This document shows positions 1 through 64,000 of a stretch of DNA of 64,000 bases, in pieces. The notes below the pieces were generated by a model. The model was not told the origin of the DNA. It was given only the letters and a program-made list of their open reading frames with translations, and ran no database searches. The position numbers and the translations under genes are program-made. Position 1 is the stretch's first letter, and every line of letters begins with the position of its first letter. The stretch is taken from assembly GCF_015493435.1 (NCBI RefSeq), contig NZ_WGDD01000001.1:1-64000 (forward strand). Direction: 5' to 3'. This stretch comes from Sulfurovum sp. GTDB taxonomy: Bacteria; Campylobacterota; Campylobacteria; Campylobacterales; Sulfurovaceae.

Positions 1-927
1 GATGAAACCGTTGTGGTACTGGGTGAAGATGTAGGACTCTACGGCGGCAGTTACCGGGTCACGGAAGGACTGGTCGCCAAATACGGCGAAAGACGTCTTA
101 TTGACACCCCTATTGCCGAACTTTCCATTGTCGGAAATGCGGTAGGCATGGCTATCGGCGGTCTGCGTCCGGTTGCGGAGATCATGACAGCCAATTTCGG
201 TCTTCTGGCCTTCGATCAGATCATCAACCATATGGCGAAATACCGTTATATGAGCGCAGGGAAGATTACCCTGCCTATGGTGGTACGCTTTCCCCAGGGT
301 GTCAGCCGGCAGCTTGCCGCACAGCATTCGGAGAGTTATGAACAGATGCTTACGGCGGTTCCCGGCCTGACGGTACTCGCAGCGAATGATATCAACTATG
401 CCTACCATGCACTGAAATTTGCGATCATGAGTGATGATCCTGTTGTTTTTATCGAGCATGAACTGCTCTACAACAAAAAAGGCGAAATCGACTTTGAAAC
501 TGCTATCGATCCTCTCAAGGCACGTGTTGTCAAAGAGGGGCAGGATATGACGATCGTCAGCTATCTCAAAATGCTTGACGATGTGATGGAAGCGGTTCCC
601 GAAATAGAAAAGCAGCTTGGCAAGAGCTGTGAAGTGATCGACCTCTGTTCGCTCAATCCGATCGATTACGAGACGCTGGAAACGTCCCTGAAAAAGACCG
701 GTGCCATTGTCGTGGTGGAAGAAGACCACAAAACAGGCGGTTTCGGTTCGCAGATCGTAAGCTGGGCCGCGGAAGAAATGTTCTACAGCCTCGACGCACC
801 GCCGCTGCGCCTTGCAGGAGAAGATGTACCGATTCCGTATAACCGTACGCTTGAACTGGCATCTATTCCTACGCCGGACAAGATCACGGACAAGATCATA
901 GCATGGGGAAAAAACAATGGACTATAA
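1..927 (+). CDS. pdhB: Pyruvate dehydrogenase E1 component, beta subunit (5' end cut by window)
   Basis: E1 beta subunit of a 2-oxoacid dehydrogenase complex; with E1 alpha (presumably just outside the window) it performs thiamine-diphosphate-dependent decarboxylation of pyruvate. The reading frame is open from base 1 (DETVVVLGEDVGLYGG), so the ORF-track GTG at 13 is not the true start; roughly 25-30 N-terminal residues are missing compared with the family. The C-terminus shows the usual DVPIPYNRTLE transketolase C-domain signature. It overlaps the E2 gene by 11 bp, and E2/E3 follow in one operon. Substrate could be another 2-oxoacid or acetoin, but the order E1beta-E2-E3 with a single lipoyl domain fits pyruvate dehydrogenase. 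Confidence 0.9.
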   Translation, partial: DETVVVLGEDVGLYGGSYRVTEGLVAKYGERRLIDTPIAELSIVGNAVGMAIGGLRPVAEIMTANFGLLAFDQIINHMAKYRYMSAGKITLPMVVRFPQGVSRQLAAQHSESYEQMLTAVPGLTVLAANDINYAYHALKFAIMSDDPVVFIEHELLYNKKGEIDFETAIDPLKARVVKEGQDMTIVSYLKMLDDVMEAVPEIEKQLGKSCEVIDLCSLNPIDYETLETSLKKTGAIVVVEEDHKTGGFGSQIVSWAAEEMFYSLDAPPLRLAGEDVPIPYNRTLELASIPTPDKITDKIIAWGKNNGL

Positions 928-2236
928 AGTAGTAATGCCCCGCCTCTCCGACTCTATGGATGAAGGAGAGCTGGTTGAATGGAAGATCAAACCCGGAGAC
1001 AGCGTCAAGAACGGTGATGTCATTGCCGAAGTCGAGAGTGACAAGGCGGTCATTGAGATACAGTCGTTCAAAAACGGTGTCGTCAAAGAGATTTTGGTCA
1101 AAGAGGGGACGACCGTACCTGTCGGAACGCCCATAGCACTGATCGATACCGATGCTTCCGCGGCAAAAAAAGTACCAGTGAACCAAAAAGAGGAAACATC
1201 CGGAAAAGGACAGATACCAAAGCCCAAAGAAGAAGCAAAGCAAAACCCCGGGGCGAAAGAGAGCTCTCAAAGCGCAACAACCGCTTCTTCTCCCTCCGCA
1301 GCAGCAGACCTCAACCCGATCGATATTCTTTTGGGCATCACCAATACACAGCCTTCTTCCTATACCGGAGGAAATTCCTCACCCCGTGCGCGGGCGGAAG
1401 CAGCAAAATACGGACTGGATATCGAACAGCTCCAAAAAGAGGACAAACTTCCCGTACCGGCACATATTGCCGATATCAAACGCTATTACATCCACCGTTA
1501 TTTTACCCCCAAAGCATTGGAGCTGATGGCACTCTACCATTTGTCTACCGACCTGTTTGAAGCAGGAAAAAAACATGATGAAGCCGAAGTGGCCTCCTAT
1601 ATTGAAGCACATGAGATCCCCTTGGCTAAACCGCTCAGCATCGCCCAAAAAGCCATGATAAACATGGTCAGCGAATCCGTAAAAAAGCCGGTCTATCATA
1701 TGACTGACTATCTTGATGCAACATTGCTGAACCAGTATACGACAAAAGAGCTTACCGTGACGGTCTGGCTGCTGAAACTGATGGCCGAAGCCATGATGCA
1801 GCATGACTCTTTTCGTATGACACTGGGTACCAATGCGATACAGCTCTGGCCGAATGCCAACCTCTCTCTTGCCATGGCCGACGGAGAACTGCTGTATATG
1901 CCTGTATTCAAAGAAGTCAATACCAAAAAGCCCGCACAGATCGCCGAAGAACTCAATACCTTCAAAACAAAGATCAAAGCACGCAAACTGACCAAAGAAG
2001 ATCTCTCCGCTTCAACCTTCGGTATCTCCAACCTCGGTATGACGGGTATCGCACAGTTCGATGCCATGATCAACCGTGATGACTGCGGCATCGCTGCGAT
2101 CGGAAGTGAGCAGGACGGGAAGATCTCGGTGACACTGACAGTCGATCACCGCATTGTCAACGGCTATCAGGCTGCACTTTTCATGCAGGCATTGAAAAAT
2201 CTTGCCAAAGACCCCCAGAGTTTCAAGGAGCAGTAA
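917..2236 (+). CDS. pdhC: Dihydrolipoyllysine-residue acetyltransferase (E2 of pyruvate dehydrogenase)
   Basis: E2 core of the complex, 439 aa. Visible layout: one N-terminal lipoyl domain (residues about 1-78) with the lipoyl-lysine K43 in VESDKAVIEI; a low-complexity Ala/Ser/Lys linker (about 85-135); a peripheral-subunit-binding domain (about 150-190, SSPRARAEAAKYGLD); and a C-terminal acyltransferase domain. The catalytic motif reads DHRIVNG rather than the canonical DHRxxDG, so the conserved Asp is Asn here while the catalytic His is kept. Start ATG lies inside the end of E1beta (11 bp overlap), and the stop overlaps the ATG of E3 by one base, implying translational coupling. Confidence 0.9.
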   Translation: MDYKVVMPRLSDSMDEGELVEWKIKPGDSVKNGDVIAEVESDKAVIEIQSFKNGVVKEILVKEGTTVPVGTPIALIDTDASAAKKVPVNQKEETSGKGQIPKPKEEAKQNPGAKESSQSATTASSPSAAADLNPIDILLGITNTQPSSYTGGNSSPRARAEAAKYGLDIEQLQKEDKLPVPAHIADIKRYYIHRYFTPKALELMALYHLSTDLFEAGKKHDEAEVASYIEAHEIPLAKPLSIAQKAMINMVSESVKKPVYHMTDYLDATLLNQYTTKELTVTVWLLKLMAEAMMQHDSFRMTLGTNAIQLWPNANLSLAMADGELLYMPVFKEVNTKKPAQIAEELNTFKTKIKARKLTKEDLSASTFGISNLGMTGIAQFDAMINRDDCGIAAIGSEQDGKISVTLTVDHRIVNGYQAALFMQALKNLAKDPQSFKEQ

Positions 2237-3552
2237 TGTATGACGTACTCTATATCGGCGGAGGGCTCAATTATGCGGGAGCCATTGTCGCGGCGAAGAA
2301 CGGTTTGAAAGTGGCACTTGTCGAAAAAGAGATGGACCTGCTTGGCGGGACCTGCCTGCACAAAGGGTGCATCCCTTCCAAAATGTTCCTGCATTATGCC
2401 AATACGCTCAGGCAAAGCAAAAGCCCGTTCTTTGAAGGCACACTGACACTCGAGATGAAAACACTTGTCGAAAAGAAAAACCGTTTGCGCCAAAATGCCA
2501 ATAAAGCGGTGCGCACCCAGTGCAGAGAAATTGATCTCATTGAGGGCGAAGGGAAGCTCACGGCACCGCACAAAGTAGAAGTGGGAGGAAAAACGTATGA
2601 AGCCAAAAGCATTGTCATCGGTACCGGTTCTTCTGCGTTCATCCCGGAGGGGATAGCCTACGACAGGGAAAACATTATTACCAGTGATGAAGTACTTGAA
2701 ATGAAACAGCTTCCCAAAACGATCGCCATTTACGGTGATGGCGCCATTGGGCGGGAAATGGCAAGCTTCTTTGTCTCCAGCGGCGCAAAGGTCACACTTA
2801 TATCGAGGCATGAGGGCCTGCTCAAAGGAGTACATACCCTCATAGCGAACAGTATGCAGAAACAGATGGACACTCTGGGTATAGAACACCTTGGAAACCA
2901 TCCTGTCACCAAAGCCCGTATGACACAGCGGGGAGTGCATGTTACCTTTGAGGACGGCAGCAGCAGATATTTTGAAACATTGCTTGTTGCCACAGGACGC
3001 AGACCCAATACCGGTGTCATCGGGACAGACGCTGTCAAAGTGGGAAAAGGCATTGTGACAGATGATGATTTTGAAACGACACTTTCCGGGCACTATGCCA
3101 TCGGAGACTGCAACGGCAAGCTGCAGCTTGCCCATGCAGCGCGTGCCGAAGCACTTTATGTCACACAGAAAATTCTGGGCAGAACACCGCACAGGCTGAA
3201 TCTTTCGCATGTCGTAAAATTCATGCATACTCTTCCGATGAGCTATGCGTGGGTCGGCGAGACACGGCACACACTTGAAAAACGCAATGCTGACTTCAAA
3301 GAGAGCGTGATGCCGCTGAACCGTTTTACCGCCTCGGTTTTTCATGATGCTGTACACGGCATGATGATCACCTATGCCGACGGGGAAGGCTTCATTCTGG
3401 GGGCAGAGATACTTGCACCCGATGCCGAAGAGCTCATCGCTCCCGTAGCCATGGCACTTGCCGGGGAGATGGATGCTCCGCTGGCACAGCGTACGGTTAT
3501 GGCACATCCTACTTTCAGTGAGGCACTGGAGAGAAGCTGGTTTAAGCTGTAG
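2236..3552 (+). CDS. lpdA: Dihydrolipoyl dehydrogenase (E3)
   Basis: Flavoprotein disulfide reductase, 438 aa, that reoxidises dihydrolipoamide with NAD+. Visible: N-terminal FAD-binding GGGLNYAG, redox-active disulfide motif GGTCLHKGCIPSK (about residues 37-49), second Rossmann fold near residue 165 (YGDGAIGREMASF), FAD motif YAIGDCNG (about 288), and C-terminal HPTFSEAL with the active-site His-Glu pair. The ATG overlaps the E2 stop (TAATG). It is the last gene of the operon; a gap of about 100 bp separates it from moeA. Confidence 0.92.
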   Translation: MYDVLYIGGGLNYAGAIVAAKNGLKVALVEKEMDLLGGTCLHKGCIPSKMFLHYANTLRQSKSPFFEGTLTLEMKTLVEKKNRLRQNANKAVRTQCREIDLIEGEGKLTAPHKVEVGGKTYEAKSIVIGTGSSAFIPEGIAYDRENIITSDEVLEMKQLPKTIAIYGDGAIGREMASFFVSSGAKVTLISRHEGLLKGVHTLIANSMQKQMDTLGIEHLGNHPVTKARMTQRGVHVTFEDGSSRYFETLLVATGRRPNTGVIGTDAVKVGKGIVTDDDFETTLSGHYAIGDCNGKLQLAHAARAEALYVTQKILGRTPHRLNLSHVVKFMHTLPMSYAWVGETRHTLEKRNADFKESVMPLNRFTASVFHDAVHGMMITYADGEGFILGAEILAPDAEELIAPVAMALAGEMDAPLAQRTVMAHPTFSEALERSWFKL

Positions 3553-3661
3553 GATCTGTCTGTTTTGTTAGAGAGATCCAGAGAAATAGGCTTCTCCATA
3601 CGCTTTTTTAGTTCCCGTCTGGTATCATAAGCTGAAATTGTTTACGAGGAAACCATACAGC

Positions 3662-4897
3662 ATGACAAAATTAGACATATTGACATTTGACAAGGCCGGA
3701 AAACTTGCACAGCAGCACGCTCCTTTACCACAGAATACCGAGACTGTACTTCTCACGGAACTGCTGCAGCGGGTTTTGGCAGAAAACATCACTGTACAGA
3801 AGAACCTCCCTTCCTTTAACAATTCTGCCATGGACGGATTTGCATTCCGATATGCGGAACGCGGTCAGACCCTCAGGATCAGAGCAGCCATCTTTGCCGG
3901 TGACAAGCCTCTTCCCCGGCTCGAAGCAGGAGAATGCTACAAGATCATGACCGGTGCACAGGTACCGTCCGATGCAGATACCATCGTACCCATCGAAAAC
4001 TGCTCCGGCGTGACTGATACCCATGTACAGATCCCCGAAGACATCAAACAGGGAAATGCATTCCGCCAGAAAGGGGAAGAGCAAAAAGAAGGCCATATAC
4101 TTTTTGAGAAAGGTACCTTCATCACCCCCGCACATATTGCCCTGCTCGCCGCACAGGGGATCATGGCTGTCAAAGCATACAAAAAGCTTCAGATCGCCGT
4201 ACTCTCTACAGGCAATGAGATCAAAGAACCCTGGGAGAATGCAGATAAAGATGAGATTTATAACGCCAATGCCTTTGCCATCACCTCACTGCTCGAACAA
4301 TACGGCTTTGCTCCCACTTATGCCGGTTCTCTTCCTGATCACCTGGAACAGACCGTTTCACTCATTAAAAGTCTAAAGCGTTATGACGTCATCATCACGA
4401 CCGGCGGTATCTCTATGGGTGATGCCGACTTCCTCGAAGAAGGTTTCCTGCGCAATGGCCTTACACCGCTCTTTCACGGTGTCAATGTCAAGCCCGGACG
4501 CCCGACAATGATGGGCACCATGGACAGTTCTTTTGTCATGGCTATGCCGGGAAATCCTCTCACCGCAATGATCAATACATTTATGCTTTCGCTTCCTGTA
4601 CTGTTTAAAATGCAGGGCAGCAGACATTTCTCCCATCCCTATATTTACGCCAGAAACAGTAAATCATTTAAGATGAAGCCGGGCAAAAGCAATATCGTTC
4701 TGGGGTCCGTAGAGGACGGTGTATTTCATGTCACGAGAGACAACCGCTATGGTTCAGGTATGCTCACCCCCATCACAGAGAGTAATGCCCTGGCCGTTTT
4801 CAATGATACCGTAGGCATGGTTGAAAAAGGAGAAATGATCAAAGTGGTTCTTTTTGAAAGAGCCCCGCTGGGCAGCAGCAGCGGCTACATCAACTAA
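3662..4897 (+). CDS. moeA: Molybdopterin molybdenumtransferase MoeA
   Basis: Inserts molybdate into adenylylated molybdopterin to form active molybdenum cofactor; 411 aa. Visible: MoeA N-domain with NNSAMDGFAF (about residue 55) and the MoCF-binding region TTGGISMGDADFLEEG (about 250), then MPGNPLTA. I place the start at ATG 3662 rather than the ORF-track TTG at 3638 because GAGGA lies about 11 bp upstream of the ATG. It converges with selB. Proximity to the selenocysteine genes fits a role in Mo/Se formate dehydrogenase maturation, which is inference. Confidence 0.93.
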   Translation: MTKLDILTFDKAGKLAQQHAPLPQNTETVLLTELLQRVLAENITVQKNLPSFNNSAMDGFAFRYAERGQTLRIRAAIFAGDKPLPRLEAGECYKIMTGAQVPSDADTIVPIENCSGVTDTHVQIPEDIKQGNAFRQKGEEQKEGHILFEKGTFITPAHIALLAAQGIMAVKAYKKLQIAVLSTGNEIKEPWENADKDEIYNANAFAITSLLEQYGFAPTYAGSLPDHLEQTVSLIKSLKRYDVIITTGGISMGDADFLEEGFLRNGLTPLFHGVNVKPGRPTMMGTMDSSFVMAMPGNPLTAMINTFMLSLPVLFKMQGSRHFSHPYIYARNSKSFKMKPGKSNIVLGSVEDGVFHVTRDNRYGSGMLTPITESNALAVFNDTVGMVEKGEMIKVVLFERAPLGSSSGYIN

Positions 4898-4906
4898 AGG
4901 GAACCT

Positions 4907-6742
4907 CTAAAGCGATGTGTCAAACCGTCTGTTCCCCTCTTTCCTGATATCGGAGAAATGGTCAAGGTATTCAAGATATGCCACAAGGTATTTCCGGCTC
5001 AGGGGATAGTGTGCTTTGAAATTTGCTATCTCTATGTAACCGTCATCCTGTATGATCCTTCGCATTTTCAGGACAATGTTTCCAAGACTCCGGGCACAGA
5101 TAAAAAGGTTGTGTGACAGACGTACAACACTTTTTTGTACACAAAGTGCCTTCAGGACACGATCACCGCTTTTTCTGTCAATATCAAGATCATCATACAT
5201 ATTGAAAGGGGCAGAAGGGGCCGTGTCTTCTTCTCTCAACCGTTCCAGAATACGCGCTCCAAGAAATGAAGCTGTCTCTTCTGTCACCTTTGCATTTTTA
5301 TAGAGATTGCCTTCCGCCTTGAGCACACCTTTTTTTTCAAGTATCCCGAATGCAGAAGCGATCAAGCCCTCACTGGCCCAGGGCATTCTGAGCCTGATAC
5401 TTGAAACAGAAAGCAGTGCATAACGGTTTTTTTCATAGACAGCCCCGATCTGCTCCGCCAATTCGGCTTGCGTTTCCAGAGGGTAGAGCACCAGTGCCTT
5501 TTCATCGACAAACACATTTTTAAGTACTGTGGCCTGTGCTATGGCTTCTTCATGGGAAAGGGCAAAACGCTGTGCGGAAGAAACCAGTCCCAGCCCCTGT
5601 TTATGTGCTTCAAGCAGCACCCTGTAGGCTTGCGGAAAATCCTCCGATTTCAAGGCTTCCAGCAGAGCCAGTTTCTGCTTCCTGCGCAGCGGATCGGCAA
5701 CGGGGTTCAGTACCCTCGCACCCGCTACCGTTCTATTCCCTTCTCTGAGTATCAGTTTTTCCCCGTAGATAGAAAAAATACTGCTGCAGGATTTCAGTGT
5801 GGCAAAACCGCACGCTGCATGCTCTTTGCCTTCAAAGAGTGTCACTCTAACCTCTGAGCGCATCGCACCGATATAGAGTGTATAGTTCCGGTTGTGCCGC
5901 AGTTCTTCTCTGCCGAGTGTCTCAAAAAAGATGTCAATCGATCCAAAACCGCGCAGATAGCCTTTTTGGCTGAGCAGGTAGCCCCGCTTGATCTCTTTGG
6001 CATTGACACCGGCCAGGTTCAGTGCCACACGGCTGGAAAGCTCCGCTTTGCCGACATCTTCATTGTGCACCTGTATATTCCTGATGCGGCAGGGGGTCTC
6101 TGTATTACAAATGAAAAGTGTGTCTTTTAACGAGACAGGCTTCCCAAGTACACTGCCTGTTACCACGGTTCCGACCCCTCTGAGAGAAAAGACACGGTCC
6201 ACATAGAGGCGAAAGAAATTTGCTTCAACTTTGGGTCTGGCAGGCAGAGCAAAAAGCCGTTTTTTCACTGCTTCAACACTGGCTGCGTCATAAATGGAAA
6301 CAGCCAGTGTCCCCAAAAGGTTAAAACCGAATCTTGTCACCTGCTCTTCGATCTGTGCGGAAGCAGCAGCAAGCGCCGTTTCGGGAACAAGGTCTTTTTT
6401 AGTCACGATCAGCAGCGCATCTCTGACCCCCAGCAGCTTGAGTATTTCCATATGCTCCAGTGTTTGGGGCATCACACCTTCTGCAGCCGAAACTGCGATG
6501 AGTACCGCATCGAAGCTGAAAGCCCCGGAGATCATATGTTTTACCAGTTTTTCATGTCCGGGTACATCGATAAAAGATATATTCTTTTCACCATTCCCCA
6601 GACTGGAAAAACTCAGATCAATGGTAATGCCCCGCGCTTTCTCTTCCTTGAGCGTATCGCCTTCAAACCCGTTAAGTGCTTTTATCAGTGCCGTTTTACC
6701 GTGGTCAATATGCCCGCAGGTCCCTACGATGAGATGAGACAT
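4907..6742 (-). CDS. selB: Selenocysteine-specific translation elongation factor SelB
   Basis: GTPase that delivers Sec-tRNA(Sec) to UGA codons followed by a SECIS hairpin; 611 aa. Visible: G1 motif GHIDHGKT (residues 10-17), switch/G2 RGITIDLSF, G3 DVPGHEKLVKHM, G4 TKKDL in place of NKxD, EF-Tu-like domains 2 and 3, and a long C-terminal region expected to hold the winged-helix SECIS-binding repeats. Its start overlaps the 3' end of selA by 19 bp, so selA-selB form one minus-strand unit. Confidence 0.95.
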   Translation of the reverse strand: MSHLIVGTCGHIDHGKTALIKALNGFEGDTLKEEKARGITIDLSFSSLGNGEKNISFIDVPGHEKLVKHMISGAFSFDAVLIAVSAAEGVMPQTLEHMEILKLLGVRDALLIVTKKDLVPETALAAASAQIEEQVTRFGFNLLGTLAVSIYDAASVEAVKKRLFALPARPKVEANFFRLYVDRVFSLRGVGTVVTGSVLGKPVSLKDTLFICNTETPCRIRNIQVHNEDVGKAELSSRVALNLAGVNAKEIKRGYLLSQKGYLRGFGSIDIFFETLGREELRHNRNYTLYIGAMRSEVRVTLFEGKEHAACGFATLKSCSSIFSIYGEKLILREGNRTVAGARVLNPVADPLRRKQKLALLEALKSEDFPQAYRVLLEAHKQGLGLVSSAQRFALSHEEAIAQATVLKNVFVDEKALVLYPLETQAELAEQIGAVYEKNRYALLSVSSIRLRMPWASEGLIASAFGILEKKGVLKAEGNLYKNAKVTEETASFLGARILERLREEDTAPSAPFNMYDDLDIDRKSGDRVLKALCVQKSVVRLSHNLFICARSLGNIVLKMRRIIQDDGYIEIANFKAHYPLSRKYLVAYLEYLDHFSDIRKEGNRRFDTSL

Positions 6743-8088
6743 TCCGCTCCCTTCTCGATAGTGTCAAACTCATCCTCACTGACGGTACGCAGATCAAGCA
6801 GAAATCTGCCCGCTTCGATACGTCCGATGATCCTCTGTGCTCTGAAAAGTGCTTCGATCCTGTTGGCACCCAGTCTGCCGGACGTAACTGAAACGGCCAC
6901 AGAGGGGATCTTCCTGTTGGGTGTCGATCCGCCTCCTACCACTGTCTGTGTTCTGACAATCTCACAGGAGACACTCTTTTCAAGCCGCTTTTTAAGCTTT
7001 TCTGCCCTCTGCTCAAGTGTTTTTTCCGTCTCAAACAGCATTCTGAGTGTCGGTATCTTCTCATACTCGTCTCTAAGCATTTTCTGCACATCTTCAGCCA
7101 AAATGGCCAGGGTGACTTTGTCCACCCTGAGCATACGCAGAAGCTGGTTTTTTTTCAGTTTGGAGATCAACGCTTTTTTTCCCACAATAATACCTGCCTG
7201 GACGGAGCCGAAGAGTTTGTCTCCCGAAAAACTCAGAAGTGACGGATCATGTTTCATGATCTCGTGCAAACCGGGTTCTTTTTGCCCCAAACCATAAGGC
7301 AGTTCGGCAACATGCCCGCTGCCGAGGTCATAGTAGTCTATCAGACCGCGGGCTTTGGCAAGCGTGCGTATTTGGGCAAAGGGGACTTCTGACGTAAAGC
7401 CTTCAATACTGTAGTTGGATTTGTGCACTTTCATTACAAGACGGGTACGCTCTCCAAGGGCTTCTTCGTAATCCCGCAGATGCGTTTTATTGGTCGCACC
7501 CACCTCTACCAGTTTCGCACCGGACTGCTTCATCACTTCGGGAATGCGGAAACTTCCCCCTATTTCCACCAGTTCTCCCCTGCTGACGATCACCTCTTTG
7601 CGTTTGGCAAAGGTATTGAGTATCAGAAAGACTGCCGCGGCATTATTGTTGACCACCAGCACATCTTCACAGCCAAGCAGCATTTTCATCAGCCCTGTGA
7701 TGTGCGAATAGCGCTCGCCTCTCTTTCCTTTCTTGAGATCGTACTCAAGGTTGTTGTAGGAACAGGCCAGGGCTCTGGCCTTCTCAAAACTCTCCGGATC
7801 TATCAAACTTCGTCCCAGGTTGGTATGGACGATCACTCCGGTAGCATTGACCACACTTTGAAGCGAAGGGGTCATCACGGTATCATACGCCTGCCTGATC
7901 TCTTCTGCAAGTTTTCCGGCATTTACATCCGTTGTCTTTCCCTCTTCTATCGCAATACGCAGACGTCCAAAACGCTCACGTATCAGAGGCAGAAGCACTT
8001 TGGAAGCGCAGCCCTCAAACACAGGAAGCCCCAAAAACGTATCGACCTTTGGTATACTGCGTAAAAGTTCATGTCTGGATTTTTTCAT
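6724..8088 (-). CDS. selA: L-seryl-tRNA(Sec) selenium transferase SelA
   Basis: PLP enzyme converting Ser-tRNA(Sec) to Sec-tRNA(Sec) with selenophosphate; 454 aa, normal family length. The PLP lysine is K291 in SFSGDKLFGS; the N-terminal region carries VNATGVIVHTNLGRS. The gene overlaps selB downstream and is divergent from the tRNA-Sec gene, whose predicted promoter lies in the 39-bp gap between them. Confidence 0.96.
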   Translation of the reverse strand: MKKSRHELLRSIPKVDTFLGLPVFEGCASKVLLPLIRERFGRLRIAIEEGKTTDVNAGKLAEEIRQAYDTVMTPSLQSVVNATGVIVHTNLGRSLIDPESFEKARALACSYNNLEYDLKKGKRGERYSHITGLMKMLLGCEDVLVVNNNAAAVFLILNTFAKRKEVIVSRGELVEIGGSFRIPEVMKQSGAKLVEVGATNKTHLRDYEEALGERTRLVMKVHKSNYSIEGFTSEVPFAQIRTLAKARGLIDYYDLGSGHVAELPYGLGQKEPGLHEIMKHDPSLLSFSGDKLFGSVQAGIIVGKKALISKLKKNQLLRMLRVDKVTLAILAEDVQKMLRDEYEKIPTLRMLFETEKTLEQRAEKLKKRLEKSVSCEIVRTQTVVGGGSTPNRKIPSVAVSVTSGRLGANRIEALFRAQRIIGRIEAGRFLLDLRTVSEDEFDTIEKGAECLISS

Positions 8089-8107
8089 CTCTTTTACCTT
8101 TTCATGC

Positions 8108-8113
8108 TACAAT
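8108..8113 (+). promoter_or_regulatory. Predicted -10 box of tRNA-Sec gene
   Basis: TACAAT ends 14 bp before the 5' base of tRNA-Sec, a spacing that suits a short pre-tRNA leader. No convincing -35 is seen, which is common in Campylobacterota. Confidence 0.5.
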
Positions 8114-8127
8114 GCCATACTTCTTTT

Positions 8128-8228
8128 GAGGGGGAGATGTGATTCTGGTGGACACCGCGGGCTTCAAACCCGTTCGGAGGTTTTTGTGAAAATGCCTCGG
8201 CAGGTTCGATTCCTGCCTCCTCTCGCCA
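8128..8228 (+). tRNA. selC: tRNA-Sec (anticodon TCA)
   Basis: Selenocysteine tRNA, about 101 nt including encoded CCA. Visible: acceptor GAGGGGGA pairing mostly with CTCCTCTC (two G-U wobbles and one mismatch at the inner pair), anticodon stem GCGGG/CCCGT around loop CTTCAAA with TCA anticodon, an extra-long variable arm, and T-arm GCAGG-TTCGATT-CCTGC, followed by discriminator G and CCA. Located between selA (divergent) and selD (convergent). The exact 5' base could be off by one. Confidence 0.93.
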
Positions 8229-8328
8229 AAACCATACAACAGACAGATAACGGCCTCCTGTCCCCAATCATATTTATGATGCCCGCAGAGATCGTTTAAA
8301 AGCAGGATGATCCGGCACAGCCGACACA

Positions 8329-9363
8329 CTAAAAGACAACAATATCCGCTTCACCCTTGGGAACGACTTCACCGATGATCCTTGCGTAACCATAGGTCGT
8401 CTCTTCTATGCGTTTCAAATACTCATTGGCATCTTTCGCATTCATCGAAATAAGCAGGCCGCCGGAAGTTTGTGCATCCGAAAGAATCAGTTTGGCATCT
8501 TCGGCACCCTTTTTGAACGCTACCCTGCTTTCAATATGCTTCATGTTCCGTTTACTGCCGCCGGGGACCGCACCAAGTTCAGCCATAGCCGAAACCTCGG
8601 GCAGTATGGGCAGCAGCCCGCTGTCGATGTCAAAACTGATGGCATCATTCATTGACTCCAGTGCATGTCCGAGCAATCCGAAACCGGTCACATCCGTACA
8701 GGCGGAAACATCGTACTCCCGCATCACAACCGAAGGAAAATAGTTCAGCGACTGCATGATCTTTGCTGCCTCTTCCATACTCGGTTCCGATAACAGGTCA
8801 CGTTTGATCGCCGTAGAAAGGATACCTGTTCCCAAAGGTTTGGTCAAGATGAGCACATGTCCCGCTTTTGCCGTATTGTTCTGAACGATCCTTGCAGGAT
8901 GTATCAGTCCTGTGACAGAAAGACCGTAATACATTTCAGGCGATTCAATCGTATGTCCGCCCATCAGCACACCGCCGCATTCTTTGATCTTTTCATTCCC
9001 TCCGAGCAATATCTCTCCAAGTGCTTCACCCGGAAGATTGCATTTGTCGAAACCGACAATATTCAGCGCCGTTTTGACATCTGCACCCATGGCAAAAACA
9101 TCGGAGAGCGCATTGGCCGCAGCGATCTTTCCATATACATAAGGATCATCCACCACAGGTGTAATAAAATCAAGTGTCTGCACAATCGCCTGATCTTCAT
9201 TGATACGGAAAACAGAAGCATCTTCACTGTTGTCAAATCCTACAAGCAAGTCTTCACTGTCACAATCGAGCCCGCAAAGGGTATGTTTCAGGTCCTCCGG
9301 ACCCATCTTTGCAGCTCAACCGGCAGCTTGAACGAACTTGGTCAATCTATATTCGTTATTCAC
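8329..9363 (-). CDS. selD: Selenide, water dikinase SelD, itself a selenoprotein (in-frame UGA read as Sec)
   Basis: Makes selenophosphate from selenide and ATP. The ORF track starts at an internal ATG (9306, 325 aa), which removes the active site. Reading upstream in the same frame gives NNEYRLTKFVQAAG-UGA-AAKMGPEDLK, the canonical SelD N-terminus, with UGA at 9318-9316 where the catalytic Cys/Sec belongs. I take the start at GTG 9363, preceded by GAGG five bases upstream; full length is 344 residues including Sec at about position 16. A hairpin directly after the UGA suits a bacterial SECIS. Later motifs (GVLMGGHTIESPEMYYGL, DVTGFGLLGHALES) are intact. A divergent start such as GTG 9369 is possible. 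Confidence 0.92.
9291..9303 (-). promoter_or_regulatory. Candidate SECIS hairpin in selD mRNA
   Basis: Perfect stem GGTCC/GGACC with loop GGA, beginning 12 nt after the in-frame UGA of selD. Bacterial SECIS elements sit immediately downstream of the Sec codon with the apical loop roughly 15-35 nt away, so position and size fit. This is recognised by eye, not by folding software. Confidence 0.6.
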
Positions 9364-9395
9364 ATTCACCTCTAAAGAATTTAATTTCAATTTAC

Positions 9396-9401
9396 ATTAT
9401 A
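9396..9401 (-). promoter_or_regulatory. Predicted selD -10 box
   Basis: On the minus strand TATAAT lies about 32 bp upstream of the GTG start and upstream of the GAGG ribosome-binding site; this supports a start upstream of the UGA. Confidence 0.5.
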
Positions 9402-9504
9402 ATTTTACTCTTTTTTCATTACAGGAGGGTTAGCGCCAGGATGGGTAGAAAGTGCAAATCCGAAGATCGTTATTGCTGTGATGGTTCAGGAAAGAAAAGA
9501 GAGA

Positions 9505-9530
9505 GCCATCTGAAGCAGTCTTCAGATGGC
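9505..9530 (-). terminator. Rho-independent terminator of the lipoprotein gene
   Basis: Perfect 11-bp inverted repeat GCCATCTGAAG/CTTCAGATGGC with a 4-nt loop, just past the stop of the minus-strand lipoprotein gene. On the minus strand it is followed by TCTCTCTTTTCTTT. Confidence 0.8.
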
Positions 9531-9541
9531 TTGAGAGAAAA

Positions 9542-10060
9542 TTACAGGCCGCTGAGCATCTTCTTGACCGCGTATTCCAAACGTTTCTTCTGCTGGTCAA
9601 GGGGCAGGCCTTTAAATTCGCCTTCCGCTGTAGATAACCAGATAATGGAACCGGTATCGGCATCAACAAGCATCAGAACCATTGCAGCAGCCGGTACATT
9701 CTCGATCATAGAACGTCCCTTCTTATCCAGTTTGATCTGCATGGCATTCATATCTGCACCTGCCACATAAGCAACAAAAAAGTCAGGGTTTTTCTTGACT
9801 TCTATTTTGCCTTTTTTCTGCAATTCTGTATTAATCAGTGCTTTGATATCGGCGTCTACATTTGCATTTTTCAGTGTTTTGTCTTTTTTCAATGTGTCAT
9901 CGACACCGCTCTCTTTAATGATCTCATAGGTTTTATACCCTTTAAGATTCGCTTTTGCCGACTTGACCGTCTCCACTTCGATATCTTTTGTCGATACACC
10001 GCATCCTGCAAGTCCTGCGATCATTAATGCGACGACCGCTCCTTTAATCCATTTTGACAT
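9542..10060 (-). CDS. Putative lipoprotein (DUF4136-like)
   Basis: 172 aa. N-terminal signal with lipobox LAGC (Cys20), so probably anchored in a cell-envelope membrane. The remainder (NPDFFVAYVAGADMN, LVDADTGSIIWLSTAEG) resembles small DUF4136-type lipoproteins that have no assigned function; the resemblance is judged by eye. AAGGAA precedes the ATG, a TATAAT-like box lies in the AT-rich gap upstream, and a strong terminator follows, so it appears monocistronic. Confidence 0.75.
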   Translation of the reverse strand: MSKWIKGAVVALMIAGLAGCGVSTKDIEVETVKSAKANLKGYKTYEIIKESGVDDTLKKDKTLKNANVDADIKALINTELQKKGKIEVKKNPDFFVAYVAGADMNAMQIKLDKKGRSMIENVPAAAMVLMLVDADTGSIIWLSTAEGEFKGLPLDQQKKRLEYAVKKMLSGL

Positions 10061-10137
10061 TCTGTTCCTTTTTATTGAATTATATCATTATACTCGATAA
10101 AACTAAAGCAGATATGCTTTTATATCTTATTGCACTG

Positions 10138-10716
10138 TCACTGTCGTTTTTTACGTGTATATTTTTTGTTCGTACTGTAAATACGCCGGAGGTCCGGCCG
10201 GGCAAAGCGCATATAGCGGTGCCGTGTAATAAGAACCGGCATTCCCACTCCTGCCCAGTTGTAGAGAAGGGGAATATCTTTTTTGTCCACATGAATGCAG
10301 CCATGCGACGTAAAGTCGATATTGCCTTCATGGAGTGCATGTCCCCACCGGGTGAAAAAAAGGCTGTAATCCATATTGTTGCTGCCGTCGGGTTCAGGAT
10401 ATTTTGATGAAGTATGGTACCTTTTCTTCTTCAGTATGCTCCATTTCCCCGAAGGGGTATACCCCATCTCTTCCCCCGATGAAATGCCGGCACTCAGCCA
10501 GACGGTACCGTCGCGGTCCACAGCGTAAAATCTGCCGTCACTGTTCTCTTCCCTGACCGACACGAGAATAAAGTCTTTGCCTGTCAGGTCAATGTCATGT
10601 TCATTGCCGTTCCTGTCGATAGAAACAAATTCGGTTTTGGAAACAGGAATAAGCTCTCTATCCTGTGCATTCACAGTAATACAGATAAAAAGCAGAGCAA
10701 ACACTATACGCTTCAT
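10138..10716 (-). CDS. L,D-transpeptidase (YkuD family), exported
   Basis: 192 aa with a signal peptide (about residues 1-18, cleavage near VNA-QD). The YkuD catalytic motif is present: H126/H129 upstream and SHGCIHV with nucleophile Cys140. The family forms 3-3 cross-links or attaches proteins to peptidoglycan in the periplasm; some Campylobacterota members act as cell-shape factors, but that is not deducible here. The C-terminus is very basic (NKKYTRKKRQ). It stands alone between the lipoprotein and acnB. Confidence 0.85.
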   Translation of the reverse strand: MKRIVFALLFICITVNAQDRELIPVSKTEFVSIDRNGNEHDIDLTGKDFILVSVREENSDGRFYAVDRDGTVWLSAGISSGEEMGYTPSGKWSILKKKRYHTSSKYPEPDGSNNMDYSLFFTRWGHALHEGNIDFTSHGCIHVDKKDIPLLYNWAGVGMPVLITRHRYMRFARPDLRRIYSTNKKYTRKKRQ

Positions 10717-10815
10717 AAAATGACCCTATAAAAATTGATTTAAATTGATTATAGCATAAAAGGAGAGATACTTCCATCCCCTCAAGGGGAAGAAGTATAA
10801 AAAAAGAGGCGATTT

Positions 10816-13386
10816 CTACTCAACCATCGCTTCAAGATCTTTTTTGGAAACTTTGTTGAAATTCAGGTACCTGTAGACATCATCCGTCATTTCAGGTTTG
10901 ATCTTCTTGGGGACCAGCTCCATATACTCTTCAGCTGTAGGCAGTTCGCCTTTGAGTGCAACAACGGCTGCCAGCTCTGCCGAACCGAGATAGACCTGAG
11001 AGTCTTTGCCCAGTCTGTTGTCAAAGTTTCTTGTAGAGGTCGAGAAAACATACGCACCCTTGGCCACCTGTGCCTGGTTACCCATACAGAGTGAACATCC
11101 GGGGATCTCTGTTCTCGCACCTGCCGTACCGAAGACAGAGTAGTACCCTTCTTCGATCAGTGTGTGTTCATCCATCTTTGTCGGAGGACATACCCACAGT
11201 TTCGTAGGCACGGGACCTTCCCCTCTGAGCACTTCACCCAGCGCTCTGAAAAGACCGATGTTCGTCATACATGAACCGACAAATACTTCATCGATCTTTG
11301 TTCTGAGGCCCTGCTCATGGATCTCTGTCAATGTCTTGACATCATCCGGATCGTTAGGACATGCCAAAATAGGTTCTTTGATCTCATTCATGTCGATCTC
11401 GATGACCGCTGCATACTGGGCATCCGGATCCGCTTCAAGCAGTTCAGGGTTTGCGATCCATTCTTTCATTTTGTCTGCACGTCTCTGAAGTGTATTTTTA
11501 TCTTCATATCCCTGAGCGATCAACTCTTCGATAAGCACGATGTTCGACTTGAGATACTCGATGATAGGTTCTTTGTTCAATTTGACCGTACATGCCGCTG
11601 CCGAACGCTCTGCCGATGCATCTGAAAGCTCGAATGCCTGCTCGCACTTTAAATCTTCAAGGCCCTCGATCTCAAGAACACGGCCTGCAAAGATATTTTT
11701 CTTCCCTTTTTTTTCTACGGTAAGAAGACCGTCTTTGATCGCCTGGTAAGGAATAGCATTTACCATGTCTCTCAGTGTGATACCCGGCTGCATTTCACCT
11801 TTGAATCGTACGAGAACAGATTCCGGCATCGTAAGAGGCATCATCCCCGTTACCGCCGCGAATGCTACAAGCCCTGACCCCGCGGGGAACGAGATACCGA
11901 TAGGGAATCTTGTGTGGCTGTCCCCGCCTGTACCGACTGTGTCGGGAAGACACATTCGGTTCAGCCATGAGTGGATAACCCCGTCACCCGGTCTAAGGAT
12001 GAAACCTTTTCTCTCTGTCCAGAATTTGGGTAGTGTATGCTGCAAATTGATATCGGCAGGCTTTGGATACGCCGCTGTATGACAGAAGGACTGAAGTACG
12101 AAGTCCGCCCCGAAGCTCAGTGCCGCAAGTTCTTTGATCTCGTCTCTCGTCATGGGCCCCGTTGTATCTTGGGAACCGACTGTCGTTGCAATAGGCTCGC
12201 AGTAGGTACCCGGCTTTACACCTTCCATACCGCAGGCTTTGCCTACCATTTTCTGTGCAAGGGTAAATCCTTTTCCGTCATCTTCGGGCTGTGTCGGTGT
12301 CATGAAAATATGACCTGCATCCATACCGAGCGCTTCTCTCGCTTTGGCAGTTAACCCTTTGCCGATGATCAACGGAATACGACCGCCCGCTCTCATTTCG
12401 TCAGGAAGCGTGTTCGGCTCGAGCGTGAACTCGGATACCACTTTTCCGTCTTTCTCGATCACACCTTCAAAAGGCTTTACAGTGATCACATCACCTGTCT
12501 CAAGCTCAGCGACCGGTGCCTGGATAGGAAGACATCCCGAATCTTCCGCAGTGTTGAAAAAGATCGGAGCGATAATATCGCCGATAACCACACCGCCGGT
12601 TCTCTTGTTCGGTACACCGGGGATGTCTCTACCCATATGCCACTGCACGGAATTGATCCCGGATTTTCTTGAAGAACCGGTACCGACGACATCACCGACA
12701 TAGGCAAGAGGATGTCCTTTTTTCTTCAGCTCTGCCATGGTCTCCAACGGATTTTCCATTCTCGCCTGAAGAAAAGAGTTCGCATGCAGAGGAATATCCG
12801 CTCGCGTAAAGGCTTCAGAAGCAGGAGAAAGGTCATCGGTATTCGTCTCACCGGGAATCTTATAGACAGTAAGCGTGATCTCTTTTTCCAGCTCCGGCTT
12901 GTTCGTGAACCACTCGGCATTCGCCCATGACTCTACCACCTGCTTTGCGTATTCGTTGCCTTCCTCCATCAGTGTTTTGACCGTTTCGAAGTCTCCGTAA
13001 ACCAAAATCGTATTTTTCAGCTGGTCTGCCGCTTCCTGTGCAATGGCAACATCCTGGTTTCTCAAAGCATCGATCAGCGGTCCGATATTGTAACCGCCCA
13101 GCATAGCACCAAGAAGCTCTACTGCTTCGAACTTGGTGATGGCATCGCTTTTTGCATCACCCTGAACGATCGCATTCAGGAAAGCCGCTTTTACATACGC
13201 TGCATCATCCACACCCGCGGGTACCTTGTTCTTCAAGAGGTCCAACAGGTATTCTTTTTCTACGATCGGGTTCGCTTTAAGCAATTCCACAAGTTCCGCT
13301 GTCTGCTCAGCAGTCAATGCCAAAGGCGGGACACCAAGCTTTGCACGCTCAGCGGTATGTGCTTTGTATTCTTCAATTAAGGCCAT
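10816..13386 (-). CDS. acnB: Bifunctional aconitate hydratase 2 / 2-methylisocitrate dehydratase
   Basis: AcnB-type aconitase interconverting citrate and isocitrate in the (reductive) TCA cycle; 856 aa from ATG 13386, near the E. coli AcnB length. The ORF track extends 26 codons further, but [14 protein letters not shown] is the usual N-terminus and AGGAG lies 6 bp before this ATG. Visible: N-terminal HEAT-like domain, swivel domain ([19 protein letters not shown]), and C-terminal domain with 4Fe-4S ligands in GSCMTNIG and CSLCMGNQ. No terminator hairpin of note was seen downstream. Confidence 0.96.
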
Positions 13387-13545
13387 CATGGTCTCCTGTA
13401 TAATGATAAATTTGTACATAAATGGTACCCAAATGAGGTTAAATCTTATTTGAATGATAAGCATCGGTAAAGCAGTTGCAAACGATGTAGCGAAATGTTA
13501 CAAAAAAGATACCATCCGGTACTTTTCCCTTCAACAGGTCACAGC

Positions 13546-15852
13546 TTAGAGAATATCCCTGTTACCTTTTGCATTCGGCGCAGAAAGTATTCCCATGGCT
13601 TCAAGCTGTTCAATGATATTGGCAGAACGGTTGTATCCTATCTGCAATTTTCTCTGCAAATAGGAAATGGACGTTTTTTTGTCCGTACGCACAATATTTT
13701 TTGCCTCTTCAAACAGCGGATCAAGCGTAATCTCGTCATTCTCTGCATTACCGTTCCCCGCTGCGGCACCCCCTGCAACAAGGTAACTCTCATCATACTC
13801 CGGTGCTCTTTGTGATTTTAGAAATTCAACAACTTCATCGATCTCTTCCTCCGTATTCCAGGGAGCATGTATACGCACAAGGCCTGTCATGCCAGGAGGT
13901 GTAAAAAGCCCGTCACCGCGTCCCAGAAGGCTCTCCGCCCCCATGGAATCGAGGATGACCTTGGAGTCGATGCGCTGCCCCACGCGGTAGCTGAGCCGTG
14001 AAGGCAGGTTGGCTTTGATCAGCCCGGTAACGACATCGACACTGGGCCGCTGTGTTGCTACTATCAGATGGATACCGCAGGCTCTGGATTTCTGTGCCAG
14101 TCTGGCGATAGAGAGTTCCACCTCTTTACCGCCGTTCATCATCAGGTCAGCCAGTTCGTCAATAACGATCACGATATAGGGGAACGGCTCGGCACTGCCT
14201 TCTTTTTTGACCTTTTCATTGTAGTTTTCAATGTTCTTGGTACGGCTCTCCGCCATCAGTTTATAGCGGCGCTCCATCTCCCCTACCATATTGGCGAGGG
14301 CAGCGATCGCTTTGACCGGTTCCGTGATGACAGGAGTAATAAGATGCGGAATATCATTATACATTGAGAATTCCAGCATTTTCGGATCGATCAGCATCAG
14401 TTTGAGGTGTTCAGGATCGTTCCGGTACAGTAGAGAAAGGATCATAGCGTTGATCCCTACCGATTTTCCGGAACCTGTCGTTCCGGCTATCAGCAAATGC
14501 GGCAGTTTTTTAATGTCGGTCACGAACGGTTTGCCGACAATATCTTTGCCCAGAGCCACGGTCAAAGGAGAACTGGACTCTTTAAAGACATCACTCTCAA
14601 GGATCTCCCGGAGGTAGATCGTATCGATCTTTTCATTGGGTATCTCTATGCCTACAACATCACGTCCGGGAATGGGCGCCTGTATACGGATCGTTTCGGC
14701 ACTCAGCGCCATGGCAAGATCATCCTGAAGTCCCAATATCTTGGAAACCTTGACATTGGGTGCGGGTTTGAACTCAAAAGTTGTGACAAGAGGACCGCTG
14801 TAAGTCCTTACGACATCACCTTCCACTTTGAACTGCTGAAGTTTGGTCAAAAGCTCTTCTATTTTTCTGTCAATCTCTGCTTCATTGATCTTTTTGGTCA
14901 CTTTGGGTGCTTTTTGCAGAAAATCCAGTTTGGGCAGTTTGAAATTCTCCGGCTTAGCTACTTTTCCTTTTTCCATCTGCTCAAGCAGTTTGGAATTTTC
15001 TTCAAGCTCTTCCACGATCTCAACACCTGTTTTGCTGCTCGTCACAGCTGCTTCTTTTTTCGGGTGCCTCCCTTTTGCTGCCGGTACCGGCATAGCTTCC
15101 GCCTCATGTTCACGCTCCAATATTTCATCGGAGGTAAGACTGTCCATTTCGTCTATTTCCTGAACCACTCTCTCCTTGGGTTTTGACAGCGTTTTGTTCT
15201 TTGCAGCTGTTTTTCTCGGTTTTCGTATCTTTTTGGGCTTTACTTCTGCATTTTGGGCCGGTGTATCAATGATCGGCATCATTTCGTCTTCCAGCCGGGG
15301 AGAGGAAAAAGGATTGGTAAAAAGTACTTTCAGGAATTTTTTCAGTCCGCTGCCTACGGGGACAAGCACATTTCCGACAGAACGGCTTTGCTCTTTCTTT
15401 CTGCTGCTTTTTTCCTTTCTTTCCGGCACAAGTGATCTCCAGGAAAAATCATCTTCCAGAATGAACACCAGAGAAAGTACCATAACCATCAGCCAGAGCA
15501 GCCAGAGCCCTGCTTTTCCGATCAGCGGGGCAAGGAAACCAATGATCTGGGTACCTATAAACCCGATATTCCTGCTTTCAAGCACCAGCGATTCAAACAG
15601 AACGGCACCTATGAACAGGAGTATCCATCCCAGATAGAAATCGATCTCTTTTCTCACCTTGGGCCGGGTATACAGTTTATAGAGCGGATAAAAAAGTATG
15701 ATGATATTGACATAAGCGAAGTAGCCGAAAAGATGCAGGTTGGTATCTCCAACGATTTTTCCTATATTCCCGACCAGCGCAGTCTCATGAAAAAGGGTAG
15801 AAAAAGCACCATACATAAACAGTATAGCCGTAATGATAATAACTATTTTCAC
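13546..15852 (-). CDS. ftsK: DNA translocase FtsK
   Basis: Membrane-anchored dsDNA pump that clears chromosome termini at the division septum; 768 aa. Visible: about four N-terminal membrane segments (residues 1-135), a Lys/Glu-rich linker (about 140-300), the RecA-like motor with Walker A GTTGSGKS (about 457-464) and Walker B IVVIDELADLMM, and the C-terminal gamma winged helix (DKKTSISYLQRKLQIGYNRSA) that reads KOPS sites. Start GTG with AGGA six bases upstream. Confidence 0.96.
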   Translation of the reverse strand: MKIVIIITAILFMYGAFSTLFHETALVGNIGKIVGDTNLHLFGYFAYVNIIILFYPLYKLYTRPKVRKEIDFYLGWILLFIGAVLFESLVLESRNIGFIGTQIIGFLAPLIGKAGLWLLWLMVMVLSLVFILEDDFSWRSLVPERKEKSSRKKEQSRSVGNVLVPVGSGLKKFLKVLFTNPFSSPRLEDEMMPIIDTPAQNAEVKPKKIRKPRKTAAKNKTLSKPKERVVQEIDEMDSLTSDEILEREHEAEAMPVPAAKGRHPKKEAAVTSSKTGVEIVEELEENSKLLEQMEKGKVAKPENFKLPKLDFLQKAPKVTKKINEAEIDRKIEELLTKLQQFKVEGDVVRTYSGPLVTTFEFKPAPNVKVSKILGLQDDLAMALSAETIRIQAPIPGRDVVGIEIPNEKIDTIYLREILESDVFKESSSPLTVALGKDIVGKPFVTDIKKLPHLLIAGTTGSGKSVGINAMILSLLYRNDPEHLKLMLIDPKMLEFSMYNDIPHLITPVITEPVKAIAALANMVGEMERRYKLMAESRTKNIENYNEKVKKEGSAEPFPYIVIVIDELADLMMNGGKEVELSIARLAQKSRACGIHLIVATQRPSVDVVTGLIKANLPSRLSYRVGQRIDSKVILDSMGAESLLGRGDGLFTPPGMTGLVRIHAPWNTEEEIDEVVEFLKSQRAPEYDESYLVAGGAAAGNGNAENDEITLDPLFEEAKNIVRTDKKTSISYLQRKLQIGYNRSANIIEQLEAMGILSAPNAKGNRDIL

Positions 15853-16034
15853 TCGTTGTCCTAAATATTACCGCACAGGGTAATTCATATTAATTAATGA
15901 AGATATTATAACGTATAAACTTTAGGCATCTATGAAAAAATGCCAAATTGTCATAAAAGTACTTTTTTAAACTGTTCTAAACAGTATTTAAGCCTTGCAG
16001 GGGTAAAATTCTTTTTACATTTCAGGATGTGCAT

Positions 16035-16119
16035 GCCGCAGTGATGGAACTGGTAGACTTGGTAGACTCAAAATCTTCTGCCTTCGGGCGTGGCGGTTCG
16101 AATCCGCCCTGCGGTACCA
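16035..16119 (+). tRNA. tRNA-Leu (anticodon CAA)
   Basis: 85 nt with encoded CCA. Acceptor GCCGCAG pairs with CTGCGGT; loop CTCAAAA gives anticodon CAA; class II long variable arm (CTGCCTTCGGGCG); T-arm GGCGG-TTCGAAT-CCGCC. The anticodon stem contains one U-U mismatch. First of three tRNAs on the plus strand. Confidence 0.93.
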
Positions 16120-16247
16120 TTAGATAGGACGTAAAATGAACGAAGTTCATCTTTACTGCGTTAACACTGGGTTTTACTCAGCGTAAGGCTCAAGCGACTG
16201 GTCGCTTTGTGTGAACGAATAAACTATCAAAAACCAGATTTACAGCC

Positions 16248-16263
16248 TGTCTGATTTCAGACA
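16248..16263 (+). terminator. Possible terminator between tRNA-Leu and tRNA-Gly
   Basis: TGTCTG-ATTT-CAGACA hairpin followed by a weak run AACTCTTTT. The 16120-16272 spacer also contains two other small palindromes (ATGAACgaaGTTCAT and AGCGACTGGTCGCT). Assignment as terminator is tentative. Confidence 0.35.
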
Positions 16264-16272
16264 AACTCTTTT

Positions 16273-16349
16273 GCGGGAGTAGCTCAGTTGGCTAGAGCGT
16301 CAGCCTTCCAAGCTGAGGGTCGCGGGTTCGAGTCCCGTCTCCCGCTCCA
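16273..16349 (+). tRNA. tRNA-Gly (anticodon TCC)
   Basis: 77 nt with CCA. Acceptor GCGGGAG/CTCCCGC, anticodon stem TCAGC/GCTGA around CTTCCAA, T-arm CGGG-TTCGAGT-CCCG. Confidence 0.95.
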
Positions 16350-16371
16350 CTTTAGCGACATATGGATATAT

Positions 16372-16446
16372 GCGGGCGTAGCTCAGCGGTAGAGCATAAC
16401 CTTGCCAAGGTTAGGGTCGACGGTTCGATCCCGTTCGCCCGCTCCA
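16372..16446 (+). tRNA. tRNA-Gly (anticodon GCC)
   Basis: 75 nt with CCA. Acceptor GCGGGCG/CGCCCGC, anticodon stem TAACC/GGTTA around TTGCCAA. It begins 22 bp after the preceding tRNA-Gly, likely co-transcribed. Confidence 0.95.
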
Positions 16447-16490
16447 TGATCTTTTATCCCCACTTTTATTATTTTTTCATTTACAGTGCA

Positions 16491-16702
16491 GGGTTAACTG
16501 TTAATCCTTTATTACCCTCCGTTAACTCCCAGGGGTTATACTGTCACTAAGAAAGGTGACAAACTCTTTCAGGAGATTTTGTTTTACTCCTTGTCCAAAA
16601 TTGTAAACTTCCTTGTTTATCTCTTGGAGAGTCACCTTTTAGAACCAAAGAGCCGTCCTCCCTTACTTCATTGTAAACTTCCTTGTTTTAGGCTCTTTGG
16701 TT
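16491..16702. repeat. Array of three stem-loops with a shared loop core between tRNA-Gly and ubiX
   Basis: This 327-bp gene-free stretch (16447-16773) holds three inverted repeats with unrelated stems: GGGTTAAC/GTTAAC at 16491/16521; AAAGGTGAC/GTCACCTTT at 16552/16631; AACCAAAGAGCC/GGCTCTTTGGTT at 16643/16691. The second and third enclose the same 18-bp direct repeat TTGTAAACTTCCTTGTTT (16601-16618 and 16671-16688), itself a small palindrome (TAAAC-TTCCTT-GTTTA). The first loop has a weaker relative (TGTTAATCCTTTATT). No integrase or transposase is nearby. Confidence 0.7.
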
Positions 16703-16773
16703 ATCCTCAACCCAAATTCTTACTTTCTTTTGATATAATCTTTTCATACATTAAAAATAATGAGGCTTTTGAT

Positions 16774-17298
16774 TTGAAACTTGTTGTAGCCATTACCGGT
16801 GCGAGCGGTGTTGCATTGGGGAAAAAATTTGTCGACTGCCTGCCTGAAGATATAGAAGTGCATGTGATCGTTTCGGACAATGCCTTTACCGTTGAATCTT
16901 TCGAGAACAGAAAAGTGACACTGCATGCTTCAGAGGACATTGCCGCCTCCGTCTCAAGCGGTTCCTTCAGGGTCGATGCCACAGCCATCATTCCCTGCAG
17001 TATGAATACCCTGGCCAAAGTCGCCTGCGGGATCAGCGACAATCTGGCTACCCGTGTTGCCGCTGTCGCACTCAAAGAACAAAAAAAACTCCTCCTTGCC
17101 CCCCGTGAACTTCCTTTTTCAGCTATTGCACTTGAAAATATGCAGAAACTGGCCGCTTTGGGCGTCATCATCGCTCCGCCGGTCATGGGATACTATTCCG
17201 ATGTTTCCTCCCTCGAAGAGATGGAGGAATTTATCGTCGGGAAGTGGTTTGATGTACTCGGCATTGAAAACAGTTTATATGAAAGATGGGAAGGATAA
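16774..17298 (+). CDS. ubiX: Flavin prenyltransferase UbiX
   Basis: Makes prenylated FMN for UbiD-type decarboxylases; 174 aa from TTG 16774 (TGAGG eight bases upstream, TATAAT at 16734). The ORF track adds 65 codons of intergenic repeats, which I reject because the family begins with KLVVAITGASGVALG. Visible: FMN-binding ITGASG, PCSMNTLAKVACGISDNLATR, and LLAPRELPFSAIALENM. In futalosine-pathway organisms UbiX/UbiD homologues serve menaquinone synthesis, which is likely here. coaD follows after about 80 bp. Confidence 0.92.
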   Translation: MKLVVAITGASGVALGKKFVDCLPEDIEVHVIVSDNAFTVESFENRKVTLHASEDIAASVSSGSFRVDATAIIPCSMNTLAKVACGISDNLATRVAAVALKEQKKLLLAPRELPFSAIALENMQKLAALGVIIAPPVMGYYSDVSSLEEMEEFIVGKWFDVLGIENSLYERWEG

Positions 17299-17381
17299 CA
17301 TCCAGTGACAGGTATGAAAAATAAAATGAAACGCAACATGATCGCATTAGGGCATAATAAAAATCTTCAAAGGCGTTTTTC

Positions 17382-17858
17382 ATGAGACGTGCCATATACC
17401 CCGGAACCTTCGACCCGATCACCAACGGCCATCTCGATATTATCAAAAGAGCCTGCAGTATGTTCGACGAGATCATCGTGGCAGTGGCAGCTTCGGAAGC
17501 GAAAAAGCCTATGTTTACGTTGGAACAGCGTATTCAGATGGCACAGGATGCAAGCAAAGAATTTCCAAAGATCACCGTGATCGGCTTTGACAAACTGCTG
17601 GTCGACCTCTCCGATGATCTCGATGCCAATATCGTGGTCAGGGGCCTCAGGGCTGTCAGTGACTTCGAGTATGAACTGCAGATGGGATATGCCAATGCCT
17701 CTTTGAAGAAAGAACTCGAGACCATTTACCTCATGCCAAGCCTGCAGCATGCCTTTGTCAGCTCATCAGTCGTACGTGCCATCCTTGCCTATGACGGAAA
17801 AGTGGACCATCTGCTGCCTGAAACCACGTACAGAATGATCCGGGAGTACAGGAAGTAA
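17382..17858 (+). CDS. coaD: Phosphopantetheine adenylyltransferase
   Basis: Penultimate step of coenzyme A synthesis (4'-phosphopantetheine + ATP to dephospho-CoA); 158 aa, normal length. Visible nucleotidyltransferase motifs: YPGTFDPITNGHLD with the HxGH-type nucleotide site and VSSSVVR (ISSTxxR equivalent) near residue 127. The stop overlaps the ATG of tmk (TAATG), giving a coupled pair. Confidence 0.97.
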   Translation: MRRAIYPGTFDPITNGHLDIIKRACSMFDEIIVAVAASEAKKPMFTLEQRIQMAQDASKEFPKITVIGFDKLLVDLSDDLDANIVVRGLRAVSDFEYELQMGYANASLKKELETIYLMPSLQHAFVSSSVVRAILAYDGKVDHLLPETTYRMIREYRK

Positions 17859-18433
17859 TGTACATACTCTTTGAAGGCATCGACACATGCGGGAAAAGCA
17901 CACAGATAGACCTTCTTGCCAAGGCAGAGCCTGACATCATCATTACCTATGAACCCGGCGGTACGGCTTTCGGACAAAAAGCACGAGAGATACTTTTGAG
18001 CGACTCTCTGCATTCCAAGCGGGCCGAACTGCTGCTTTTTCTCGCTGACCGTGCCGAACACTATGAAGCCATCATTGAACCCAACCGGGACAAAGTAGTC
18101 GTCTCCGACAGAGGTTTTATTTCCGGTATCGGCTATGCTCTTGCCAATGACGACTTTGACTTTGAAGAACTGGTAGCGTTAAACCGTTTTGCACTCAAAG
18201 GCCGCTTTCCTGACAGGATCATTCTGTTCCTGACCGATATGGAAACACTTCAGGAACGTACCTCCCAAAAAGATCTTGACGGTATCGAACTCAGGGGACT
18301 GGCATATCTGCTTGACGTTCAGAAACATATGAAAGAGACCATCCTTCGACTCGGTATCCCTCATCTCTTTGTCGATGCGACGGACAGTATAGACAATATA
18401 CATATTGCCATACTGCGATACCTGAAAATATAG
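17858..18433 (+). CDS. tmk: Thymidylate kinase
   Basis: Phosphorylates dTMP to dTDP; 191 aa. P-loop is GIDTCGKST (residues 7-15), slightly unusual relative to the common GxDGxGKT/S; then YEPGGT, the DR motif SDRGFIS, and LID region ERTSQKDLDGIELRG. Coupled to coaD by a one-base overlap. Confidence 0.95.
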   Translation: MYILFEGIDTCGKSTQIDLLAKAEPDIIITYEPGGTAFGQKAREILLSDSLHSKRAELLLFLADRAEHYEAIIEPNRDKVVVSDRGFISGIGYALANDDFDFEELVALNRFALKGRFPDRIILFLTDMETLQERTSQKDLDGIELRGLAYLLDVQKHMKETILRLGIPHLFVDATDSIDNIHIAILRYLKI

Positions 18434-18434
18434 C

Positions 18435-19112
18435 TCAAGGGTCTATTGTCATTGCGTCTTCTGTTTCTTCAGCCTGATAATGTGCCGGGAAATAGGATTT
18501 CTGTTTCATTTCATTCAGTTTTTTTTCAACAGCAGTCATCGCGTTTTGATACAGACGTGCTTTTGCATTGCTATCCAAATGTATATCACTGCTGTTGCTG
18601 CCCTCTTCACTCTGAACGTACTGTTTGATCGCATTTTTACTTTTTTCTCCCATTAAACCGTCAATCTTTCCGTCATAGAACCCCATTATCTGTAATGCAC
18701 TTTGAAGTTTTTTAACGTTTTTTTGCTTATTTATTCCCTCGTATGATATATTTTTTTGCATCTCAAGCTGTACATAGATATCAGAAAGATACGGTTTGAA
18801 ACGCTCATCAAGAAATCCTGAAGCCAAGCCCTGGTAGGTATGCTGAAAGGTTTCAACCGCCTGATAGGATTCCGGTGTCAAAAGATCACCGTTGATCTTT
18901 CCATGATAATATCCGAGATACTGCAATGCCAACTGCCACTTCACTTCATGACTGACCCTGTGGTCTTTATGATAATGTCTGTGACGGTAATGCTTATGAT
19001 GCATATGGGATGCGCCATAAGTCTGTACCCGTTCAACCATATCATCCAGGAACGCTGCCTGAAGCGAAAGCGTGCCCAAAAAAACAATCCATATACTTTT
19101 TTTGCCAAACAC
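18435..19112 (-). CDS. Exported protein with two peptidoglycan-binding-like repeats
   Basis: 225 aa. Signal peptide (about 1-19, SLQAAFLDD) then a His-rich stretch (HMHHKHYRHRHYHKDHR) that may bind metal. Two repeats resemble PG_binding_1 domains: LALQYLGYYHGKINGDLLTPESYQAVETFQ (about 60-95) and LQSALQIMGFYDGKIDGLMGEKSKNAIKQY (about 135-165). No catalytic domain is visible. Probably a periplasmic wall-associated protein; converges with tmk with only one base between the stop codons. Confidence 0.7.
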   Translation of the reverse strand: MFGKKSIWIVFLGTLSLQAAFLDDMVERVQTYGASHMHHKHYRHRHYHKDHRVSHEVKWQLALQYLGYYHGKINGDLLTPESYQAVETFQHTYQGLASGFLDERFKPYLSDIYVQLEMQKNISYEGINKQKNVKKLQSALQIMGFYDGKIDGLMGEKSKNAIKQYVQSEEGSNSSDIHLDSNAKARLYQNAMTAVEKKLNEMKQKSYFPAHYQAEETEDAMTIDP

Positions 19113-19208
19113 TATCTCTTCCTTTCAATAACACTAATGCTATTTTACTCTCTTTGCATTACCTCTTTGTTACCTTTTTTATGTGACCGCCTCTTAATAA
19201 CGACAAGG

Positions 19209-19214
19209 TATAAT
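19209..19214 (+). promoter_or_regulatory. Predicted -10 box of hisS
   Basis: TATAAT 37 bp before the hisS ATG, followed by AAAGGAA as ribosome-binding site. Confidence 0.55.
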
Positions 19215-19251
19215 TACGTCACAATTTTAACTTCCATCAAAGGAAACTGCC

Positions 19252-20460
19252 ATGATCAATCCGTTACGCGGTATGAAAGACCTTATGTTTGAGGATTCCC
19301 AGCGTTTTGTACACATTATTACTACGGCCATTACCGTGGCAAAACGCTACGGTTACAGCTATATCGAAACACCCATCCTTGAAGAGACCGCACTTTTCAG
19401 GCGTTCCGTGGGAGACAGCTCTGACATTGTAAGCAAAGAAATGTACCAGTTCGAGGACAAAGGCGGCAACGATGTCTGTATGCGTCCGGAAGGGACTGCC
19501 GGTGTGGTCCGTGCTTTTGTTTCGGGCAAACTTGACCGTCAGCCGGCAAAACAGAAATTCTACTACTACGGACCGATGTTCCGTTACGAACGACCGCAGA
19601 AAGGACGATTGAGAGAATTTCACCAGTTCGGATGCGAAAGTTTCGGGGAAGCTTCTGTTTATGAAGATTTCACCATCATTACCATGGTCGGCCAAATCTT
19701 CAAAGCACTCGGTATCGGGTTTGAATTGAAGATCAATTCCCTGGGCTGTCCTGAATGTATGCCTCCCTATAAGCAGAATCTTGTCAGCTTCCTGACGGAT
19801 ATCAGTGAAGATCTCTGTGCAGACTGCAACCGGCGGATCGAAACCAACCCCATCCGTGTGCTTGACTGCAAAAATGAGCAATGCCAGTCTCTTTTGGCAC
19901 AATCGCCAAAACTCATAGATGAGCTCTGCGAAGCATGTGATACAGACTTCAAAAAACTCACTTCCCTGCTTGATGATGCAGGCATTGCCTATGAGGTCGA
20001 TACCAACCTGGTCAGGGGACTGGACTACTACAACAAGACCGCATTTGAATTCGTCAGCAACGAGATCGGTTCGCAGTCTGCCATTGCCGGCGGCGGGCGC
20101 TACGACAAACTGGTAGAGTACCTTGACGGGAAACCCACACCGGCTGTAGGTTTTGCCATAGGGGCAGAACGTATCATGGAACTGGTGCAAATGCCGGGAA
20201 GAGAACGCGAAGGCTACTATATGGGTGCCATGGTACCCGAAGCTGTTGAAAAGATCATTATGCTTGCCAACCGAAAACGAACCTCGGACAAAGTGACTGT
20301 TGAGTACAGTTCAAAAGGTTTCAAGAGCCATATGAAAGGGGTAGACAAAGCCCATGCGCGCTATGCTGTTCTCATCGGGGAAGACGAGCTTGCAAACAAT
20401 ACAGTGTGGATAAAAGATATGGAAAGCAAAGAAGAAAAAACTGTCGCCTATACTGTCTAG
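19252..20460 (+). CDS. hisS: Histidyl-tRNA synthetase
   Basis: Class II aminoacyl-tRNA synthetase, 402 aa. Visible: N-terminal INPLRGMKDLM, motif 2 FRYERPQKGRLREFHQFG, the histidine-specific LVRGLDYYNKTAFE, motif 3 GFAIGAERIMEL, and a C-terminal anticodon-binding domain. Monocistronic with its own -10 box. Confidence 0.97.
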   Translation: MINPLRGMKDLMFEDSQRFVHIITTAITVAKRYGYSYIETPILEETALFRRSVGDSSDIVSKEMYQFEDKGGNDVCMRPEGTAGVVRAFVSGKLDRQPAKQKFYYYGPMFRYERPQKGRLREFHQFGCESFGEASVYEDFTIITMVGQIFKALGIGFELKINSLGCPECMPPYKQNLVSFLTDISEDLCADCNRRIETNPIRVLDCKNEQCQSLLAQSPKLIDELCEACDTDFKKLTSLLDDAGIAYEVDTNLVRGLDYYNKTAFEFVSNEIGSQSAIAGGGRYDKLVEYLDGKPTPAVGFAIGAERIMELVQMPGREREGYYMGAMVPEAVEKIIMLANRKRTSDKVTVEYSSKGFKSHMKGVDKAHARYAVLIGEDELANNTVWIKDMESKEEKTVAYTV

Positions 20461-20543
20461 GCAGTACTGTACCGGCTAAACAGCGTGACAGTTACCGGAG
20501 TGCGGGCCCGGCAGGAGCATTTCCGGTCCCATATCGGGCATAT

Positions 20544-21122
20544 TTAGAAATTGAACATCATACCGGCATAAATAGAATCGCCGCGCGGTCCTTTGATCGT
20601 AGAGTGTTCATATTCCGTGATCAGTTTATAGTCTTCGTTTATCGCTATCTCCATACCGGCACCGACGACTGCTCCATGATCGGTATTTTTCTCATCAAGC
20701 TCATCAATATTCTCCCATTCATACTCATAACCTATTTTGGCAAAAAGACCGACTGTTTCGGTGGCTTCATAAACATACACAAAATCTATGGCCGAAGTAT
20801 AATATTGCACATCGAATGCTTCAGGCTCAAAACCTTCTTTTTTCGCAGTCATCGTATTCTTTGAGTAGGAGAAATCATACTCCAGGGCAAACCCCTTTCC
20901 AATACGGTAGCCAAAGTCAACACCAAAACCGTATCCGGTATCTCCGTTGCGGGTCTCCTCTTCTTCCGTTATTTCGTCACCCCGGATCAACAGTCCTTTT
21001 GCCACGATGTAAAAGTTTGATCCTTCTACCTCCGCCGGCTCCGCTTTTTCAATATCTCCGCCGGCATACAGTTGTGTCATCAGTTGTGCCGCAAGTGCAG
21101 CGGCGAGTAATTGTTTTTTCAT
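20544..21122 (-). CDS. Outer-membrane beta-barrel protein
   Basis: 192 aa with a signal peptide (residues 1-20, LMTQLYA-GGD) and alternating amphipathic strands ending in F (YAGMMFNF), typical of small 8-stranded OmpA/OmpW-like barrels. Function unknown; no OmpA peptidoglycan domain. Lies between hisS (convergent) and the Mla-type transport operon. Confidence 0.75.
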   Translation of the reverse strand: MKKQLLAAALAAQLMTQLYAGGDIEKAEPAEVEGSNFYIVAKGLLIRGDEITEEEETRNGDTGYGFGVDFGYRIGKGFALEYDFSYSKNTMTAKKEGFEPEAFDVQYYTSAIDFVYVYEATETVGLFAKIGYEYEWENIDELDEKNTDHGAVVGAGMEIAINEDYKLITEYEHSTIKGPRGDSIYAGMMFNF

Positions 21123-21176
21123 TCCTCATCCTTTTAAAAAATAATAAAGCAGCATTATAATCCGTTTAATTTAATC

Positions 21177-21755
21177 TTACTTGAGCCACCGGACAAGATC
21201 GCGGCTCAGCTTGACCATGATCCGGTTCGTCGCTTCTGCATAGCCTTTTGCATCGATTGTGGGAGTATTTTCTCTGTAACTGAATCTTTTTACCTTCAGG
21301 AGTTTCCCTGTCTCTGCATTTGTCAGCGTGAACTGTATGGAAACTACCGCATAGGAAGCCTTGCCTCTTACATGATGCGAAAAATCAAAAATGGTACTCT
21401 CAAGCCGAAGGTTCTCTTCTATATTTGAAGTGTACGGTACCACCACTTTAAAAAGCCTGCTTTGCGAAAGTATCTGTATCATACTGCCCTGCAGCAGTCT
21501 GCCTATGTTGTTAGACCAGCGTGAATTCAGGTATTCGCCACTGTCAGACAGTGAATAGGAATAAAGCATCCCGTCCGTCAACTTTTCCCCCAGTCCGACA
21601 GGATAGGAGACTTTCAGTATTTTGTTTCTGTACTCTCCCCCCGAAACAGGTGATACATGAGGAATCAGCAAACTGTATACCTTCATCACCGGTGCTTCTT
21701 TAAAGCTGCATCCGCTCAGCAGAAAAAAACTCAACACAAGCATAATATATCTCAT
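21177..21755 (-). CDS. ABC-type transport auxiliary lipoprotein
   Basis: 192 aa with lipobox LSGC (Cys16). It resembles the ABC-transport auxiliary lipoprotein family (PqiC/YmbA type) that accompanies MCE systems. Its ATG overlaps the stop of the MCE gene by 4 bp, placing it as last gene of a four-gene lipid-transport operon; it probably sits at the inner face of the outer membrane, as known for that family. Confidence 0.78.
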   Translation of the reverse strand: MRYIMLVLSFFLLSGCSFKEAPVMKVYSLLIPHVSPVSGGEYRNKILKVSYPVGLGEKLTDGMLYSYSLSDSGEYLNSRWSNNIGRLLQGSMIQILSQSRLFKVVVPYTSNIEENLRLESTIFDFSHHVRGKASYAVVSIQFTLTNAETGKLLKVKRFSYRENTPTIDAKGYAEATNRIMVKLSRDLVRWLK

Positions 21756-22663
21756 TCTCCCGGCCCCCTTCTTCTTTTTCTCGAATTGAACAGCAGGCTG
21801 CTCGGATTGTTCTGCAGTTCTCTTGTCAGATCGGTCAGCTGTTCTGTTAAAATACCGATATCAACCAGCATCGGCTGAAACGTTTCTTTGATATTGTAGT
21901 CACCGCGGTTGAGACTCTTTTCCGCCTTCAGGGTCAAACGGTTGAAATTGACGGTGGCTTTCTGCAATGATTTGAGTACGGGAACGGTATTGTCTGTAAT
22001 GCGTGTAAAATCAGAACTGACCGTATGCACATCCTGGTTGAGTTTCACCACTGCTTTTTTATAGACATCGATAGTACGGTTGAAGTCATCCAGTGTATGG
22101 ACTGCTTTAGCGGTGAACGCATCGGTATGGTCAAGAATGCGGCTGAAAGCCCTGATATTCTTTTCACTCATCAGTTTTTCCGCTTTTTGCATAATATTCT
22201 CCAGGTTCTCCGCTATTGTACCCACCCCTTTTTTTGTTTTGTTAAACCACGAGGGGGCTGTTGGAATAACCGGGATTTGACCTTTTTTTGCCGTCAGAAG
22301 AGGCGATGCATTCGTCCCGCCTGAAATCTCTATGGCAAGCAGTCCGGTGATACCGAGCATTTCCGTATGCGCGACCATGTCTTTTTTAATGGGTACATCA
22401 CTGCGTATTTTCAGAAAAACATCGATACGTTCTATATTTTTGGGATCGATGTGTATGTCACTGACCCGCCCGACATTCACACCATGCAGTCTGACCGTTG
22501 AATCTTTCGACAGTCCGGATACAGATTCGGTCATAGACAGTTTATACATTTTGTACTGGTCCTGCATGCCGTATTTGGCAAGCCATAAGGTAAAAGCCAC
22601 AAGCCCTACCCCAAAAAGCAATACAAAAATACCGACGATCGTATAATTGACTTTACTATACAT
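21752..22663 (-). CDS. mlaD: MCE-family lipid transport protein (MlaD-like)
   Basis: 303 aa: one N-terminal membrane helix (IVGIFVLLFGVGLVAFTLWLA), one MCE domain (about 38-115, VSGLSKDSTVRLHGVNVGRVSDI), and a long, probably helical C-terminal region. The MCE ring handles phospholipids between inner and outer membranes. It overlaps the ATPase gene upstream by 8 bp and the lipoprotein gene downstream by 4 bp. Confidence 0.88.
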   Translation of the reverse strand: MYSKVNYTIVGIFVLLFGVGLVAFTLWLAKYGMQDQYKMYKLSMTESVSGLSKDSTVRLHGVNVGRVSDIHIDPKNIERIDVFLKIRSDVPIKKDMVAHTEMLGITGLLAIEISGGTNASPLLTAKKGQIPVIPTAPSWFNKTKKGVGTIAENLENIMQKAEKLMSEKNIRAFSRILDHTDAFTAKAVHTLDDFNRTIDVYKKAVVKLNQDVHTVSSDFTRITDNTVPVLKSLQKATVNFNRLTLKAEKSLNRGDYNIKETFQPMLVDIGILTEQLTDLTRELQNNPSSLLFNSRKRRRGPGE

Positions 22664-23447
22664 TTTCTACCTTACTCAACTTGTCCACATACTTCTCTTT
22701 CGTGTAGTCATTTTTAAAAAACGCTTCGACAAAAGGATGTTGTGATTGTAACACATTTTTCAAAGAACCCTCTGCTACCACACGTTTGTCTGCCAGAACA
22801 GCCATCCTGTCCACGATGTTGAAAATACTGTCCAGATCATGTGTGATCATAACAACCGTAATGCCGAGCATATCGCGAAGCTCTACAATAAGTGCATCAA
22901 AATTGCGTGCACCCACCGGGTCCAGGCCGGAAGTCGGTTCGTCGAGAAAAAGCAGCTTGGGCTCCATGGCAAGGGCCCGAGCCAGTGCCGCTCTTTTAAT
23001 CATTCCGCCGCTCAGTTCGGAAGGGTAGAGGCTGCCCACATGGGCATCCAGTCCCACCATACCGATCTTGGAACGTACCAGCTGGTCACGCATTTCCTGA
23101 CTGATATCGGTATATTCTTTGAGCTGCACTTCAATATTTTCCGCAATGGTCATGGAGGAGAAAAGTGCACCGAACTGAAAAAGCACTCCCCACTCTTGTC
23201 TCAGCTGCTGTGCCTCTTGAAAAGTAATGCGGCCGAGATCTTTGCCCAGCACGACAATGTCACCGCTGTTGGGTTCCTGAAGCATGATCATCTCTTTCAT
23301 CAAAACCGATTTCCCCGCCCCGCTCTCTCCGAGAATGCCATAGATCTCATTCTCTCTGATCGTCAGGGAAACACCGTCATGAACCGTACGCTCACCGAAA
23401 CGGGTCACAATATCTTTGGCTTCTATAACGACTTTGTCAGGCATCAC
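22656..23447 (-). CDS. mlaF: Lipid transport ABC ATPase (MlaF-like)
   Basis: 263 aa ABC ATPase. Walker A GESGAGKSV (about 38-46), signature LSGGMIKRAALARALA, Walker B LLFLDEPTSGLDP, H-loop MITHDLD. Energises the MCE transporter; overlaps the permease gene by 4 bp and mlaD by 8 bp. Confidence 0.92.
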   Translation of the reverse strand: MMPDKVVIEAKDIVTRFGERTVHDGVSLTIRENEIYGILGESGAGKSVLMKEMIMLQEPNSGDIVVLGKDLGRITFQEAQQLRQEWGVLFQFGALFSSMTIAENIEVQLKEYTDISQEMRDQLVRSKIGMVGLDAHVGSLYPSELSGGMIKRAALARALAMEPKLLFLDEPTSGLDPVGARNFDALIVELRDMLGITVVMITHDLDSIFNIVDRMAVLADKRVVAEGSLKNVLQSQHPFVEAFFKNDYTKEKYVDKLSKVENV

Positions 23448-24547
23448 AGGTTAAGCTCCGTATAGATCACAGAGAAGAGTGCATCAAACGCAATGACCAA
23501 AAAAATGGAGTTGACGACACTCGCCGTGGTATGCAGTCCGAGACTCTCTGTATTGTCCGACACCTGAAAGCCCCTGAAACAGCCCACCGCCGCGATCACA
23601 AAAGCAAAAACAGGCCCTTTGATCATGCCCAGAATGTAATGTTTGACCTCCACAACTTCATGCAGTCTGTCCACAAACTGGGAAAAAGTAATATTCAGCT
23701 GCATATCTGACGCAACCATCCCGCCGAAAATACCCATAATATCAGAAAAAAAGATCAGCAGCGGCAGAGAGATGATCAGGGCAAACACCCGCGGCAGCAC
23801 CAGAAAACTGTAAGGATCAAAGCCCATCGTGCGCATGGCTGAAATTTCTTCCGTGATCTTCATGGCCCCGATCTCGGCCGTATAGGCTGAACCGCTCCGC
23901 CCGGCAATGACAATAGCCGTGATCATCGGGCCGAGTTCCCGCACAATGGAAATACCCACTGTATCGACAATATAGATATCGGCACCGAATTTTGCCAGTT
24001 CGACCGCTCCCTGGTAGGCGATGACCATTCCCACGAGAAAAGAGGTCAGACCAATGATCAGGAGTGCATTGAATCCCGAGTGGTGTATGTGGTAGGTCAT
24101 CTCTTTTAAACGCATGGTGCCAGGATGGATAAGGGCATGAAAAACAGCCGAAAAGAGCTGCCCCAGAAAGGCGACAAAATCTTTGATGTCTTTCAACCCT
24201 TCTACCGCACTCTTCCCTATGTCCCTGACAAAACTTGACTTTCGCGGCGGCACAGAAGCGACGGTATGTCCCATCAGCAGGTCATACATTTCTTTCTGGC
24301 TTTGCGTGTAGCCTTTGGGTTCCACTTTCGTTTTCTTTTGAAAATGTTCAAAATATTCGATAAAAAGCAAAACGCCTGCACTGTCAAATTCGTCCACACC
24401 GGAAAGATCCCAGACGATCCTGCGATCCAGAGGAACACGGCGCAGCACTGGTTCGATCTTTTGTACGGTAGAGAGTGTCCACTCTCCTGACGAAACGAGC
24501 GTCACCTGCTGCTGGTCTTCTTTGATAGACAAAAACTCCCTCTTCAT
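23444..24547 (-). CDS. mlaE: MlaE-like permease with fused N-terminal STAS domain
   Basis: 367 aa. Residues about 1-95 form a STAS-like domain (VWDLSGVDEFDSAGVLLFIEYF) and residues 110-367 a MlaE permease with several membrane segments (LIIGLTSFLVGMVIAYQGA, ELGPMITAIVIAGRSGSAYTAEIG). In E. coli the STAS protein MlaB is separate; here both functions are in one chain. First gene of the four-gene operon. Its start is about 130 bp from the divergent speA. Confidence 0.9.
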   Translation of the reverse strand: MKREFLSIKEDQQQVTLVSSGEWTLSTVQKIEPVLRRVPLDRRIVWDLSGVDEFDSAGVLLFIEYFEHFQKKTKVEPKGYTQSQKEMYDLLMGHTVASVPPRKSSFVRDIGKSAVEGLKDIKDFVAFLGQLFSAVFHALIHPGTMRLKEMTYHIHHSGFNALLIIGLTSFLVGMVIAYQGAVELAKFGADIYIVDTVGISIVRELGPMITAIVIAGRSGSAYTAEIGAMKITEEISAMRTMGFDPYSFLVLPRVFALIISLPLLIFFSDIMGIFGGMVASDMQLNITFSQFVDRLHEVVEVKHYILGMIKGPVFAFVIAAVGCFRGFQVSDNTESLGLHTTASVVNSIFLVIAFDALFSVIYTELNL

Positions 24548-24582
24548 CCCTCTATTATAGGTAAGATTAGATTAAGTTTTGC

Positions 24583-24588
24583 TATAAT
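24583..24588 (+). promoter_or_regulatory. Predicted -10 box of speA
   Basis: TATAAT preceded by TTTTGC, about 90 bp upstream of the speA start. Confidence 0.5.
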
Positions 24589-24678
24589 CCGTGTAATTTT
24601 CCAATTCAGCCGGGATGATACTTTGCGGAAGAGCTATACTCTCTATTGCATCAGCCGGGTTCAATACAGAGGTATGTC

Positions 24679-26544
24679 ATGAAACAGTTTGGTTTGGATA
24701 TCTGGGCAGATGATAATTTTTTCATCAACAACGATACGGTCAATGTCAACTACGGCAGCCGGCCTTCTCTGCTTCAAATCACACAGGAGATCCGGGAGAG
24801 AGGCTACAAAGGCCCTCTGCTGCTGCGTTTTCCCCACCTCATCAGCAAACAGATCCATACCCTCTTTGACACGTTCACACAAGCCAAAAAAGCATTTGGT
24901 TACCGGGGAAATTTTCATGCCGTTTTTCCGCTTAAAGTCAACCAGTTCCCCAACTTTATCCACGCTCTTATCGATGTTTCCCGGGACTATCATTACGGTC
25001 TCGAAGCAGGAAGCAAGGCCGAGCTTATCCTCGCCATAAGCAAAACCCCTCCCGGTGCTCCTATTACGGTCAACGGCTTCAAGGACAAAGAGATGATATC
25101 CCTCTGTTTCATTGCGGCAAAAACAGGACACAATATTACCGTGACCATCGAAGGCCTCGGCGAACTCGAAACGATCATTCAGGTGGACAGAGAATTCAAT
25201 TCTGACCAGGAACGCTCCGTTGCACCCAAGATAGGCATGCGCGTACGTCTTCACAGTGCCGGTACGGGTACCTGGGCAAAAAGCGGCGGCTACAGTTCCA
25301 AATTCGGACTGACGTCCACTGAACTGCTTGAAGCCTATGAAATGCTCACACAGAATGCACTGCTTGACCGTCTCTGGATGATCCACTTCCATATCGGTTC
25401 TCAGATGGGCGACATTGCCCCTCTGAAAAAAGCGCTCAGGGAAGCAGGCAATATTTATGCCGAACTGAAGAAACGGGGTGCGGACAGCCTTGGTGCCATC
25501 AATATAGGCGGCGGACTGGCAGTAGAATATTCCCAGCACGACAGCAGTATGGAACGAAATTATTCTCTCAGGGAATTTGCCAATGACGTGGTGTACCTGA
25601 TGCAGGAGATCTCCAGGAGCAAAGGTGTTGCAGAACCGGATATTTTTACCGAATCCGGCCGATATATCGCGGCATCCCATTCTGTACTAATCGCTCCCGT
25701 ACTGGAACTTTTTTCGCAGGAGTACCACCAAAAAGCGCTGCGCCTCAAAGCAGAGAATCCGCCGCTTATCCAGGAACTTTATGACCTTCTCCATACCATC
25801 AGCCGGAAAAATGCACGGGAGTATCTGCATGATGCCCTTGACCACATGGAGTCGCTGCTGACACTCTTCGATCTGGGTTATATTGACCTTGAAGACCGTT
25901 CCAATACTGAAATTCTGGTCAATCTGATCGTCAAAAAAGCGATCTCCCTGCTGAAGAATGAAGGTTCGGACGAACTCAAACGCCTTCAGGACCGTATTCA
26001 GGAGCGTTATCTCGTCAATTTTTCCCTCTTTCAGTCCCTGCCCGACTTTTGGGGACTGGCACAGCAGTTTCCGGTCATGCCCCTGGACAGACTCGATGAA
26101 AAACCAAGCAATCCGGCCAGTATTTGGGACATTACCTGCGACAGTGACGGAGAAATGGCTTTCAGCCGTGACCTGCCTCTCTACCTTCATGACATTGATG
26201 TGGGCAAAGAAGAGTATTTTCTTGCTTTCTTTCTTACCGGTGCCTACCAGGAAGTGCTGGGTATGCAGCACAACCTTTTCACACATCCCACCGAATGTGT
26301 CATCCGATTTAAAGAGGACGGCACATACAGCATCGGCAGCCTGATCGAAGCACAAAACCTCATGGATGTTCTGGATGATCTCGACTATGATACTGCGCTC
26401 ATCGACAAGACACTCAAACAGCAGATAGAGGAATCTCTCTTCATTTCCAAAGAGGAAAAAGAGGAACTTTTGGGAAAACTTTATCTTTATTTAAGTGAAA
26501 ACAGTTATCTTAAGACCATTCAGGCCATAAGTGAAAACAATTAA
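24679..26544 (+). CDS. speA: Biosynthetic arginine decarboxylase
   Basis: PLP-dependent decarboxylase, 621 aa, turning arginine into agmatine for polyamine synthesis. I choose ATG 24679 (AGAGG six bases upstream) over the ORF-track TTG at 24646. Visible: PLP lysine in FPLKVNQFP (about residue 95), HIGSQMGDI and GGGLAVEYSQ in the barrel, and ESGRYIAASH. A carboxynorspermidine dehydrogenase occurs at 32.2 kb, so the Campylobacterota-type alternative spermidine route is likely. Confidence 0.94.
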   Translation: MKQFGLDIWADDNFFINNDTVNVNYGSRPSLLQITQEIRERGYKGPLLLRFPHLISKQIHTLFDTFTQAKKAFGYRGNFHAVFPLKVNQFPNFIHALIDVSRDYHYGLEAGSKAELILAISKTPPGAPITVNGFKDKEMISLCFIAAKTGHNITVTIEGLGELETIIQVDREFNSDQERSVAPKIGMRVRLHSAGTGTWAKSGGYSSKFGLTSTELLEAYEMLTQNALLDRLWMIHFHIGSQMGDIAPLKKALREAGNIYAELKKRGADSLGAINIGGGLAVEYSQHDSSMERNYSLREFANDVVYLMQEISRSKGVAEPDIFTESGRYIAASHSVLIAPVLELFSQEYHQKALRLKAENPPLIQELYDLLHTISRKNAREYLHDALDHMESLLTLFDLGYIDLEDRSNTEILVNLIVKKAISLLKNEGSDELKRLQDRIQERYLVNFSLFQSLPDFWGLAQQFPVMPLDRLDEKPSNPASIWDITCDSDGEMAFSRDLPLYLHDIDVGKEEYFLAFFLTGAYQEVLGMQHNLFTHPTECVIRFKEDGTYSIGSLIEAQNLMDVLDDLDYDTALIDKTLKQQIEESLFISKEEKEELLGKLYLYLSENSYLKTIQAISENN

Positions 26545-26553
26545 GGATATAAT

Positions 26554-27255
26554 GTGAACCTATTCAGTCTTATCAAAGAGGACTTTCTCAATGTCAAGAG
26601 GAACGACCCTGCCCTGCATTCAACCTTTGAACTCTTTTTCAACTACCCGGGTCTCTGGGCACTCTTTTTTTACCGTTTCGCACATGCCCTCTACCAGACA
26701 GGTCTGCGCTTTCTTCCGCGTTTTATTTCTGCGATCGGACTTTTTCTGACCACCATAGACATTCATCCCGCTGCGGTGCTGGGCAGAAGGGTTTTCATTG
26801 ACCATGGGGTCGGTGTGGTCATCGGTGAAACAACGATCATAGGCAACGATGTCATCATTTACCAGCAGGTGACACTCGGCGGTGTCAGTACCAGCAAAGG
26901 AAAACGCCACCCGACGCTTGAAAACAATGTCGTCATCGGGGCAGGGTCCAAAATCCTGGGGAACATCACCATCGGAGCCAACTCCAAAGTCGGAGCCAAC
27001 TCTGTTGTCGTCAAAGATGTCCCTGCCGACTCGACAGCCATCGGTATTCCTGCCCGTGTCCTGAAAAGAGGGTATGACAAAACACCGCTGAGCCACAACA
27101 AGATCCCCGATGTCAACAAAGAGATTTTCGAATATCTGCTCAAGCGTATCGAAGTACTCGAAGATGCCCTGCCGAAGACAAAACAGAAAAACATCAAAGA
27201 GAGAGATCACCAGCTTGAAGAGCTCTATGACAACTTCATTCACAGTATGGAGTAG
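26554..27255 (+). CDS. cysE: Serine O-acetyltransferase
   Basis: First step of cysteine synthesis (serine + acetyl-CoA to O-acetylserine); 233 aa, GTG start nine bases after the speA stop. Visible: N-terminal helical part and left-handed beta-helix hexapeptide repeats ([33 protein letters not shown]...), then a predicted C-terminal coiled tail. Compact spacing suggests co-transcription with speA. Confidence 0.93.
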
Positions 27256-27284
27256 CAGATAACACTTTCTAAACCACTTTTGGA

Positions 27285-27290
27285 TATAAT
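27285..27290 (+). promoter_or_regulatory. Predicted -10 box of aspartate aminotransferase gene
   Basis: TATAAT 27 bp before the ATG, with AGAGGG as ribosome-binding site. Confidence 0.5.
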
Positions 27291-27317
27291 AATTAAATTT
27301 TATTCAGAGGGTTTTTT

Positions 27318-28484
27318 ATGTTATCAGACCGTATACAGACACTTTCATCATCACTCACCATTGCTATTTCCTCCTTGGCCAGGGACCTCAAGGCACAAGG
27401 AAAAGACATTCTCAGTTTTTCTGCGGGAGAGCCGGACTTCGGTACCCCCAGACGCATCAAAGACGAAGCGATCAAAGCGATCAACGAAGGATTTACCCAG
27501 TATACCGCCGTACCCGGTATTCCCGAACTCCTTGAAGCGATAGCCGGCAAACTCAAAAGAGACAACGGGCTTGTGTACGAGCCTTCGGACATTATTGTCA
27601 GCAACGGGGCGAAACACTCCCTCTTCAATCTCTGCCAGGCACTCATCAACGAAGGCGATGAAGTGATCATTCCTGCTCCCTACTGGGTCACTTATCCTGA
27701 ACAGGTCAAATACTCCCAGGGCACGCCTGTCATCATCGAGACTGACGAAATGAACAATTTCAAGATCACAGCCAAGCAGTTGAAGGCAGCCATCACACCC
27801 AAAACCAAAATGCTTATACTCACTACCCCCTCCAACCCGACAGGTTCCGTCTATACCAGGGCAGAGCTTGAATCCATAGGAGAGGTCCTCAAAGGAACAG
27901 AGATCATCATTGCAAGTGACGAAATGTATGAAAAGCTCGTTTACGGTGCCGAATTCACTGCTACGGCAAGCATCTCCGAAGATATGTTCCGCAGAACAGT
28001 TACCATTAACGGACTGAGCAAATCTGTTGCGATGACAGGATGGCGTTTCGGCTACCTGGCTTCACCGAACAAAGAATTGATCTCAGTGATGAACAAACTG
28101 CAGAGCCAGAGTACGTCCAATATCAATTCCATTACCCAAAAGGCGGCTATTCCTGCGCTTGACGGAGAAGTCGACGATGAGATAGAGATGATGAGACAGG
28201 CATTTGAAGCCAGAGCCAAAGAGGCGGCAGAGCTCATGAATGAAATCGAGGGACTGAGTGTTCTCAGGCCCGAAGGTGCTTTTTATCTTTTTGTCAACAT
28301 CAAAGATATCAGCAATGATTCTATCACTTTCTGCAAAGAACTGCTTCAGGAAGTGGGTGTAGCCGTAGTTCCCGGCTTAGGGTTCGGGTCGGAAGGATAT
28401 TTCAGATTTTCCTTTGCAACCGATATTTCAACCATCAGAGAAGGTATCCGGCGGATCGACAAATACGTCAAAAGCAAGCGATAG
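27318..28484 (+). CDS. aspC: Aspartate aminotransferase (class I/II)
   Basis: PLP aminotransferase of fold type I, 388 aa. Visible: FSAGEPDFGTP, TTPSNPTGSVY, SDEMYEKLVY, and PLP lysine K235 in NGLSKSVAMTGWRFGY; C-terminal Arg in RFSFATD. Aspartate/oxaloacetate is the likely pair, but close paralogues also act on prephenate or aromatic acids. Confidence 0.9.
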   Translation: MLSDRIQTLSSSLTIAISSLARDLKAQGKDILSFSAGEPDFGTPRRIKDEAIKAINEGFTQYTAVPGIPELLEAIAGKLKRDNGLVYEPSDIIVSNGAKHSLFNLCQALINEGDEVIIPAPYWVTYPEQVKYSQGTPVIIETDEMNNFKITAKQLKAAITPKTKMLILTTPSNPTGSVYTRAELESIGEVLKGTEIIIASDEMYEKLVYGAEFTATASISEDMFRRTVTINGLSKSVAMTGWRFGYLASPNKELISVMNKLQSQSTSNINSITQKAAIPALDGEVDDEIEMMRQAFEARAKEAAELMNEIEGLSVLRPEGAFYLFVNIKDISNDSITFCKELLQEVGVAVVPGLGFGSEGYFRFSFATDISTIREGIRRIDKYVKSKR

Positions 28485-28553
28485 GTCTTTTTGACTTCAG
28501 GGGAGGCAGCTTCGCTGTCATCCTCGCTTTTTCAGCGGCAAAGGGCTTTTTCC

Positions 28554-30632
28554 ATGAAGTTTTTCTATACACTTTTTTTTCTTTTCACTTTTGCTGCATT
28601 CCCGCTCCGGGCAAGCCCCAGAACAATCGATTTTTCCATGGTGATCTCGGGCGGTGTGAGTCTTGGAGCCTATGAGTCCGGCTACAACTGGGCTATGATA
28701 AAAATGATGAAGAACCTGCGTCAGCATGCCGTTTACATTAAGCCGGAGCTGCGTGCGGTCGCCGGTGCTTCTGCCGGCAGCATCAATGCTCTGCTCACGA
28801 CACTCTACTGGTGTCAAAAAGAAGATGTGCCGTTAAAGAACAGTGTGGAAGACAACCTTTTTTACGATACCTGGGTCGATCTCGGTATTGAAGATCTTAT
28901 GATTAAGGGTGAAGACCCCCATAACCAAAGTTCACTCTTCAGCCGCAGGGTTTTGCGTAAAAAAGCGCAAAAGATCATAGCGCATCTTCAAAAAGATATT
29001 TACAAAAAAGGGTGTGAAGTCGCTCTTGGCGTCTCTGTCACCAAAGCAACCCCCATTGTGGAAGACATTGCCGGAATACAGATCAAAAACCAGCATTTTT
29101 CCATTCCTTTCACGATGGAGGAGTATCAGGGGCATATGCGTATCAGCAACAGAAAGATGCCTCCCAGTACAGATTTTTACCTTTCCATTCCCGGCATCGA
29201 ACATAATGCTTCCAAAATAATCAATGTGCTTTTTGCCTCATCCGCTTTTCCCGGTGTCTTCCAGCAGGTCAAACTTGACTATGTGTACAAAGGAAAACCG
29301 TATAAAAATTATTTCATAGACGGCGGTGCTTATGACAATGTTCCGCTTCAACTCGCCATCGAACTGGACCGACGGTCTCACTTCTTTCTCTTTATGGACC
29401 CTTCCAATATGCGCAAAGAACCCAAACAAAAAGAAGAGGAGACGGAACAGGCTCCCATAGGTTTTTTCAGCAGCAATACGCTACCCCTGCTCAACACTCT
29501 GGAAATCTTTCAGTCCATGAAACTCTATGAGGCGATCAACAAATATTTCAGAGGCCATACGGACAATTCACTCATACTCTCTTCACGCTATCATCCTCTG
29601 ACCGGTAACTATCTTGAACACTTTGCTGCCTTTCTCGACAAAAATTTCAGACAATACGATTATCAGGTAGGCGTTTATGATGCCGTGTACCATCTTGCCA
29701 AAAAGCTCAGAACAGAAAAACATTTCAGCGGCTATTCGCAGGAAGCATTGATGCAGATACTTCAAAAAAAGATCGGCATCGACAAAAACCCAGATGCAAA
29801 AGAGGCATTCAAACTCTTTATGGACACTGAGTTTCACCATATCCGGCCCAAAACAGACAATCGCTACACTGCGATCTACAATGCCTTCAACCTGCAATGT
29901 ATCGACAGAAAACGCTATGGGTTTGAAGCGTTTAAAACGTTTCTTTCCAAACTCGATATGCACTATCTTCCTACCCCGAAAAGATCGTTTCTGCGTTATG
30001 CCAAAAAAGATATTGACAACTGGTACAAGAAACCGCTCCGCTTTGTGGTCAACCGTATCACGACCCTGGAGAACGACAGGGCGAAAGTCTACCCTGACTA
30101 CCGTTCTTTTGCCACACTCGCCAGTGTCAGTGCCTGGGCGGGAAGCACTTTCATCAAAGACAAAGAAGGCTTTGAATTTTTGCCGCTGAATGCCCCTGAC
30201 GATGGACAGAACGGCACGTTAAGAACCGCTCTGAGACTGCTGCCAGGAGGAATCTCTACCGACATGAAGAACGGCGGTATGAGCATGGGCTATACGGCAC
30301 TTTACCATTTGAACAAACCGCTGATCAGCGGTTTTGAAGGCAAAGCGTCCTATGTTCTGGGAAGCCATACCCCCGATTTTGTACGTTTTGATCTTGGCGC
30401 CTACAGCGAATACAGTAATGTCCTCAAATTCGGTGCCGGTGCCAGTCTGTTCGGAGATACAAAGGGGAAATTCTACAAAAAAGAAAGTGCCTACGGCTAC
30501 AACACGTACGTCGATCTGCTCGATATCTTCCGTCTCACCTATGTCCACCGGGGAGGCGATCTTTATACCAATGACTATCTTTATTTCGGTATTGAAAATA
30601 TTCCCAGTCTTCTCTACTGGCTGAGCCGTTAA
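28554..30632 (+). CDS. Patatin-like phospholipase, exported
   Basis: 692 aa from ATG 28554, which starts a clear signal peptide (KFFYTLFFLFTFAAFPLRA); the ORF track adds 21 non-homologous codons. The patatin domain (about 25-300) has the oxyanion loop SGGVSLGAYESG, nucleophile elbow GASAGS, and DGG motif IDGGAYDN, giving a Ser-Asp dyad. The C-terminal 350 residues contain no motif I recognise; the last part (YTALYHLNKPLISG...YLYFGIENIPSLL) could be beta-barrel-like, but this is uncertain. Confidence 0.85.
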   Translation: MKFFYTLFFLFTFAAFPLRASPRTIDFSMVISGGVSLGAYESGYNWAMIKMMKNLRQHAVYIKPELRAVAGASAGSINALLTTLYWCQKEDVPLKNSVEDNLFYDTWVDLGIEDLMIKGEDPHNQSSLFSRRVLRKKAQKIIAHLQKDIYKKGCEVALGVSVTKATPIVEDIAGIQIKNQHFSIPFTMEEYQGHMRISNRKMPPSTDFYLSIPGIEHNASKIINVLFASSAFPGVFQQVKLDYVYKGKPYKNYFIDGGAYDNVPLQLAIELDRRSHFFLFMDPSNMRKEPKQKEEETEQAPIGFFSSNTLPLLNTLEIFQSMKLYEAINKYFRGHTDNSLILSSRYHPLTGNYLEHFAAFLDKNFRQYDYQVGVYDAVYHLAKKLRTEKHFSGYSQEALMQILQKKIGIDKNPDAKEAFKLFMDTEFHHIRPKTDNRYTAIYNAFNLQCIDRKRYGFEAFKTFLSKLDMHYLPTPKRSFLRYAKKDIDNWYKKPLRFVVNRITTLENDRAKVYPDYRSFATLASVSAWAGSTFIKDKEGFEFLPLNAPDDGQNGTLRTALRLLPGGISTDMKNGGMSMGYTALYHLNKPLISGFEGKASYVLGSHTPDFVRFDLGAYSEYSNVLKFGAGASLFGDTKGKFYKKESAYGYNTYVDLLDIFRLTYVHRGGDLYTNDYLYFGIENIPSLLYWLSR

Positions 30633-30641
30633 TCCCTGATC

Positions 30642-31205
30642 TTATTTTGTATCTTTTTTCCTGGTCATAGCGTGCATCCCGTACCAGATAAGCCCTATGA
30701 CACTTACCGCTGCCAAAGGGGCGATCCAGGCATGGTGCTGCACAAAAGTGAACAGCAAAATGATCTTTGCACTGGCATAATAGGCACTGAGCCCGATAGT
30801 GAGTATAAAAATGATCGTTGCAAATATATTAAAGAATATAAACTTTTTAAAGTCATATTTTGACAGGGCCATGGAAATGGGTACCAGTGTTTTCACGCCA
30901 TACAGGAACTTCTGAATGAAAATCGCCCATACGCCGTATTTGCGCATAATGAGCGTGGCAAGTGCTATTTTGCGCTTGTGTTTGGCATAGTAGGGACGGA
31001 TATCTTTTTTATGGTATTTCCCAAGGTAGAAGAGAAAGTTGTCACCCATAAAATTGGCGACCATTGCCACGATCAGTGCCGTGGTCAGGTCCATATGTCC
31101 CAGATAGGAGAAAACCCCTGCCGCTGCCACAATGAAGAGAGAACCGCCGAAAGAGAAAAATGCGACCGCAAGATAACCCCAGGTCTCCAGAGAAGAAAAA
31201 TCCAT
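30642..31205 (-). CDS. DedA-family membrane protein
   Basis: 187 aa from the ATG at 31205 (MDFSSLETWGYLAVAFF); the ORF-track extension of 15 codons lacks support. Four to five membrane segments and the central FIQKFLYGVKTLVPISMALSKYDFKKF, matching the DedA/SNARE-associated signature region. The family flips or recycles polyprenyl or phospholipid carriers and affects membrane homeostasis. Confidence 0.82.
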   Translation of the reverse strand: MDFSSLETWGYLAVAFFSFGGSLFIVAAAGVFSYLGHMDLTTALIVAMVANFMGDNFLFYLGKYHKKDIRPYYAKHKRKIALATLIMRKYGVWAIFIQKFLYGVKTLVPISMALSKYDFKKFIFFNIFATIIFILTIGLSAYYASAKIILLFTFVQHHAWIAPLAAVSVIGLIWYGMHAMTRKKDTK

Positions 31206-31292
31206 ATATATTCCAAAATTTAAAATTAGGCAATGATATCCAAATATCATTAACCAAGCACATCTTTAATGGTTAATTTTTAATTCATTGGC

Positions 31293-31298
31293 TATAAT
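31293..31298 (+). promoter_or_regulatory. -10 box positioned for a leaderless transcript of the AEC transporter
   Basis: TATAAT ends only 7 bp before the ATG at 31306 and no ribosome-binding site intervenes, so the transcript would start at or within a base or two of the initiation codon. Confidence 0.5.
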
Positions 31299-31305
31299 CC
31301 CAACC

Positions 31306-32220
31306 ATGATCAGCACACTGTTTTCCATCATTTTTGTGTATGTCTTCATCCTGCTCGGCTACCTTGCCAAACGCATCTTCAAAGACGACATGAATACCAA
31401 AACCCTGACATTGATGTCAGTCTACTTTCTTCAGCCCTTTGTAACGGTCTGGGGTTTCAGTACCGCCAGGCTGCATGAGGAACATTTCTTTGTTCCCCTG
31501 ATCTATCTGGCGATCATCCTAGCGCTGCTGCTTCCGACTATCCTGATAGGCAGATTGATATTTTCAGATATTAAAAAACGGGCCATCTTCTCTATCGCCG
31601 GATTTGTGGGTAATACAGGCAACATCGGTATTCCTCTCGGCATAGCACTTTTCGGAGAGCAGAGTGTCATTTTTACCACACTCATCAATATTGCCAATGT
31701 ATTCGTCGTGTATGGGCTGGGCGTCTATATCTACTCGCGCGGCTCTTTTGGCATCAGACAGTCGCTTTTCAATATTGTAAAAATTCCTATCATACCTGCT
31801 TCCCTCATTGCAATATTAATGAATATAAACAATATCCGGTTTACTCCCGAAATAGAAGAATTCTTTAAAATGGGCGCCTATGCAGGCATTGTACTGCAAC
31901 TCTTCCTGCTCGGTACCTTCCTCCAGGGGATCCGCATCAGAGAACTGCATCCCAAACTGTTCATAGGGACCATGAGCCAGAAATTCATCATTGTTCCCCT
32001 TGCTACGGCACTCATTCTCTCTATGACCGGCCTGCCGCTTTTTGTCCAGGGTGTCATTTTCATGGAAATGATGACCCCGCTTGCCGTGGCCAACATCAAT
32101 CTTGCCTCGCTCTACGACTGCCGCCCCAAAGATGTTACGTCCCTTATACTGCTGAGCACCCTGCTCTTTATTCCCCTGCTTTTTCTCCTCAGTTATGTCA
32201 TAAATCACTACTATTTGTGA
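31306..32220 (+). CDS. AEC-family (auxin-efflux-carrier-like) transporter
   Basis: 304 aa, about ten hydrophobic segments in two similar halves; FVGNTGNIGIPLGIALFG resembles the conserved crossover motif of the AEC/BART superfamily. In bacteria such carriers move malate, malonate or other organic acids; the substrate cannot be told. Start taken as ATG 31306. Confidence 0.82.
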   Translation: MISTLFSIIFVYVFILLGYLAKRIFKDDMNTKTLTLMSVYFLQPFVTVWGFSTARLHEEHFFVPLIYLAIILALLLPTILIGRLIFSDIKKRAIFSIAGFVGNTGNIGIPLGIALFGEQSVIFTTLINIANVFVVYGLGVYIYSRGSFGIRQSLFNIVKIPIIPASLIAILMNINNIRFTPEIEEFFKMGAYAGIVLQLFLLGTFLQGIRIRELHPKLFIGTMSQKFIIVPLATALILSMTGLPLFVQGVIFMEMMTPLAVANINLASLYDCRPKDVTSLILLSTLLFIPLLFLLSYVINHYYL

Positions 32221-32252
32221 TAAAATAACCCATTCTACATTGAGGAGTTCCC

Positions 32253-33491
32253 ATGTCCAAAAAAACCCTTATCATCGGTGCCGGCGGTGTCGGCAATGTC
32301 GTTGCCTTCAAATGCGCCATGAATGACGGCACCTTCGGAGAAATCACGCTGGCAAGCAGGACGCTCAGCAAGTGCGATGCCATCGCGGCAAATGTCAAAG
32401 CCAAAACCGGTGTGGAGATCAAAACGGCTCAAGTCGATGCAGATTCGGTGCCCGAACTCATCGAGCTCATCAACCGTACCGGAGCGAATATCGTCATTAA
32501 TGTAGCACTCCCCTACCAGGACCTGACCATCATGGATGCCTGCGAGGAATGTCTTGTCGACTACCTTGACACAGCCAACTACGAACATCCGGACACTGCC
32601 AGCTTTGAGTACAGGGAACAGTGGGCCAGAGACGAAGAATACCGCAAAAGCAATATCATGGCACTGCTGGGCAGCGGCTTTGACCCGGGTGTGACCAATG
32701 TCTTCTGTGCCTATGCCCAGAAACACTATTTTGACGAGATCCATACCATAGACATTCTTGACTGCAATGCAGGGAACCACGGCTACCCCTTTGCCACCAA
32801 TTTCAACCCGGAGATCAACCTGCGTGAAGTCTCTGCCAAGGGCCGCTACTGGCAAAAAAACGAGAAGGGAGAGGGGGAATGGATCGAAACCGAACCGATG
32901 GAGATCAAACAGGTCTGGGACTATCCGGAAATCGGTCCCAAAGACTCCTATCTGCTCTACCACGAAGAGATGGAAAGTCTGGTCAAACACATCAAGGGGC
33001 TCAAACGTATCCGCTTCTTTATGACCTTCGGTGAAAGCTACCTGACGCACATGCGCTGCCTTGAAAATGTCGGCATGCTCGGTATTGAACCTGTAGAACA
33101 CAAAGGCCAGAAGATCATCCCCATTGAATTTCTCAAAACCCTCCTTCCCGACCCTGCAAGTCTGGGACCCCGTACCAAAGGCAAGACCAACATCGGCATT
33201 TTTGCCAAAGGCATCAAAGACGGCAAAGAGAAAACCGTATACATTTACCAGGTCAGTGACCATGAAAAATGCTACGAAGAGGTGCTCGCCCAGGCAGTCA
33301 GCTACACGACCGGCGTACCTGCCATGATCGGTGCCAAACTGATGCTTGAAGGCATCTGGGAGGGCAAAGGGGTCTTCAACATGGAACAGTTCGACCCTGA
33401 CCCCTTCATGGAAGAGCTCAACAGACAGGGACTGCCCTGGAAAGTCATGGAACTGGGAGCCAATGAAGACCTCAGAGTGGATATATCATGA
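32253..33491 (+). CDS. Carboxynorspermidine dehydrogenase (saccharopine dehydrogenase family)
   Basis: 412 aa. N-terminal NAD(P)-binding GAGGVGNVVAFKCA (about 9-22) and saccharopine-dehydrogenase-like body (INVALPYQDLTIMDACEE, GFDPGVTNVFCAYAQ). In Campylobacter this family condenses putrescine with aspartate semialdehyde to carboxyspermidine; with speA in the same window, that role is the best guess. GAGGAG precedes the ATG. The next gene starts inside its stop region (4 bp overlap). Confidence 0.88.
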   Translation: MSKKTLIIGAGGVGNVVAFKCAMNDGTFGEITLASRTLSKCDAIAANVKAKTGVEIKTAQVDADSVPELIELINRTGANIVINVALPYQDLTIMDACEECLVDYLDTANYEHPDTASFEYREQWARDEEYRKSNIMALLGSGFDPGVTNVFCAYAQKHYFDEIHTIDILDCNAGNHGYPFATNFNPEINLREVSAKGRYWQKNEKGEGEWIETEPMEIKQVWDYPEIGPKDSYLLYHEEMESLVKHIKGLKRIRFFMTFGESYLTHMRCLENVGMLGIEPVEHKGQKIIPIEFLKTLLPDPASLGPRTKGKTNIGIFAKGIKDGKEKTVYIYQVSDHEKCYEEVLAQAVSYTTGVPAMIGAKLMLEGIWEGKGVFNMEQFDPDPFMEELNRQGLPWKVMELGANEDLRVDIS

Positions 33492-34195
33492 CCTTCAACG
33501 GTTTCCCCCAAGAGGGACTTCAGTTTTTAAGCAAGATCATTACCCATAATTCCAAAGAGTGGCTTGATGCACACAGAGACGAATATGAACGCTGTATTGT
33601 GGCTCCAAACAAAGCCTATGTCGAAGAGATGGGAGAGCACCTGCAGATCCTGGTACCGACCATCCATGCCGAACCGAAAACCAACAAATCCCTCTTCCGC
33701 ATTTACCGTGACGCACGTTTTCACCTGAATGACCCCATCAAAACACGCATCGGTATCATCTTCTGGCAGGGGGCGGGACACCGTATGCAGAGCAGCAGTT
33801 TCTACATGCACTACGATCCCTTTGAAATCTTCGTAGCCACAGGCATACGCAACTTCAAACCCACCCTGCTGGCCGCCTACAGAGCATACATCCAAAACGA
33901 TGAACGGCGCAATGAGCTTCACGGCATTCTTCAGAACTTAAAGGCCAAAGGCTACACCCTTCCCGAACCAAAGTACAAACGTATGCCAAGGGAATGCGAC
34001 AGCAAAGAGGCACACAGTTATCTCTATCGCATGGGAGCTCTTTATGGCTACACCACTTTCCCGCCCGATGAAATCTTCCATTCCGAAGCGATCATTGACC
34101 GGAATTTCAAGATTTATGAAGACATGCTTCCCCTGCAGCAATGGCTTTATGAACTGACACTGCACTGTGATACCGATGCCGATACATTCAAATAA
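33488..34195 (+). CDS. DUF2461 family protein
   Basis: 235 aa. Clear DUF2461/TIGR02453 features: FNGFPQEGLQFLSKI, the NKSLFRIYRDARFHLNDPIKT block, GHRMQSSSFYMHYDP, and RMPRECDSKEAHSYL. No function is established for the family. Overlaps the upstream dehydrogenase gene by 4 bp, so it is co-expressed with it. Confidence 0.88.
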   Translation: MTFNGFPQEGLQFLSKIITHNSKEWLDAHRDEYERCIVAPNKAYVEEMGEHLQILVPTIHAEPKTNKSLFRIYRDARFHLNDPIKTRIGIIFWQGAGHRMQSSSFYMHYDPFEIFVATGIRNFKPTLLAAYRAYIQNDERRNELHGILQNLKAKGYTLPEPKYKRMPRECDSKEAHSYLYRMGALYGYTTFPPDEIFHSEAIIDRNFKIYEDMLPLQQWLYELTLHCDTDADTFK

Positions 34196-34270
34196 GCCGG
34201 GATTCTCCGTCTATACACATTTTTTGCACACAGTTAGACTACAATAACCTATCAAGCAAAAAGGCTTTTC

Positions 34271-35470
34271 ATGAAACATCATGTGGTAATACTCGGCGGA
34301 AGTTACGGCGGCATTTCTGCACTCAGAAAACTGCAGAGCGATCCCAATATCCTCATTACACTTATTGACCGGCATCCCTGCCATTATCTGCAGACAGAAG
34401 GGTATGAGCTCATTGCCGGCGATACCTACTTTTCCAATACCATTGTGAACCTCTCTTCGCTGTGTGCCAATTATCCCAATGTCACCTTCAGACACAGTAC
34501 GGTCAGAGAGATCGATCCGAAACAGAAGCGTATTTTCCTCGAAGAAGGGGAAGAGAGCTACGATACCCTTATTATCGCCATGGGATGTGTCACCAAACGT
34601 TTTGAATGCGACACACAGGTGTACCATTACTCTTCAGGGGCCAAAAGCCTCAGAGGCGCCTTGAAACTGAACCGGTTTTTTCAGGATGAGCTTTACAAAC
34701 GGCTTGAATCGGACAGGCATGCCAAAGAGAACTTCAACATCGTTATCGGAGGTGCCGGCCTTTCCGGTGTCGAGATCGCAGCAAGTATGCAGCATTTTTT
34801 CAACCGCTACTACAGAAGCAACACACTCTCCTGCGAAACACTCAATATCCACCTCATCGCCAGCAGGGAAAGCGTCCTGCACGGCATGCATCCCAAGATC
34901 ATCAAGATCACGACAAAAAGACTTAAATCGCTCCGGGTCAAGATACATACCCACTGCCGGATCGCTGCCATTGAAGACCATGAGGCTGTTATGACGAACG
35001 GAGAGAAAATTCCTTTCGATTTCATGATCTTTGCAGGCGGTACAACCGCCAATCCGGCCCTAAAGGATTTTGAAGCGGACAAGAACCGCAAAGGACAGAT
35101 CCTTGTTGATGATTCTATGCGCTGTCCTGCCTACAGCAATCTCTATGTCATAGGCGATGCAGCCGAACTGAAAGACAGACAGGGTAATATCCTTCCGCCT
35201 ACGGCAATGACAGCCATGGGAAGCGGTACACTGGCCGCAGAAAACATTATCAATACACTCGATGCAAAGGCATTGAAAAAAGCCGATCTCCGTATTGAAG
35301 GCATCGCTATTGCCCTCGGCGGAAAATATGCCGCGGTCGATATAAAATTCATACGCTTTTCAGGCTACCCGGCCTACCTGACAAAAAAGTTGATCGAAAA
35401 GATGTATAAATGGCCGCTCTGGTGGCTGGCATACAGGGGCTTCAAAAAGATCGAAAACTGCCGTATCTGA
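34271..35470 (+). CDS. NAD(P)/FAD-dependent oxidoreductase (NDH-2-like)
   Basis: 399 aa, two-dinucleotide-binding-domain flavoprotein. FAD motif VVILGGSYGGISALR (about 5-19), NADH motif IVIGGAGLSGVEIA (about 157-170), second FAD motif LYVIGDAAELKD (about 292). The C-terminal tail (KLIEKMYKWPLWWLAYRGF) is amphipathic and could anchor to the membrane, as in type II NADH dehydrogenases. The redox cysteines of sulfide:quinone reductases are not in recognisable positions, although two Cys occur near residue 110-120, so NDH-2 is preferred. Confidence 0.78.
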   Translation: MKHHVVILGGSYGGISALRKLQSDPNILITLIDRHPCHYLQTEGYELIAGDTYFSNTIVNLSSLCANYPNVTFRHSTVREIDPKQKRIFLEEGEESYDTLIIAMGCVTKRFECDTQVYHYSSGAKSLRGALKLNRFFQDELYKRLESDRHAKENFNIVIGGAGLSGVEIAASMQHFFNRYYRSNTLSCETLNIHLIASRESVLHGMHPKIIKITTKRLKSLRVKIHTHCRIAAIEDHEAVMTNGEKIPFDFMIFAGGTTANPALKDFEADKNRKGQILVDDSMRCPAYSNLYVIGDAAELKDRQGNILPPTAMTAMGSGTLAAENIINTLDAKALKKADLRIEGIAIALGGKYAAVDIKFIRFSGYPAYLTKKLIEKMYKWPLWWLAYRGFKKIENCRI

Positions 35471-36235
35471 TCAGCACAGCCCTATCATACTCATGAACCG
35501 TCCGCTGCATCCCTGCTCTTTTCGGTAAGAGAAAAAGGACGCCGTTTCACAAGCGGTACAGAGATGGCTCATTTCGATATTGGACGGCAAAAGACCGCTT
35601 TCAAGAAGTTGATATTTGTTAATATATGGAAGGTCGAGCCTGTATTTCCCCTGCTTTCCATCAAGGCAGGCTTCAGGTATTTCAAAAAAATGTCTGGCCA
35701 CGTCTTCTCCCACTTCATAGCAGCATTTTCCTATGGCCGGGCCAATACCTGCCCTTATCATCCGGGGATCACACCCGAACCTGTCCGCCATCATCCTGAC
35801 TGTTTTGGCAGCAATTTCTGTGTACGTCCCTTTCCAGCCTGCATGGACTGCCGCTGCCACCTTTTTTTCAGGTTCATACAGAAGAACGGGTACACAGTCC
35901 GCCGTCAAGATCGTCAGCATTACCCCCGGTACATCCGTGATCAGGGCATCACAGTCTGCCACTGCATCTTCGATCCCTTCCCAGCCTTTTGTCTCTTTGT
36001 CTCCTATGACCGCTATATGGTCGCTGTGTGTCTGCTCGGCAACGACAAAATGCATCTCCTTCGCCAAACCCAGTTCAGAAATGACCTTTTTCCGGTTCGC
36101 CACGATCTCCCGAGCCGCTTCCCCCGTATGGAGTGCTAGACTGAATGCATACGGTTCCATGGGGTCTTTCTGCGTGACTGCATGCAGACATCCAGTCTCT
36201 TCGGAAAGATTTTTAAAACGGTAAAAAGAAGCCAT
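35471..36235 (-). CDS. pgeF: Peptidoglycan editing factor PgeF (YfiH/laccase-domain)
   Basis: 254 aa from ATG 36235 (AAGGA five bases upstream); the ORF track adds 37 codons overlapping the rodA promoter. Zn-binding residues of the family are visible: H in AEQTHSDHIAV, C in LTADCVPVLL, H in AAVHAGWKGT. Family members act as purine nucleoside phosphorylase or remove misplaced L-Ser muropeptide precursors. Adjacent, divergent rodA also serves the wall. Confidence 0.9.
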   Translation of the reverse strand: MASFYRFKNLSEETGCLHAVTQKDPMEPYAFSLALHTGEAAREIVANRKKVISELGLAKEMHFVVAEQTHSDHIAVIGDKETKGWEGIEDAVADCDALITDVPGVMLTILTADCVPVLLYEPEKKVAAAVHAGWKGTYTEIAAKTVRMMADRFGCDPRMIRAGIGPAIGKCCYEVGEDVARHFFEIPEACLDGKQGKYRLDLPYINKYQLLESGLLPSNIEMSHLCTACETASFFSYRKEQGCSGRFMSMIGLC

Positions 36236-36258
36236 AGCAATCCTTATATCCTTTTCGA

Positions 36259-36264
36259 TATAAT
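36259..36264 (+). promoter_or_regulatory. Predicted -10 box of rodA
   Basis: TATAAT 25 bp before the rodA ATG, within the short divergent gap to pgeF. Confidence 0.5.
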
Positions 36265-36289
36265 ACCCTAAAAAACAGCAGGGTTGCGC

Positions 36290-37423
36290 ATGCTCGAATA
36301 CGACAAACGGATCTTTAAACATTTCTCCTATCTGCTCATACTGCAACTTATACCGATTTTTTATATTTCATCCTACCTCATTTACGAGATCAACAAACAT
36401 CTTTTCCAAAAACAAATGCTCTACTACGGTATCGCCGCTATTGCTTTCGTCGTTGCCGCGCTCATCCCGTGGAGGCGCATTCTCTGGTGGTTCGCCCCCC
36501 TCTTCTACCTTCTAAACCTCGCCCTGCTCATCGCTGTCGAATTTGTCGGGAAAAGCGTTCTGGGCGCCCAAAGATGGATCGAGATCCCCGGCATCGGCAT
36601 CACCATCCAGCCTTCAGAGTTCATCAAGGTCAACGTCATTATGCTCCTTGCCTATCTCATTTCAAAAAAACCGCCTCCGCGAAATGGCTACGGGATTATC
36701 GGGTTTTTTGTACTCTCACTGGTCATCATTATTCCTTTCGTCATCATTGCCAAAGAACCCGACCTCGGTACGGCTCTGGTACTGCTCATTACCGGTTACG
36801 GCATTCTCTTCATCATCGGGATCGACTGGAAGATCTGGGTCACCATCTTCATTCTTGCCGGTGCCGGTGCACCCCTTGTCTACGAACATGGTCTCAAACC
36901 TTACCAGAAAAAGCGTATCCACGACATGATCAACAAACCGAGCTACCAGGTAAGGCAGGCACTCATTGCCATCGGTTCGGGAGGCATCAACGGCCAAAGC
37001 AAAGAGGAGTCGACACAGACGCAGCTGAAATTCCTGCCTGTCTCTTCAACGGACTTCATCTTCGCCTATCTCGGAGAACGTTTCGGCCTCAAGGGCATGG
37101 TCACCGTCATTGCACTGTACATTCTGCTCATCCTCCATTTGCTCTATCTCTCTGCAAAATACAGCGGAGATTATCTCATCAAAACATTTTCAGCCGGACT
37201 GGCCTTCCTCTTCTTCGTCTACATGGGTGTCAACATCTTCATGATCATCGGACTCGCCCCGGTTGTAGGGCTCCCTCTGCCCATGTTCAGCCATGGCGGT
37301 ACCTCTTTCATTATTTTTGCGGTAATTTTTGGAATTTTACAAAATTTAATTGCCTTCAAAGACTACAATCGCTATACTTCGGACGCAAAAATAACCATGC
37401 AGACAAAAAGTAAACTTACTTAA
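36290..37423 (+). CDS. rodA: Rod-shape SEDS glycosyltransferase RodA
   Basis: 377 aa membrane peptidoglycan polymerase. About ten membrane segments; SEDS signature GAQRWIEIPGIGITIQPSEF (about 93-112), KEPDLGTAL with the catalytic Asp (about 153-161), and MFSHGGTSFI. RodA is preferred over FtsW because of overall length and loop sequence. Start ATG 36290 with CAGGG seven bases upstream. A tRNA gene begins 4 bp after the stop. Confidence 0.92.
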   Translation: MLEYDKRIFKHFSYLLILQLIPIFYISSYLIYEINKHLFQKQMLYYGIAAIAFVVAALIPWRRILWWFAPLFYLLNLALLIAVEFVGKSVLGAQRWIEIPGIGITIQPSEFIKVNVIMLLAYLISKKPPPRNGYGIIGFFVLSLVIIIPFVIIAKEPDLGTALVLLITGYGILFIIGIDWKIWVTIFILAGAGAPLVYEHGLKPYQKKRIHDMINKPSYQVRQALIAIGSGGINGQSKEESTQTQLKFLPVSSTDFIFAYLGERFGLKGMVTVIALYILLILHLLYLSAKYSGDYLIKTFSAGLAFLFFVYMGVNIFMIIGLAPVVGLPLPMFSHGGTSFIIFAVIFGILQNLIAFKDYNRYTSDAKITMQTKSKLT

Positions 37424-37427
37424 AGAC

Positions 37428-37504
37428 GGGTCTTTAGCTCAGCTGGTTAGAGCACTCGGCTCATAACCGAGTGGTCCAGGGTTCGAGTCCCTGAGGACCC
37501 ACCA
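37428..37504 (+). tRNA. tRNA with CAT anticodon (elongator Met or lysidine-Ile2)
   Basis: 77 nt with CCA. Acceptor GGGTCTT/AGGACCC, anticodon stem CTCGG/CCGAG around CTCATAA. Lacks the initiator features. The body (TTTAGCTCAG...GAGCA) resembles Bacillus-type tRNA-Ile2(CAU) as much as elongator Met, so the identity is left open. Confidence 0.9.
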
Positions 37505-37567
37505 CCTATAACTCTTAACAATCCCCTAAATTACACCGTTTCAGAGCTTTTACAGCATTTAATTTTT

Positions 37568-37807
37568 TTACTTTGGCACCCTGTTGGTATCATGGATATA
37601 ACTTATCTCTTTGAGTAGAGAGTGCGGTGTTTTGGCATAGTAAGTCTCTCTCCTGTCATATATCAAGTCTTGTGCGTTTATAGCGGTATCAGGCAAAACC
37701 CAAATCTGTATTTGCCTACCTGCAAGAACCAAATGCTGTAGCGTTCCATCTTTTTGCCAAATATCACGGCAGGATTCGGCAGAATATCTGCTATTTATCG
37801 GACTCAA
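37568..37807 (-). CDS. Small unidentified ORF downstream of hipB-like gene
   Basis: 79 aa in the ORF track, TTG start overlapping the end of the HTH gene by 17 bp; no ATG occurs in the frame. The sequence is soluble and protein-like (QIQIWVLPDTAINAQDLIYDRRETYYAKTPHSLL). I do not recognise it. It may be a third component of the HipA/HipB operon or a fragment of a larger lost gene. Confidence 0.35.
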   Translation of the reverse strand: MSPINSRYSAESCRDIWQKDGTLQHLVLAGRQIQIWVLPDTAINAQDLIYDRRETYYAKTPHSLLKEISYIHDTNRVPK

Positions 37808-38015
37808 ACGGATTTAAAGGCTTCACATCAAGCTCATAGCCAAGATGGTTGAGTATGTCATTGAGTGTGACTATGGAGACCTGGGCGATATGTCCATTTT
37901 CGAGCTTGGAAAGCGTTGCGCGTGAAATGTCTGCTTGTTGAGCTAAGGTCTCCTGTGTAAGCCCCCGCTCTTTTCTGAGTGTTTTGACAGTACTACCAAG
38001 TTCGAGTAAGTTCAA
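37791..38015 (-). CDS. HipB-like antitoxin, XRE helix-turn-helix
   Basis: 74 aa. Typical XRE HTH: LRKERGLTQETLAQQADISRATLSKLENG (about 13-41). Overlaps the upstream kinase gene by 23 bp. It presumably represses the operon through the palindrome in the hipA promoter and neutralises the kinase. Gene order is kinase first, HTH second, the reverse of classic hipBA. Confidence 0.87.
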   Translation of the reverse strand: MNLLELGSTVKTLRKERGLTQETLAQQADISRATLSKLENGHIAQVSIVTLNDILNHLGYELDVKPLNPFESDK

Positions 38016-39186
38016 GAGGCAACTCCTTTATCGTCTGGTTTTTCAAAGAGATCATAAAACTCTCTATCATTCGTCTGCCGATGGTCTCAAAATGTCGGTT
38101 TTTTGCCATGTAGCTTTCTATCTCAGTGATTGTTTGTTTTAGTGCATTTTCACACTCGCTATAGAAACGATCCGCCTCTTTTTGTGTAAGCAGGCAATGT
38201 TTCATACCAAACGCCACCAAAGCCTCCTTGCCAAACCATACTTTCTTGCCCTGCATCATAAGTGCAGGTTTGTCTTGATAGATATAGCTTGTGGTATTGA
38301 CCACATCGTAGGCAGGGCTAAGCCAGATGCGGCTAAAATCATCGTTGAAAAGCAATCCGAAGTTCTTCAAATGTGCATCTCCGTTTTTAAGCAGATAGTT
38401 CATTACAACGATTTTATAGTAAGCCCTCAAAGAGTCTTTTTTGTGTGTTGCGAACCGGTAAATGCTCTTGGCTACCTGTTCATAACTCCCATTATACTTC
38501 CGGTTTCGATTTTTATCTTGTAAAGAGAGTATTTCTTCAAAGCCCAGGGTTTGATCCCCCTGGAAGATGAAGTTTTCCACTATGAGAAACTTTTTGTTTT
38601 TAGACAGCTTAATATGGGGTATCTCTATCCCTGCCATCTCACACGCTTTGAGGCAAAAGTACTCGTTTTCAGCTAAACAGGGGTACTCCTCTCCCCATGT
38701 TTTGATGATATACTCTTTTATTCGAAGTGTCTCTTTCTCTTTCAAAAGTGCTACGGTTTTGGGTTGTACCCCGGAGATGGCATTTTTATTTAGAAATATC
38801 TCAAGCAGTTTTTTGAAGGTGTCGGCAGAATCATTCTCCACAATATTTTCTATGTTTAGAAAATCGAAGTCGAGCTTAGAAAAGTCACTTTTGAAAGTGA
38901 TCCTGCTTTGAATATTGGGTGCCAATCTTGAAAAGATGAGATAGTCATCTATATATCCATACTCCTTGGTAAGCAGATTTTTAAATATCTCATACAGATA
39001 CCCTTCAGGTAAAAAAGTCTCAAAAAAAGGTGGAAACCTGTACTCATAGGTATAGAACTTTTTAGTGTTGGGCAAAGAGAGAGCGATGGAGTTTTGTATC
39101 TCTATGTTTTGATACTCTATAAGATAGTTATGTTTATCCTGGATAAATTTTGCGATCTCTGTATCTTTTAGATAAATCTTTACCAT
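37993..39186 (-). CDS. HipA-like serine/threonine kinase toxin
   Basis: 397 aa. N-subdomain with FFETFLPEG (HipA hallmark FxNLLPEG), P-loop-like SGVQPK (about 140), catalytic NYLLKNGDAHLKNFGLL (HipA NxDxHxKN), and metal-binding PAYDVVNT (DFG equivalent). Family members phosphorylate aminoacyl-tRNA synthetases and cause growth arrest. Start ATG 39186 with AAGAGG five bases upstream, one codon later than the track. All catalytic motifs look intact. Confidence 0.86.
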   Translation of the reverse strand: MVKIYLKDTEIAKFIQDKHNYLIEYQNIEIQNSIALSLPNTKKFYTYEYRFPPFFETFLPEGYLYEIFKNLLTKEYGYIDDYLIFSRLAPNIQSRITFKSDFSKLDFDFLNIENIVENDSADTFKKLLEIFLNKNAISGVQPKTVALLKEKETLRIKEYIIKTWGEEYPCLAENEYFCLKACEMAGIEIPHIKLSKNKKFLIVENFIFQGDQTLGFEEILSLQDKNRNRKYNGSYEQVAKSIYRFATHKKDSLRAYYKIVVMNYLLKNGDAHLKNFGLLFNDDFSRIWLSPAYDVVNTTSYIYQDKPALMMQGKKVWFGKEALVAFGMKHCLLTQKEADRFYSECENALKQTITEIESYMAKNRHFETIGRRMIESFMISLKNQTIKELPLELTRTW

Positions 39187-39216
39187 CAATACCTCTTATG
39201 TATAAATTAGTTTACA

Positions 39217-39245
39217 ATAATAGCATTTATACACTATAGTGTCAA
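39217..39245 (-). promoter_or_regulatory. hipA promoter with embedded operator palindrome
   Basis: Minus strand: consensus -35 TTGACA (39245-39240), 17-bp spacer, -10 TATTAT (39222-39217). The perfect 12-bp palindrome ACACTATAGTGT (39231-39242) overlaps the -35 and spacer. TGTATAAAT occurs twice in direct and once in inverted orientation around it (about 39198-39258). This fits a repressor-binding region for the HipB-like protein. Confidence 0.72.
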
Positions 39246-39325
39246 TTGATTTATACATTAAATCCATAAATTCCCAATACTCTTAACCCTTATGCTATAA
39301 TATTACCGCTAAAAAGGATTACCAT

Positions 39326-39467
39326 ATGTATACAACAATACATAGAGATCAGGAAAAATATGATATTGCAATGAACGAATTTATGAAAACACTATGAAAA
39401 CACTATGAAAATAGATGAAGAGAAGCAAATTATTATTGATATGAAAAATACACAAAAAGAACTATAA
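39326..39467 (+). pseudogene. Small ORF interrupted by an 11-bp tandem repeat
   Basis: ATG 39326 with AAGGA seven bases upstream and a TATAAT-like box further up. It encodes MYTTIHRDQEKYDIAMNEF then hits a stop in the repeat ATGAAAACACT (39383-39393, 39394-39404, partial third at 39405). Removing the two full units (22 bp) restores an open frame through MKIDEEKQIIIDMKNTQKEL to TAA at 39467. Not recognised; may be a broken or repeat-switched small gene. Confidence 0.4.
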
Positions 39468-39473
39468 TACCCC

Positions 39474-40772
39474 ATGCCGAAGAACCAAACCCAGTTAAAC
39501 ATTAAAACCAATCTCTCCCCTGAACTGCGTTTCCTCATCGCCTGCTGCCAGGCAGACCCGTCCAAAGATCTGGCACTAAATGCCGATACCCCCGTCGTTA
39601 AAACGAAAGAGGGGTGCAACGCTCTGATCGGCTTGGCCCATCAGCACGGCATACTGCCGCTGGTCTACAAAACCCTGAAACGACTTAGTGAAGAGGAAAA
39701 AATGGAAAACCCCGTAGGTTTGGCCGTGCCAAACGTTTATGGCAAGTCCGAATCTGCCACGAACGAAACAAACCCATTCACCCCTTTACTCTCCGACCTG
39801 AAGCATTTTTACATGTCCATAGTCCAAAAAAATATGTTAATGACAAGTGAATTACTGAGAATCATGAAACTTTTCGAAGAGAATGGCATTGAGGCATTAG
39901 CCTTCAAAGGCCCTGCTCTGGCACAGGTGGCGTATGGTGACATTACGCTGCGGCAGTATGGAGATCTCGATATTCTGATACACAGAAAAGATTTTAGAAA
40001 TATCGCATCCCTTATGCAGGAGAAAGGCTACACTCCCCATTACCCCATAGAGACGTTTAGCGGCGATAAAGTGATGTTTGAAATGAATAACGACTGTCCT
40101 TTTTATGACAGGAGCCGTGGGCTTGCGACAGAGATACACTGGGACTTTTTTCGAAAACTTGCATTGCCTACCAAAGGGTTTTCTCCCTGGGAGAATACGG
40201 AAACCGTAATAATAAACGGCAAGGCGGTGCAGACACTTTCACAGGAAGCCCATCTTCTCTACCATGCACTGCATGGAGCGAAACATGTATGGGAGCGGCT
40301 GGTGTGGATCGTGGATATAGACAGGTTTATACGTGCCGTACCGGATATTGATTGGGTTAAAACCATAAAAATGGCAAAAGGTATGGGTGCGGAAAAAATG
40401 TTTTTCTCGGGCATTGCACTTGCACAAAGGTATTTTCATACGCCTCTGCCTGACGATATCCGTCTTCGATGCCAGGCATTGGAACTTGAGCCTTTTATAA
40501 CCTATGTCGAATCGGAACTTGGCAGTGACAGCCCTGCTGCCGAAGACAGTTTGACAAAACTTTCCAAAGTCATTGGATTAAGGGACAATCCGTACTATAA
40601 AACCATGACGCTTTTGGCGTTTCTGTTCCGTCCTGGCATCAATGAACGGCGCATGGTCATCCTTCCGGACAGCCTTTTCTGGCTCTATTGGCTCCTTCGC
40701 CCTGCGGGAATGGTATACCGATTCATTTTTTGCCGTAGTATGAAACTTTGCAAAACAGATGCGGAAGCCTGA
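39474..40772 (+). CDS. Nucleotidyltransferase family protein (NTP_transf_5-like)
   Basis: 432 aa. The nucleotidyltransferase core is visible at FKGPALAQVAYGDITLRQYGDLDILI (about 140-165) with DLD metal ligands; later EIHWDFF and HALHGAKHVWERLVWIVDI match the family. Members occur in exopolysaccharide clusters; substrate unknown. The C-terminal coding end plus downstream 18 bp is duplicated at 41439-41486. Confidence 0.8.
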   Translation: MPKNQTQLNIKTNLSPELRFLIACCQADPSKDLALNADTPVVKTKEGCNALIGLAHQHGILPLVYKTLKRLSEEEKMENPVGLAVPNVYGKSESATNETNPFTPLLSDLKHFYMSIVQKNMLMTSELLRIMKLFEENGIEALAFKGPALAQVAYGDITLRQYGDLDILIHRKDFRNIASLMQEKGYTPHYPIETFSGDKVMFEMNNDCPFYDRSRGLATEIHWDFFRKLALPTKGFSPWENTETVIINGKAVQTLSQEAHLLYHALHGAKHVWERLVWIVDIDRFIRAVPDIDWVKTIKMAKGMGAEKMFFSGIALAQRYFHTPLPDDIRLRCQALELEPFITYVESELGSDSPAAEDSLTKLSKVIGLRDNPYYKTMTLLAFLFRPGINERRMVILPDSLFWLYWLLRPAGMVYRFIFCRSMKLCKTDAEA

Positions 40773-40790
40773 GTCAGACCTTCATATAAT
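40743..40790 (+). repeat. Direct repeat, left copy (flanks ParE/RelE module)
   Basis: 48 bp covering the last codons and stop of the nucleotidyltransferase gene plus CTTCATATAAT. Six mismatches to the copy at 41439-41486. Confidence 0.8.
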
Positions 40791-40833
40791 CACAGGAGCA
40801 CACAGGAGTGCTCCCCTGCAAGGGGTTTTAATA

Positions 40834-41118
40834 TCAATAATTTTTCTGTCTAAAAATTGTCAAAATATATACATGATCCTCAATAACTTTGTAGACGACC
40901 GTATACCCTTTATAGATCAAATCATAAGTATCTGCTTCATCCGTATAATAACTTTTCCGACATCTAAAAGGTAAGTTGTCCAATGTTCTTATTGTTGTTT
41001 TTAGTTCCTCTAAAAATGTTTCTGCTTTGACTGCAGTATCATTCTTCGCAATAAACCAGAAAATCGATTCCAGATCTTGCAGTGCTTCTGGTTCAACAAT
41101 AATAGTATACTGTTTCAA
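40834..41118 (-). CDS. ParE/RelE-superfamily toxin
   Basis: 94 aa. EPEALQDLESIFWFIAKND and IYKGYTVVYKVIEDHVYILTIFRQKNY follow the ParE/RelE plasmid-stabilisation fold. Overlaps the antitoxin gene by 4 bp (ATGA). Whether it cuts mRNA or poisons gyrase cannot be decided. Confidence 0.82.
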   Translation of the reverse strand: MKQYTIIVEPEALQDLESIFWFIAKNDTAVKAETFLEELKTTIRTLDNLPFRCRKSYYTDEADTYDLIYKGYTVVYKVIEDHVYILTIFRQKNY

Positions 41119-41339
41119 TATCCCAAAACTTTATTGAAAGCTTCATCCAGTGACACTCCTTCACCTTTAGCCATATGATCAATAGCATATTGCACTTTTC
41201 TTGCAGCCTCTTTTTTCGATATCGGGGGATAGTCATACCCGTTATCTTCTACCCTGATTTTATCTTGAGGAAGCAGCTCAAGCATGGTCATTACTTTATC
41301 AAAAATACTGTCATCAATTTTCAATTGAATGGTATGCAT
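41115..41339 (-). CDS. Antitoxin of ParE/RelE-type module
   Basis: 74 aa; N-terminal beta strand plus helix (HTIQLKIDDSIFDKVMTMLELLPQDKI) and a C-terminal EAARKVQYAIDHMAKGEGVSLDEAFNKVLGY typical of small antitoxins paired with RelE/ParE toxins. Precedes and overlaps the toxin gene. Confidence 0.75.
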   Translation of the reverse strand: MHTIQLKIDDSIFDKVMTMLELLPQDKIRVEDNGYDYPPISKKEAARKVQYAIDHMAKGEGVSLDEAFNKVLGY

Positions 41340-41438
41340 ATATTCTCCTCATTATTTCATTGGGTTTATTATAACATAATCAAAATTTCTATATTTTGAG
41401 GGGATCTATAATAATAGTTGAAAAATGAGATATGATAA

Positions 41439-41486
41439 AAACTTTGTCACACAGATGCGGAAGCCTGAGTTACATCTTCATATAAT
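41439..41486 (+). repeat. Direct repeat, right copy (flanks ParE/RelE module)
   Basis: Second copy of the 48-bp end of the nucleotidyltransferase gene (still reads K-L-C-H-T-D-A-E-A-stop), lying on the far side of the toxin-antitoxin pair. Confidence 0.8.
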
Positions 41487-41938
41487 ATTTCATTTTTAAA
41501 ACGGCACTGTCCTGCTTTACATCATAGCGCTTTTGCATATAGGGGCGGTTATGGGGTGTCTGGGCATGCAAAATCTTAAATTGTCCATTCATCACAGTGA
41601 CAAGTGTTCCCTTGGCACGTGTAAAGAAATCGGCATGATCGAGGCGTTTGATGCGCGCATCCCATCCCACCAGCTTCAGCCGTTCTGTACGGGCAATGTA
41701 AAAATTTGGAATCTTGTCATATACCGGCAGACCCGAGAGCAGTGTTCCCGGCGGGATAAGGGATGCTTTGTCGGTAGGATGCAGTATTGACCAGCGGCGT
41801 ATGTTTGAAAGGCAGTCTATCCCGCTCTTTTCTCTTTACCCATTTCAACTCCAGCGCGACCAAGCCTTCATACAAGGGTTTTCCAAGCCATTGAAGTTTG
41901 CCGTGCTTTAGGTGGCGGGAGAGAGTTTGTCCAAGCAT
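41470..41938 (-). pseudogene. Frameshifted gene of unknown function in the polysaccharide locus
   Basis: Starts MLGQTLSRHLKHGKLQWLGKP at 41938 and runs in one frame to about residue 35-40 (ALELKWVKRKE), then the sensible reading continues in another frame: EKSGIDCLSNIRRWSILHP, SLIPPGTLLSGLPVYDKIPNFYIARTERLKLVGWDARIK, ending MKYYMKM at 41470. One small indel near 41830 would restore a protein of about 155 aa. The ORF track shows only the two halves. Family not recognised. A 22-codon fragment of the same start sits right after wecB. Confidence 0.6.
41895..41938 (-). repeat. Direct repeat, downstream copy (flanks MazF-type module)
   Basis: 44 bp at the start of the frameshifted gene (SLSRxLKHGKL codons). 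Matches 42729-42772, especially the first 31 plus-strand bases. Confidence 0.8.
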
Positions 41939-42004
41939 TATGCAATAGCTTTCAAAGTTTTATTTTGTTTTTTCTTTATAGCATTGAATATCAACAATGC
42001 CTCC

Positions 42005-42325
42005 TCAACATTCAAGTTGCGCACACAGTGCTTCCCGGATGGCTGCAAACACACTACTCTTAAGCTTTGCAATACATCGAGTATGATTGATAAGTCCACT
42101 GTCTATAGCTGTTAGTTTTGGAATAATCAAAACCGATTTTTTCTTTAAACTCCCCTCTTTTATATCGCTACTGTCAATAACAATGCCTTTACCTGAAAGA
42201 TTTGTTGTCAGCGGCAAGACAAGAAGATCGTTTTTGTCAATTTTTTTAAACACCAAAACGGGACGTGCCTTAAACTGTCTGAAATGAGAGTAAGGCATAT
42301 CGATAACATAGATTCCCCCTACCAT
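42005..42325 (-). CDS. MazF/PemK-family endoribonuclease toxin
   Basis: 106 aa. GGIYVIDMPYSHFRQFKARPVLVFKK, LVLPLTTNLS and LIIPKLTAIDSGLI follow the PemK/MazF fold (conserved R in KARP, central T). Overlaps the antitoxin gene by 7 bp. Confidence 0.82.
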   Translation of the reverse strand: MVGGIYVIDMPYSHFRQFKARPVLVFKKIDKNDLLVLPLTTNLSGKGIVIDSSDIKEGSLKKKSVLIIPKLTAIDSGLINHTRCIAKLKSSVFAAIREALCAQLEC

Positions 42326-42630
42326 TTGCTGTAATCTTCCTCATCATAATCATGTTTGCTCAACCCTATGGCGATCTTGCCAAAGTTATCCAGTTCGACA
42401 TCTTTCCAGTAAGCCCAGGGGATATCGTTGTCTTTTTCCGTATTTGTTTCGTTTTGTTTCAAATGCGATGAGCGTGGCAGTTTGATCTCAAAAGGCATAC
42501 CACCTTCAAGACGGACTTTGTTTAAAAAAATATTGATCGCATCGGAAAGGGTTAGATCATACTCTTTAAATATCTCCTTTGCCTTCTCCCATGCTTCAGG
42601 GTCAACTTTTATGGAGGTTTGTTTTCTCAT
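42319..42630 (-). CDS. RelB/DinJ-type ribbon-helix-helix antitoxin
   Basis: 103 aa. MRKQTSIKVDPEAWEKAKEIFKEYDLTLSDAINIFLNKVRLEGGMPFEIKLP is the RelB/DinJ N-terminal RHH domain; the C-terminus is acidic (KHDYDEEDYSKW) and probably wraps the toxin. Pairs with a MazF-type rather than RelE-type toxin. Confidence 0.82.
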   Translation of the reverse strand: MRKQTSIKVDPEAWEKAKEIFKEYDLTLSDAINIFLNKVRLEGGMPFEIKLPRSSHLKQNETNTEKDNDIPWAYWKDVELDNFGKIAIGLSKHDYDEEDYSKW

Positions 42631-42703
42631 TCAATGACTCCTTTTTGGTTTATTATACTTCAATAGAATTATAATGTCAATCTACTTTCTGTAATCTTTA
42701 ACA

Positions 42704-42772
42704 TCATTTCCGCCAAAATATTTCTGCCAGTTTGCCGTGCTTCAGGTAGCGGGAGAGGGACTTTCCTATCAT
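42704..42772 (-). pseudogene. Truncated duplicate of the frameshifted gene's 5' end
   Basis: Reads MIGKSLSRYLKHGKLAEIFWRK-stop (22 aa). Its ATG overlaps the wecB stop (ATGA), which is the usual coupling in this locus, so this was the original gene start before the MazF-type module was inserted. Confidence 0.7.
42729..42772 (-). repeat. Direct repeat, upstream copy (flanks MazF-type module)
   Basis: 44-bp partner of 41895-41938; the two copies bracket the antitoxin-toxin pair at 42005-42630. Confidence 0.8.
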
Positions 42773-43923
42773 TGCGGTGTATGTTCCAAAATGGCTTCAA
42801 GGCAGCGCTCTGCCGCTTTGCCGTCCCAAAGTTCCGGACGCTGCGGTTTGCGTTTAGTCTCTGAGACTTTTTGGTAGGCTTCACGTATGGCAGCGACATT
42901 GTTCCCCACCAGGGTGGATGCGCCGCCATGCTCTTTGAGGGTAATGGGGCGTTCGGTGTTCCAGCGCAGTGTCAGACAAGGGGTACCGAGCACGCAGCAC
43001 TCTTCCTGTAATCCGCCGCTGTCGGTAAGCATACTGTTCGCGGACATATTGAGCTTGAGCATCTCATGGTAGTTGACTGGATGAAGCAGTATAATCATCG
43101 GGGACGTGCTTACCTTCTCCCACAATCCAAAGGTCTCAAGCTGTTTTCTCGCCCGGGGATGGATTGGCCAGAGCAGCAGCTCTTTTTCACATACCTCATC
43201 CAGCAAAAAATCGACAATCGGTTCCAGTACCTCTTTTTTATCGACATTGGAAGGTCTGTGCATGGTCAATACAGAATACTCCCCTATCTCATCGGGTACC
43301 TCACGCAGAGGATCAAGCAGGTTTTCTTTTACTATATTTTCAACCTGCATCGCTTCAGCTTTCTCTCTGTTGGCTTCGAGCGTATCGATCATTACATTAC
43401 CCACAAAACAGATTTTTCCCTCTGCTACACCTTCATTGCGAAGGTTCTCTGTTGAAAGCAGATCAGGCGTAAGCAGCAGGTCAGAGAGGCGGTCTGTCAC
43501 CAGACGGTTGATCTCTTCGGGCATATCCATATCGCCCGAGCGCAACCCCGCTTCGATGTGGCAGACTTTGATGTGCTCTTTTTTGGCGGTTACGGAACAG
43601 GCGAGTGTGGCATTGACATCACCCACGACCACTACCCAGTCCGGCTTTTCCTCTTTGATGATCTTTTCAAAAGCAATCATCGTATGCCCTACCTGCTCGG
43701 CATGGGTACCCGAACCTATGTCCATATGCCTGTCTGCATCAGGGATGCCAAGTGATTCAAAAAAGACTTTTGACATACGGTCATCATAATGCTGCCCGGT
43801 ATGTACCAGCAAATGTTCTATTTTTTCAGATGCAAGATCGTGATTATACGCTTCTATCGCATGCACAAAGGGTGCAATTTTCATAAAATTGGGCCTTGCC
43901 CCGACTACAGAGATGATTTTCAT
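42769..43923 (-). CDS. wecB: UDP-N-acetylglucosamine 2-epimerase (non-hydrolysing)
   Basis: 384 aa, GT-B fold. GARPNFMKIAPFVHAI, HTGQHYDDRMSKVFFESLG, HIEAGLRSGDMDMPEEINR and TDSGGLQEE are all present. Interconverts UDP-GlcNAc and UDP-ManNAc for surface polysaccharide. This is distinct from the NeuC-type enzyme at 60.2 kb. Confidence 0.93.
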   Translation of the reverse strand: MKIISVVGARPNFMKIAPFVHAIEAYNHDLASEKIEHLLVHTGQHYDDRMSKVFFESLGIPDADRHMDIGSGTHAEQVGHTMIAFEKIIKEEKPDWVVVVGDVNATLACSVTAKKEHIKVCHIEAGLRSGDMDMPEEINRLVTDRLSDLLLTPDLLSTENLRNEGVAEGKICFVGNVMIDTLEANREKAEAMQVENIVKENLLDPLREVPDEIGEYSVLTMHRPSNVDKKEVLEPIVDFLLDEVCEKELLLWPIHPRARKQLETFGLWEKVSTSPMIILLHPVNYHEMLKLNMSANSMLTDSGGLQEECCVLGTPCLTLRWNTERPITLKEHGGASTLVGNNVAAIREAYQKVSETKRKPQRPELWDGKAAERCLEAILEHTPQ

Positions 43924-43938
43924 ACTGTTTTATACCTT

Positions 43939-44340
43939 TTATTTGAAATATTTTTTCACAAATGTACTACTTGTCAATGTTTCTATGCCTTCCGCATAGA
44001 AGTTCTGATCATTGGTCACAATGACATCACACACCATTTTTTGAGCACTCACATACTGTAAACTGTCTTCTAAGTCATCATTTTTCAAAGATAATGCGTC
44101 ATGAAACATTTTGTTGTTCCCACCAACAACTTCAAACACACTGTTGACCAGTCTCAAAAAAGCTTTGACATCTTTTACCTGTTTATTTGCAACATAGTCA
44201 ATATTTAACAGTGTGATATCCAACACCACTCCAAAGTAGTATTTTTTCTCTATAGCATTAAATATCAACAATGCATTCTCAAAATTCTCTCTTTTTAAAA
44301 TGAGATCGAGAAAAATATTTGTATCGACAAAAACCTTCAT
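43939..44340 (-). CDS. PIN-domain ribonuclease toxin
   Basis: 133 aa. MKVFVDTNIFLDLIL supplies the first acidic residue, DLEDSLQY the middle acidic cluster, and DVIVTNDQNFY the last, as in VapC/PIN toxins. Overlaps the Phd-type antitoxin by 4 bp. Confidence 0.84.
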   Translation of the reverse strand: MKVFVDTNIFLDLILKRENFENALLIFNAIEKKYYFGVVLDITLLNIDYVANKQVKDVKAFLRLVNSVFEVVGGNNKMFHDALSLKNDDLEDSLQYVSAQKMVCDVIVTNDQNFYAEGIETLTSSTFVKKYFK

Positions 44341-44585
44341 TTGACAATCTTGTTATACTTTATGTCATCTGTCTTAAATGTGTTATCCAGTATACCTACA
44401 AACTGGTTGAATGATCCTTCTTCAAGACTCTTCTCTGTACTGGCTTGTCTCATCAGCTTTTCATACTCTTCGTAAGGCATGATCACAGCCTTTTTTTTAC
44501 GTGCCTTTTTATCGACTATTAAAACTGTCTGGGACAAGAGCTTTGTGAACTGTGCCTGTGCCTGCGAAATACCCAGTTCCAACAT
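44337..44585 (-). CDS. Phd/YefM-type antitoxin
   Basis: 82 aa. ELGISQAQAQFTKLLSQTVLIVDKKARKKKAVIMPYEEYEKLM is a Phd/YefM N-domain; the rest binds toxin. AAAGGGG lies six bases before the ATG, and an AT-rich, palindrome-rich stretch upstream (44597-44640) may be its operator. Confidence 0.8.
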   Translation of the reverse strand: MLELGISQAQAQFTKLLSQTVLIVDKKARKKKAVIMPYEEYEKLMRQASTEKSLEEGSFNQFVGILDNTFKTDDIKYNKIVK

Positions 44586-44649
44586 AATGAACCCCTTTCA
44601 ATATATATGTACATACTACGATATATATATTTATATATCTCTTAAATTT

Positions 44650-45876
44650 TTAACTAATGTTAGAATATGAACAACTGTCAGCCAAGATACCCAACATCTT
44701 TTCAGCCAAGACTTTTCTGTCAAAATCCTGTACCAGTTTGTCACATCCTGATTGGCAGGTTTCATACAACGCTTTATCATTTTTAAGTCGTCCAAGTTTT
44801 TCAAGGAAATCTGTTTCATCTTCCGGTTTGAAGCAAAGTCCGGCACCATATTTTTCTATGATCTCCTGTGCCTGCCCTTCAACACCAAGCAGTGTGGGTT
44901 TTCGCATGGCGGAGGCTTCAAATATCTTGGAGGGGATGACGGTTTTGAAAGTGTCGGACTTTTTGAGCGGGGCGAGTGACACATCGATAATGGAGAGGTA
45001 GTCTGGCACCTGTTTTTTGGAAACGGGGTCAAGAAACGTTACATTTTTCAATGCCAGTTTCTCTGCCATCTCCACAATGGTTTGTTTCATCGCCCCACCG
45101 CCGACAAACAGGAAATGGATGTCAGGGTCATCCACTTTTTTCAAAGCGGTGACAATGAAGTCCAGACTGTGTGCCATGCCATGTGTTCCAATGTAGCCGA
45201 CAACAAACTTCCCTTCCAGTCCAAGTGATTTCAGGAGTGCCTTGTCTTTCTTTCTTGCAACATATAGCTCAAGATTTGCCCCATTGGTGACGACATCGAT
45301 CTTCTCTGCGTCGATGCCGCGGCCAATAAGGTTTTGTTTGAATGCTTCCGTCACGGCCACTACTCTGTCGGCATCCCTGTAGAGCCATAGCTCCACCTTT
45401 TCCAGCCAGTCAAGCACCCTGCTCTGCTTCATAGCCCCAACGGTACGAATGGACTCCGGCCAGAGGTCCCGCAACTCGAAGATCCACGGTTTCCTTCGGA
45501 TCTTCGAGATACCGACTGCTGCCCAGGTGGTAAAAAACTGCGGAGAAGTCGCCACGACGACATCAGCCTTTTGAAACAGCCCGACCCAAAATGCAGAAAA
45601 GGCAAAGCTCACATAGTCAAGTACCCGTTTTGCAAAGCCTTCGTTTGCAGTGATATAACTCCAGACCCGTATGACTTCAATGCCGTCAATATTTTCTTTC
45701 TGATACAGCCTGTTTTTATATCCCTCATAAACCTTTCCCTGCGGGAAATTGGGTGCACAAGTAATGATGGTTACTTCGGCTCCCTTTTTCACCCACTCTT
45801 TGCAGTGTTCATAGGTACGGGTTGCCGGAGCGTTGGTTTCGGGCGGGAAGTTGTCGGTGAGGAAGAGTATTTTCAT
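44650..45876 (-). CDS. Glycosyltransferase family 4 (WbuB-like), intact copy
   Basis: 408 aa, GT-B fold. N-terminal MKILFLTDNFPPETNAPATRTYEHC, catalytic C-domain VGYIGTHGMAHSLDF, and FEASAMRKPTLLGVEGQAQEIIEKYGAG with the EX7E-like motif. Adds a sugar to the surface glycan. Its 5' region (first ~49 codons) is found again, in pieces, at 47186-47344, 48150-48224 and 48805-48828. Confidence 0.88.
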   Translation of the reverse strand: MKILFLTDNFPPETNAPATRTYEHCKEWVKKGAEVTIITCAPNFPQGKVYEGYKNRLYQKENIDGIEVIRVWSYITANEGFAKRVLDYVSFAFSAFWVGLFQKADVVVATSPQFFTTWAAVGISKIRRKPWIFELRDLWPESIRTVGAMKQSRVLDWLEKVELWLYRDADRVVAVTEAFKQNLIGRGIDAEKIDVVTNGANLELYVARKKDKALLKSLGLEGKFVVGYIGTHGMAHSLDFIVTALKKVDDPDIHFLFVGGGAMKQTIVEMAEKLALKNVTFLDPVSKKQVPDYLSIIDVSLAPLKKSDTFKTVIPSKIFEASAMRKPTLLGVEGQAQEIIEKYGAGLCFKPEDETDFLEKLGRLKNDKALYETCQSGCDKLVQDFDRKVLAEKMLGILADSCSYSNIS

Positions 45877-45888
45877 TTTCCCTTTTCC

Positions 45889-47136
45889 TTATACACCAAA
45901 GTATTCCCAAAATGCAACAATCTTTACACTGTCAGAAGTATCTGACTGATTATAGGTAATAATATATTTACTATCTACTTCAAACGGCAGCTTGGCAAGT
46001 CCGCCTATTTCTCTTTTTCTATTTTGATCATGCAACTCATAACATACTTGAATGGCGATTATCTTACCATCTTGTATAGCTATAAAATCACATTCAAAAT
46101 TCTTATTGTAAAAATAGACTTCATATCCCGCTTTGATCAATTCTGTATAGACTAAATTTTCAAGCATCTTTCCACGATTCTCTGAAAAACTATAACTAAA
46201 AGATAAAAAACCATTATCATTGGCGTATATCTTTTTCTTGGAATGGTTCTGCTCTTTGAGAGAGTAAGAGTAGTGCTTGATCTCATCGATCAAATAACTG
46301 TTTTCCAGATATGACACGTACTCTTTGGCACTTTTATCATTTATATCAATTGCTTTTGCAAGTGAATTATAGGAATACAGAGATGTTACATTGGAGAGCA
46401 GATAATAACTTAACTCTTTAAAACTTTTGACATCTCTAATGGCATTATTGGTGACACAATCCTTAAGCAAAATAGTATCGTAGTAAGCGCTGAGTATCTC
46501 TCTCCTAAATTCTTCTTTGTTATCAACTATTTCTACAAAAGATCCATACTTGACCATATTGTCTACGATGTTTAAAACCTTCGGTGAGTGCTCTACAAGC
46601 TGCATATAGGTAGTGATGTCATTTATTTTCAATATCTCCTTTAATGAGAGTGGATACACTTTGGTAGATAAATATCGTCCTGTCAATAAAGTTGCCAGGT
46701 CACCATTCAGGAGTGAAGAGTTTGAACCCGTAATAAATATCTTTTTAAACGCTTCGTTATCGTAGACACTTTTCACATATCTTTCCCAGCCATTCATCGC
46801 CTGTACTTCATCTAAAAACAGATATGTTATATTCTTCTGTGTAAGTTTTTGTGCTGTCTGGATGACATCATGCAGTTTTGCAGCATCATCCGAATAGGGA
46901 ATAAAGAATGGATCATCCAGATTCACATACAGTATTTCCTGTGGGTCGATTTCCAGGGAAAGATGATTGATAAGAAGTTTGAACAGTGTGGATTTACCAC
47001 TTCTTCTTATGCCTTGAAGCACCTGTATATGTTTAACCTCCAGTTTTTTTACCAAACTGGGAAATATATCCCTCTCGTACAGTTCAGCATAAGGCTTGTT
47101 CCAATGTTTGTTTTGAGATAAAATTACCTTTTCCAT
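45889..47136 (-). CDS. AAA_14/DUF4143 ATPase
   Basis: 415 aa. Walker A GIRRSGKSTL (about 42-51), Walker B YLFLDEVQAMNGWE, sensor FITGSNSSLLNGDLATLLTGRY, then a DUF4143-type C-domain (NLVYTELIKAGYEVYFYNKNFECDFIA) that looks restriction-nuclease-like (ECDF...IQVCYEL). Function of such solitary ATPases is unknown; they spread as accessory genes. Sits between two copies of the glycosyltransferase 5' end. Confidence 0.85.
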   Translation of the reverse strand: MEKVILSQNKHWNKPYAELYERDIFPSLVKKLEVKHIQVLQGIRRSGKSTLFKLLINHLSLEIDPQEILYVNLDDPFFIPYSDDAAKLHDVIQTAQKLTQKNITYLFLDEVQAMNGWERYVKSVYDNEAFKKIFITGSNSSLLNGDLATLLTGRYLSTKVYPLSLKEILKINDITTYMQLVEHSPKVLNIVDNMVKYGSFVEIVDNKEEFRREILSAYYDTILLKDCVTNNAIRDVKSFKELSYYLLSNVTSLYSYNSLAKAIDINDKSAKEYVSYLENSYLIDEIKHYSYSLKEQNHSKKKIYANDNGFLSFSYSFSENRGKMLENLVYTELIKAGYEVYFYNKNFECDFIAIQDGKIIAIQVCYELHDQNRKREIGGLAKLPFEVDSKYIITYNQSDTSDSVKIVAFWEYFGV

Positions 47137-47185
47137 ACTATAGTAACCTACTTTAATCTATTTATTCGTATTATAGCACGAATAT

Positions 47186-47344
47186 TTATATTCTATTCAC
47201 TTTTCCTTGTGGAAAATTTGGCACACAGGTAATGATGGTGACTTCCGCCCCCTTTTTCACCCACTCTTTGCAGTGTTCATAGGTACGGGTTGCAGGAGCA
47301 TTGGTTTCGGGAGGGAAGTTGTCGGTGAGGAAGAGGATTTTCAT
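47186..47344 (-). pseudogene. Glycosyltransferase 5' fragment B (duplicate)
   Basis: 52 codons beginning MKILFLTDNFPPETNAPAT and continuing to FPQGKVNRI-stop. Almost identical over 146 bp (47199-47344) to the start of the intact gene at 45732-45876. Too short for the ORF track on this strand. Confidence 0.85.
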
Positions 47345-47410
47345 TTGTTTTTTTATATTATACATTGTAATAATTATATTTTTTATAAAGAGAAAGATAG
47401 TCCATTTCTT

Positions 47411-47776
47411 CTAAATCGATTCGTTTAGCTCTTGAATATACGCTTCTAATTCATCTATCTTTTCATCACAGATATCATAAATTATCTCAGCATCGATATC
47501 GATGTAGTGATGTGTCAAAATTTCTCTGGTTTTAATGATTTTGCTCCAATAGTTTTGAGAAGCGACGCGCAATAAAATCTCTCTATCTCTTTTATCGATA
47601 TTTTTCAATGCTTCACCAATAGACTGTAGCCGCATGGATATCGCATCCAACCTGTCGAGTCCTTCATCACTGTTTATAAAATCATCACTGCTGCAAACAG
47701 GCTCGAAACGGCGCTTGATAAGTGCAATACTCTCAAGTATAAACTTCAAAAGCTCTTTAGTCGCTGCTTTGTCCAT
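47411..47776 (-). CDS. HepT-like HEPN ribonuclease toxin (DUF86)
   Basis: 121 aa from ATG 47776 (GAGG upstream). The HEPN RNase motif RxxxxHxY is present as REILTHHY (about residue 85-92). In the HepT/MntA type VII system the toxin is silenced by adenylylation of the motif Tyr. Overlaps mntA by 20 bp. Confidence 0.86.
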   Translation of the reverse strand: MDKAATKELLKFILESIALIKRRFEPVCSSDDFINSDEGLDRLDAISMRLQSIGEALKNIDKRDREILLRVASQNYWSKIIKTREILTHHYIDIDAEIIYDICDEKIDELEAYIQELNESI

Positions 47777-48059
47777 AAACAACCTCTTTTTGAATGCTAT
47801 TTAAAATAACGCTGTTGCTGTTGCTGTGTTTGTGTAAAATGTCGACTTTTTTATGAAACAATGTCTCCAAATATACCCACAATCCTGCAAGATTGTCAAA
47901 TGTTTTTTTTCTAAATTCTACATAAAAATCAATATCGCTGGACTCTGTCTGCTTCCCTTTTGCATAAGAGCCAAAAAGACCTATTTTCTCTACACCAAAC
48001 TCTTTTTTCATAAAATTTTCCTGCTGCTGCAACGTCTGTAAAATATCCTTTTTTGTCAT
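47757..48059 (-). CDS. MntA-like minimal nucleotidyltransferase antitoxin
   Basis: 100 aa from ATG 48059 (GGGTGG three bases upstream). GLFGSYAKGKQTESSDIDFYVEF carries the GSx10DxD motif of AMP-transferring MNT antitoxins. Precedes and overlaps hepT. Confidence 0.86.
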   Translation of the reverse strand: MTKKDILQTLQQQENFMKKEFGVEKIGLFGSYAKGKQTESSDIDFYVEFRKKTFDNLAGLWVYLETLFHKKVDILHKHSNSNSVILNSIQKEVVYGQSSD

Positions 48060-48149
48060 ATTCCACCCTTTCAATTTTTCACATGCATATCTTTAAAGTC
48101 TATTACTATGCTATATTTAGCCTATTTGTTCATATTATAACACGAATAT

Positions 48150-48224
48150 TTATTTTTTATTCTCTTTTCCCTGAGGAAAATCAGGCACACAAGTCATGAC
48201 GGTCACTTCCGCTCCCTTCTTCAT
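48150..48224 (-). pseudogene. Glycosyltransferase fragment C (internal piece)
   Basis: Reads KKGAEVTVMTCVPDFPQGKE, matching codons ~30-49 of the intact glycosyltransferase. The 5' part is lost here. The following AT-rich sequence is also similar to that after fragment B. Confidence 0.75.
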
Positions 48225-48320
48225 ATGTTTTGGCATCAATAAAGATTTGAGATACTTTCAGCTTCTCTATAAGCGCTATTAACTCCTCTAGTAATCTTGC
48301 TTCACAATTAATATTTTATA

Positions 48321-48421
48321 TCATAAATTATATCTCTGAAGAATTTCATTTATTCTTTCATCACTAATATTTTCCAATTCTGTTTTGGAGTACATTGCCA
48401 TTAGGTAAAGATTATTCTCTA
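48321..48421 (-). pseudogene. Remnant of a RelE/HigB-type toxin C-terminus
   Basis: Directly after the RHH gene an open stretch reads NLYLMAMYSKTELENISDERINEILQ, resembling the C-terminal end of RelE/HigB-like (DUF1044) toxins. No N-terminal half is present and further minus-strand sequence (48226-48320) has several stops. The match is by eye. Confidence 0.4.
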
Positions 48422-48697
48422 CTAATGATCTTCAAGTTCATCAATCAAATCATTTAAACTTTGTATTTCTTTATGTTTCTTCAAGCTACGAGTCTCTTGC
48501 AACTCTTTTGCTGCATTTTCAAAATTATCATAAAATAATTTTGATTTCTGCTCACTGATATATGACTTTATTGCTTCCACAATGATATCTGTTCTGGTCA
48601 CAGAGTATTTTTTGGTAAATGCATCTATATCATCTATAAGATACTTAGGAAGTCTCAACCCCACTTGCTGCTTTTCTAACTGTTCAACACTAAGCAT
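48422..48697 (-). CDS. Ribbon-helix-helix antitoxin-like protein (apparently orphan)
   Basis: 91 aa from ATG 48697. VGLRLPKYLIDDIDAFTKKYSVTRTDIIVEAIKSYI is a CopG/RHH DNA-binding domain; the acidic C-terminus is antitoxin-like. Its expected toxin appears reduced to a short remnant downstream. Confidence 0.75.
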   Translation of the reverse strand: MLSVEQLEKQQVGLRLPKYLIDDIDAFTKKYSVTRTDIIVEAIKSYISEQKSKLFYDNFENAAKELQETRSLKKHKEIQSLNDLIDELEDH

Positions 48698-48804
48698 ACT
48701 ACAATTCCTCAATATTTGTTTAACAATATTAAATATTATTTATATACATATGTCAATATCCATACTATTTAACAACTATTAAATTTTTATTTTAACTTTG
48801 TTGG

Positions 48805-48828
48805 TTTAGTGATGAAGAGGATTTTCAC
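48805..48828 (-). pseudogene. Glycosyltransferase fragment D (first codons)
   Basis: GTG-AAA-ATC-CTC-TTC-ATC-ACT, i.e. MKILFIT, the start of the intact glycosyltransferase; its GTG overlaps the CapK-like stop codon (GTGA). This marks the ancestral CapK-glycosyltransferase junction. Confidence 0.6.
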
Positions 48829-50117
48829 TTATTCTCCAATTCCGAATAAAAATGTTTGATTTTCCCTGAAGCCGGGCGCTCAATCCGGTCGACCTGATGC
48901 ACTACGATATTCAACCCTGGTTCAAGATATTCTTCAGCCGTTTTTTTCAACTCTTCTATATCTGTCTCCTCCAAAGCCTTATCGGAGACAACATCAAACT
49001 CAAACGTATCCAAAGCTGTTTGACGGATTATAAATTCTTTTAAAATACCGGAAGATTCAAGTAATGCACGTGAAACGTAATAAAAAGTAAACCCTGGTGA
49101 AAACTTTCCGCTTGGCAATTGGATAACATCATTTGTACGTCCCAACAATTTGTCAATCGATCGATAGGAAGATCCACACTTACATTTTTTTTCAGTTATA
49201 TCCGCAATATCACCTACCTTATATCTTACAAATGGGAAACTTTTATTAAAAAGATCTGTTACCAATAATTCTCCATTGGATGTTGACTCAATAAAAACAT
49301 TATCTTCAGGAATATGCATTGTACCTTCTTGACATTCATATCCAAGTAAACCGACCTCTGTCGTTCCATATTCCTGAACAACAGGAATTCCAAAAGCTTT
49401 TTCGATGAGTATTTTATCTTCTTTGGTACAGGTCTCAGATGTCACCATACATACCTTTAATGTAGGACAAATAGACTTAAGTAAAATATTGTTTGTATTA
49501 AGATATCGACAAAAAAGTACGATAGAACTGGTATAACCATAAATATATTCAAATTTATCGCTCTGAAATTTGCTTACCCATTTGGAAAATATTTTATCAG
49601 ACATTTCAAAAATGACAAATCTGTAACGATTCAAAACCATATCTTTTAGTCTTTGGACCCATGCAGATCTCCAACTTTTCGGTATACCATAAAATCGTGC
49701 CTCTCGACTGCCTATATCTATGCCATGCATTTGAAAAAAAAGTTTTTTTGCACTCCATACTCGGGCTTGCGTATAATAGTCTTTTGTAAATTTTAAAGGA
49801 TGCCCCGATGAACCAGAAGTATTGTTTGCATAGATTTCATTCTTATTTAAACTTCCACTTATAAGCTGATACTCATTACTTTGGAGATCTGACTTCAGGA
49901 CAAGAGGAAGTTCCTCCCACTTTTCAGGAAGCTGGTCACCTATATGTTCCCGATAAAATGCATTATTCTCATAAAGATACTGCACTATCTCCCATTTTTT
50001 CTGCTCCTGCCATGCTTCAAAGTCATCTTTGGGCAATGCCCTCAGTGTTTTCAGTTCATCAACGATGGGAGCAAGGTCATGGTGTCGCCATTTATAGATC
50101 AGTTCAAAGAGTGACAT
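48825..50117 (-). CDS. CapK/PaaK-like AMP-forming ligase family protein
   Basis: 430 aa. Adenylate-forming fold: NTSGSSGHPLKFTKDYY (nucleotide loop), QEYGTTEVGLLGYEC, and VRYKVGDIADITEKKCKCGSSYRSIDKLLGRTNDVIQLPSG. CapK-type relatives of phenylacetate-CoA ligase are common in capsule loci, possibly activating an acyl or amino-acyl substituent. The four-Cys-like CKCG motif is kept. Its 3' end once coupled to the glycosyltransferase. Confidence 0.83.
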   Translation of the reverse strand: MSLFELIYKWRHHDLAPIVDELKTLRALPKDDFEAWQEQKKWEIVQYLYENNAFYREHIGDQLPEKWEELPLVLKSDLQSNEYQLISGSLNKNEIYANNTSGSSGHPLKFTKDYYTQARVWSAKKLFFQMHGIDIGSREARFYGIPKSWRSAWVQRLKDMVLNRYRFVIFEMSDKIFSKWVSKFQSDKFEYIYGYTSSIVLFCRYLNTNNILLKSICPTLKVCMVTSETCTKEDKILIEKAFGIPVVQEYGTTEVGLLGYECQEGTMHIPEDNVFIESTSNGELLVTDLFNKSFPFVRYKVGDIADITEKKCKCGSSYRSIDKLLGRTNDVIQLPSGKFSPGFTFYYVSRALLESSGILKEFIIRQTALDTFEFDVVSDKALEETDIEELKKTAEEYLEPGLNIVVHQVDRIERPASGKIKHFYSELENK

Positions 50118-51131
50118 TTATTTTTTACCTTTCAACAAGTCTACCCAGGCAATTTTAACATTTTCCCAGTCAAACCCCTCGACCTTTTTTCGTGCATTTT
50201 GTGCCAATTCAACGGCTTTTAACGGATGGTCGACGAGGAGCAATATTTTCTGTGCCATCCCTTCTGCATCATCAGCATCCACCAGCAGAGCCTCTTTGCC
50301 ATCTTCTACAAGATAGGGGATCCCGCCAACGTTGGTACTCACTACCGGTAAGCCCAGTGCCATGGCTTCCATAACACTCACAGGCGTATTGTCAACGTTG
50401 GTTGTGTTAATGAAAATGTCATACGATTCAGATAACTTCCACCAAGCCTCTTTACTTAATTTTCCTGTAAATATGACTTTGTCATCCAGTCCCATTTCTT
50501 CGGCTTTCTGTTTTATTTTTTCAAGTGTACCGTCTCTGTCAGGACCAACCATACACAAAGAGGCATCGTCATATTTTTGTAACAAAAGAGCCAGCACATC
50601 CAGCGCCATTTGGGGGTTATACAGGGGGCTGAAAGCCCTCACGTAAAGCAGTTTTGGACGAACGCTGTTTCGTTTGGTAAATGTGTAGTTCCCAATCTCT
50701 ATATTATTGGGGATATAGTCAACATTATAGCCGTACTTTTGAAAGATCTCAAACAAATAGCCGGAAGGTGCAACATTGGCATAGGAATATTTAAATATGA
50801 AGTCACTCATCTTTGCATTCAAACGTAAGCGGTTTTCAAGCTTTCCCCCATGCAAAACAGGGATATAAGGCGCACCGACACAGCGAGCCATCCCTGCACA
50901 CAGCAGTGCATAGTAAAAATTGGAAGTGCTGTAGGTATCTATGAGTACATACTCTGTCTTATGCCGGTATTTGACAATAGACCAAAGCATCTCTAAAAGT
51001 CGAAGTATTTTATTTTTTTTGTCGGAAACTGACTTTACCTGAAAATCTTTTGACAGTAGTTTTCCAAGTGTTTCTACAGAGGTCGGTGTATTTCCGTGCC
51101 GGGAAAGTTTGTTTCCTATGTAGAGGATCAT
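50118..51131 (-). CDS. Glycosyltransferase family 4
   Basis: 337 aa GT-B enzyme. MILYIGNKLSRHGNTPTSVETLGKLL at the N-terminus; LLYVRAFSPLYNPQMALDVLALL; and SVMEAMALGLPVVSTNVGGIPYLVEDG with EX7E. ATG overlaps the stop of the polymerase gene (ATGA). Confidence 0.9.
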   Translation of the reverse strand: MILYIGNKLSRHGNTPTSVETLGKLLSKDFQVKSVSDKKNKILRLLEMLWSIVKYRHKTEYVLIDTYSTSNFYYALLCAGMARCVGAPYIPVLHGGKLENRLRLNAKMSDFIFKYSYANVAPSGYLFEIFQKYGYNVDYIPNNIEIGNYTFTKRNSVRPKLLYVRAFSPLYNPQMALDVLALLLQKYDDASLCMVGPDRDGTLEKIKQKAEEMGLDDKVIFTGKLSKEAWWKLSESYDIFINTTNVDNTPVSVMEAMALGLPVVSTNVGGIPYLVEDGKEALLVDADDAEGMAQKILLLVDHPLKAVELAQNARKKVEGFDWENVKIAWVDLLKGKK

Positions 51132-52501
51132 CCTCTGCCCTTTAGTTTCATATGCTTATTTTCTATCAATATCCAGATAAATCCTGCACCATACAGAAAA
51201 CTGGGCAAAGCCAAGCGCATAGCATTGTGTGTCATGGTCAAAACACCGTAACCGGTAAACACGACAAGAGTAAAACGTGTTATCGCATTTTTACTGCGGA
51301 AAAACATCCAAACAGGAAACAACAACATGATCGCCAAGGCAAACAAACCCAAAATACCGTGTTCCGCAGGCAACCTGCTTAACTCTACATGCGCAGCACT
51401 GATGCCTGTATCTTCTGCACGATATACTCTGCCGCCGCCAATACCCGCTCCCGTAATACTATGATCCAAGAACGTTTTCCAGTCTGCCAAAACAATGTCA
51501 CCACGCTTTGTTGTGTAGTCTTCCTTGATCTGTTGACCATACTTATCGGTATTGATATAGCGACGTTCTACTGCACCGGATGAAATATTATTGGAAACAA
51601 AAAAAGCAAATGAAAATACTAAACCTAAAATTACAATATGCGTAAAGCGAATATGCAAAAGATGCATAGCCTGTTTTATATTATAGAGATACAATAAAAC
51701 AATGCCCAATACTAAAGAGGAAATAGCTGCGATCAGCCCACCCCGTGAAAGTGTAAAAAGTCCCTGAAGCGTAAACAGCAGAAGCATTCCGACATCAATG
51801 GTACGATAGACAAATATCTTACGGCCAGTTAACAACGCATACCCGATCAACACCATACCCAGTCCCAAAATAGCTGCAACCTGGTTGGGACCAAATCCGC
51901 CACTTGCAGCAAAATTAGAGCCCCCGCCATAATGGATCGATCCATAGTCAGGGGTCTTCAGAAACAACAGTGCCGAGGTTACTATCACACCAAGCAGTAT
52001 CCATCTGACAAAACGCACCATATCTTCCAGACTCAGAGTGCGTTTATAAAAGTAGAATACACTCATCACCAATACAACTTCCCCAAAAAATGTGAACATA
52101 AACTCCTTTTTAAAATGGGCTATGCTTTCCCAATTTGGGACGAATATACCGGGAAGCAGTAAAAGCAAATAGACCAAAAAAAGCAAAGGAAAAGGTTTAT
52201 GTTTTTTTTCAACGACCCATCCGGTCAAAAGCAGTAAAAAAACGGCGATTTTCCCAAACTCCCAGGGCAAGCCGGCAAAGGACATGCGAAGATACACTTC
52301 CGCTCCTACGATAAATCCGGCAAAAAGATGGGCCTCTCCACCCCTGTTGCGTCTGAGTATGGTACGGTACATACCTATGGCAAATGCTCCCATGCCTACC
52401 AAAAATGCTATTTGGGAAATTTGGGCAGTCACTGCTCCCAATGCTATCATCAAAACCAATAGCACCAATGGTTGATACTTCCCCCTAAACAGTTTACGCA
52501 T
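51128..52501 (-). CDS. O-antigen ligase/polymerase (Wzy/WaaL-like) membrane protein
   Basis: 457 aa, about 12 membrane segments and one large periplasmic loop (DYTTKRGDIVLADWKTFLDHSITGAGIGGGRV...AAHVELSRLPAEHGILGL) with the Wzy_C signature (E..LPAEHGILG). With the flippase at the window end it indicates Wzx/Wzy-dependent export. Overlaps both neighbours by a few bases. Confidence 0.85.
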   Translation of the reverse strand: MRKLFRGKYQPLVLLVLMIALGAVTAQISQIAFLVGMGAFAIGMYRTILRRNRGGEAHLFAGFIVGAEVYLRMSFAGLPWEFGKIAVFLLLLTGWVVEKKHKPFPLLFLVYLLLLLPGIFVPNWESIAHFKKEFMFTFFGEVVLVMSVFYFYKRTLSLEDMVRFVRWILLGVIVTSALLFLKTPDYGSIHYGGGSNFAASGGFGPNQVAAILGLGMVLIGYALLTGRKIFVYRTIDVGMLLLFTLQGLFTLSRGGLIAAISSLVLGIVLLYLYNIKQAMHLLHIRFTHIVILGLVFSFAFFVSNNISSGAVERRYINTDKYGQQIKEDYTTKRGDIVLADWKTFLDHSITGAGIGGGRVYRAEDTGISAAHVELSRLPAEHGILGLFALAIMLLFPVWMFFRSKNAITRFTLVVFTGYGVLTMTHNAMRLALPSFLYGAGFIWILIENKHMKLKGRG

Positions 52502-53591
52502 TTAAGACCTCATTATAGATTTCGACAAGTTTTTGTACCACAGCTTTTGAAGAGTAATTTTCTCTCACATGTGCATTCAATTTCGATGCCATGCTCTCTC
52601 TATATTTTTCATCTTCTATGAGCTTCAACATACTTTCTGCCAATGCTTCACTGTCCTTTGCCGGTACGACTTCACCATGCACCCCATGCCCAAGCACCTC
52701 TGCACACTGGCCCACCTCTGTACAGACGACAGGCAGTTTTGCCAGGCCATACTCAAGCAGTGCCACAGGCAATCCTTCAGACTCTGAAGATAGTATTCCC
52801 ATGCCCGAAGCCAACAAAATATCTGCCGAATCACTTCTGGTACCCAGAATATGCACATTGTCCTGCAAATGGTTTGCTTTGATGAATGCCTTGATCTTTT
52901 GGCTGTAGGCATCGTTTTTGTCCTCTCCGACAAGCAGGAGATGATATTCTCGATGCGTTTCATGTACTTGCTCAAATGCCTTTAACAAATTTATATGGTC
53001 TTTCTGCCAGCGTAAATTAGCCAGGCATACTATACGCGTATTTTTTGTTCCGGGAAGTGACACAAAAGAATTTTTTTCCTCCAGTTGTGCAAAATTTTGT
53101 ACATAGATAATTTTTTTTTCATGCAAATATAAATTATTTTTACTCCATTGTACAAGTTTTTCATTCACTGAAATAACGGCATCAAAAAAATGGGAAAATT
53201 GTATGATGATTCTATTTTGTTTTGGATCTACTTCATAACGGATACCGTTATGGTCATGCCAGATAATCTTGACACCGGTAAACGGCTTGCAAAGCACCGC
53301 AGTAAAAAAAGAGGAGGAGTGTGCGTGGATCACATTGATTTTATGCTTTTTTATAAATTTTATCAACTTTCCAAGGGCTTTCATATCCAATGCTGAATGT
53401 TTATGTAAAATCATATATCCCACGTTATCGGAAAGAAAAGATTCCAGTGCACCACCCTGACGTGTTGCGCACAGGTAACTGGGAACGTCTGCTTCTTTCA
53501 GTGCATTTGCCAGATTGACACTGACACGTTCTGCACCACCGGCAGCCAGTGAGTCTATCAACTGCAATACCCTCGGCTCTTTAATTCCCAT
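52494..53591 (-). CDS. Glycosyltransferase family 4
   Basis: 365 aa from ATG 53591, which overlaps the stop of the previous gene; the track's upstream start lies in that gene. LIDSLAAGGAERVSVNLANAL (nucleotide-loop region), HAHSSSFFTAVL, IVCLANLRWQKDHINLL, and SEGLPVALLEYGLAKLPVVCTEVG with EX7E-like residues. Confidence 0.9.
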   Translation of the reverse strand: MGIKEPRVLQLIDSLAAGGAERVSVNLANALKEADVPSYLCATRQGGALESFLSDNVGYMILHKHSALDMKALGKLIKFIKKHKINVIHAHSSSFFTAVLCKPFTGVKIIWHDHNGIRYEVDPKQNRIIIQFSHFFDAVISVNEKLVQWSKNNLYLHEKKIIYVQNFAQLEEKNSFVSLPGTKNTRIVCLANLRWQKDHINLLKAFEQVHETHREYHLLLVGEDKNDAYSQKIKAFIKANHLQDNVHILGTRSDSADILLASGMGILSSESEGLPVALLEYGLAKLPVVCTEVGQCAEVLGHGVHGEVVPAKDSEALAESMLKLIEDEKYRESMASKLNAHVRENYSSKAVVQKLVEIYNEVLNA

Positions 53592-54780
53592 ATAGTAGCT
53601 TCCCAATCTCTTCTTCAAACTTTTCCAGCGTAAACTGCCGTGACCATGTCATAGCCTCTTCACTGCTTTGCCTGAATGCATCTGCATTTTCAAGATAATA
53701 TTTTACCTTGTTTACAATGTCATCCACATTGGGCATAACGATCTTCCCTCGAGATCCGTTGCCTATCATGTAATTGACACAGGAAACATCTGTCGTAATG
53801 GGCAGACACCCCCAAAACATCGCCTCTGCCACCACCTTCGGCCAGCCTTCAGACTTGGAGACAAAGATGAGAAAATGTGCATTTTGGTAGTAGCGTTTAA
53901 CAGTATCGGCATCTTGGTTGCCGTGAAGCACCACAAAATCTTCCAGCCCGTTCTCCTTGATGTACGACTCAAGCTTTGGACGTTCCACACCTTCACCAAA
54001 CAGATCTAAATGTACTTCATACCCTTCCTTGTGCAGACGTTCTGCAGTTTGAATGCTGAGCAATGGACGTTTCCCTGGGCTTAGGGCACCTACGTACAGT
54101 AAGTTGGAAGTTGGAAGTTGGAAGTTGGAAGTTGGAAGTTGGAGGTTGGAGGTTGGAGGTTGGAGGTTGGAAGTTTGAGGTTGGAAGTTGGAAGCTCTTT
54201 CTTGAAACTTGAAACTTGAAACTTCCTCCTCACTATACGTAGCTGTAAAAAACGGGACAATGTTACTACTCTGTTCCGGCCATTCACCATATACCAGTAC
54301 TTTCATATTACGGGTCAGAAACGTGTTGGAGAGTATCTTCTTTTGTAAACGGTAGCTCCATGGCTGTGGACTGTCAGGGTCCCAGTTGCCGGCATATTTG
54401 GCTGTTTTTGGTTTATGAGGGAAAAAGATCTGTGCCACACTGCCCAGTAAGCCCATATTGCCCGGACAGCGGAGGTGTATGTGGTCTGCCCAGACCATGC
54501 CACGTACGATCTGCACAAAAACGACAGGGAGTTTAAAAAGTGTTTTTACAGCCTCTTTTTTAGAAGTGAGGTGAAAAGCCGGAACTTCGGAAAATGTCAG
54601 TTTTTCATGTTTGTAAGGAAGGTCTATCAGATCGGCAGTGCCATTCTGTATGGGGGCGACCACTTTTACTTCATCGACATGTTTTAACCAAAGGTTCATC
54701 TCTTTAATATAGGGGCCATACCCATATATCTGATCACCTGTTTTTTTATGTTGGACGTGTGTGACTATGAGAAACTTCAT
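53581..54780 (-). CDS. Glycosyltransferase with in-frame heptanucleotide-repeat insert
   Basis: 399 aa GT-B enzyme. N-domain to about residue 185; then a repeat-encoded stretch (about 190-225: TSNLQPP-TSNLQLP-TSNFQLP-TSN) derived from 7-bp DNA repeats; then the C-domain beginning LLYVGALSPGKRPLLSI, with VSKSEGWPKVVAEAMFWGCLPI. The insert is at the linker before the catalytic C-domain, where it may be tolerated. A one-unit change in repeat number would shift the frame. Confidence 0.85.
   Translation of the reverse strand: MKFLIVTHVQHKKTGDQIYGYGPYIKEMNLWLKHVDEVKVVAPIQNGTADLIDLPYKHEKLTFSEVPAFHLTSKKEAVKTLFKLPVVFVQIVRGMVWADHIHLRCPGNMGLLGSVAQIFFPHKPKTAKYAGNWDPDSPQPWSYRLQKKILSNTFLTRNMKVLVYGEWPEQSSNIVPFFTATYSEEEVSSFKFQERASNFQPQTSNLQPPTSNLQLPTSNFQLPTSNLLYVGALSPGKRPLLSIQTAERLHKEGYEVHLDLFGEGVERPKLESYIKENGLEDFVVLHGNQDADTVKRYYQNAHFLIFVSKSEGWPKVVAEAMFWGCLPITTDVSCVNYMIGNGSRGKIVMPNVDDIVNKVKYYLENADAFRQSSEEAMTWSRQFTLEKFEEEIGKLLYGN
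54104..54222. repeat. Heptanucleotide array (17 units) inside a glycosyltransferase gene
   Basis: Thirteen TTGGAAG/TTGGAGG-type heptamers (54104-54194), one CTCTTTC, and three TTGAAAC. Same unit family as at 59736-59784 and 60159-60207, but here no four-helix-bundle gene is associated. Confidence 0.92.
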
Positions 54781-55916
54781 AACAATGACCTGTAAAAATC
54801 GATATTCTGTTCGACAATACGCTCCAGATTAAAACGGGTCAGAACATCTTCCCGCGCATTCTCTCCCATCACCTGTGCCATTTCAGGATCGTCGAACATG
54901 GCGATGATCTTTCCGGCAATATTATTCGGATCGAGCGGATGGCAAAGCAGTCCCGTCTTCTGGTCTATTACTGCTTCAGGTCCGGGTCCGAGTTTGCTTG
55001 CAACCACCCCTTTGCCCATACCGAGTGCTTCCAGCCAGGCAATAGGCATCGCCTCCATATGCGAAGGGTACACACACACCTCCGCCTGCTCCAGCTTTTT
55101 TGGTATATCATGATGCGGCAGCGGTCCGACGATCTTCACGGCTTTTTCAATGTCTGGTGTAATGAATGTTTTCAGGTATGCAGTATAGGATTCTCCTGTT
55201 TGGGGATCTTTCCAGTCCCTACCGACAATGTCAAGTGTGGCATCCGGGTAAGCCTCAAGGATCTTCGGCATTGCTTCTACCAGTTGGCGTACCCCTTTTT
55301 TCTCAACTACCGTACCGACAAAAAGGATCTTCCTTGCGATCACCTTGTCATCCGATGCGGCATAAAACTTTCCGGTATCGACGATATTGTAGATCGTTTC
55401 AAAAGGTTGTGAAAAGTGCAGCAGTGATTTCGTAGTCTTGCCCACAAAATCACTGACAGCGATCAGCCCGTCAGCTTTTGCAAACGACTGCTTCTCCTGA
55501 AAAGAACGCCAGAATGCAGTTTTTTTACCCAATGTCACCGCGAAGAAATGATGCCCGCCATGCATACGTATCACTTTTTTGGCAGGAAAATTATTTGGAA
55601 TGAACGCAAAAGAAAGCTCTGCACCTTCAATGATGTCTATGGGTGTTTCATCATGTATCTGGTAAAGTTTTTTTACCAAACGTTTAGAATTTGGTATAAA
55701 GTTGCCCGCCGGCCATCTGGCACCGGGAAGCCGCCATACGTGTACCCCCTCGTCATTTTCATACATCTCACGCTCGATCCCGTTGTAGGCACCAACAACC
55801 GATACCCGTATGCCCTTATTGCACAACGCACGTCCTATGGTCTGTACAACTGACCCTATGCCTCCCTGCGTTTTTCCGGTCATAGGGTATTCATGGGTTA
55901 TAAAAGAGATGTGCAT
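54777..55916 (-). CDS. Glycosyltransferase family 4
   Basis: 379 aa. EYPMTGKTQGGIGSVVQTIGRAL, RMHGGHHFFAV, ILFVGTVVEKKGVRQLVEAM, and PSHMEAMPIAWLEALGMGKGVVAS (EX7E). AGAAGGA six bases before the ATG. Stop overlaps the next gene's ATG. Confidence 0.92.
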   Translation of the reverse strand: MHISFITHEYPMTGKTQGGIGSVVQTIGRALCNKGIRVSVVGAYNGIEREMYENDEGVHVWRLPGARWPAGNFIPNSKRLVKKLYQIHDETPIDIIEGAELSFAFIPNNFPAKKVIRMHGGHHFFAVTLGKKTAFWRSFQEKQSFAKADGLIAVSDFVGKTTKSLLHFSQPFETIYNIVDTGKFYAASDDKVIARKILFVGTVVEKKGVRQLVEAMPKILEAYPDATLDIVGRDWKDPQTGESYTAYLKTFITPDIEKAVKIVGPLPHHDIPKKLEQAEVCVYPSHMEAMPIAWLEALGMGKGVVASKLGPGPEAVIDQKTGLLCHPLDPNNIAGKIIAMFDDPEMAQVMGENAREDVLTRFNLERIVEQNIDFYRSLL

Positions 55917-55919
55917 ATT

Positions 55920-57308
55920 TTATCCTTCTGTTAAAAATGCTGCAATACGTTTTGAAACATTTTGTTGAGATTCGGTAATGATATTCAGCCATTTCTTTCT
56001 GTCAACTGCAACTTCATCGGGATGTTCAAGTACACGCAGTACCTTTTCAGCCATTTCTTCTTTACTGTTGATCCATACTACGGCATCCAGGCCTTCCATA
56101 CTTTTAAAGTGTTGGAACCTGTAAATCGTCTCTACCGACCACGCTTCAGAATCTGTCTGGTCATACTTGATATAACATGCCGGTTTGTCAAACATCGCAA
56201 AGTCGTGTGCCATGGTTGACCCGACATTATAAACCGTATCGCAATGAAAGGCGATATTGACCAGTAATGCAACATCCTCAAATGATGGGTAAAAAAGGTT
56301 CCAATTTTCACCCTCATCACGGTTCCACAAAGGATCGGACACTTTAATGACATCCTTATAACGCTTCAACACTTCATCATACCGATTTGAAAAGTCAGCA
56401 GGGCACCGACGAAAAAGTATTTGGGGTCTTTTGCTTTTTTCCATCTGTTCTACCGCTTCTGCAAGGTCTGCCAAATACTCAGGATCGTAAGGAGAGGTAC
56501 GTGTATCATCACCGGAAAAACATATTATTTTTCTCTTAGGATCAAGATCATATTTTTGGCAAAATAGTTCTTTGTCCCAGTAAAGTGATTTGTCATGGTA
56601 AAAATCAAATTGAGGTGTTCCGGTAACAACTATGGAAGCTTCCTCTATTTCAGGATAATACATTTGCATCTCATTTTTCATATACTCTGACCATACACAA
56701 TAACCATCCGTCCGTGTAGCCAGCCGGGCTTTGGGAAGGTTGTCCCATGAGTAGATCGCGGTGATTGTCTTTATACCTGACATCTGCGCTGTGAGAACAG
56801 CAGGTACGGCAATGATGGAACGCTGATGCGTGTTGAACACCACATCCGGATTATGACGTTTTAAAAAATCACTAAACGGCTGCAGATAGGCTGATTTTTT
56901 CACACGATTGTCATACATGCCTTCCATCTTTAAAATAGCTTTATCACTGTTAAAAGCAGAACCTGTTATTTCCACTGCTTTATAAAACAGTTTAAGCCTG
57001 AAATTTCTAATGGAAGGTGCCCAGTTCGTCATCAGAGTCTGATTTTTCACTATATGAGTGTTATGCCGCAAACGGGCATAGCTGATACTCTCACGTAAGA
57101 ACTTTTCAGACATACTCTCTTTATAGGGCGGTAACGGCTCACTATCCAATCTTATGTCATGTAAAGATTCAACCTCGCCTAAAGCACTTTCACTCAACGC
57201 ATGCCACACAACGATTTCATGCCCTTTATCTGTCAAATCTTTTAAAATGTTCGAATACAGATAATTGCGTATTCCCACACCATCGGGTACCAAAAACAGT
57301 ATTTTCAC
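55920..57308 (-). CDS. Surface-carbohydrate biosynthesis protein, GT-B-like
   Basis: 462 aa from GTG 57308 (VKILFLVPDGVGIRNYLYSNIL), which overlaps the asparagine synthase stop (GTGA) and has GGGGG upstream; the track's 16-codon extension is discarded. NPDVVFNTHQRS, VTGTPQFDFYHDKS and VYNVGSTMAHDFAMFDKPACYIKY suggest a GT-B/CDP-glycerol-transferase-like fold; precise donor unknown. Confidence 0.7.
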   Translation of the reverse strand: MKILFLVPDGVGIRNYLYSNILKDLTDKGHEIVVWHALSESALGEVESLHDIRLDSEPLPPYKESMSEKFLRESISYARLRHNTHIVKNQTLMTNWAPSIRNFRLKLFYKAVEITGSAFNSDKAILKMEGMYDNRVKKSAYLQPFSDFLKRHNPDVVFNTHQRSIIAVPAVLTAQMSGIKTITAIYSWDNLPKARLATRTDGYCVWSEYMKNEMQMYYPEIEEASIVVTGTPQFDFYHDKSLYWDKELFCQKYDLDPKRKIICFSGDDTRTSPYDPEYLADLAEAVEQMEKSKRPQILFRRCPADFSNRYDEVLKRYKDVIKVSDPLWNRDEGENWNLFYPSFEDVALLVNIAFHCDTVYNVGSTMAHDFAMFDKPACYIKYDQTDSEAWSVETIYRFQHFKSMEGLDAVVWINSKEEMAEKVLRVLEHPDEVAVDRKKWLNIITESQQNVSKRIAAFLTEG

Positions 57309-59023
57309 TTGATCCCCCTGCTTTCTATCATCAGTCCGACACTCACCCACTGCCAAATATAAAAAGCGTTATCCTGTGCACCGTTTTTGTAGGCAAGCCA
57401 CTCTTTTTGCATTTCATCTACCTTAAACCATCGTCTCAGTTCTGAAGATGCGATCTGCTCTATCTGTTCATCTACAAAACTTGTCAACTCATTACCTAAC
57501 CATTCACGCTGAGGTGTCTGTACCGGACGTTTGGGAGCGAAAACGATCTCTTTACTCAAATGCTTTTGTGCAATCTGCCGGAGCATCCACTTTTTTTGCC
57601 CTGCACGTATCTTGTACTCCTGTGGCTGCGCAAAGGCAAGCTCAACCAGACGGTAGTCAAGAAAAGGTTCACGCAGTTCAACCGACGATGCCATGGAAAC
57701 ACGGTCATTAAAACGCAAAGCCCGTGGGATTTTAGTATAAAAAAGATCTCGGTACTGCATATTCTGCAAGGCATTATCAAAGGGTTTGGGATAAGGATGT
57801 TTTTGCGCTGCCTGGGCAAAGTCTGTCCGCAAAACATTGGTACGGGTGGGAGATGTCTTGACACCCTGTACAAGGCTGTCACCCTGTGCCGTATAGTAAT
57901 CATACCCTGCCCACTGCTCATCCATGCCCTGTCCGTCAAGCAGCACCAGTGTCCCGTCAGCTCTTGCCTGTTTAAAAAGCGTGTAGTAAGCGATTGTAGG
58001 GATGCCCCCATAGGGTTCATACTGCACTTCAAACAGCTCCTGGGCAAGTGCGGGTACACCTGCAGCGGTAAGAAGCACTTTTTGCAGCGGGTTGCCTGTA
58101 CGCTCAAGCATCATCTCTACCCATTTGTCCTCATCGTAGCGTTCGTCACCTGTGTAGAAGGTATATGCCTTGATGTTGTCATTGCCCGGATGGGTTTTGT
58201 GTACCATGGCAAGCAGGGTCGAGCTGTCCAACCCCCCGCTGAGATTGAACCCTACTGTTACATCGGCACGGAAACGCAATTTGACACTCTCTTCAAGCAG
58301 CGTTTCATACGATGCCTGCACCGCTTCGAGTGTAGTTTCGGTATGAAGTTGCCCGATGCGTGATGCAAAATCGTACCACCGTCTTATCTTCACACTGCCG
58401 TCATACACCATCGAGCATCCTGCCTCAAGCTGCCGTACCCCTTCCCAAAAACTCTCTTCAGGTCTGCCGTAGGTACCGTAGGCAAGATAGGATGCCCACA
58501 CTCTCTCTTTGGGACGAAGCGGTATGCCGGCAGCTTCAAACGCCTTGATCTCGCTGGCAACATAGAGACTCCCTTCATACTCCATATAGTAGAATGGCTT
58601 TACCCCAAAACGATCCCTTGCACAAAAGAGGTTTCCCTGCTGCCGGTCGTAAATGACAAACGCAAACATACCGTTAAGCCGTTCAAGCATCGCTTCTCCC
58701 CAAACAGTATAGGCTGTAAGGAGTACCTCCGTGTCGGACACGGTACGAAATGCATAGTGGTAAGCCAATGTCTGTCTTAGTTCAAGATAGTTGTATATCT
58801 CACCGTTAAAGACGATCACATAGCGTCCCTGACCATCTTCCATGGGCTGGTTCGCTTCAGTAGAGAGGTCAATGATAGAGAGCCTGTTATGTCCCAGTGC
58901 CACCCCCTCTTTTGGCATCAGCTTTCCGGTATGGTCAGGGCCTCTGTGCTGTTGGGCATGGAGCATTGCATCGAGTGTACGCTCTTTCGCTGCCTTTCCG
59001 ACAATGCCGACTATACCGCACAT
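57305..59023 (-). CDS. asnB: Asparagine synthase (glutamine-hydrolysing)-like protein
   Basis: 572 aa. Class II amidotransferase domain with Cys2 nucleophile (MCGIVGIVGK), HRGPDHTG, and NGEIYNY; ATP-pyrophosphatase synthetase domain with FNLSGGLDSSTLLAM. Within a sialic-acid glycan operon such paralogues may amidate a sugar carboxyl instead of aspartate; this is inference from location. Starts one base after neuA ends. Confidence 0.86.
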   Translation of the reverse strand: MCGIVGIVGKAAKERTLDAMLHAQQHRGPDHTGKLMPKEGVALGHNRLSIIDLSTEANQPMEDGQGRYVIVFNGEIYNYLELRQTLAYHYAFRTVSDTEVLLTAYTVWGEAMLERLNGMFAFVIYDRQQGNLFCARDRFGVKPFYYMEYEGSLYVASEIKAFEAAGIPLRPKERVWASYLAYGTYGRPEESFWEGVRQLEAGCSMVYDGSVKIRRWYDFASRIGQLHTETTLEAVQASYETLLEESVKLRFRADVTVGFNLSGGLDSSTLLAMVHKTHPGNDNIKAYTFYTGDERYDEDKWVEMMLERTGNPLQKVLLTAAGVPALAQELFEVQYEPYGGIPTIAYYTLFKQARADGTLVLLDGQGMDEQWAGYDYYTAQGDSLVQGVKTSPTRTNVLRTDFAQAAQKHPYPKPFDNALQNMQYRDLFYTKIPRALRFNDRVSMASSVELREPFLDYRLVELAFAQPQEYKIRAGQKKWMLRQIAQKHLSKEIVFAPKRPVQTPQREWLGNELTSFVDEQIEQIASSELRRWFKVDEMQKEWLAYKNGAQDNAFYIWQWVSVGLMIESRGIK

Positions 59024-59794
59024 TTACGACTCTTCCTTTCCATTGAGGGATACATAAAAGGACTCTGCCTTTTCCCAATCCTCCATCGTATCGATATTGA
59101 TTAGCTCCGGACTCTCGATGGGGAAAGCCACAATATCGTCTCCAAGCAGTGAGCCTTTGTTGCGTATGGTCTCTACGGAAGTGATGTAGATGGCACCGTC
59201 ACGGTGGTAGGCAGGCGGAAGTTCCTGACGGCGGGGGATGATCTTTTTCTCTCCGGTACTGATTTTGAGACGGTTATTCTTTTCTATTTCAAAGGTCCAG
59301 TGAGGGTTAAACTCATCGGGCACCTTCCTCACCGATACCAGTGCATCGGGGCGTTCCTGAACAAACATGCGTATGGCATCGTCTATGACCCCTTGTGGAC
59401 GGTAAGGACTTGTCACCTGAAGCAGACAGACCGCATCGTACACTTCACCCTGTGATTCCATAAAATCCAAAGCATGCTGCACGACTTCAAGGCTTCCCGA
59501 ATGATCTTGCGCCAGTGCTTCCGGTCGCATGAAGGGTACTTCAAGTCCATAGTTGCGTGCCACTTCCGCTATCTTCTCATCATCGGTTGAGAGAATGGTT
59601 TTTTCAAGTAATAAAGCATCATTTGCCTGTTCAATGGTATAGGCGATCAGCGGCTTTCCTGCCAGTGGCTTGATGTTTTTGCCTGGCACACCTTTGGAAC
59701 CACCCCTTGCCGGAATTAATCCGAGGATTTTTAAGTTAGAAGTTGGAAGTTTCAAGTTGGAAGTTTCAAGTTTCAGGTTGGAAGTTTGTTTCAT
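59024..59794 (-). CDS. neuA: CMP-N-acetylneuraminate (or related nonulosonate) cytidylyltransferase with repeat-derived N-terminus
   Basis: 256 aa. The canonical protein begins at about residue 21: KILGLIPARGGSKGVPGKNIKPL; STDDEKIAEVA and LLQVTSPYRP are in place. The first 20 residues (KQTSNLKLE-TSNLKLP-TSNL) are encoded by 7-bp repeats, and the ATG overlaps the four-helix-bundle stop (ATGA). So initiation has been taken over by the inserted element. Makes CMP-sialic/legionaminic-type sugar for transfer. Confidence 0.88.
   Translation of the reverse strand: MKQTSNLKLETSNLKLPTSNLKILGLIPARGGSKGVPGKNIKPLAGKPLIAYTIEQANDALLLEKTILSTDDEKIAEVARNYGLEVPFMRPEALAQDHSGSLEVVQHALDFMESQGEVYDAVCLLQVTSPYRPQGVIDDAIRMFVQERPDALVSVRKVPDEFNPHWTFEIEKNNRLKISTGEKKIIPRRQELPPAYHRDGAIYITSVETIRNKGSLLGDDIVAFPIESPELINIDTMEDWEKAESFYVSLNGKEES
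59736..59784. repeat. Heptanucleotide array flanking four-helix-bundle gene (neuA side)
   Basis: Seven consecutive 7-mers: TTAGAAG, TTGGAAG, TTTCAAG, TTGGAAG, TTTCAAG, TTTCAGG, TTGGAAG. Lies wholly within the neuA N-terminal coding extension. Confidence 0.92.
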
Positions 59795-60147
59795 TGGATA
59801 CCTTTTTTTATGGAACTTATTAGAGCATTAAGCATTTTTTCAATTTCAAAAATTTTATCCAAGAGTATTTCATCATTGGCAATATAACCAATACGCTCCG
59901 AAATTTCCAATTGTGTTTGTAGTTCATAAAGAGAACCTAAGGCAATATGCAAAAACTGAACAAACTCTTTTTTAGAATTTCTTCCAGCCCCCTCAGCAAT
60001 ATTGGAAGGAATAGATACACCACATCTACGAATTTGATCCGACAAAGCATACATTTCATTTTTAGGAAAATCTTCCAGTTTTTTATAAACCAAAACAACA
60101 AGATCCATAGCTCTCTGCCAAACAATCAACTCTTTAAACTTCGCCAT
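59791..60147 (-). CDS. Four-helix-bundle protein (S23/23S rRNA-intervening-sequence family)
   Basis: 118 aa from ATG 60147 (GGAGG four bases upstream; the GTG at 60150 is too close). FKELIVWQRAMDLVVLVYKKLEDFPKNEMYALSDQIRRCGVSIPSNIAEGAGR is the hallmark of the four-helix-bundle family found in 23S rRNA intervening sequences and related to Avd of diversity-generating retroelements. No reverse transcriptase is present. Bracketed by heptanucleotide arrays; inserted between neuC and neuA. Confidence 0.9.
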   Translation of the reverse strand: MAKFKELIVWQRAMDLVVLVYKKLEDFPKNEMYALSDQIRRCGVSIPSNIAEGAGRNSKKEFVQFLHIALGSLYELQTQLEISERIGYIANDEILLDKIFEIEKMLNALISSIKKGIQ

Positions 60148-60158
60148 CACCCCTCCTC

Positions 60159-60207
60159 AACTTCAAACTTCAAACTTCAAACTTCAAACTTCCAACTTCC
60201 AACTTCC
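60159..60207. repeat. Heptanucleotide array flanking four-helix-bundle gene (neuC side)
   Basis: Seven units on the plus strand: four AACTTCA and three AACTTCC, i.e. TGAAGTT/GGAAGTT on the coding strand. Begins three bases after the neuC stop codon. Confidence 0.92.
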
Positions 60208-60210
60208 CCA

Positions 60211-61371
60211 CTAATAAGTAATCGTTTTATGAAAACGAAGTGGTATGGTTGCCAAAGTTTCTGCGATTTTAACGCCAGCCATACCGTCTCCATAAATATA
60301 TTCCGATTCGTAGTGACCATGTTCAACATGCTTTTCAATAGCCTGCTCGATCTCTTTTTGATCGTAACCGCAGTCAATCACGTTTTTCCCGCGTTTTCGA
60401 CCATGTTGGCGTGTACCGATATTTACAACAGGAATCCCCAAGTAGGAACTTTCGCGTATGCCTACGCTTGAATTGCCGACCAATACTTTTGCATTTTTTA
60501 TCAAGCGTAGAAAATCTTCAGGTTCCATGTTTTTGAAAAAGCGGATATTTTTGGGGTTTTTCAATTCTCTGAAAGTACGGATCGCATTAGAAGTACCGTC
60601 AGCTCCGGCATCTACATTGGGCCAGAACCAGAAGGTAGGCATATTCAGTACATCAACCGCTTTGAGTGTTTCAAGCACATGTTCTTTGGATGCCTCATAT
60701 TCTGTGGTAACGGGATGCTGCATTACTACAAGGTATCCTTCTTTCTCCCAGTCGTCTATGTCTCCCACACCACCATATTTTTCTACAGGGTCAAAACCGA
60801 GTTTCTGGTTTTCCAGCACTTCTTTTGCCAAATCTATCGAGGGACAGCCCGTATTGATAACATAGGCAGGGTCTTCTCCCATTTTGATGACACGTTCACG
60901 GGCATCCCGGGAAGCGACCAGGTGGATATCTGCCAGTTTTGTATTGGCATGGCGGACTTTTTCGTCTATGTTCCCTGTCACTTCTCCCCCCTGTATGTGT
61001 GCCAGAGGAATATTTTGATAAGAAGCGGCAATGGAAGTGGCAATTGTTTCGAAACGGTCGGCAATACTGACGACAACATCGGGTTGAAGATTGTAAAAAA
61101 CATTAGACAGCTCCATCAGTGCCAAACCGGTAGTCTTGGCCATTGCTGTTGGCGTTTCACCCTCCAAAACATTGTAGACCTTTTCGGTTATTTCGAAACC
61201 ATCTTCTTCTATGACATTTACAGCATTGCCGTATCTGTCTAACAATGCAGAACCTGCGACAACAAGTTGAAGTTCCAAATCAGGATGTTCATTAATAGCG
61301 GTTAAAGCTGTTTTTACCCGTGCATAGCTTGGCCTTGCTGTGATTACCACACAAATTTTTCGTTTATTCAT
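60211..61371 (-). CDS. neuC: UDP-N-acetylglucosamine 2-epimerase, hydrolysing (NeuC/LegG type)
   Basis: 386 aa. RPSYARVKTALTAI, DRFETIATSIAASYQNIPLAHIQGGEVTGNIDEKVRHA and VGNSSVGIRESSYLGIPVVNIG are typical. Releases ManNAc-type sugar for NeuB. Start overlaps the neuB end by 8 bp. Confidence 0.92.
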   Translation of the reverse strand: MNKRKICVVITARPSYARVKTALTAINEHPDLELQLVVAGSALLDRYGNAVNVIEEDGFEITEKVYNVLEGETPTAMAKTTGLALMELSNVFYNLQPDVVVSIADRFETIATSIAASYQNIPLAHIQGGEVTGNIDEKVRHANTKLADIHLVASRDARERVIKMGEDPAYVINTGCPSIDLAKEVLENQKLGFDPVEKYGGVGDIDDWEKEGYLVVMQHPVTTEYEASKEHVLETLKAVDVLNMPTFWFWPNVDAGADGTSNAIRTFRELKNPKNIRFFKNMEPEDFLRLIKNAKVLVGNSSVGIRESSYLGIPVVNIGTRQHGRKRGKNVIDCGYDQKEIEQAIEKHVEHGHYESEYIYGDGMAGVKIAETLATIPLRFHKTITY

Positions 61372-62371
61372 CGATGTCTTCCTTTGTGAGAAACTCCCAA
61401 GTCGTTTTATCTGTTTTTAGTGTTTTGCCTATTGCTTGTTGCCATGCAGAAGCATCGATGCCGAACCCTTTCGGTTTTTTGGCTTCAAGATCATCAAATG
61501 TCAACACATGCCCGGCTTCAAGGTTTTTGTTAACTGCAAGACTCTTTTCAAAGATGCTTTTGAGTGTACTAAATCGGCTGTTGTCCTGTTTGTCGACTGG
61601 ATGGGAGAGAGCAGTCTCTATGTCTCGTACCCCTTCGACAAGACGGGCAATCTCGTCTATGGTCAGAGATGCTTTGGCATCGGGACCGAACATCCGTTTG
61701 TCGAACACGGCATGAAACTCCAGTATCTCCGCTCCGAGTGACACTGCTGCCAAACAGGCGAAAATATCACCTGAGTGGTCGGAAAATCCTACGGGCACCC
61801 CATAGCGTGTCTTTAATGCATCGATAACATTCAACCCCCACTCTTCGGGTTTGGTCGGGTAGGCTGTCGTACACTGAAGTACGGAAACATCGATGCCCTT
61901 CTCTTTGAGAAACTGCACACTGATGTCAAGCTCTTCAAATGAGCTCATCCCCGATGAGAGAATGACCGGCTTTCCTGTTCGGGCTATCTTTTCAAGCAGC
62001 AGCAGGTTCGTTACCTCCCCGCTGCCTATTTTGTAGGCAGATACCCCTGCTTCTTCAAGAAGGTCTACTGCCGCATTGGAAAAGGGAGAAGAGATAAAAG
62101 CAACACCCACCTCATCACAATGGGCTTTGATGCCTTTCCACTGCTCCAGTGTGAACTCCATCCGTTTCCAGTAGTCGTACCGTGTGGCATCTTCATACGA
62201 AAACTTCACACGGAACGGTTCATGCTCACTGCTCTCTGCATGGGCAATGTGTGTCTGGAACTTGACAGCATCTACTCCGGTCTGTGCCAGGGCATCGATG
62301 TAGGAGTGCAAAATACCCAAACTTCCTTCGTGGGCTTGTGCTATTTCTGCTATAATGTACGTTTTTTCCAT
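61364..62371 (-). CDS. neuB: N-acetylneuraminate synthase (NeuB family)
   Basis: 335 aa. PEP-dependent aldol condensation forming a nonulosonic acid. IAEIAQAHEGSLG, DAVKFQTHIA, YKIGSGEVTNLLLLEKIARTGKPVILSSGM, GFSDHSGD and a C-terminal SAF-like antifreeze domain (NKNLEAGHVLTFDDLEAKKPKGFGI). NeuB/C/A without LegB/C or PseB/C in view favours sialic acid, not proven. Confidence 0.93.
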   Translation of the reverse strand: MEKTYIIAEIAQAHEGSLGILHSYIDALAQTGVDAVKFQTHIAHAESSEHEPFRVKFSYEDATRYDYWKRMEFTLEQWKGIKAHCDEVGVAFISSPFSNAAVDLLEEAGVSAYKIGSGEVTNLLLLEKIARTGKPVILSSGMSSFEELDISVQFLKEKGIDVSVLQCTTAYPTKPEEWGLNVIDALKTRYGVPVGFSDHSGDIFACLAAVSLGAEILEFHAVFDKRMFGPDAKASLTIDEIARLVEGVRDIETALSHPVDKQDNSRFSTLKSIFEKSLAVNKNLEAGHVLTFDDLEAKKPKGFGIDASAWQQAIGKTLKTDKTTWEFLTKEDIDE

Positions 62372-63447
62372 TTTTCAACCAATTTTTCAATATTTTTACA
62401 CCATTCTTCTAAATCATATATTTTATCTGGTATATTTTTTCTATATGTATTTATTCTACTATTATTTTCATATTTCTTAAGTTCATCAGAAATCGCTTTT
62501 ACCCAATTTTGTGGCATATTTGGAAAATCTACCAACCGACCAAAAGAACCAGTTCCCATAATTTCCGCAACTGGGTCGATATTGGAGGCTATACATACAT
62601 TTCCGCATTTTAATGCTTCAGTCAAGGACATCGGGTGCCCTTCATGGCATAAAGTTGAAAAAAGATATATGTCTGAAGCTTGATAATAAGAAGCTAACTG
62701 ATCATTAGGGATTCTTCCCAACCATCTTATCTGTTTACCATGGATTTCATTATGGGTTCCGATTATCAAAAGTTCTATATTAGGGAGGTCCTGTATAAGT
62801 TTTTCCCAGGCTTTAAGAATAATATGCAATCCTTTTTTAGAACGATCTTGAGAGAGCCAAAGCAAATATATCTTATTTTCGGATAATCCCAATGTCTGAC
62901 GCAATATTGTTTTATCAGAAGCTGAAACGTGTTGAAATTTTATTGAGTCCACCCCATTATATATATGTGTAACTTCACAAGGAAGTGCATGTGTCTGAGT
63001 AAGCTGAAAATGATAGGAAGCTCTTGTCAATACAATTAAGTCATCTATCATTCCATAAAAATTTTCAAGTTCATTAGGTGGCATAAAATAATGATACCCA
63101 TGAATAAAAAATAATATTTTAATGCGACTTCTTACACCTTCTTTTCTAGCATAATAATCAACGGTTTTCAAAAGTCCAGGATTGTCAATGATCATAACAA
63201 TCAGTTCTTTTTCAGAGGAGAGTATCTTCTTGAGTGCATTCCAGTAGACTTTAAAACGATAAAACTTGATAAAAGCTTCCATTTTATATCTCAAAATTTT
63301 TGGTTCTTCTACAAGGTAATGTTTTGACTGAACAATAGTTTTATCTAAATTTTTTTTAGGACAAATAACATAGTCGATATTTGAATTTTCTTTTTTTAAC
63401 AGATATGAAAATCTTGTAGTCCAACTTGCAATACCACTATATGGCAA
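62350..63447 (-). CDS. Glycosyltransferase family 4, start region frameshifted
   Basis: 365 aa in the track from TTG 63447. The natural start is probably ATG 63479, which overlaps the flippase stop (ATGA) and has AAGGA five bases upstream, but the following run of six A puts it one base out of frame; seven A would give MKKTVIVSHFALPYSGIASW. Body is intact: LPCEVTHIYNGVDSIKF, YLLWLSQDRSKKGLHIILKAW, FSTLCHEGHPMSLTEALKCGNVCIAS (EX7E). Overlaps neuB by 22 bp. Confidence 0.82.
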   Translation of the reverse strand: MPYSGIASWTTRFSYLLKKENSNIDYVICPKKNLDKTIVQSKHYLVEEPKILRYKMEAFIKFYRFKVYWNALKKILSSEKELIVMIIDNPGLLKTVDYYARKEGVRSRIKILFFIHGYHYFMPPNELENFYGMIDDLIVLTRASYHFQLTQTHALPCEVTHIYNGVDSIKFQHVSASDKTILRQTLGLSENKIYLLWLSQDRSKKGLHIILKAWEKLIQDLPNIELLIIGTHNEIHGKQIRWLGRIPNDQLASYYQASDIYLFSTLCHEGHPMSLTEALKCGNVCIASNIDPVAEIMGTGSFGRLVDFPNMPQNWVKAISDELKKYENNSRINTYRKNIPDKIYDLEEWCKNIEKLVEKWKKRTL

Positions 63448-63475
63448 TGCAAAATGTGAAACAATAACCGTTTTT

Positions 63476-64000
63476 TCATATTTTTCCTTTTTGAAGAAGT
63501 ATGTTAGATATTTTTGTCAACAATTTGTATATTTTATGTTCCTTATTTACAAGAAAGGAAAATGATTTAAAAAAATATTGTCTGTAAATGACAAGATGAA
63601 ACAAAATAAAGAGCAATAACATAAGTATTCCTGCCAATATAAACCCAACCATGCTTTTATCGAATATTGAAATTATTAAAGCAATACTCACAGAAAATAT
63701 TATATTCTGTATCACAAAAATACCAAGCTTAAGACTCGTAAAAAAAACAAAAGGATTGTAACCTAGCTTAATGATGCCAATACCTGACTTTATTACAGAA
63801 TACAATATGGTAATAACAACATATGTTATTGCATAATCAATAATACTCCCTTTCAAAAAAGAAATAAGTAATAGCACAGGAATAAGTACAACTAAATTTG
63901 CCAAAGAAAGTTTAGACTGTATCTCAGGATATCCTATGCCAGTCAAAATATTGATTGAGGCTCCATAAATAGATGTGATCAATCCATATACCAAGAAAAC
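63476..64000 (-). CDS. Polysaccharide flippase (Wzx-type), C-terminal part (5' end beyond window)
   Basis: At least 174 codons are open to the window edge; the TTG at 63994 is not a real start. About five membrane segments (LVVLIPVLLLISFLKGSIIDYAITYVVITILYS, NIIFSVSIALIISIF, FILAGILMLLLFILFHLVIY) and position in the operon fit the C-terminal half of a Wzx/MATE-like flippase. Confidence 0.7.
   Translation of the reverse strand, partial: VFLVYGLITSIYGASINILTGIGYPEIQSKLSLANLVVLIPVLLLISFLKGSIIDYAITYVVITILYSVIKSGIGIIKLGYNPFVFFTSLKLGIFVIQNIIFSVSIALIISIFDKSMVGFILAGILMLLLFILFHLVIYRQYFFKSFSFLVNKEHKIYKLLTKISNILLQKGKI

What the first reader, a model, noticed from the sequence alone, without database searches (positions are those of the whole stretch)
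40743..41486. ParE/RelE module flanked by 48-bp copies of the preceding gene's 3' end
The last codons, stop and 18 following bases of the nucleotidyltransferase gene recur beyond the toxin-antitoxin pair with six mismatches, still reading KLCHTDAEA-stop. The pair therefore looks inserted with target duplication at the gene's end, consistent with the other modules.
Basis: seen in the sequence. Interest (0 to 1): 0.6.

Follow-up and report, generated by a model that had tools for sequence, protein, structure and literature searches.

The report
Toxin-antitoxin pair with duplicated target site
A small toxin-antitoxin gene pair has inserted where two neighbouring genes meet in a Sulfurovum-type bacterium, copying 48 bases of the target so that both genes keep their ends; relatives lack the insert, and similar insertions recur at other gene ends across the genus, as was known for restriction-modification genes in Helicobacter.

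Summary
Window 40743-40790 recurs at 41439-41486 (42/48 identical) on either side of a ParE-type toxin (40834-41118, -) and a small presumed antitoxin (41115-41339, -). The genome holds these two copies only. The 48 bp is more than the nucleotidyltransferase (NTase) gene's end: it is the junction where that gene meets the overlapping 3' end of a convergent family-2 glycosyltransferase (GT2) gene. Five relatives (NTase 60-70% identical) have the two genes abutting, one copy, and no toxin-antitoxin (TA) genes. The window copies share ten bases absent from three of them, so the duplication arose in the window's lineage. In the same cluster, TA modules at two other tight gene junctions carry 45-148 bp duplications, one nested. 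Across the genus, 23 of 117 TA loci have flanking direct repeats (0 of 29 thioredoxin loci). At argH, an extra gene tail occurs only where a TA pair sits (3 of 4 genomes, against 0 of 26). Best reading: insertion with long target duplication, known for restriction-modification systems of Helicobacter, here for TA modules. The molecular step is unproven; homology-driven integration of module plus gene tail is the main rival.

The parts
39474..40772 (+). NTP_transf_5 nucleotidyltransferase gene, intact; its 3' end is half of the target
   Evidence: PF14907, 204.7 bits; 60-70% identical homologues in empty-site relatives
40743..40790 (+). left copy of the 48-bp target (NTase last codons and stop, plus 18 nt from the GT2 3' end)
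40791..41438 (.). insert, 648 bp, absent from relatives; no transposase or recombinase gene and no inverted terminal repeats seen
40834..41118 (-). ParE/RelE-superfamily toxin, TTG start overlapping the antitoxin stop
   Evidence: PF05016, 56.6 bits against a cut-off of 23
41115..41339 (-). presumed antitoxin, 74 aa, no Pfam or NCBIfam match; paired by position and overlap
41439..41486 (+). right copy of the target; carries the surviving 3' end and stop (41470-41472) of the convergent GT2 gene
41470..41939 (-). remnant of the GT2 gene: internal deletion (about codons 51-170 lost) and frameshift; relatives have an intact gene of about 290 aa
41895..41939 (.). GT2-side copy of the wecB/GT2 junction duplication (45 bp, 82%)
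42005..42630 (-). MazF-like toxin (42005-42325) and RelB antitoxin (42319-42630) inserted at the wecB/GT2 ATGA overlap
   Evidence: PF02452 and PF04221; MazF DNA 96% identical at the same junction in L143
42729..42773 (.). wecB-side copy of the wecB/GT2 junction duplication
45731..45878 (.). functional 5' end of the GT4 gene (copy A)
45889..47136 (-). AAA_14/DUF4143 ATPase module inserted at the GT4 5' end
   Evidence: PF13173, PF13635
47199..47346 (.). truncated GT4 5' end (copy B, codons 1-49), 148 bp, 90% identical to A
47411..48074 (-). HepT (47411-47782) / MntA (47757-48074) module
   Evidence: PF01934, PF18765
48116..48223 (.). third copy (C): repeats 47152-47259, i.e. 47 bp of the previous module's end plus part of copy B, 83%
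48809..48833 (.). original GT4 start-codon region left at the end of the AMP-ligase-like gene (copy D), separated from C by a further small-gene stretch

Best explanation
A bare type II TA operon (insert about 650 bp, no mobility gene) inserted at the overlapping convergent 3' ends of the NTase and GT2 genes and left a 48-bp duplication of the target, so that each neighbour kept a complete 3' end. This is one case of a recurrent process in the genus: TA operons enter tightly packed gene junctions with long duplications of variable length (about 30-180 bp), sometimes repeatedly at the same gene end. Shown: empty site, duplication, recurrence. Inferred: the insertion step is not transposase- or integrase-driven. 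The most likely form is joining or template switching of incoming DNA at a staggered or re-replicated break, as for the long target duplications known with restriction-modification genes. Selection then keeps the insertions that spare both neighbours.
For: Two copies and no others in the genome. Single-copy, TA-free junctions in L142, L144, L143, L145 and G024. The window copies match each other at 42/48 but relatives at only 32-33/48, with ten sites shared by both copies and absent from three relatives. Same anatomy at the wecB/GT2 and GT4 junctions. Genus: 23 of 117 TA loci with flanking direct repeats, 0 of 29 thioredoxin loci, 0 of 261 swapped flanks. At argH, extra tails only where HepT/MntA sits (3 of 4 against 0 of 26, p = 0.001).
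Against: Of the 23 repeat-flanked TA loci, at least two are integron-type attC arrays, one is a tandem TA duplication and several are short repeats. Two of 22 NTase control loci also score. VapBC and HipBA in the same cluster show no duplication. No recent event with identical copies was seen, so the insertion step itself is not observed. No strain of the same species was available.
Confidence: 0.78

Rival explanations
1. Homology-driven integration: incoming DNA (for example a circle or fragment excised from another strain) carried the TA pair together with a gene-end copy, and a single crossover in that homology placed it here. The second copy is a donor allele, not a duplication of the local target.
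For: The structure T-X-T is what a single crossover gives. The copies differ by 12.5%. Repeated accretion at the same gene end (GT4 here, argH in L230) is easy to explain. MazF DNA is 96% identical in L143 while the NTase DNA is 81%.
Against: Both window copies share ten bases absent from the three nearest relatives, so any donor must be closer than these. In the nested GT4 case the duplicated unit includes 47 bp of the previous module's own end at similar divergence (40/47 against 48/58). It does not explain how the first T-X unit arose.
Confidence: 0.3
2. Cassette insertion by a site-specific recombinase (integron attC sites or a tyrosine-recombinase att site in a gene end).
For: The genus does have attC-like TA cassette arrays (L044, L060), and phage att sites often lie in gene ends (general knowledge).
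Against: The 48-bp copies are protein-coding gene ends without attC-like ends, differ in sequence from the other targets in the cluster, and duplication lengths vary from 26 to 178 bp. No recombinase is in the insert.
Confidence: 0.05
3. Dispersed repeat or REP/MITE activity: the repeats or the hairpin at the insert's left end are a small transposable sequence that carried the pair.
For: A REP-like hairpin (40795-40814) lies directly inside the left copy, and near-copies of it occur several times in G010 and G076.
Against: The 48 bp itself has no other copy in the genome. The hairpin occurs once in the window, so it is not at the other duplications.
Confidence: 0.03

Closest known systems
Insertion with long target duplication of restriction-modification systems (Nobusato et al. 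2000, Gene 259:99; Furuta et al. 2010, NAR; as described in PMC3874152, PMC1643837, PMC3031569)
   Same: Addiction-type module flanked by a long, variable duplication (order of 100 bp) of the target, seen by comparison of related genomes; first described in Helicobacter pylori, of the same order, Campylobacterales.
   Different: Here the units are type II TA operons (ParE, MazF, HepT/MntA) and a DUF4143 ATPase, not R-M genes. Empty sites come from other species rather than strains. Modules accrete in arrays at one gene end, and the targets seen in the window are overlapping or abutting gene junctions.
Integron gene cassettes with TA pairs
   Same: Small TA modules separated by repeats of about 60 bp; apparently present in the genus (L044, L060).
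   Different: Cassette repeats are palindromic attC sites with conserved ends; here the repeats are coding ends of the host's own genes.
Insertion sequences and transposons with target-site duplication
   Same: Direct repeat of target on both sides and an empty site in relatives.
   Different: No transposase, no terminal inverted repeats, and duplications far longer than the few bases typical of transposases and not of constant length.

Membership tests
Insertion with long target duplication (Nobusato/Furuta type) | long, variable direct duplication of target DNA flanking the inserted module | tested here: met
   48, 45 and 148 bp in the window; 26-178 bp at argH
Insertion with long target duplication (Nobusato/Furuta type) | related genome with a single, uninterrupted copy | tested here: met
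   L142, L144, L143, L145, G024; 26 of 30 argH loci without module or extra tail
Insertion with long target duplication (Nobusato/Furuta type) | inserted unit is a restriction-modification gene complex | tested here: not met
   insert holds a PF05016 toxin and a small partner only
Type II TA module, ParE/RelE toxin | toxin of the ParE/RelE superfamily | tested here: met
   PF05016, 56.6 bits, cut-off 23
Type II TA module, ParE/RelE toxin | recognised antitoxin family next to and overlapping the toxin gene | tested here: inconclusive
   overlapping small ORF present upstream, but no Pfam or NCBIfam match
Type II TA module, ParE/RelE toxin | toxicity and neutralisation | not testable with these tools
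   needs expression in the laboratory
Integron cassette | attC palindrome at both ends | tested here: not met
   the two 48-bp copies are a gene junction without attC-like ends; L044 and L060 show what attC-like repeats look like here
IS/transposon | transposase gene and terminal inverted repeats | tested here: not met
   no such ORF or repeat pair within 40791-41438

The most novel reading that the evidence does not exclude
In Sulfurovum, minimal TA operons are recurrent colonisers of gene ends: a common recombination route, shared with restriction-modification modules in Helicobacter, inserts them with long target duplications that spare both neighbours, and repeated rounds build arrays in which each round leaves a further copy of the gene end.
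Probability: 0.35. Interest if true: 0.72.

Novelty: new variant of a known kind. Interest (0 to 1): 0.56.

Why it matters
How chromosomal TA modules without any mobility gene get into genomes is largely unexplained. This locus gives insertions with empty sites in several relatives, in a genus where the process recurs, so the route becomes testable. It also suggests how TA genes can come to sit between tightly packed genes: a long duplication lets an insert enter a gene junction without breaking either gene.

Tried and rejected
Dispersed-repeat reading: whole-genome search finds two copies only. Integron attC: the window repeats do not look like the attC-like repeats of L044/L060. A common end of the mobile unit at 40791-40820 turned out to be a REP-like hairpin dispersed in other genomes. 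Searching for the same TA pair elsewhere in the genus gave no close copy: DNA matches are partial and the antitoxin has only weak relatives, so insert ends could not be compared between sites. Ordering the GT4 insertions by shared changes was ambiguous (4, 4 and 3 sites). No solved structure is near enough in sequence to the toxin. Literature: long target duplication was found described for R-M systems only; no paper found described it for TA modules; Furuta 2010 is not held and Nobusato 2000 was not read, so their content is taken from later papers.

Full report
Observation. The 48-bp repeat is real: 40743-40790 and 41439-41486, 42 of 48 bases identical, no gaps, E = 7e-11 in a 12-kb self comparison. 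A whole-genome search with the surrounding 101 bp finds these two places and no other. Between them lie a ParE-superfamily toxin (PF05016, 56.6 bits, cut-off 23) and a 74-aa ORF overlapping it that matches no family but sits where an antitoxin should.

What the repeat is. Relatives show more. In G024 the NTase gene runs directly into the 3' end of a convergent family-2 glycosyltransferase (GT2) gene. The same GT2 gene is present in the window as a remnant at 41470-41939, with an internal deletion and a frameshift, and its last codons and stop lie in the right copy. So the 48 bp spans the overlapping 3' ends of two convergent genes. After the insertion the left copy completes the NTase and the right copy completes GT2.

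Empty sites. Genus-wide and named-genome searches with the NTase gave nearer relatives. Sulfurovum MAG contigs JALUXB010000027.1 (L142) and JALWHT010000044.1 (L144) have NTase, GT2, wecB, GT4 and a ligase-like gene in the same order with no sign of the window's TA modules. L143 and the 'Nitratifractor' contig L145 also have the NTase/GT2 junction empty. The alignment is unbroken across the junction once the window's insert and one copy are set aside. The window copies agree with each other at 42 sites but with L142, L143 and L144 at only 32-33; at ten sites both copies share a base absent from all three. The duplication therefore arose after the split from these lineages. The six differences are spread over both copies, so which copy decays cannot be said with confidence.

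Same anatomy next door. The MazF/RelB module sits at the ATGA overlap of wecB and GT2 with a 45-bp duplication (82%). At the GT4 start there are three copies of the gene's 5' end: A (functional), B (148 bp, 90%) beyond a DUF4143 ATPase, and C beyond HepT/MntA; C also includes 47 bp that belong to the end of the previous module. These 47 bp match at 40/47, the gene part at 48/58, which fits one duplication of the combined stretch by a second, nested insertion. A fragment of the start-codon region (D) remains at the upstream ligase-like gene. VapBC and HipBA have no detectable duplication.

Genus-wide test. Up to 30 best loci each were taken for the ParE, MazF and HepT families and PIN. Flanks on the two sides of the TA gene share a direct repeat (E < 1e-3) in 20 of 88 and 3 of 29 loci; 261 swapped-flank pairs gave none; 29 thioredoxin loci gave none; 22 NTase loci gave two, one of them a minisatellite. 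TA against thioredoxin: p = 0.008; against both controls pooled, 23/117 and 2/51: p = 0.008. The 23 are mixed: L044 and L060 look like integron attC arrays, L054 is a tandem TA duplication, several are short. The clear gene-end cases are argH 3' (L103, L105, and shorter L101, L116), a UDP-glucose dehydrogenase-like 3' end (L098, three copies), a DmsC-like 3' end (L096), a CobQ-like 5' end (L090) and a helicase-like 5' end (L170). These gene names, argH included, are from reading the translations, not from a family search.

argH as a second test. Among 30 argH loci, HepT/MntA follows the gene in four. Three of these have an extra argH tail (86, 75 and 178 bp, 91-93%); none of the 26 others has one (p = 0.001). 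The fourth keeps a 26-bp repeat (L116). In L230 the order is argH, a different small-gene module, a 178-bp argH tail, then MntA/HepT, an array like that at GT4.

Mechanism. Shown: an insertion at a formerly intact junction, a duplicated target in this lineage, recurrence at other gene ends. Inferred: no transposase or integrase, since the insert has none, lengths vary and targets share no evident sequence; selection for insertions that spare both neighbours. Whether the duplication was made by joining or template switching at the target, or by a single crossover with a donor piece carrying a gene end, is not settled; the shared bases and the nested GT4 case lean towards the first.

Known or new. 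Insertion with long target duplication is known for restriction-modification genes, first in H. pylori (PMC1643837, PMC3874152, PMC3031569). Sulfurovum is in the same order, Campylobacterales. No paper found in the held library describes it for TA modules. The window's case works like that process and fits its structural features; it differs in the kind of module. I rate it a new variant of a known kind.

Noticed in passing
window 40795-40814: REP-like hairpin GGAGCACACAGGAGTGCTCC just inside the left copy; near-copies are dispersed in G010 and G076, single in this window.
   Followed up: partly
window 41968-42013 and 44242-44287: 46-bp piece of a VapC gene (89%) lies between the MazF stop and the GT2 start; L143 has the same MazF without it. 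Origin unexplained.
   Followed up: partly
L031 18507-19303 (G024): A different TA pair (YafQ/RelE-like toxin and antitoxin) occupies the GT2 5' junction in G024, next to a wecB 5' fragment and a partial MazF at the contig end.
   Followed up: partly
L044, L060: TA genes separated by palindromic repeats of about 60 bp that look like integron attC sites, in Sulfurovum-group genomes.
   Followed up: no
window 54100-54224, 59718-59800, 60158-60207: Minisatellite-like AAGTTGGAAGTT repeats, partly inside coding sequence, in direct and inverted orientation.
   Followed up: no
window 45889-47136 and 47757-48074: The DUF4143 ATPase strongly matches PADLOC candidate defence family PDC-S01 (372 bits), and MntA matches PDC-S09.
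   Followed up: no

Follow-up and report, generated by a model that had tools for sequence, protein, structure and literature searches.

The start codon of neuA in Sulfurovum sp., together with the codons for MKQ and the repeat codons that follow (residues 1–21), arrived with an inserted element. The insertion lies in a window, the whole stretch of DNA that was analyzed, of 64,000 nucleotides. We consider it probable that the element resembles the intervening sequences (IVS) of 23S rRNA, that its downstream arm now serves as the start of neuA, and that neuA is translated by reinitiation at an ATGA overlap and is normally ON, with no contingency switch involved. Such an S23/IVS-like element would consist of two inverted arrays of the same heptamer and, in the loop that they enclose, a PF05635 gene; its entry between neuC and neuA removed the native neuA ATG, as the empty site shows, and the downstream arm is now read as the neuA start. 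Translation of neuA would begin at the ATG that overlaps the stop codon of the element gene, by termination and reinitiation. The situation in relatives suggests that the array serves as a structural arm, fixed and held in frame by selection. The element is most likely mobile, largely selfish and related to the 23S rRNA intervening sequences. Its arms may form a hairpin, either in RNA or in single-stranded DNA, the hairpin being the feature that would be conserved.

The insertion between neuC and neuA

On the minus strand, the gene order is neuB (sialic acid synthase, the first gene of the neuBCA block; 61,364–62,371; PF03102, E = 1.9e-72), neuC (UDP-GlcNAc 2-epimerase, the upstream neighbor; 60,211–61,371; PF02350, E = 9e-72), a four-helix-bundle gene, and neuA (59,024–59,794; PF02348, E = 7.6e-25), which encodes a CMP-sialic acid synthetase of 256 aa, counting the N-terminus derived from the element. 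Genus and family searches, the latter covering 175 family genomes, turned up a close neuA in G049, a genome of the same genus, and in no other; the NeuA core encoded in the window is 94% identical at the amino acid level to the NeuA of G049. There, 14 bp separate the neuC stop codon TAA from ATG-AAA-ATA, and no PF05635 match was found in that genome. A blastn comparison with the G049 contig aligned window positions 59,054–59,731 with 9460–10137 and 60,212–62,364 with 10156–12308; the gap between the two blocks is 18 bp in G049 versus 480 bp in the window. The insert (59,732–60,211, minus strand) thus measures about 480 bp against about 18 bp at the empty site, the native neuA ATG included. Since the codon preceding AAA in the window is TTA, the native ATG is missing. 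It follows from the empty site and the lost ATG that the neuA start, MKQ and the repeat codons came with the element, and the original prediction that an insert had supplied the start codon and first codons of neuA is borne out by the G049 site. The mark of a mobile element, a site that is filled in one genome and empty in a related one, was found both between neuC and neuA and at tilS.

A neuBCA block with a close neuA is present in 2 of the 175 family genomes, the source genome and G049, and this rarity suggests that the block was acquired horizontally.

The neuA ATG (59,794–59,792, minus strand) and the TGA of the PF05635 open reading frame (59,793–59,791) share the sequence ATGA (59,791–59,794, minus strand), which confirms the overlap that had been predicted. 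The NeuA N-terminus reads MKQ-TSNLKLE-TSNLKLP-TSNL-KILGLIPARGG. Its repeat is encoded by the downstream arm (59,729–59,787, minus strand; TRF and translation), in which seven complete 7-bp units and a partial one correspond in frame to residues 4–20. Residues 2–20 had been assigned to the repeat; they are indeed largely repeat-coded, but the range is 4–20, and MKQ is the tail of the element. The array is imperfect (units AACTTCC, AACCTGA, AACTTGA and AACTTCT, the eighth unit being partial) and, with about 8 units and 54–59 bp, it exceeds the usual 4–5 units and median of 32 bp in relatives. It is also far above chance, as its pattern matches only two places in the 2.16-Mb genome, which pattern searches identified as the neuA element and an array at 54,101–54,224.

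Ahead of the PARGGSKG motif, a single in-frame ATG, GTG or TTG follows the neuA ATG, namely the TTG at codon 14, within the array; the next in-frame candidate is the GTG at codon 36, past the motif. With these as the only alternatives, translation of neuA must begin within the array or ahead of it, and this codon scan rules out a start downstream of it. The stop and start codons thus overlap with no independent downstream start site, as in a translationally coupled pair. This layout implies coupling, and translation of neuA is likely coupled to that of the PF05635 gene.

The four-helix-bundle gene (59,791–60,147, minus strand, ATG at 60,147) belongs to the S23 or 23S rRNA intervening-sequence protein family (PF05635, E = 2.6e-39; 134 bits versus a cut-off of 33.8) and is the sole PF05635 gene of the genome. 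The Shine-Dalgarno-like GAGGAGGG lies just 5' of its ATG. Structures of the protein family are available (2gsc, 2rld), and the PF05635 protein is not known to have a catalytic role. On its other side lies the upstream arm (60,159–60,206, minus strand; TRF), which comprises about 7 units of GGAAGTT or TGAAGTT and is inverted relative to the downstream arm. The interval first described, 59,724–59,794, had captured the downstream array correctly and left out this inverted partner. The two arms match each other with a score of 35 in inverted versus 11 in direct orientation, and they pair end to end in the predicted RNA fold (z = -5.7). Between them we found the PF05635 gene alone and no transposase. 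An Rfam scan of 53,000–62,500 gave no match, and promoter and terminator scans of 59,000–62,700 were uninformative, with counts near those of shuffled sequence.

A related four-helix-bundle family is bAvd (PF22296), an accessory of diversity-generating retroelements, to which the gene gave a weak match (E = 8.5e-6). Membership was rejected at 26.7 bits, below the curated cut-off of 40, and we treat the match as a weak lead only. Neither a reverse transcriptase nor a template repeat came to notice here.

Related copies in the genus and at tilS

The survey comprised 61 same-genus genomes, in which 69 copies were read together with their flanks. PF05635 matches occurred in 31 of the 61 genomes, with a maximum of 11 in one genome. 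Period-7 arrays scoring above 11 were found upstream of 47 and downstream of 52 of the 69 copies, and in 6.2% of 725 nearby control windows located at least 500 bp from a four-helix-bundle gene; periods other than 7 were seen in 0–3 copies each, except for 14, a harmonic. The arms of one copy matched each other in inverted orientation with a mean score of 19.4, versus 8.0 for permuted pairs (the highest of 1000 being 10.3) and 4.5 in direct orientation. The heptamer itself varies by copy (AACTTCC, CTACTTC, CTCACTG, TCTCATT, AGTGATA and others). The downstream gene was codirectional with the element in 65 of 65 copies and the upstream gene in 57. The four-helix-bundle gene is under purifying selection, with dN/dS values of 0.03–0.16. 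In a tree, the copies cluster by insertion site with some jumps: a copy at tpiA (L084, genome G014) falls inside the clade of tilS-site copies, and G014 also carries a tilS-site copy (L078), so that L084 is likely the product of a within-genome move. Taken together, the empty sites and the tree point to movement of the element. Among 80 named loci from many phyla, period 7 scored above 11 in 44 and period 8 in 19, with 1–3 for the other periods tested.

The share of control windows with period-7 arrays, about 6%, is itself far above that of other periods, and many lone arrays occur in the genus.

These copies also bear on the reading that the neuA array is an assembly artefact or a fortuitous repeat with no element behind it. 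A single genome carrying a tandem repeat, a type of sequence that is error-prone in assemblies, would leave room for it, but dozens of genomes that were assembled independently show the same architecture, among them G015 and G023, each a single contig, and the empty site is clean. The empty site and the multi-genome evidence have already refuted this reading, and we give it almost no weight.

Of 68 same-genus copies, 33 have an ATG overlapping or adjoining the element stop from which the reading frame runs through the array into the next gene, and two further copies use TTG as the start. The host genes, named by the resemblance of their N-termini, include tilS, murI, an rlmB-like methyltransferase gene, fcl, cysN and cysC. 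The 29 tilS orthologs comprise 11 filled sites, 15 empty sites and 3 with an array only. The 15 element-free orthologs start 13–14 codons ahead of the NLLAFSAG motif, and the 11 element-bearing orthologs start 15–18 codons ahead of it with array-coded N-termini. At the remaining three loci (L192, L193, L218), the array-coded N-terminus has been kept and the four-helix-bundle gene is broken or absent; these are scars of the element. We conclude that neuA is one more case of the takeover event seen at tilS.

The 11 best-preserved tilS arrays (L191, L194, L201, L203, L204, L207, L209, L213, L216, L218, L219) measure 30–33 bp across four heptamer sequences, and three lower-scoring ones measure 18–26 bp. 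As array length stays constant while the heptamer differs between species, in comparisons that used one genome per species, the tilS arrays suggest whole-arm replacement or correction rather than slippage.

We also considered whether the downstream arm is kept stop-free as a design for read-through. In all frames, 35 of 53 downstream arms versus 2 of 53 upstream arms were free of stops. However, fused and unfused copies did not differ (19 of 28 and 16 of 25, respectively), and the bias vanished in the named loci of other phyla (7 of 40 and 5 of 40). The idea was therefore rejected, there being no evidence of function.

The array as a proposed phase switch

It had been proposed that the array acts as an on/off switch of neuA, and hence of sialylation. 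In such a contingency locus, slippage of 7-bp units would change the unit number, shift the neuA frame and toggle sialylation in the population. The arithmetic of the proposal is sound: 7 is not a multiple of 3, and a change of one unit is a frameshift. Simple repeats are known from phase-variable genes of sialylation and glycan synthesis, and neuA resembles these in being a surface-glycan gene with a repeat in its 5' coding region whose unit is not a multiple of three. The array lies between the neuA start and the protein core, and at 54–59 bp against the median of 32 it may slip more than those of relatives. In Coxiella, moreover, the heptamer count of the IVS is 2 or 3 depending on the strain (PMC4990558).

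Nevertheless, a switch of this kind appears improbable to us. No OFF frame was found in 67 same-genus copies with a recognizable downstream gene; one further copy (L044) was left out of the frame count as it had no recognizable downstream gene, and a few copies misplaced by the automatic frame pick were placed correctly by direct reading of the N-terminus. The same layout is carried by tilS and murI, unlike what is known of phase-variable glycan genes. Both are regarded as essential and could therefore not live with frequent OFF states. The constant length of the tilS arrays across different heptamers likewise speaks against slippage, and two Calothrix plasmid copies (L179, L180) differ at 89 of 3608 positions (2.5%) with no indel. 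Furthermore, the imperfections of the neuA array should make slippage less frequent, and the TTG at codon 14 would stay in frame after a change 5' of it. On these grounds the switch claim is not supported, and the case is a warning against taking such arrays for phase-variation switches. Rare or slow loss of a unit in the neuA array is possible: in the wider family, unit numbers do change slowly, given that the Coxiella IVS varies by one heptamer (PMC4990558). A literature search for a repeat-switched neuA found no close precedent.

The two Calothrix copies reside on two plasmids of one strain, Calothrix brevissima NIES-22, where the S23p element lies between an integrase-family gene and hypothetical genes. 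Plasmid pairs from Trichormus and Riemerella were also tried as a test of array stability and were set aside; their DNA is identical and carries no information.

Relation to known systems and to regulation

Intervening sequences with an S23p gene are known from the 23S rRNA of Coxiella, Leptospira and Brucella (PMC4990558). As in these, the neuA element, at an overall size of about 430–480 nt, has a PF05635-type gene in the loop of a stem formed by terminal inverted repeats, and as in the Coxiella IVS, tandem heptamers lie just upstream of the S23p start (PMC4990558). Unlike an IVS, it is located not in 23S rRNA but in a protein-coding operon, between neuC and neuA; both its arms are heptamer arrays, and the downstream arm is translated as the N-terminus of the host protein. 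In addition, the four-helix-bundle gene is under purifying selection, whereas the S23p gene of Coxiella is reported to be decaying (PMC4990558). Excision by RNase III, as in an IVS, would remove the neuA start codon.

Two sets of heptamer repeats are also similar. The TAACTGA repeats of Beggiatoaceae, Cyanobacteria and Bacteroidetes form 7-bp arrays near start codons and sometimes inside the termini of open reading frames; in contrast to the present arrays, they repeat a single heptamer in direct orientation, and no four-helix-bundle gene is described with them (PMC4679880), whereas in the same-genus copies a pair of inverted arrays encloses one gene and the heptamer is copy-specific. The GGGAATC repeats of Xanthomonas and Nostoc are heptamer arrays of mostly four units, some of them inverted, for which a role in phase variation was judged unlikely; unlike the neuA element they form a G-quadruplex, and no link to S23p was made (PMC4692102). 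S23/IVS elements, heptamer repeats and structures of the protein family are each known separately, and a search that covered few subscription papers found none that joins them. In that search, no published link between PF05635 and heptamer arrays was found beyond the Coxiella IVS paper. The neuA element unites S23/IVS rRNA elements, bacterial heptamer repeats and odd repetitive N-termini into one element, which enters operons between genes and captures the next start codon, even where the gene is regarded as essential. Experiments on it could address how a tiny element that has no recognizable transposase spreads and how both of its arms keep one repeat.

The element might instead have been retained for regulation: its four-helix-bundle protein, or a helper, would bind the paired mRNA arms and control translation of the downstream gene. 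We regard this as rather unlikely. It would fit the uniform codirectionality with the downstream gene (65 of 65), the fact that the protein is under strong purifying selection, and the position of the arms, which lie beside both start regions and which the fold prediction pairs end to end. In Beggiatoaceae, TAACTGA heptamers close to start codons have been proposed as sites for a translational regulator (PMC4679880). On the other hand, the host genes are functionally unrelated (tilS, murI, ispG, uvrB, fcl, cysN and neuA), many orthologs have no element, and array-coded N-termini outlast the loss or breakage of the four-helix-bundle gene at L192, L193 and L218. A mobile, largely selfish element remains the preferred reading.

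A broader and more speculative proposal, which we put forward with considerable doubt, is that PF05635 genes mark a family of IVS-like elements that reside in mRNA and span several phyla; their two arms would be written or corrected together, and host genes would repeatedly gain starts and N-termini from them. Arms that at one site stay fixed at about 4.5 units and remain complementary while the heptamer is replaced between species would mean a templating or arm-copying mechanism. If this were true, such copying would involve the four-helix-bundle protein, a distant relative of bAvd.

The second genomic match to the heptamer pattern is a bare inverted array (54,101–54,224, minus strand; TRF and pattern search) with both arms and no four-helix-bundle gene. 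No ortholog of the glycosyltransferase that carries it, and hence no empty site, was found at E ≤ 1e-40 in the 175 family genomes. The array lies in frame inside this gene (53,581–54,780), just ahead of its second domain and 5.5 kb from the neuA element. It is likely a local copy of the arms of the neuA element, and possibly a gene-less derivative of the element.
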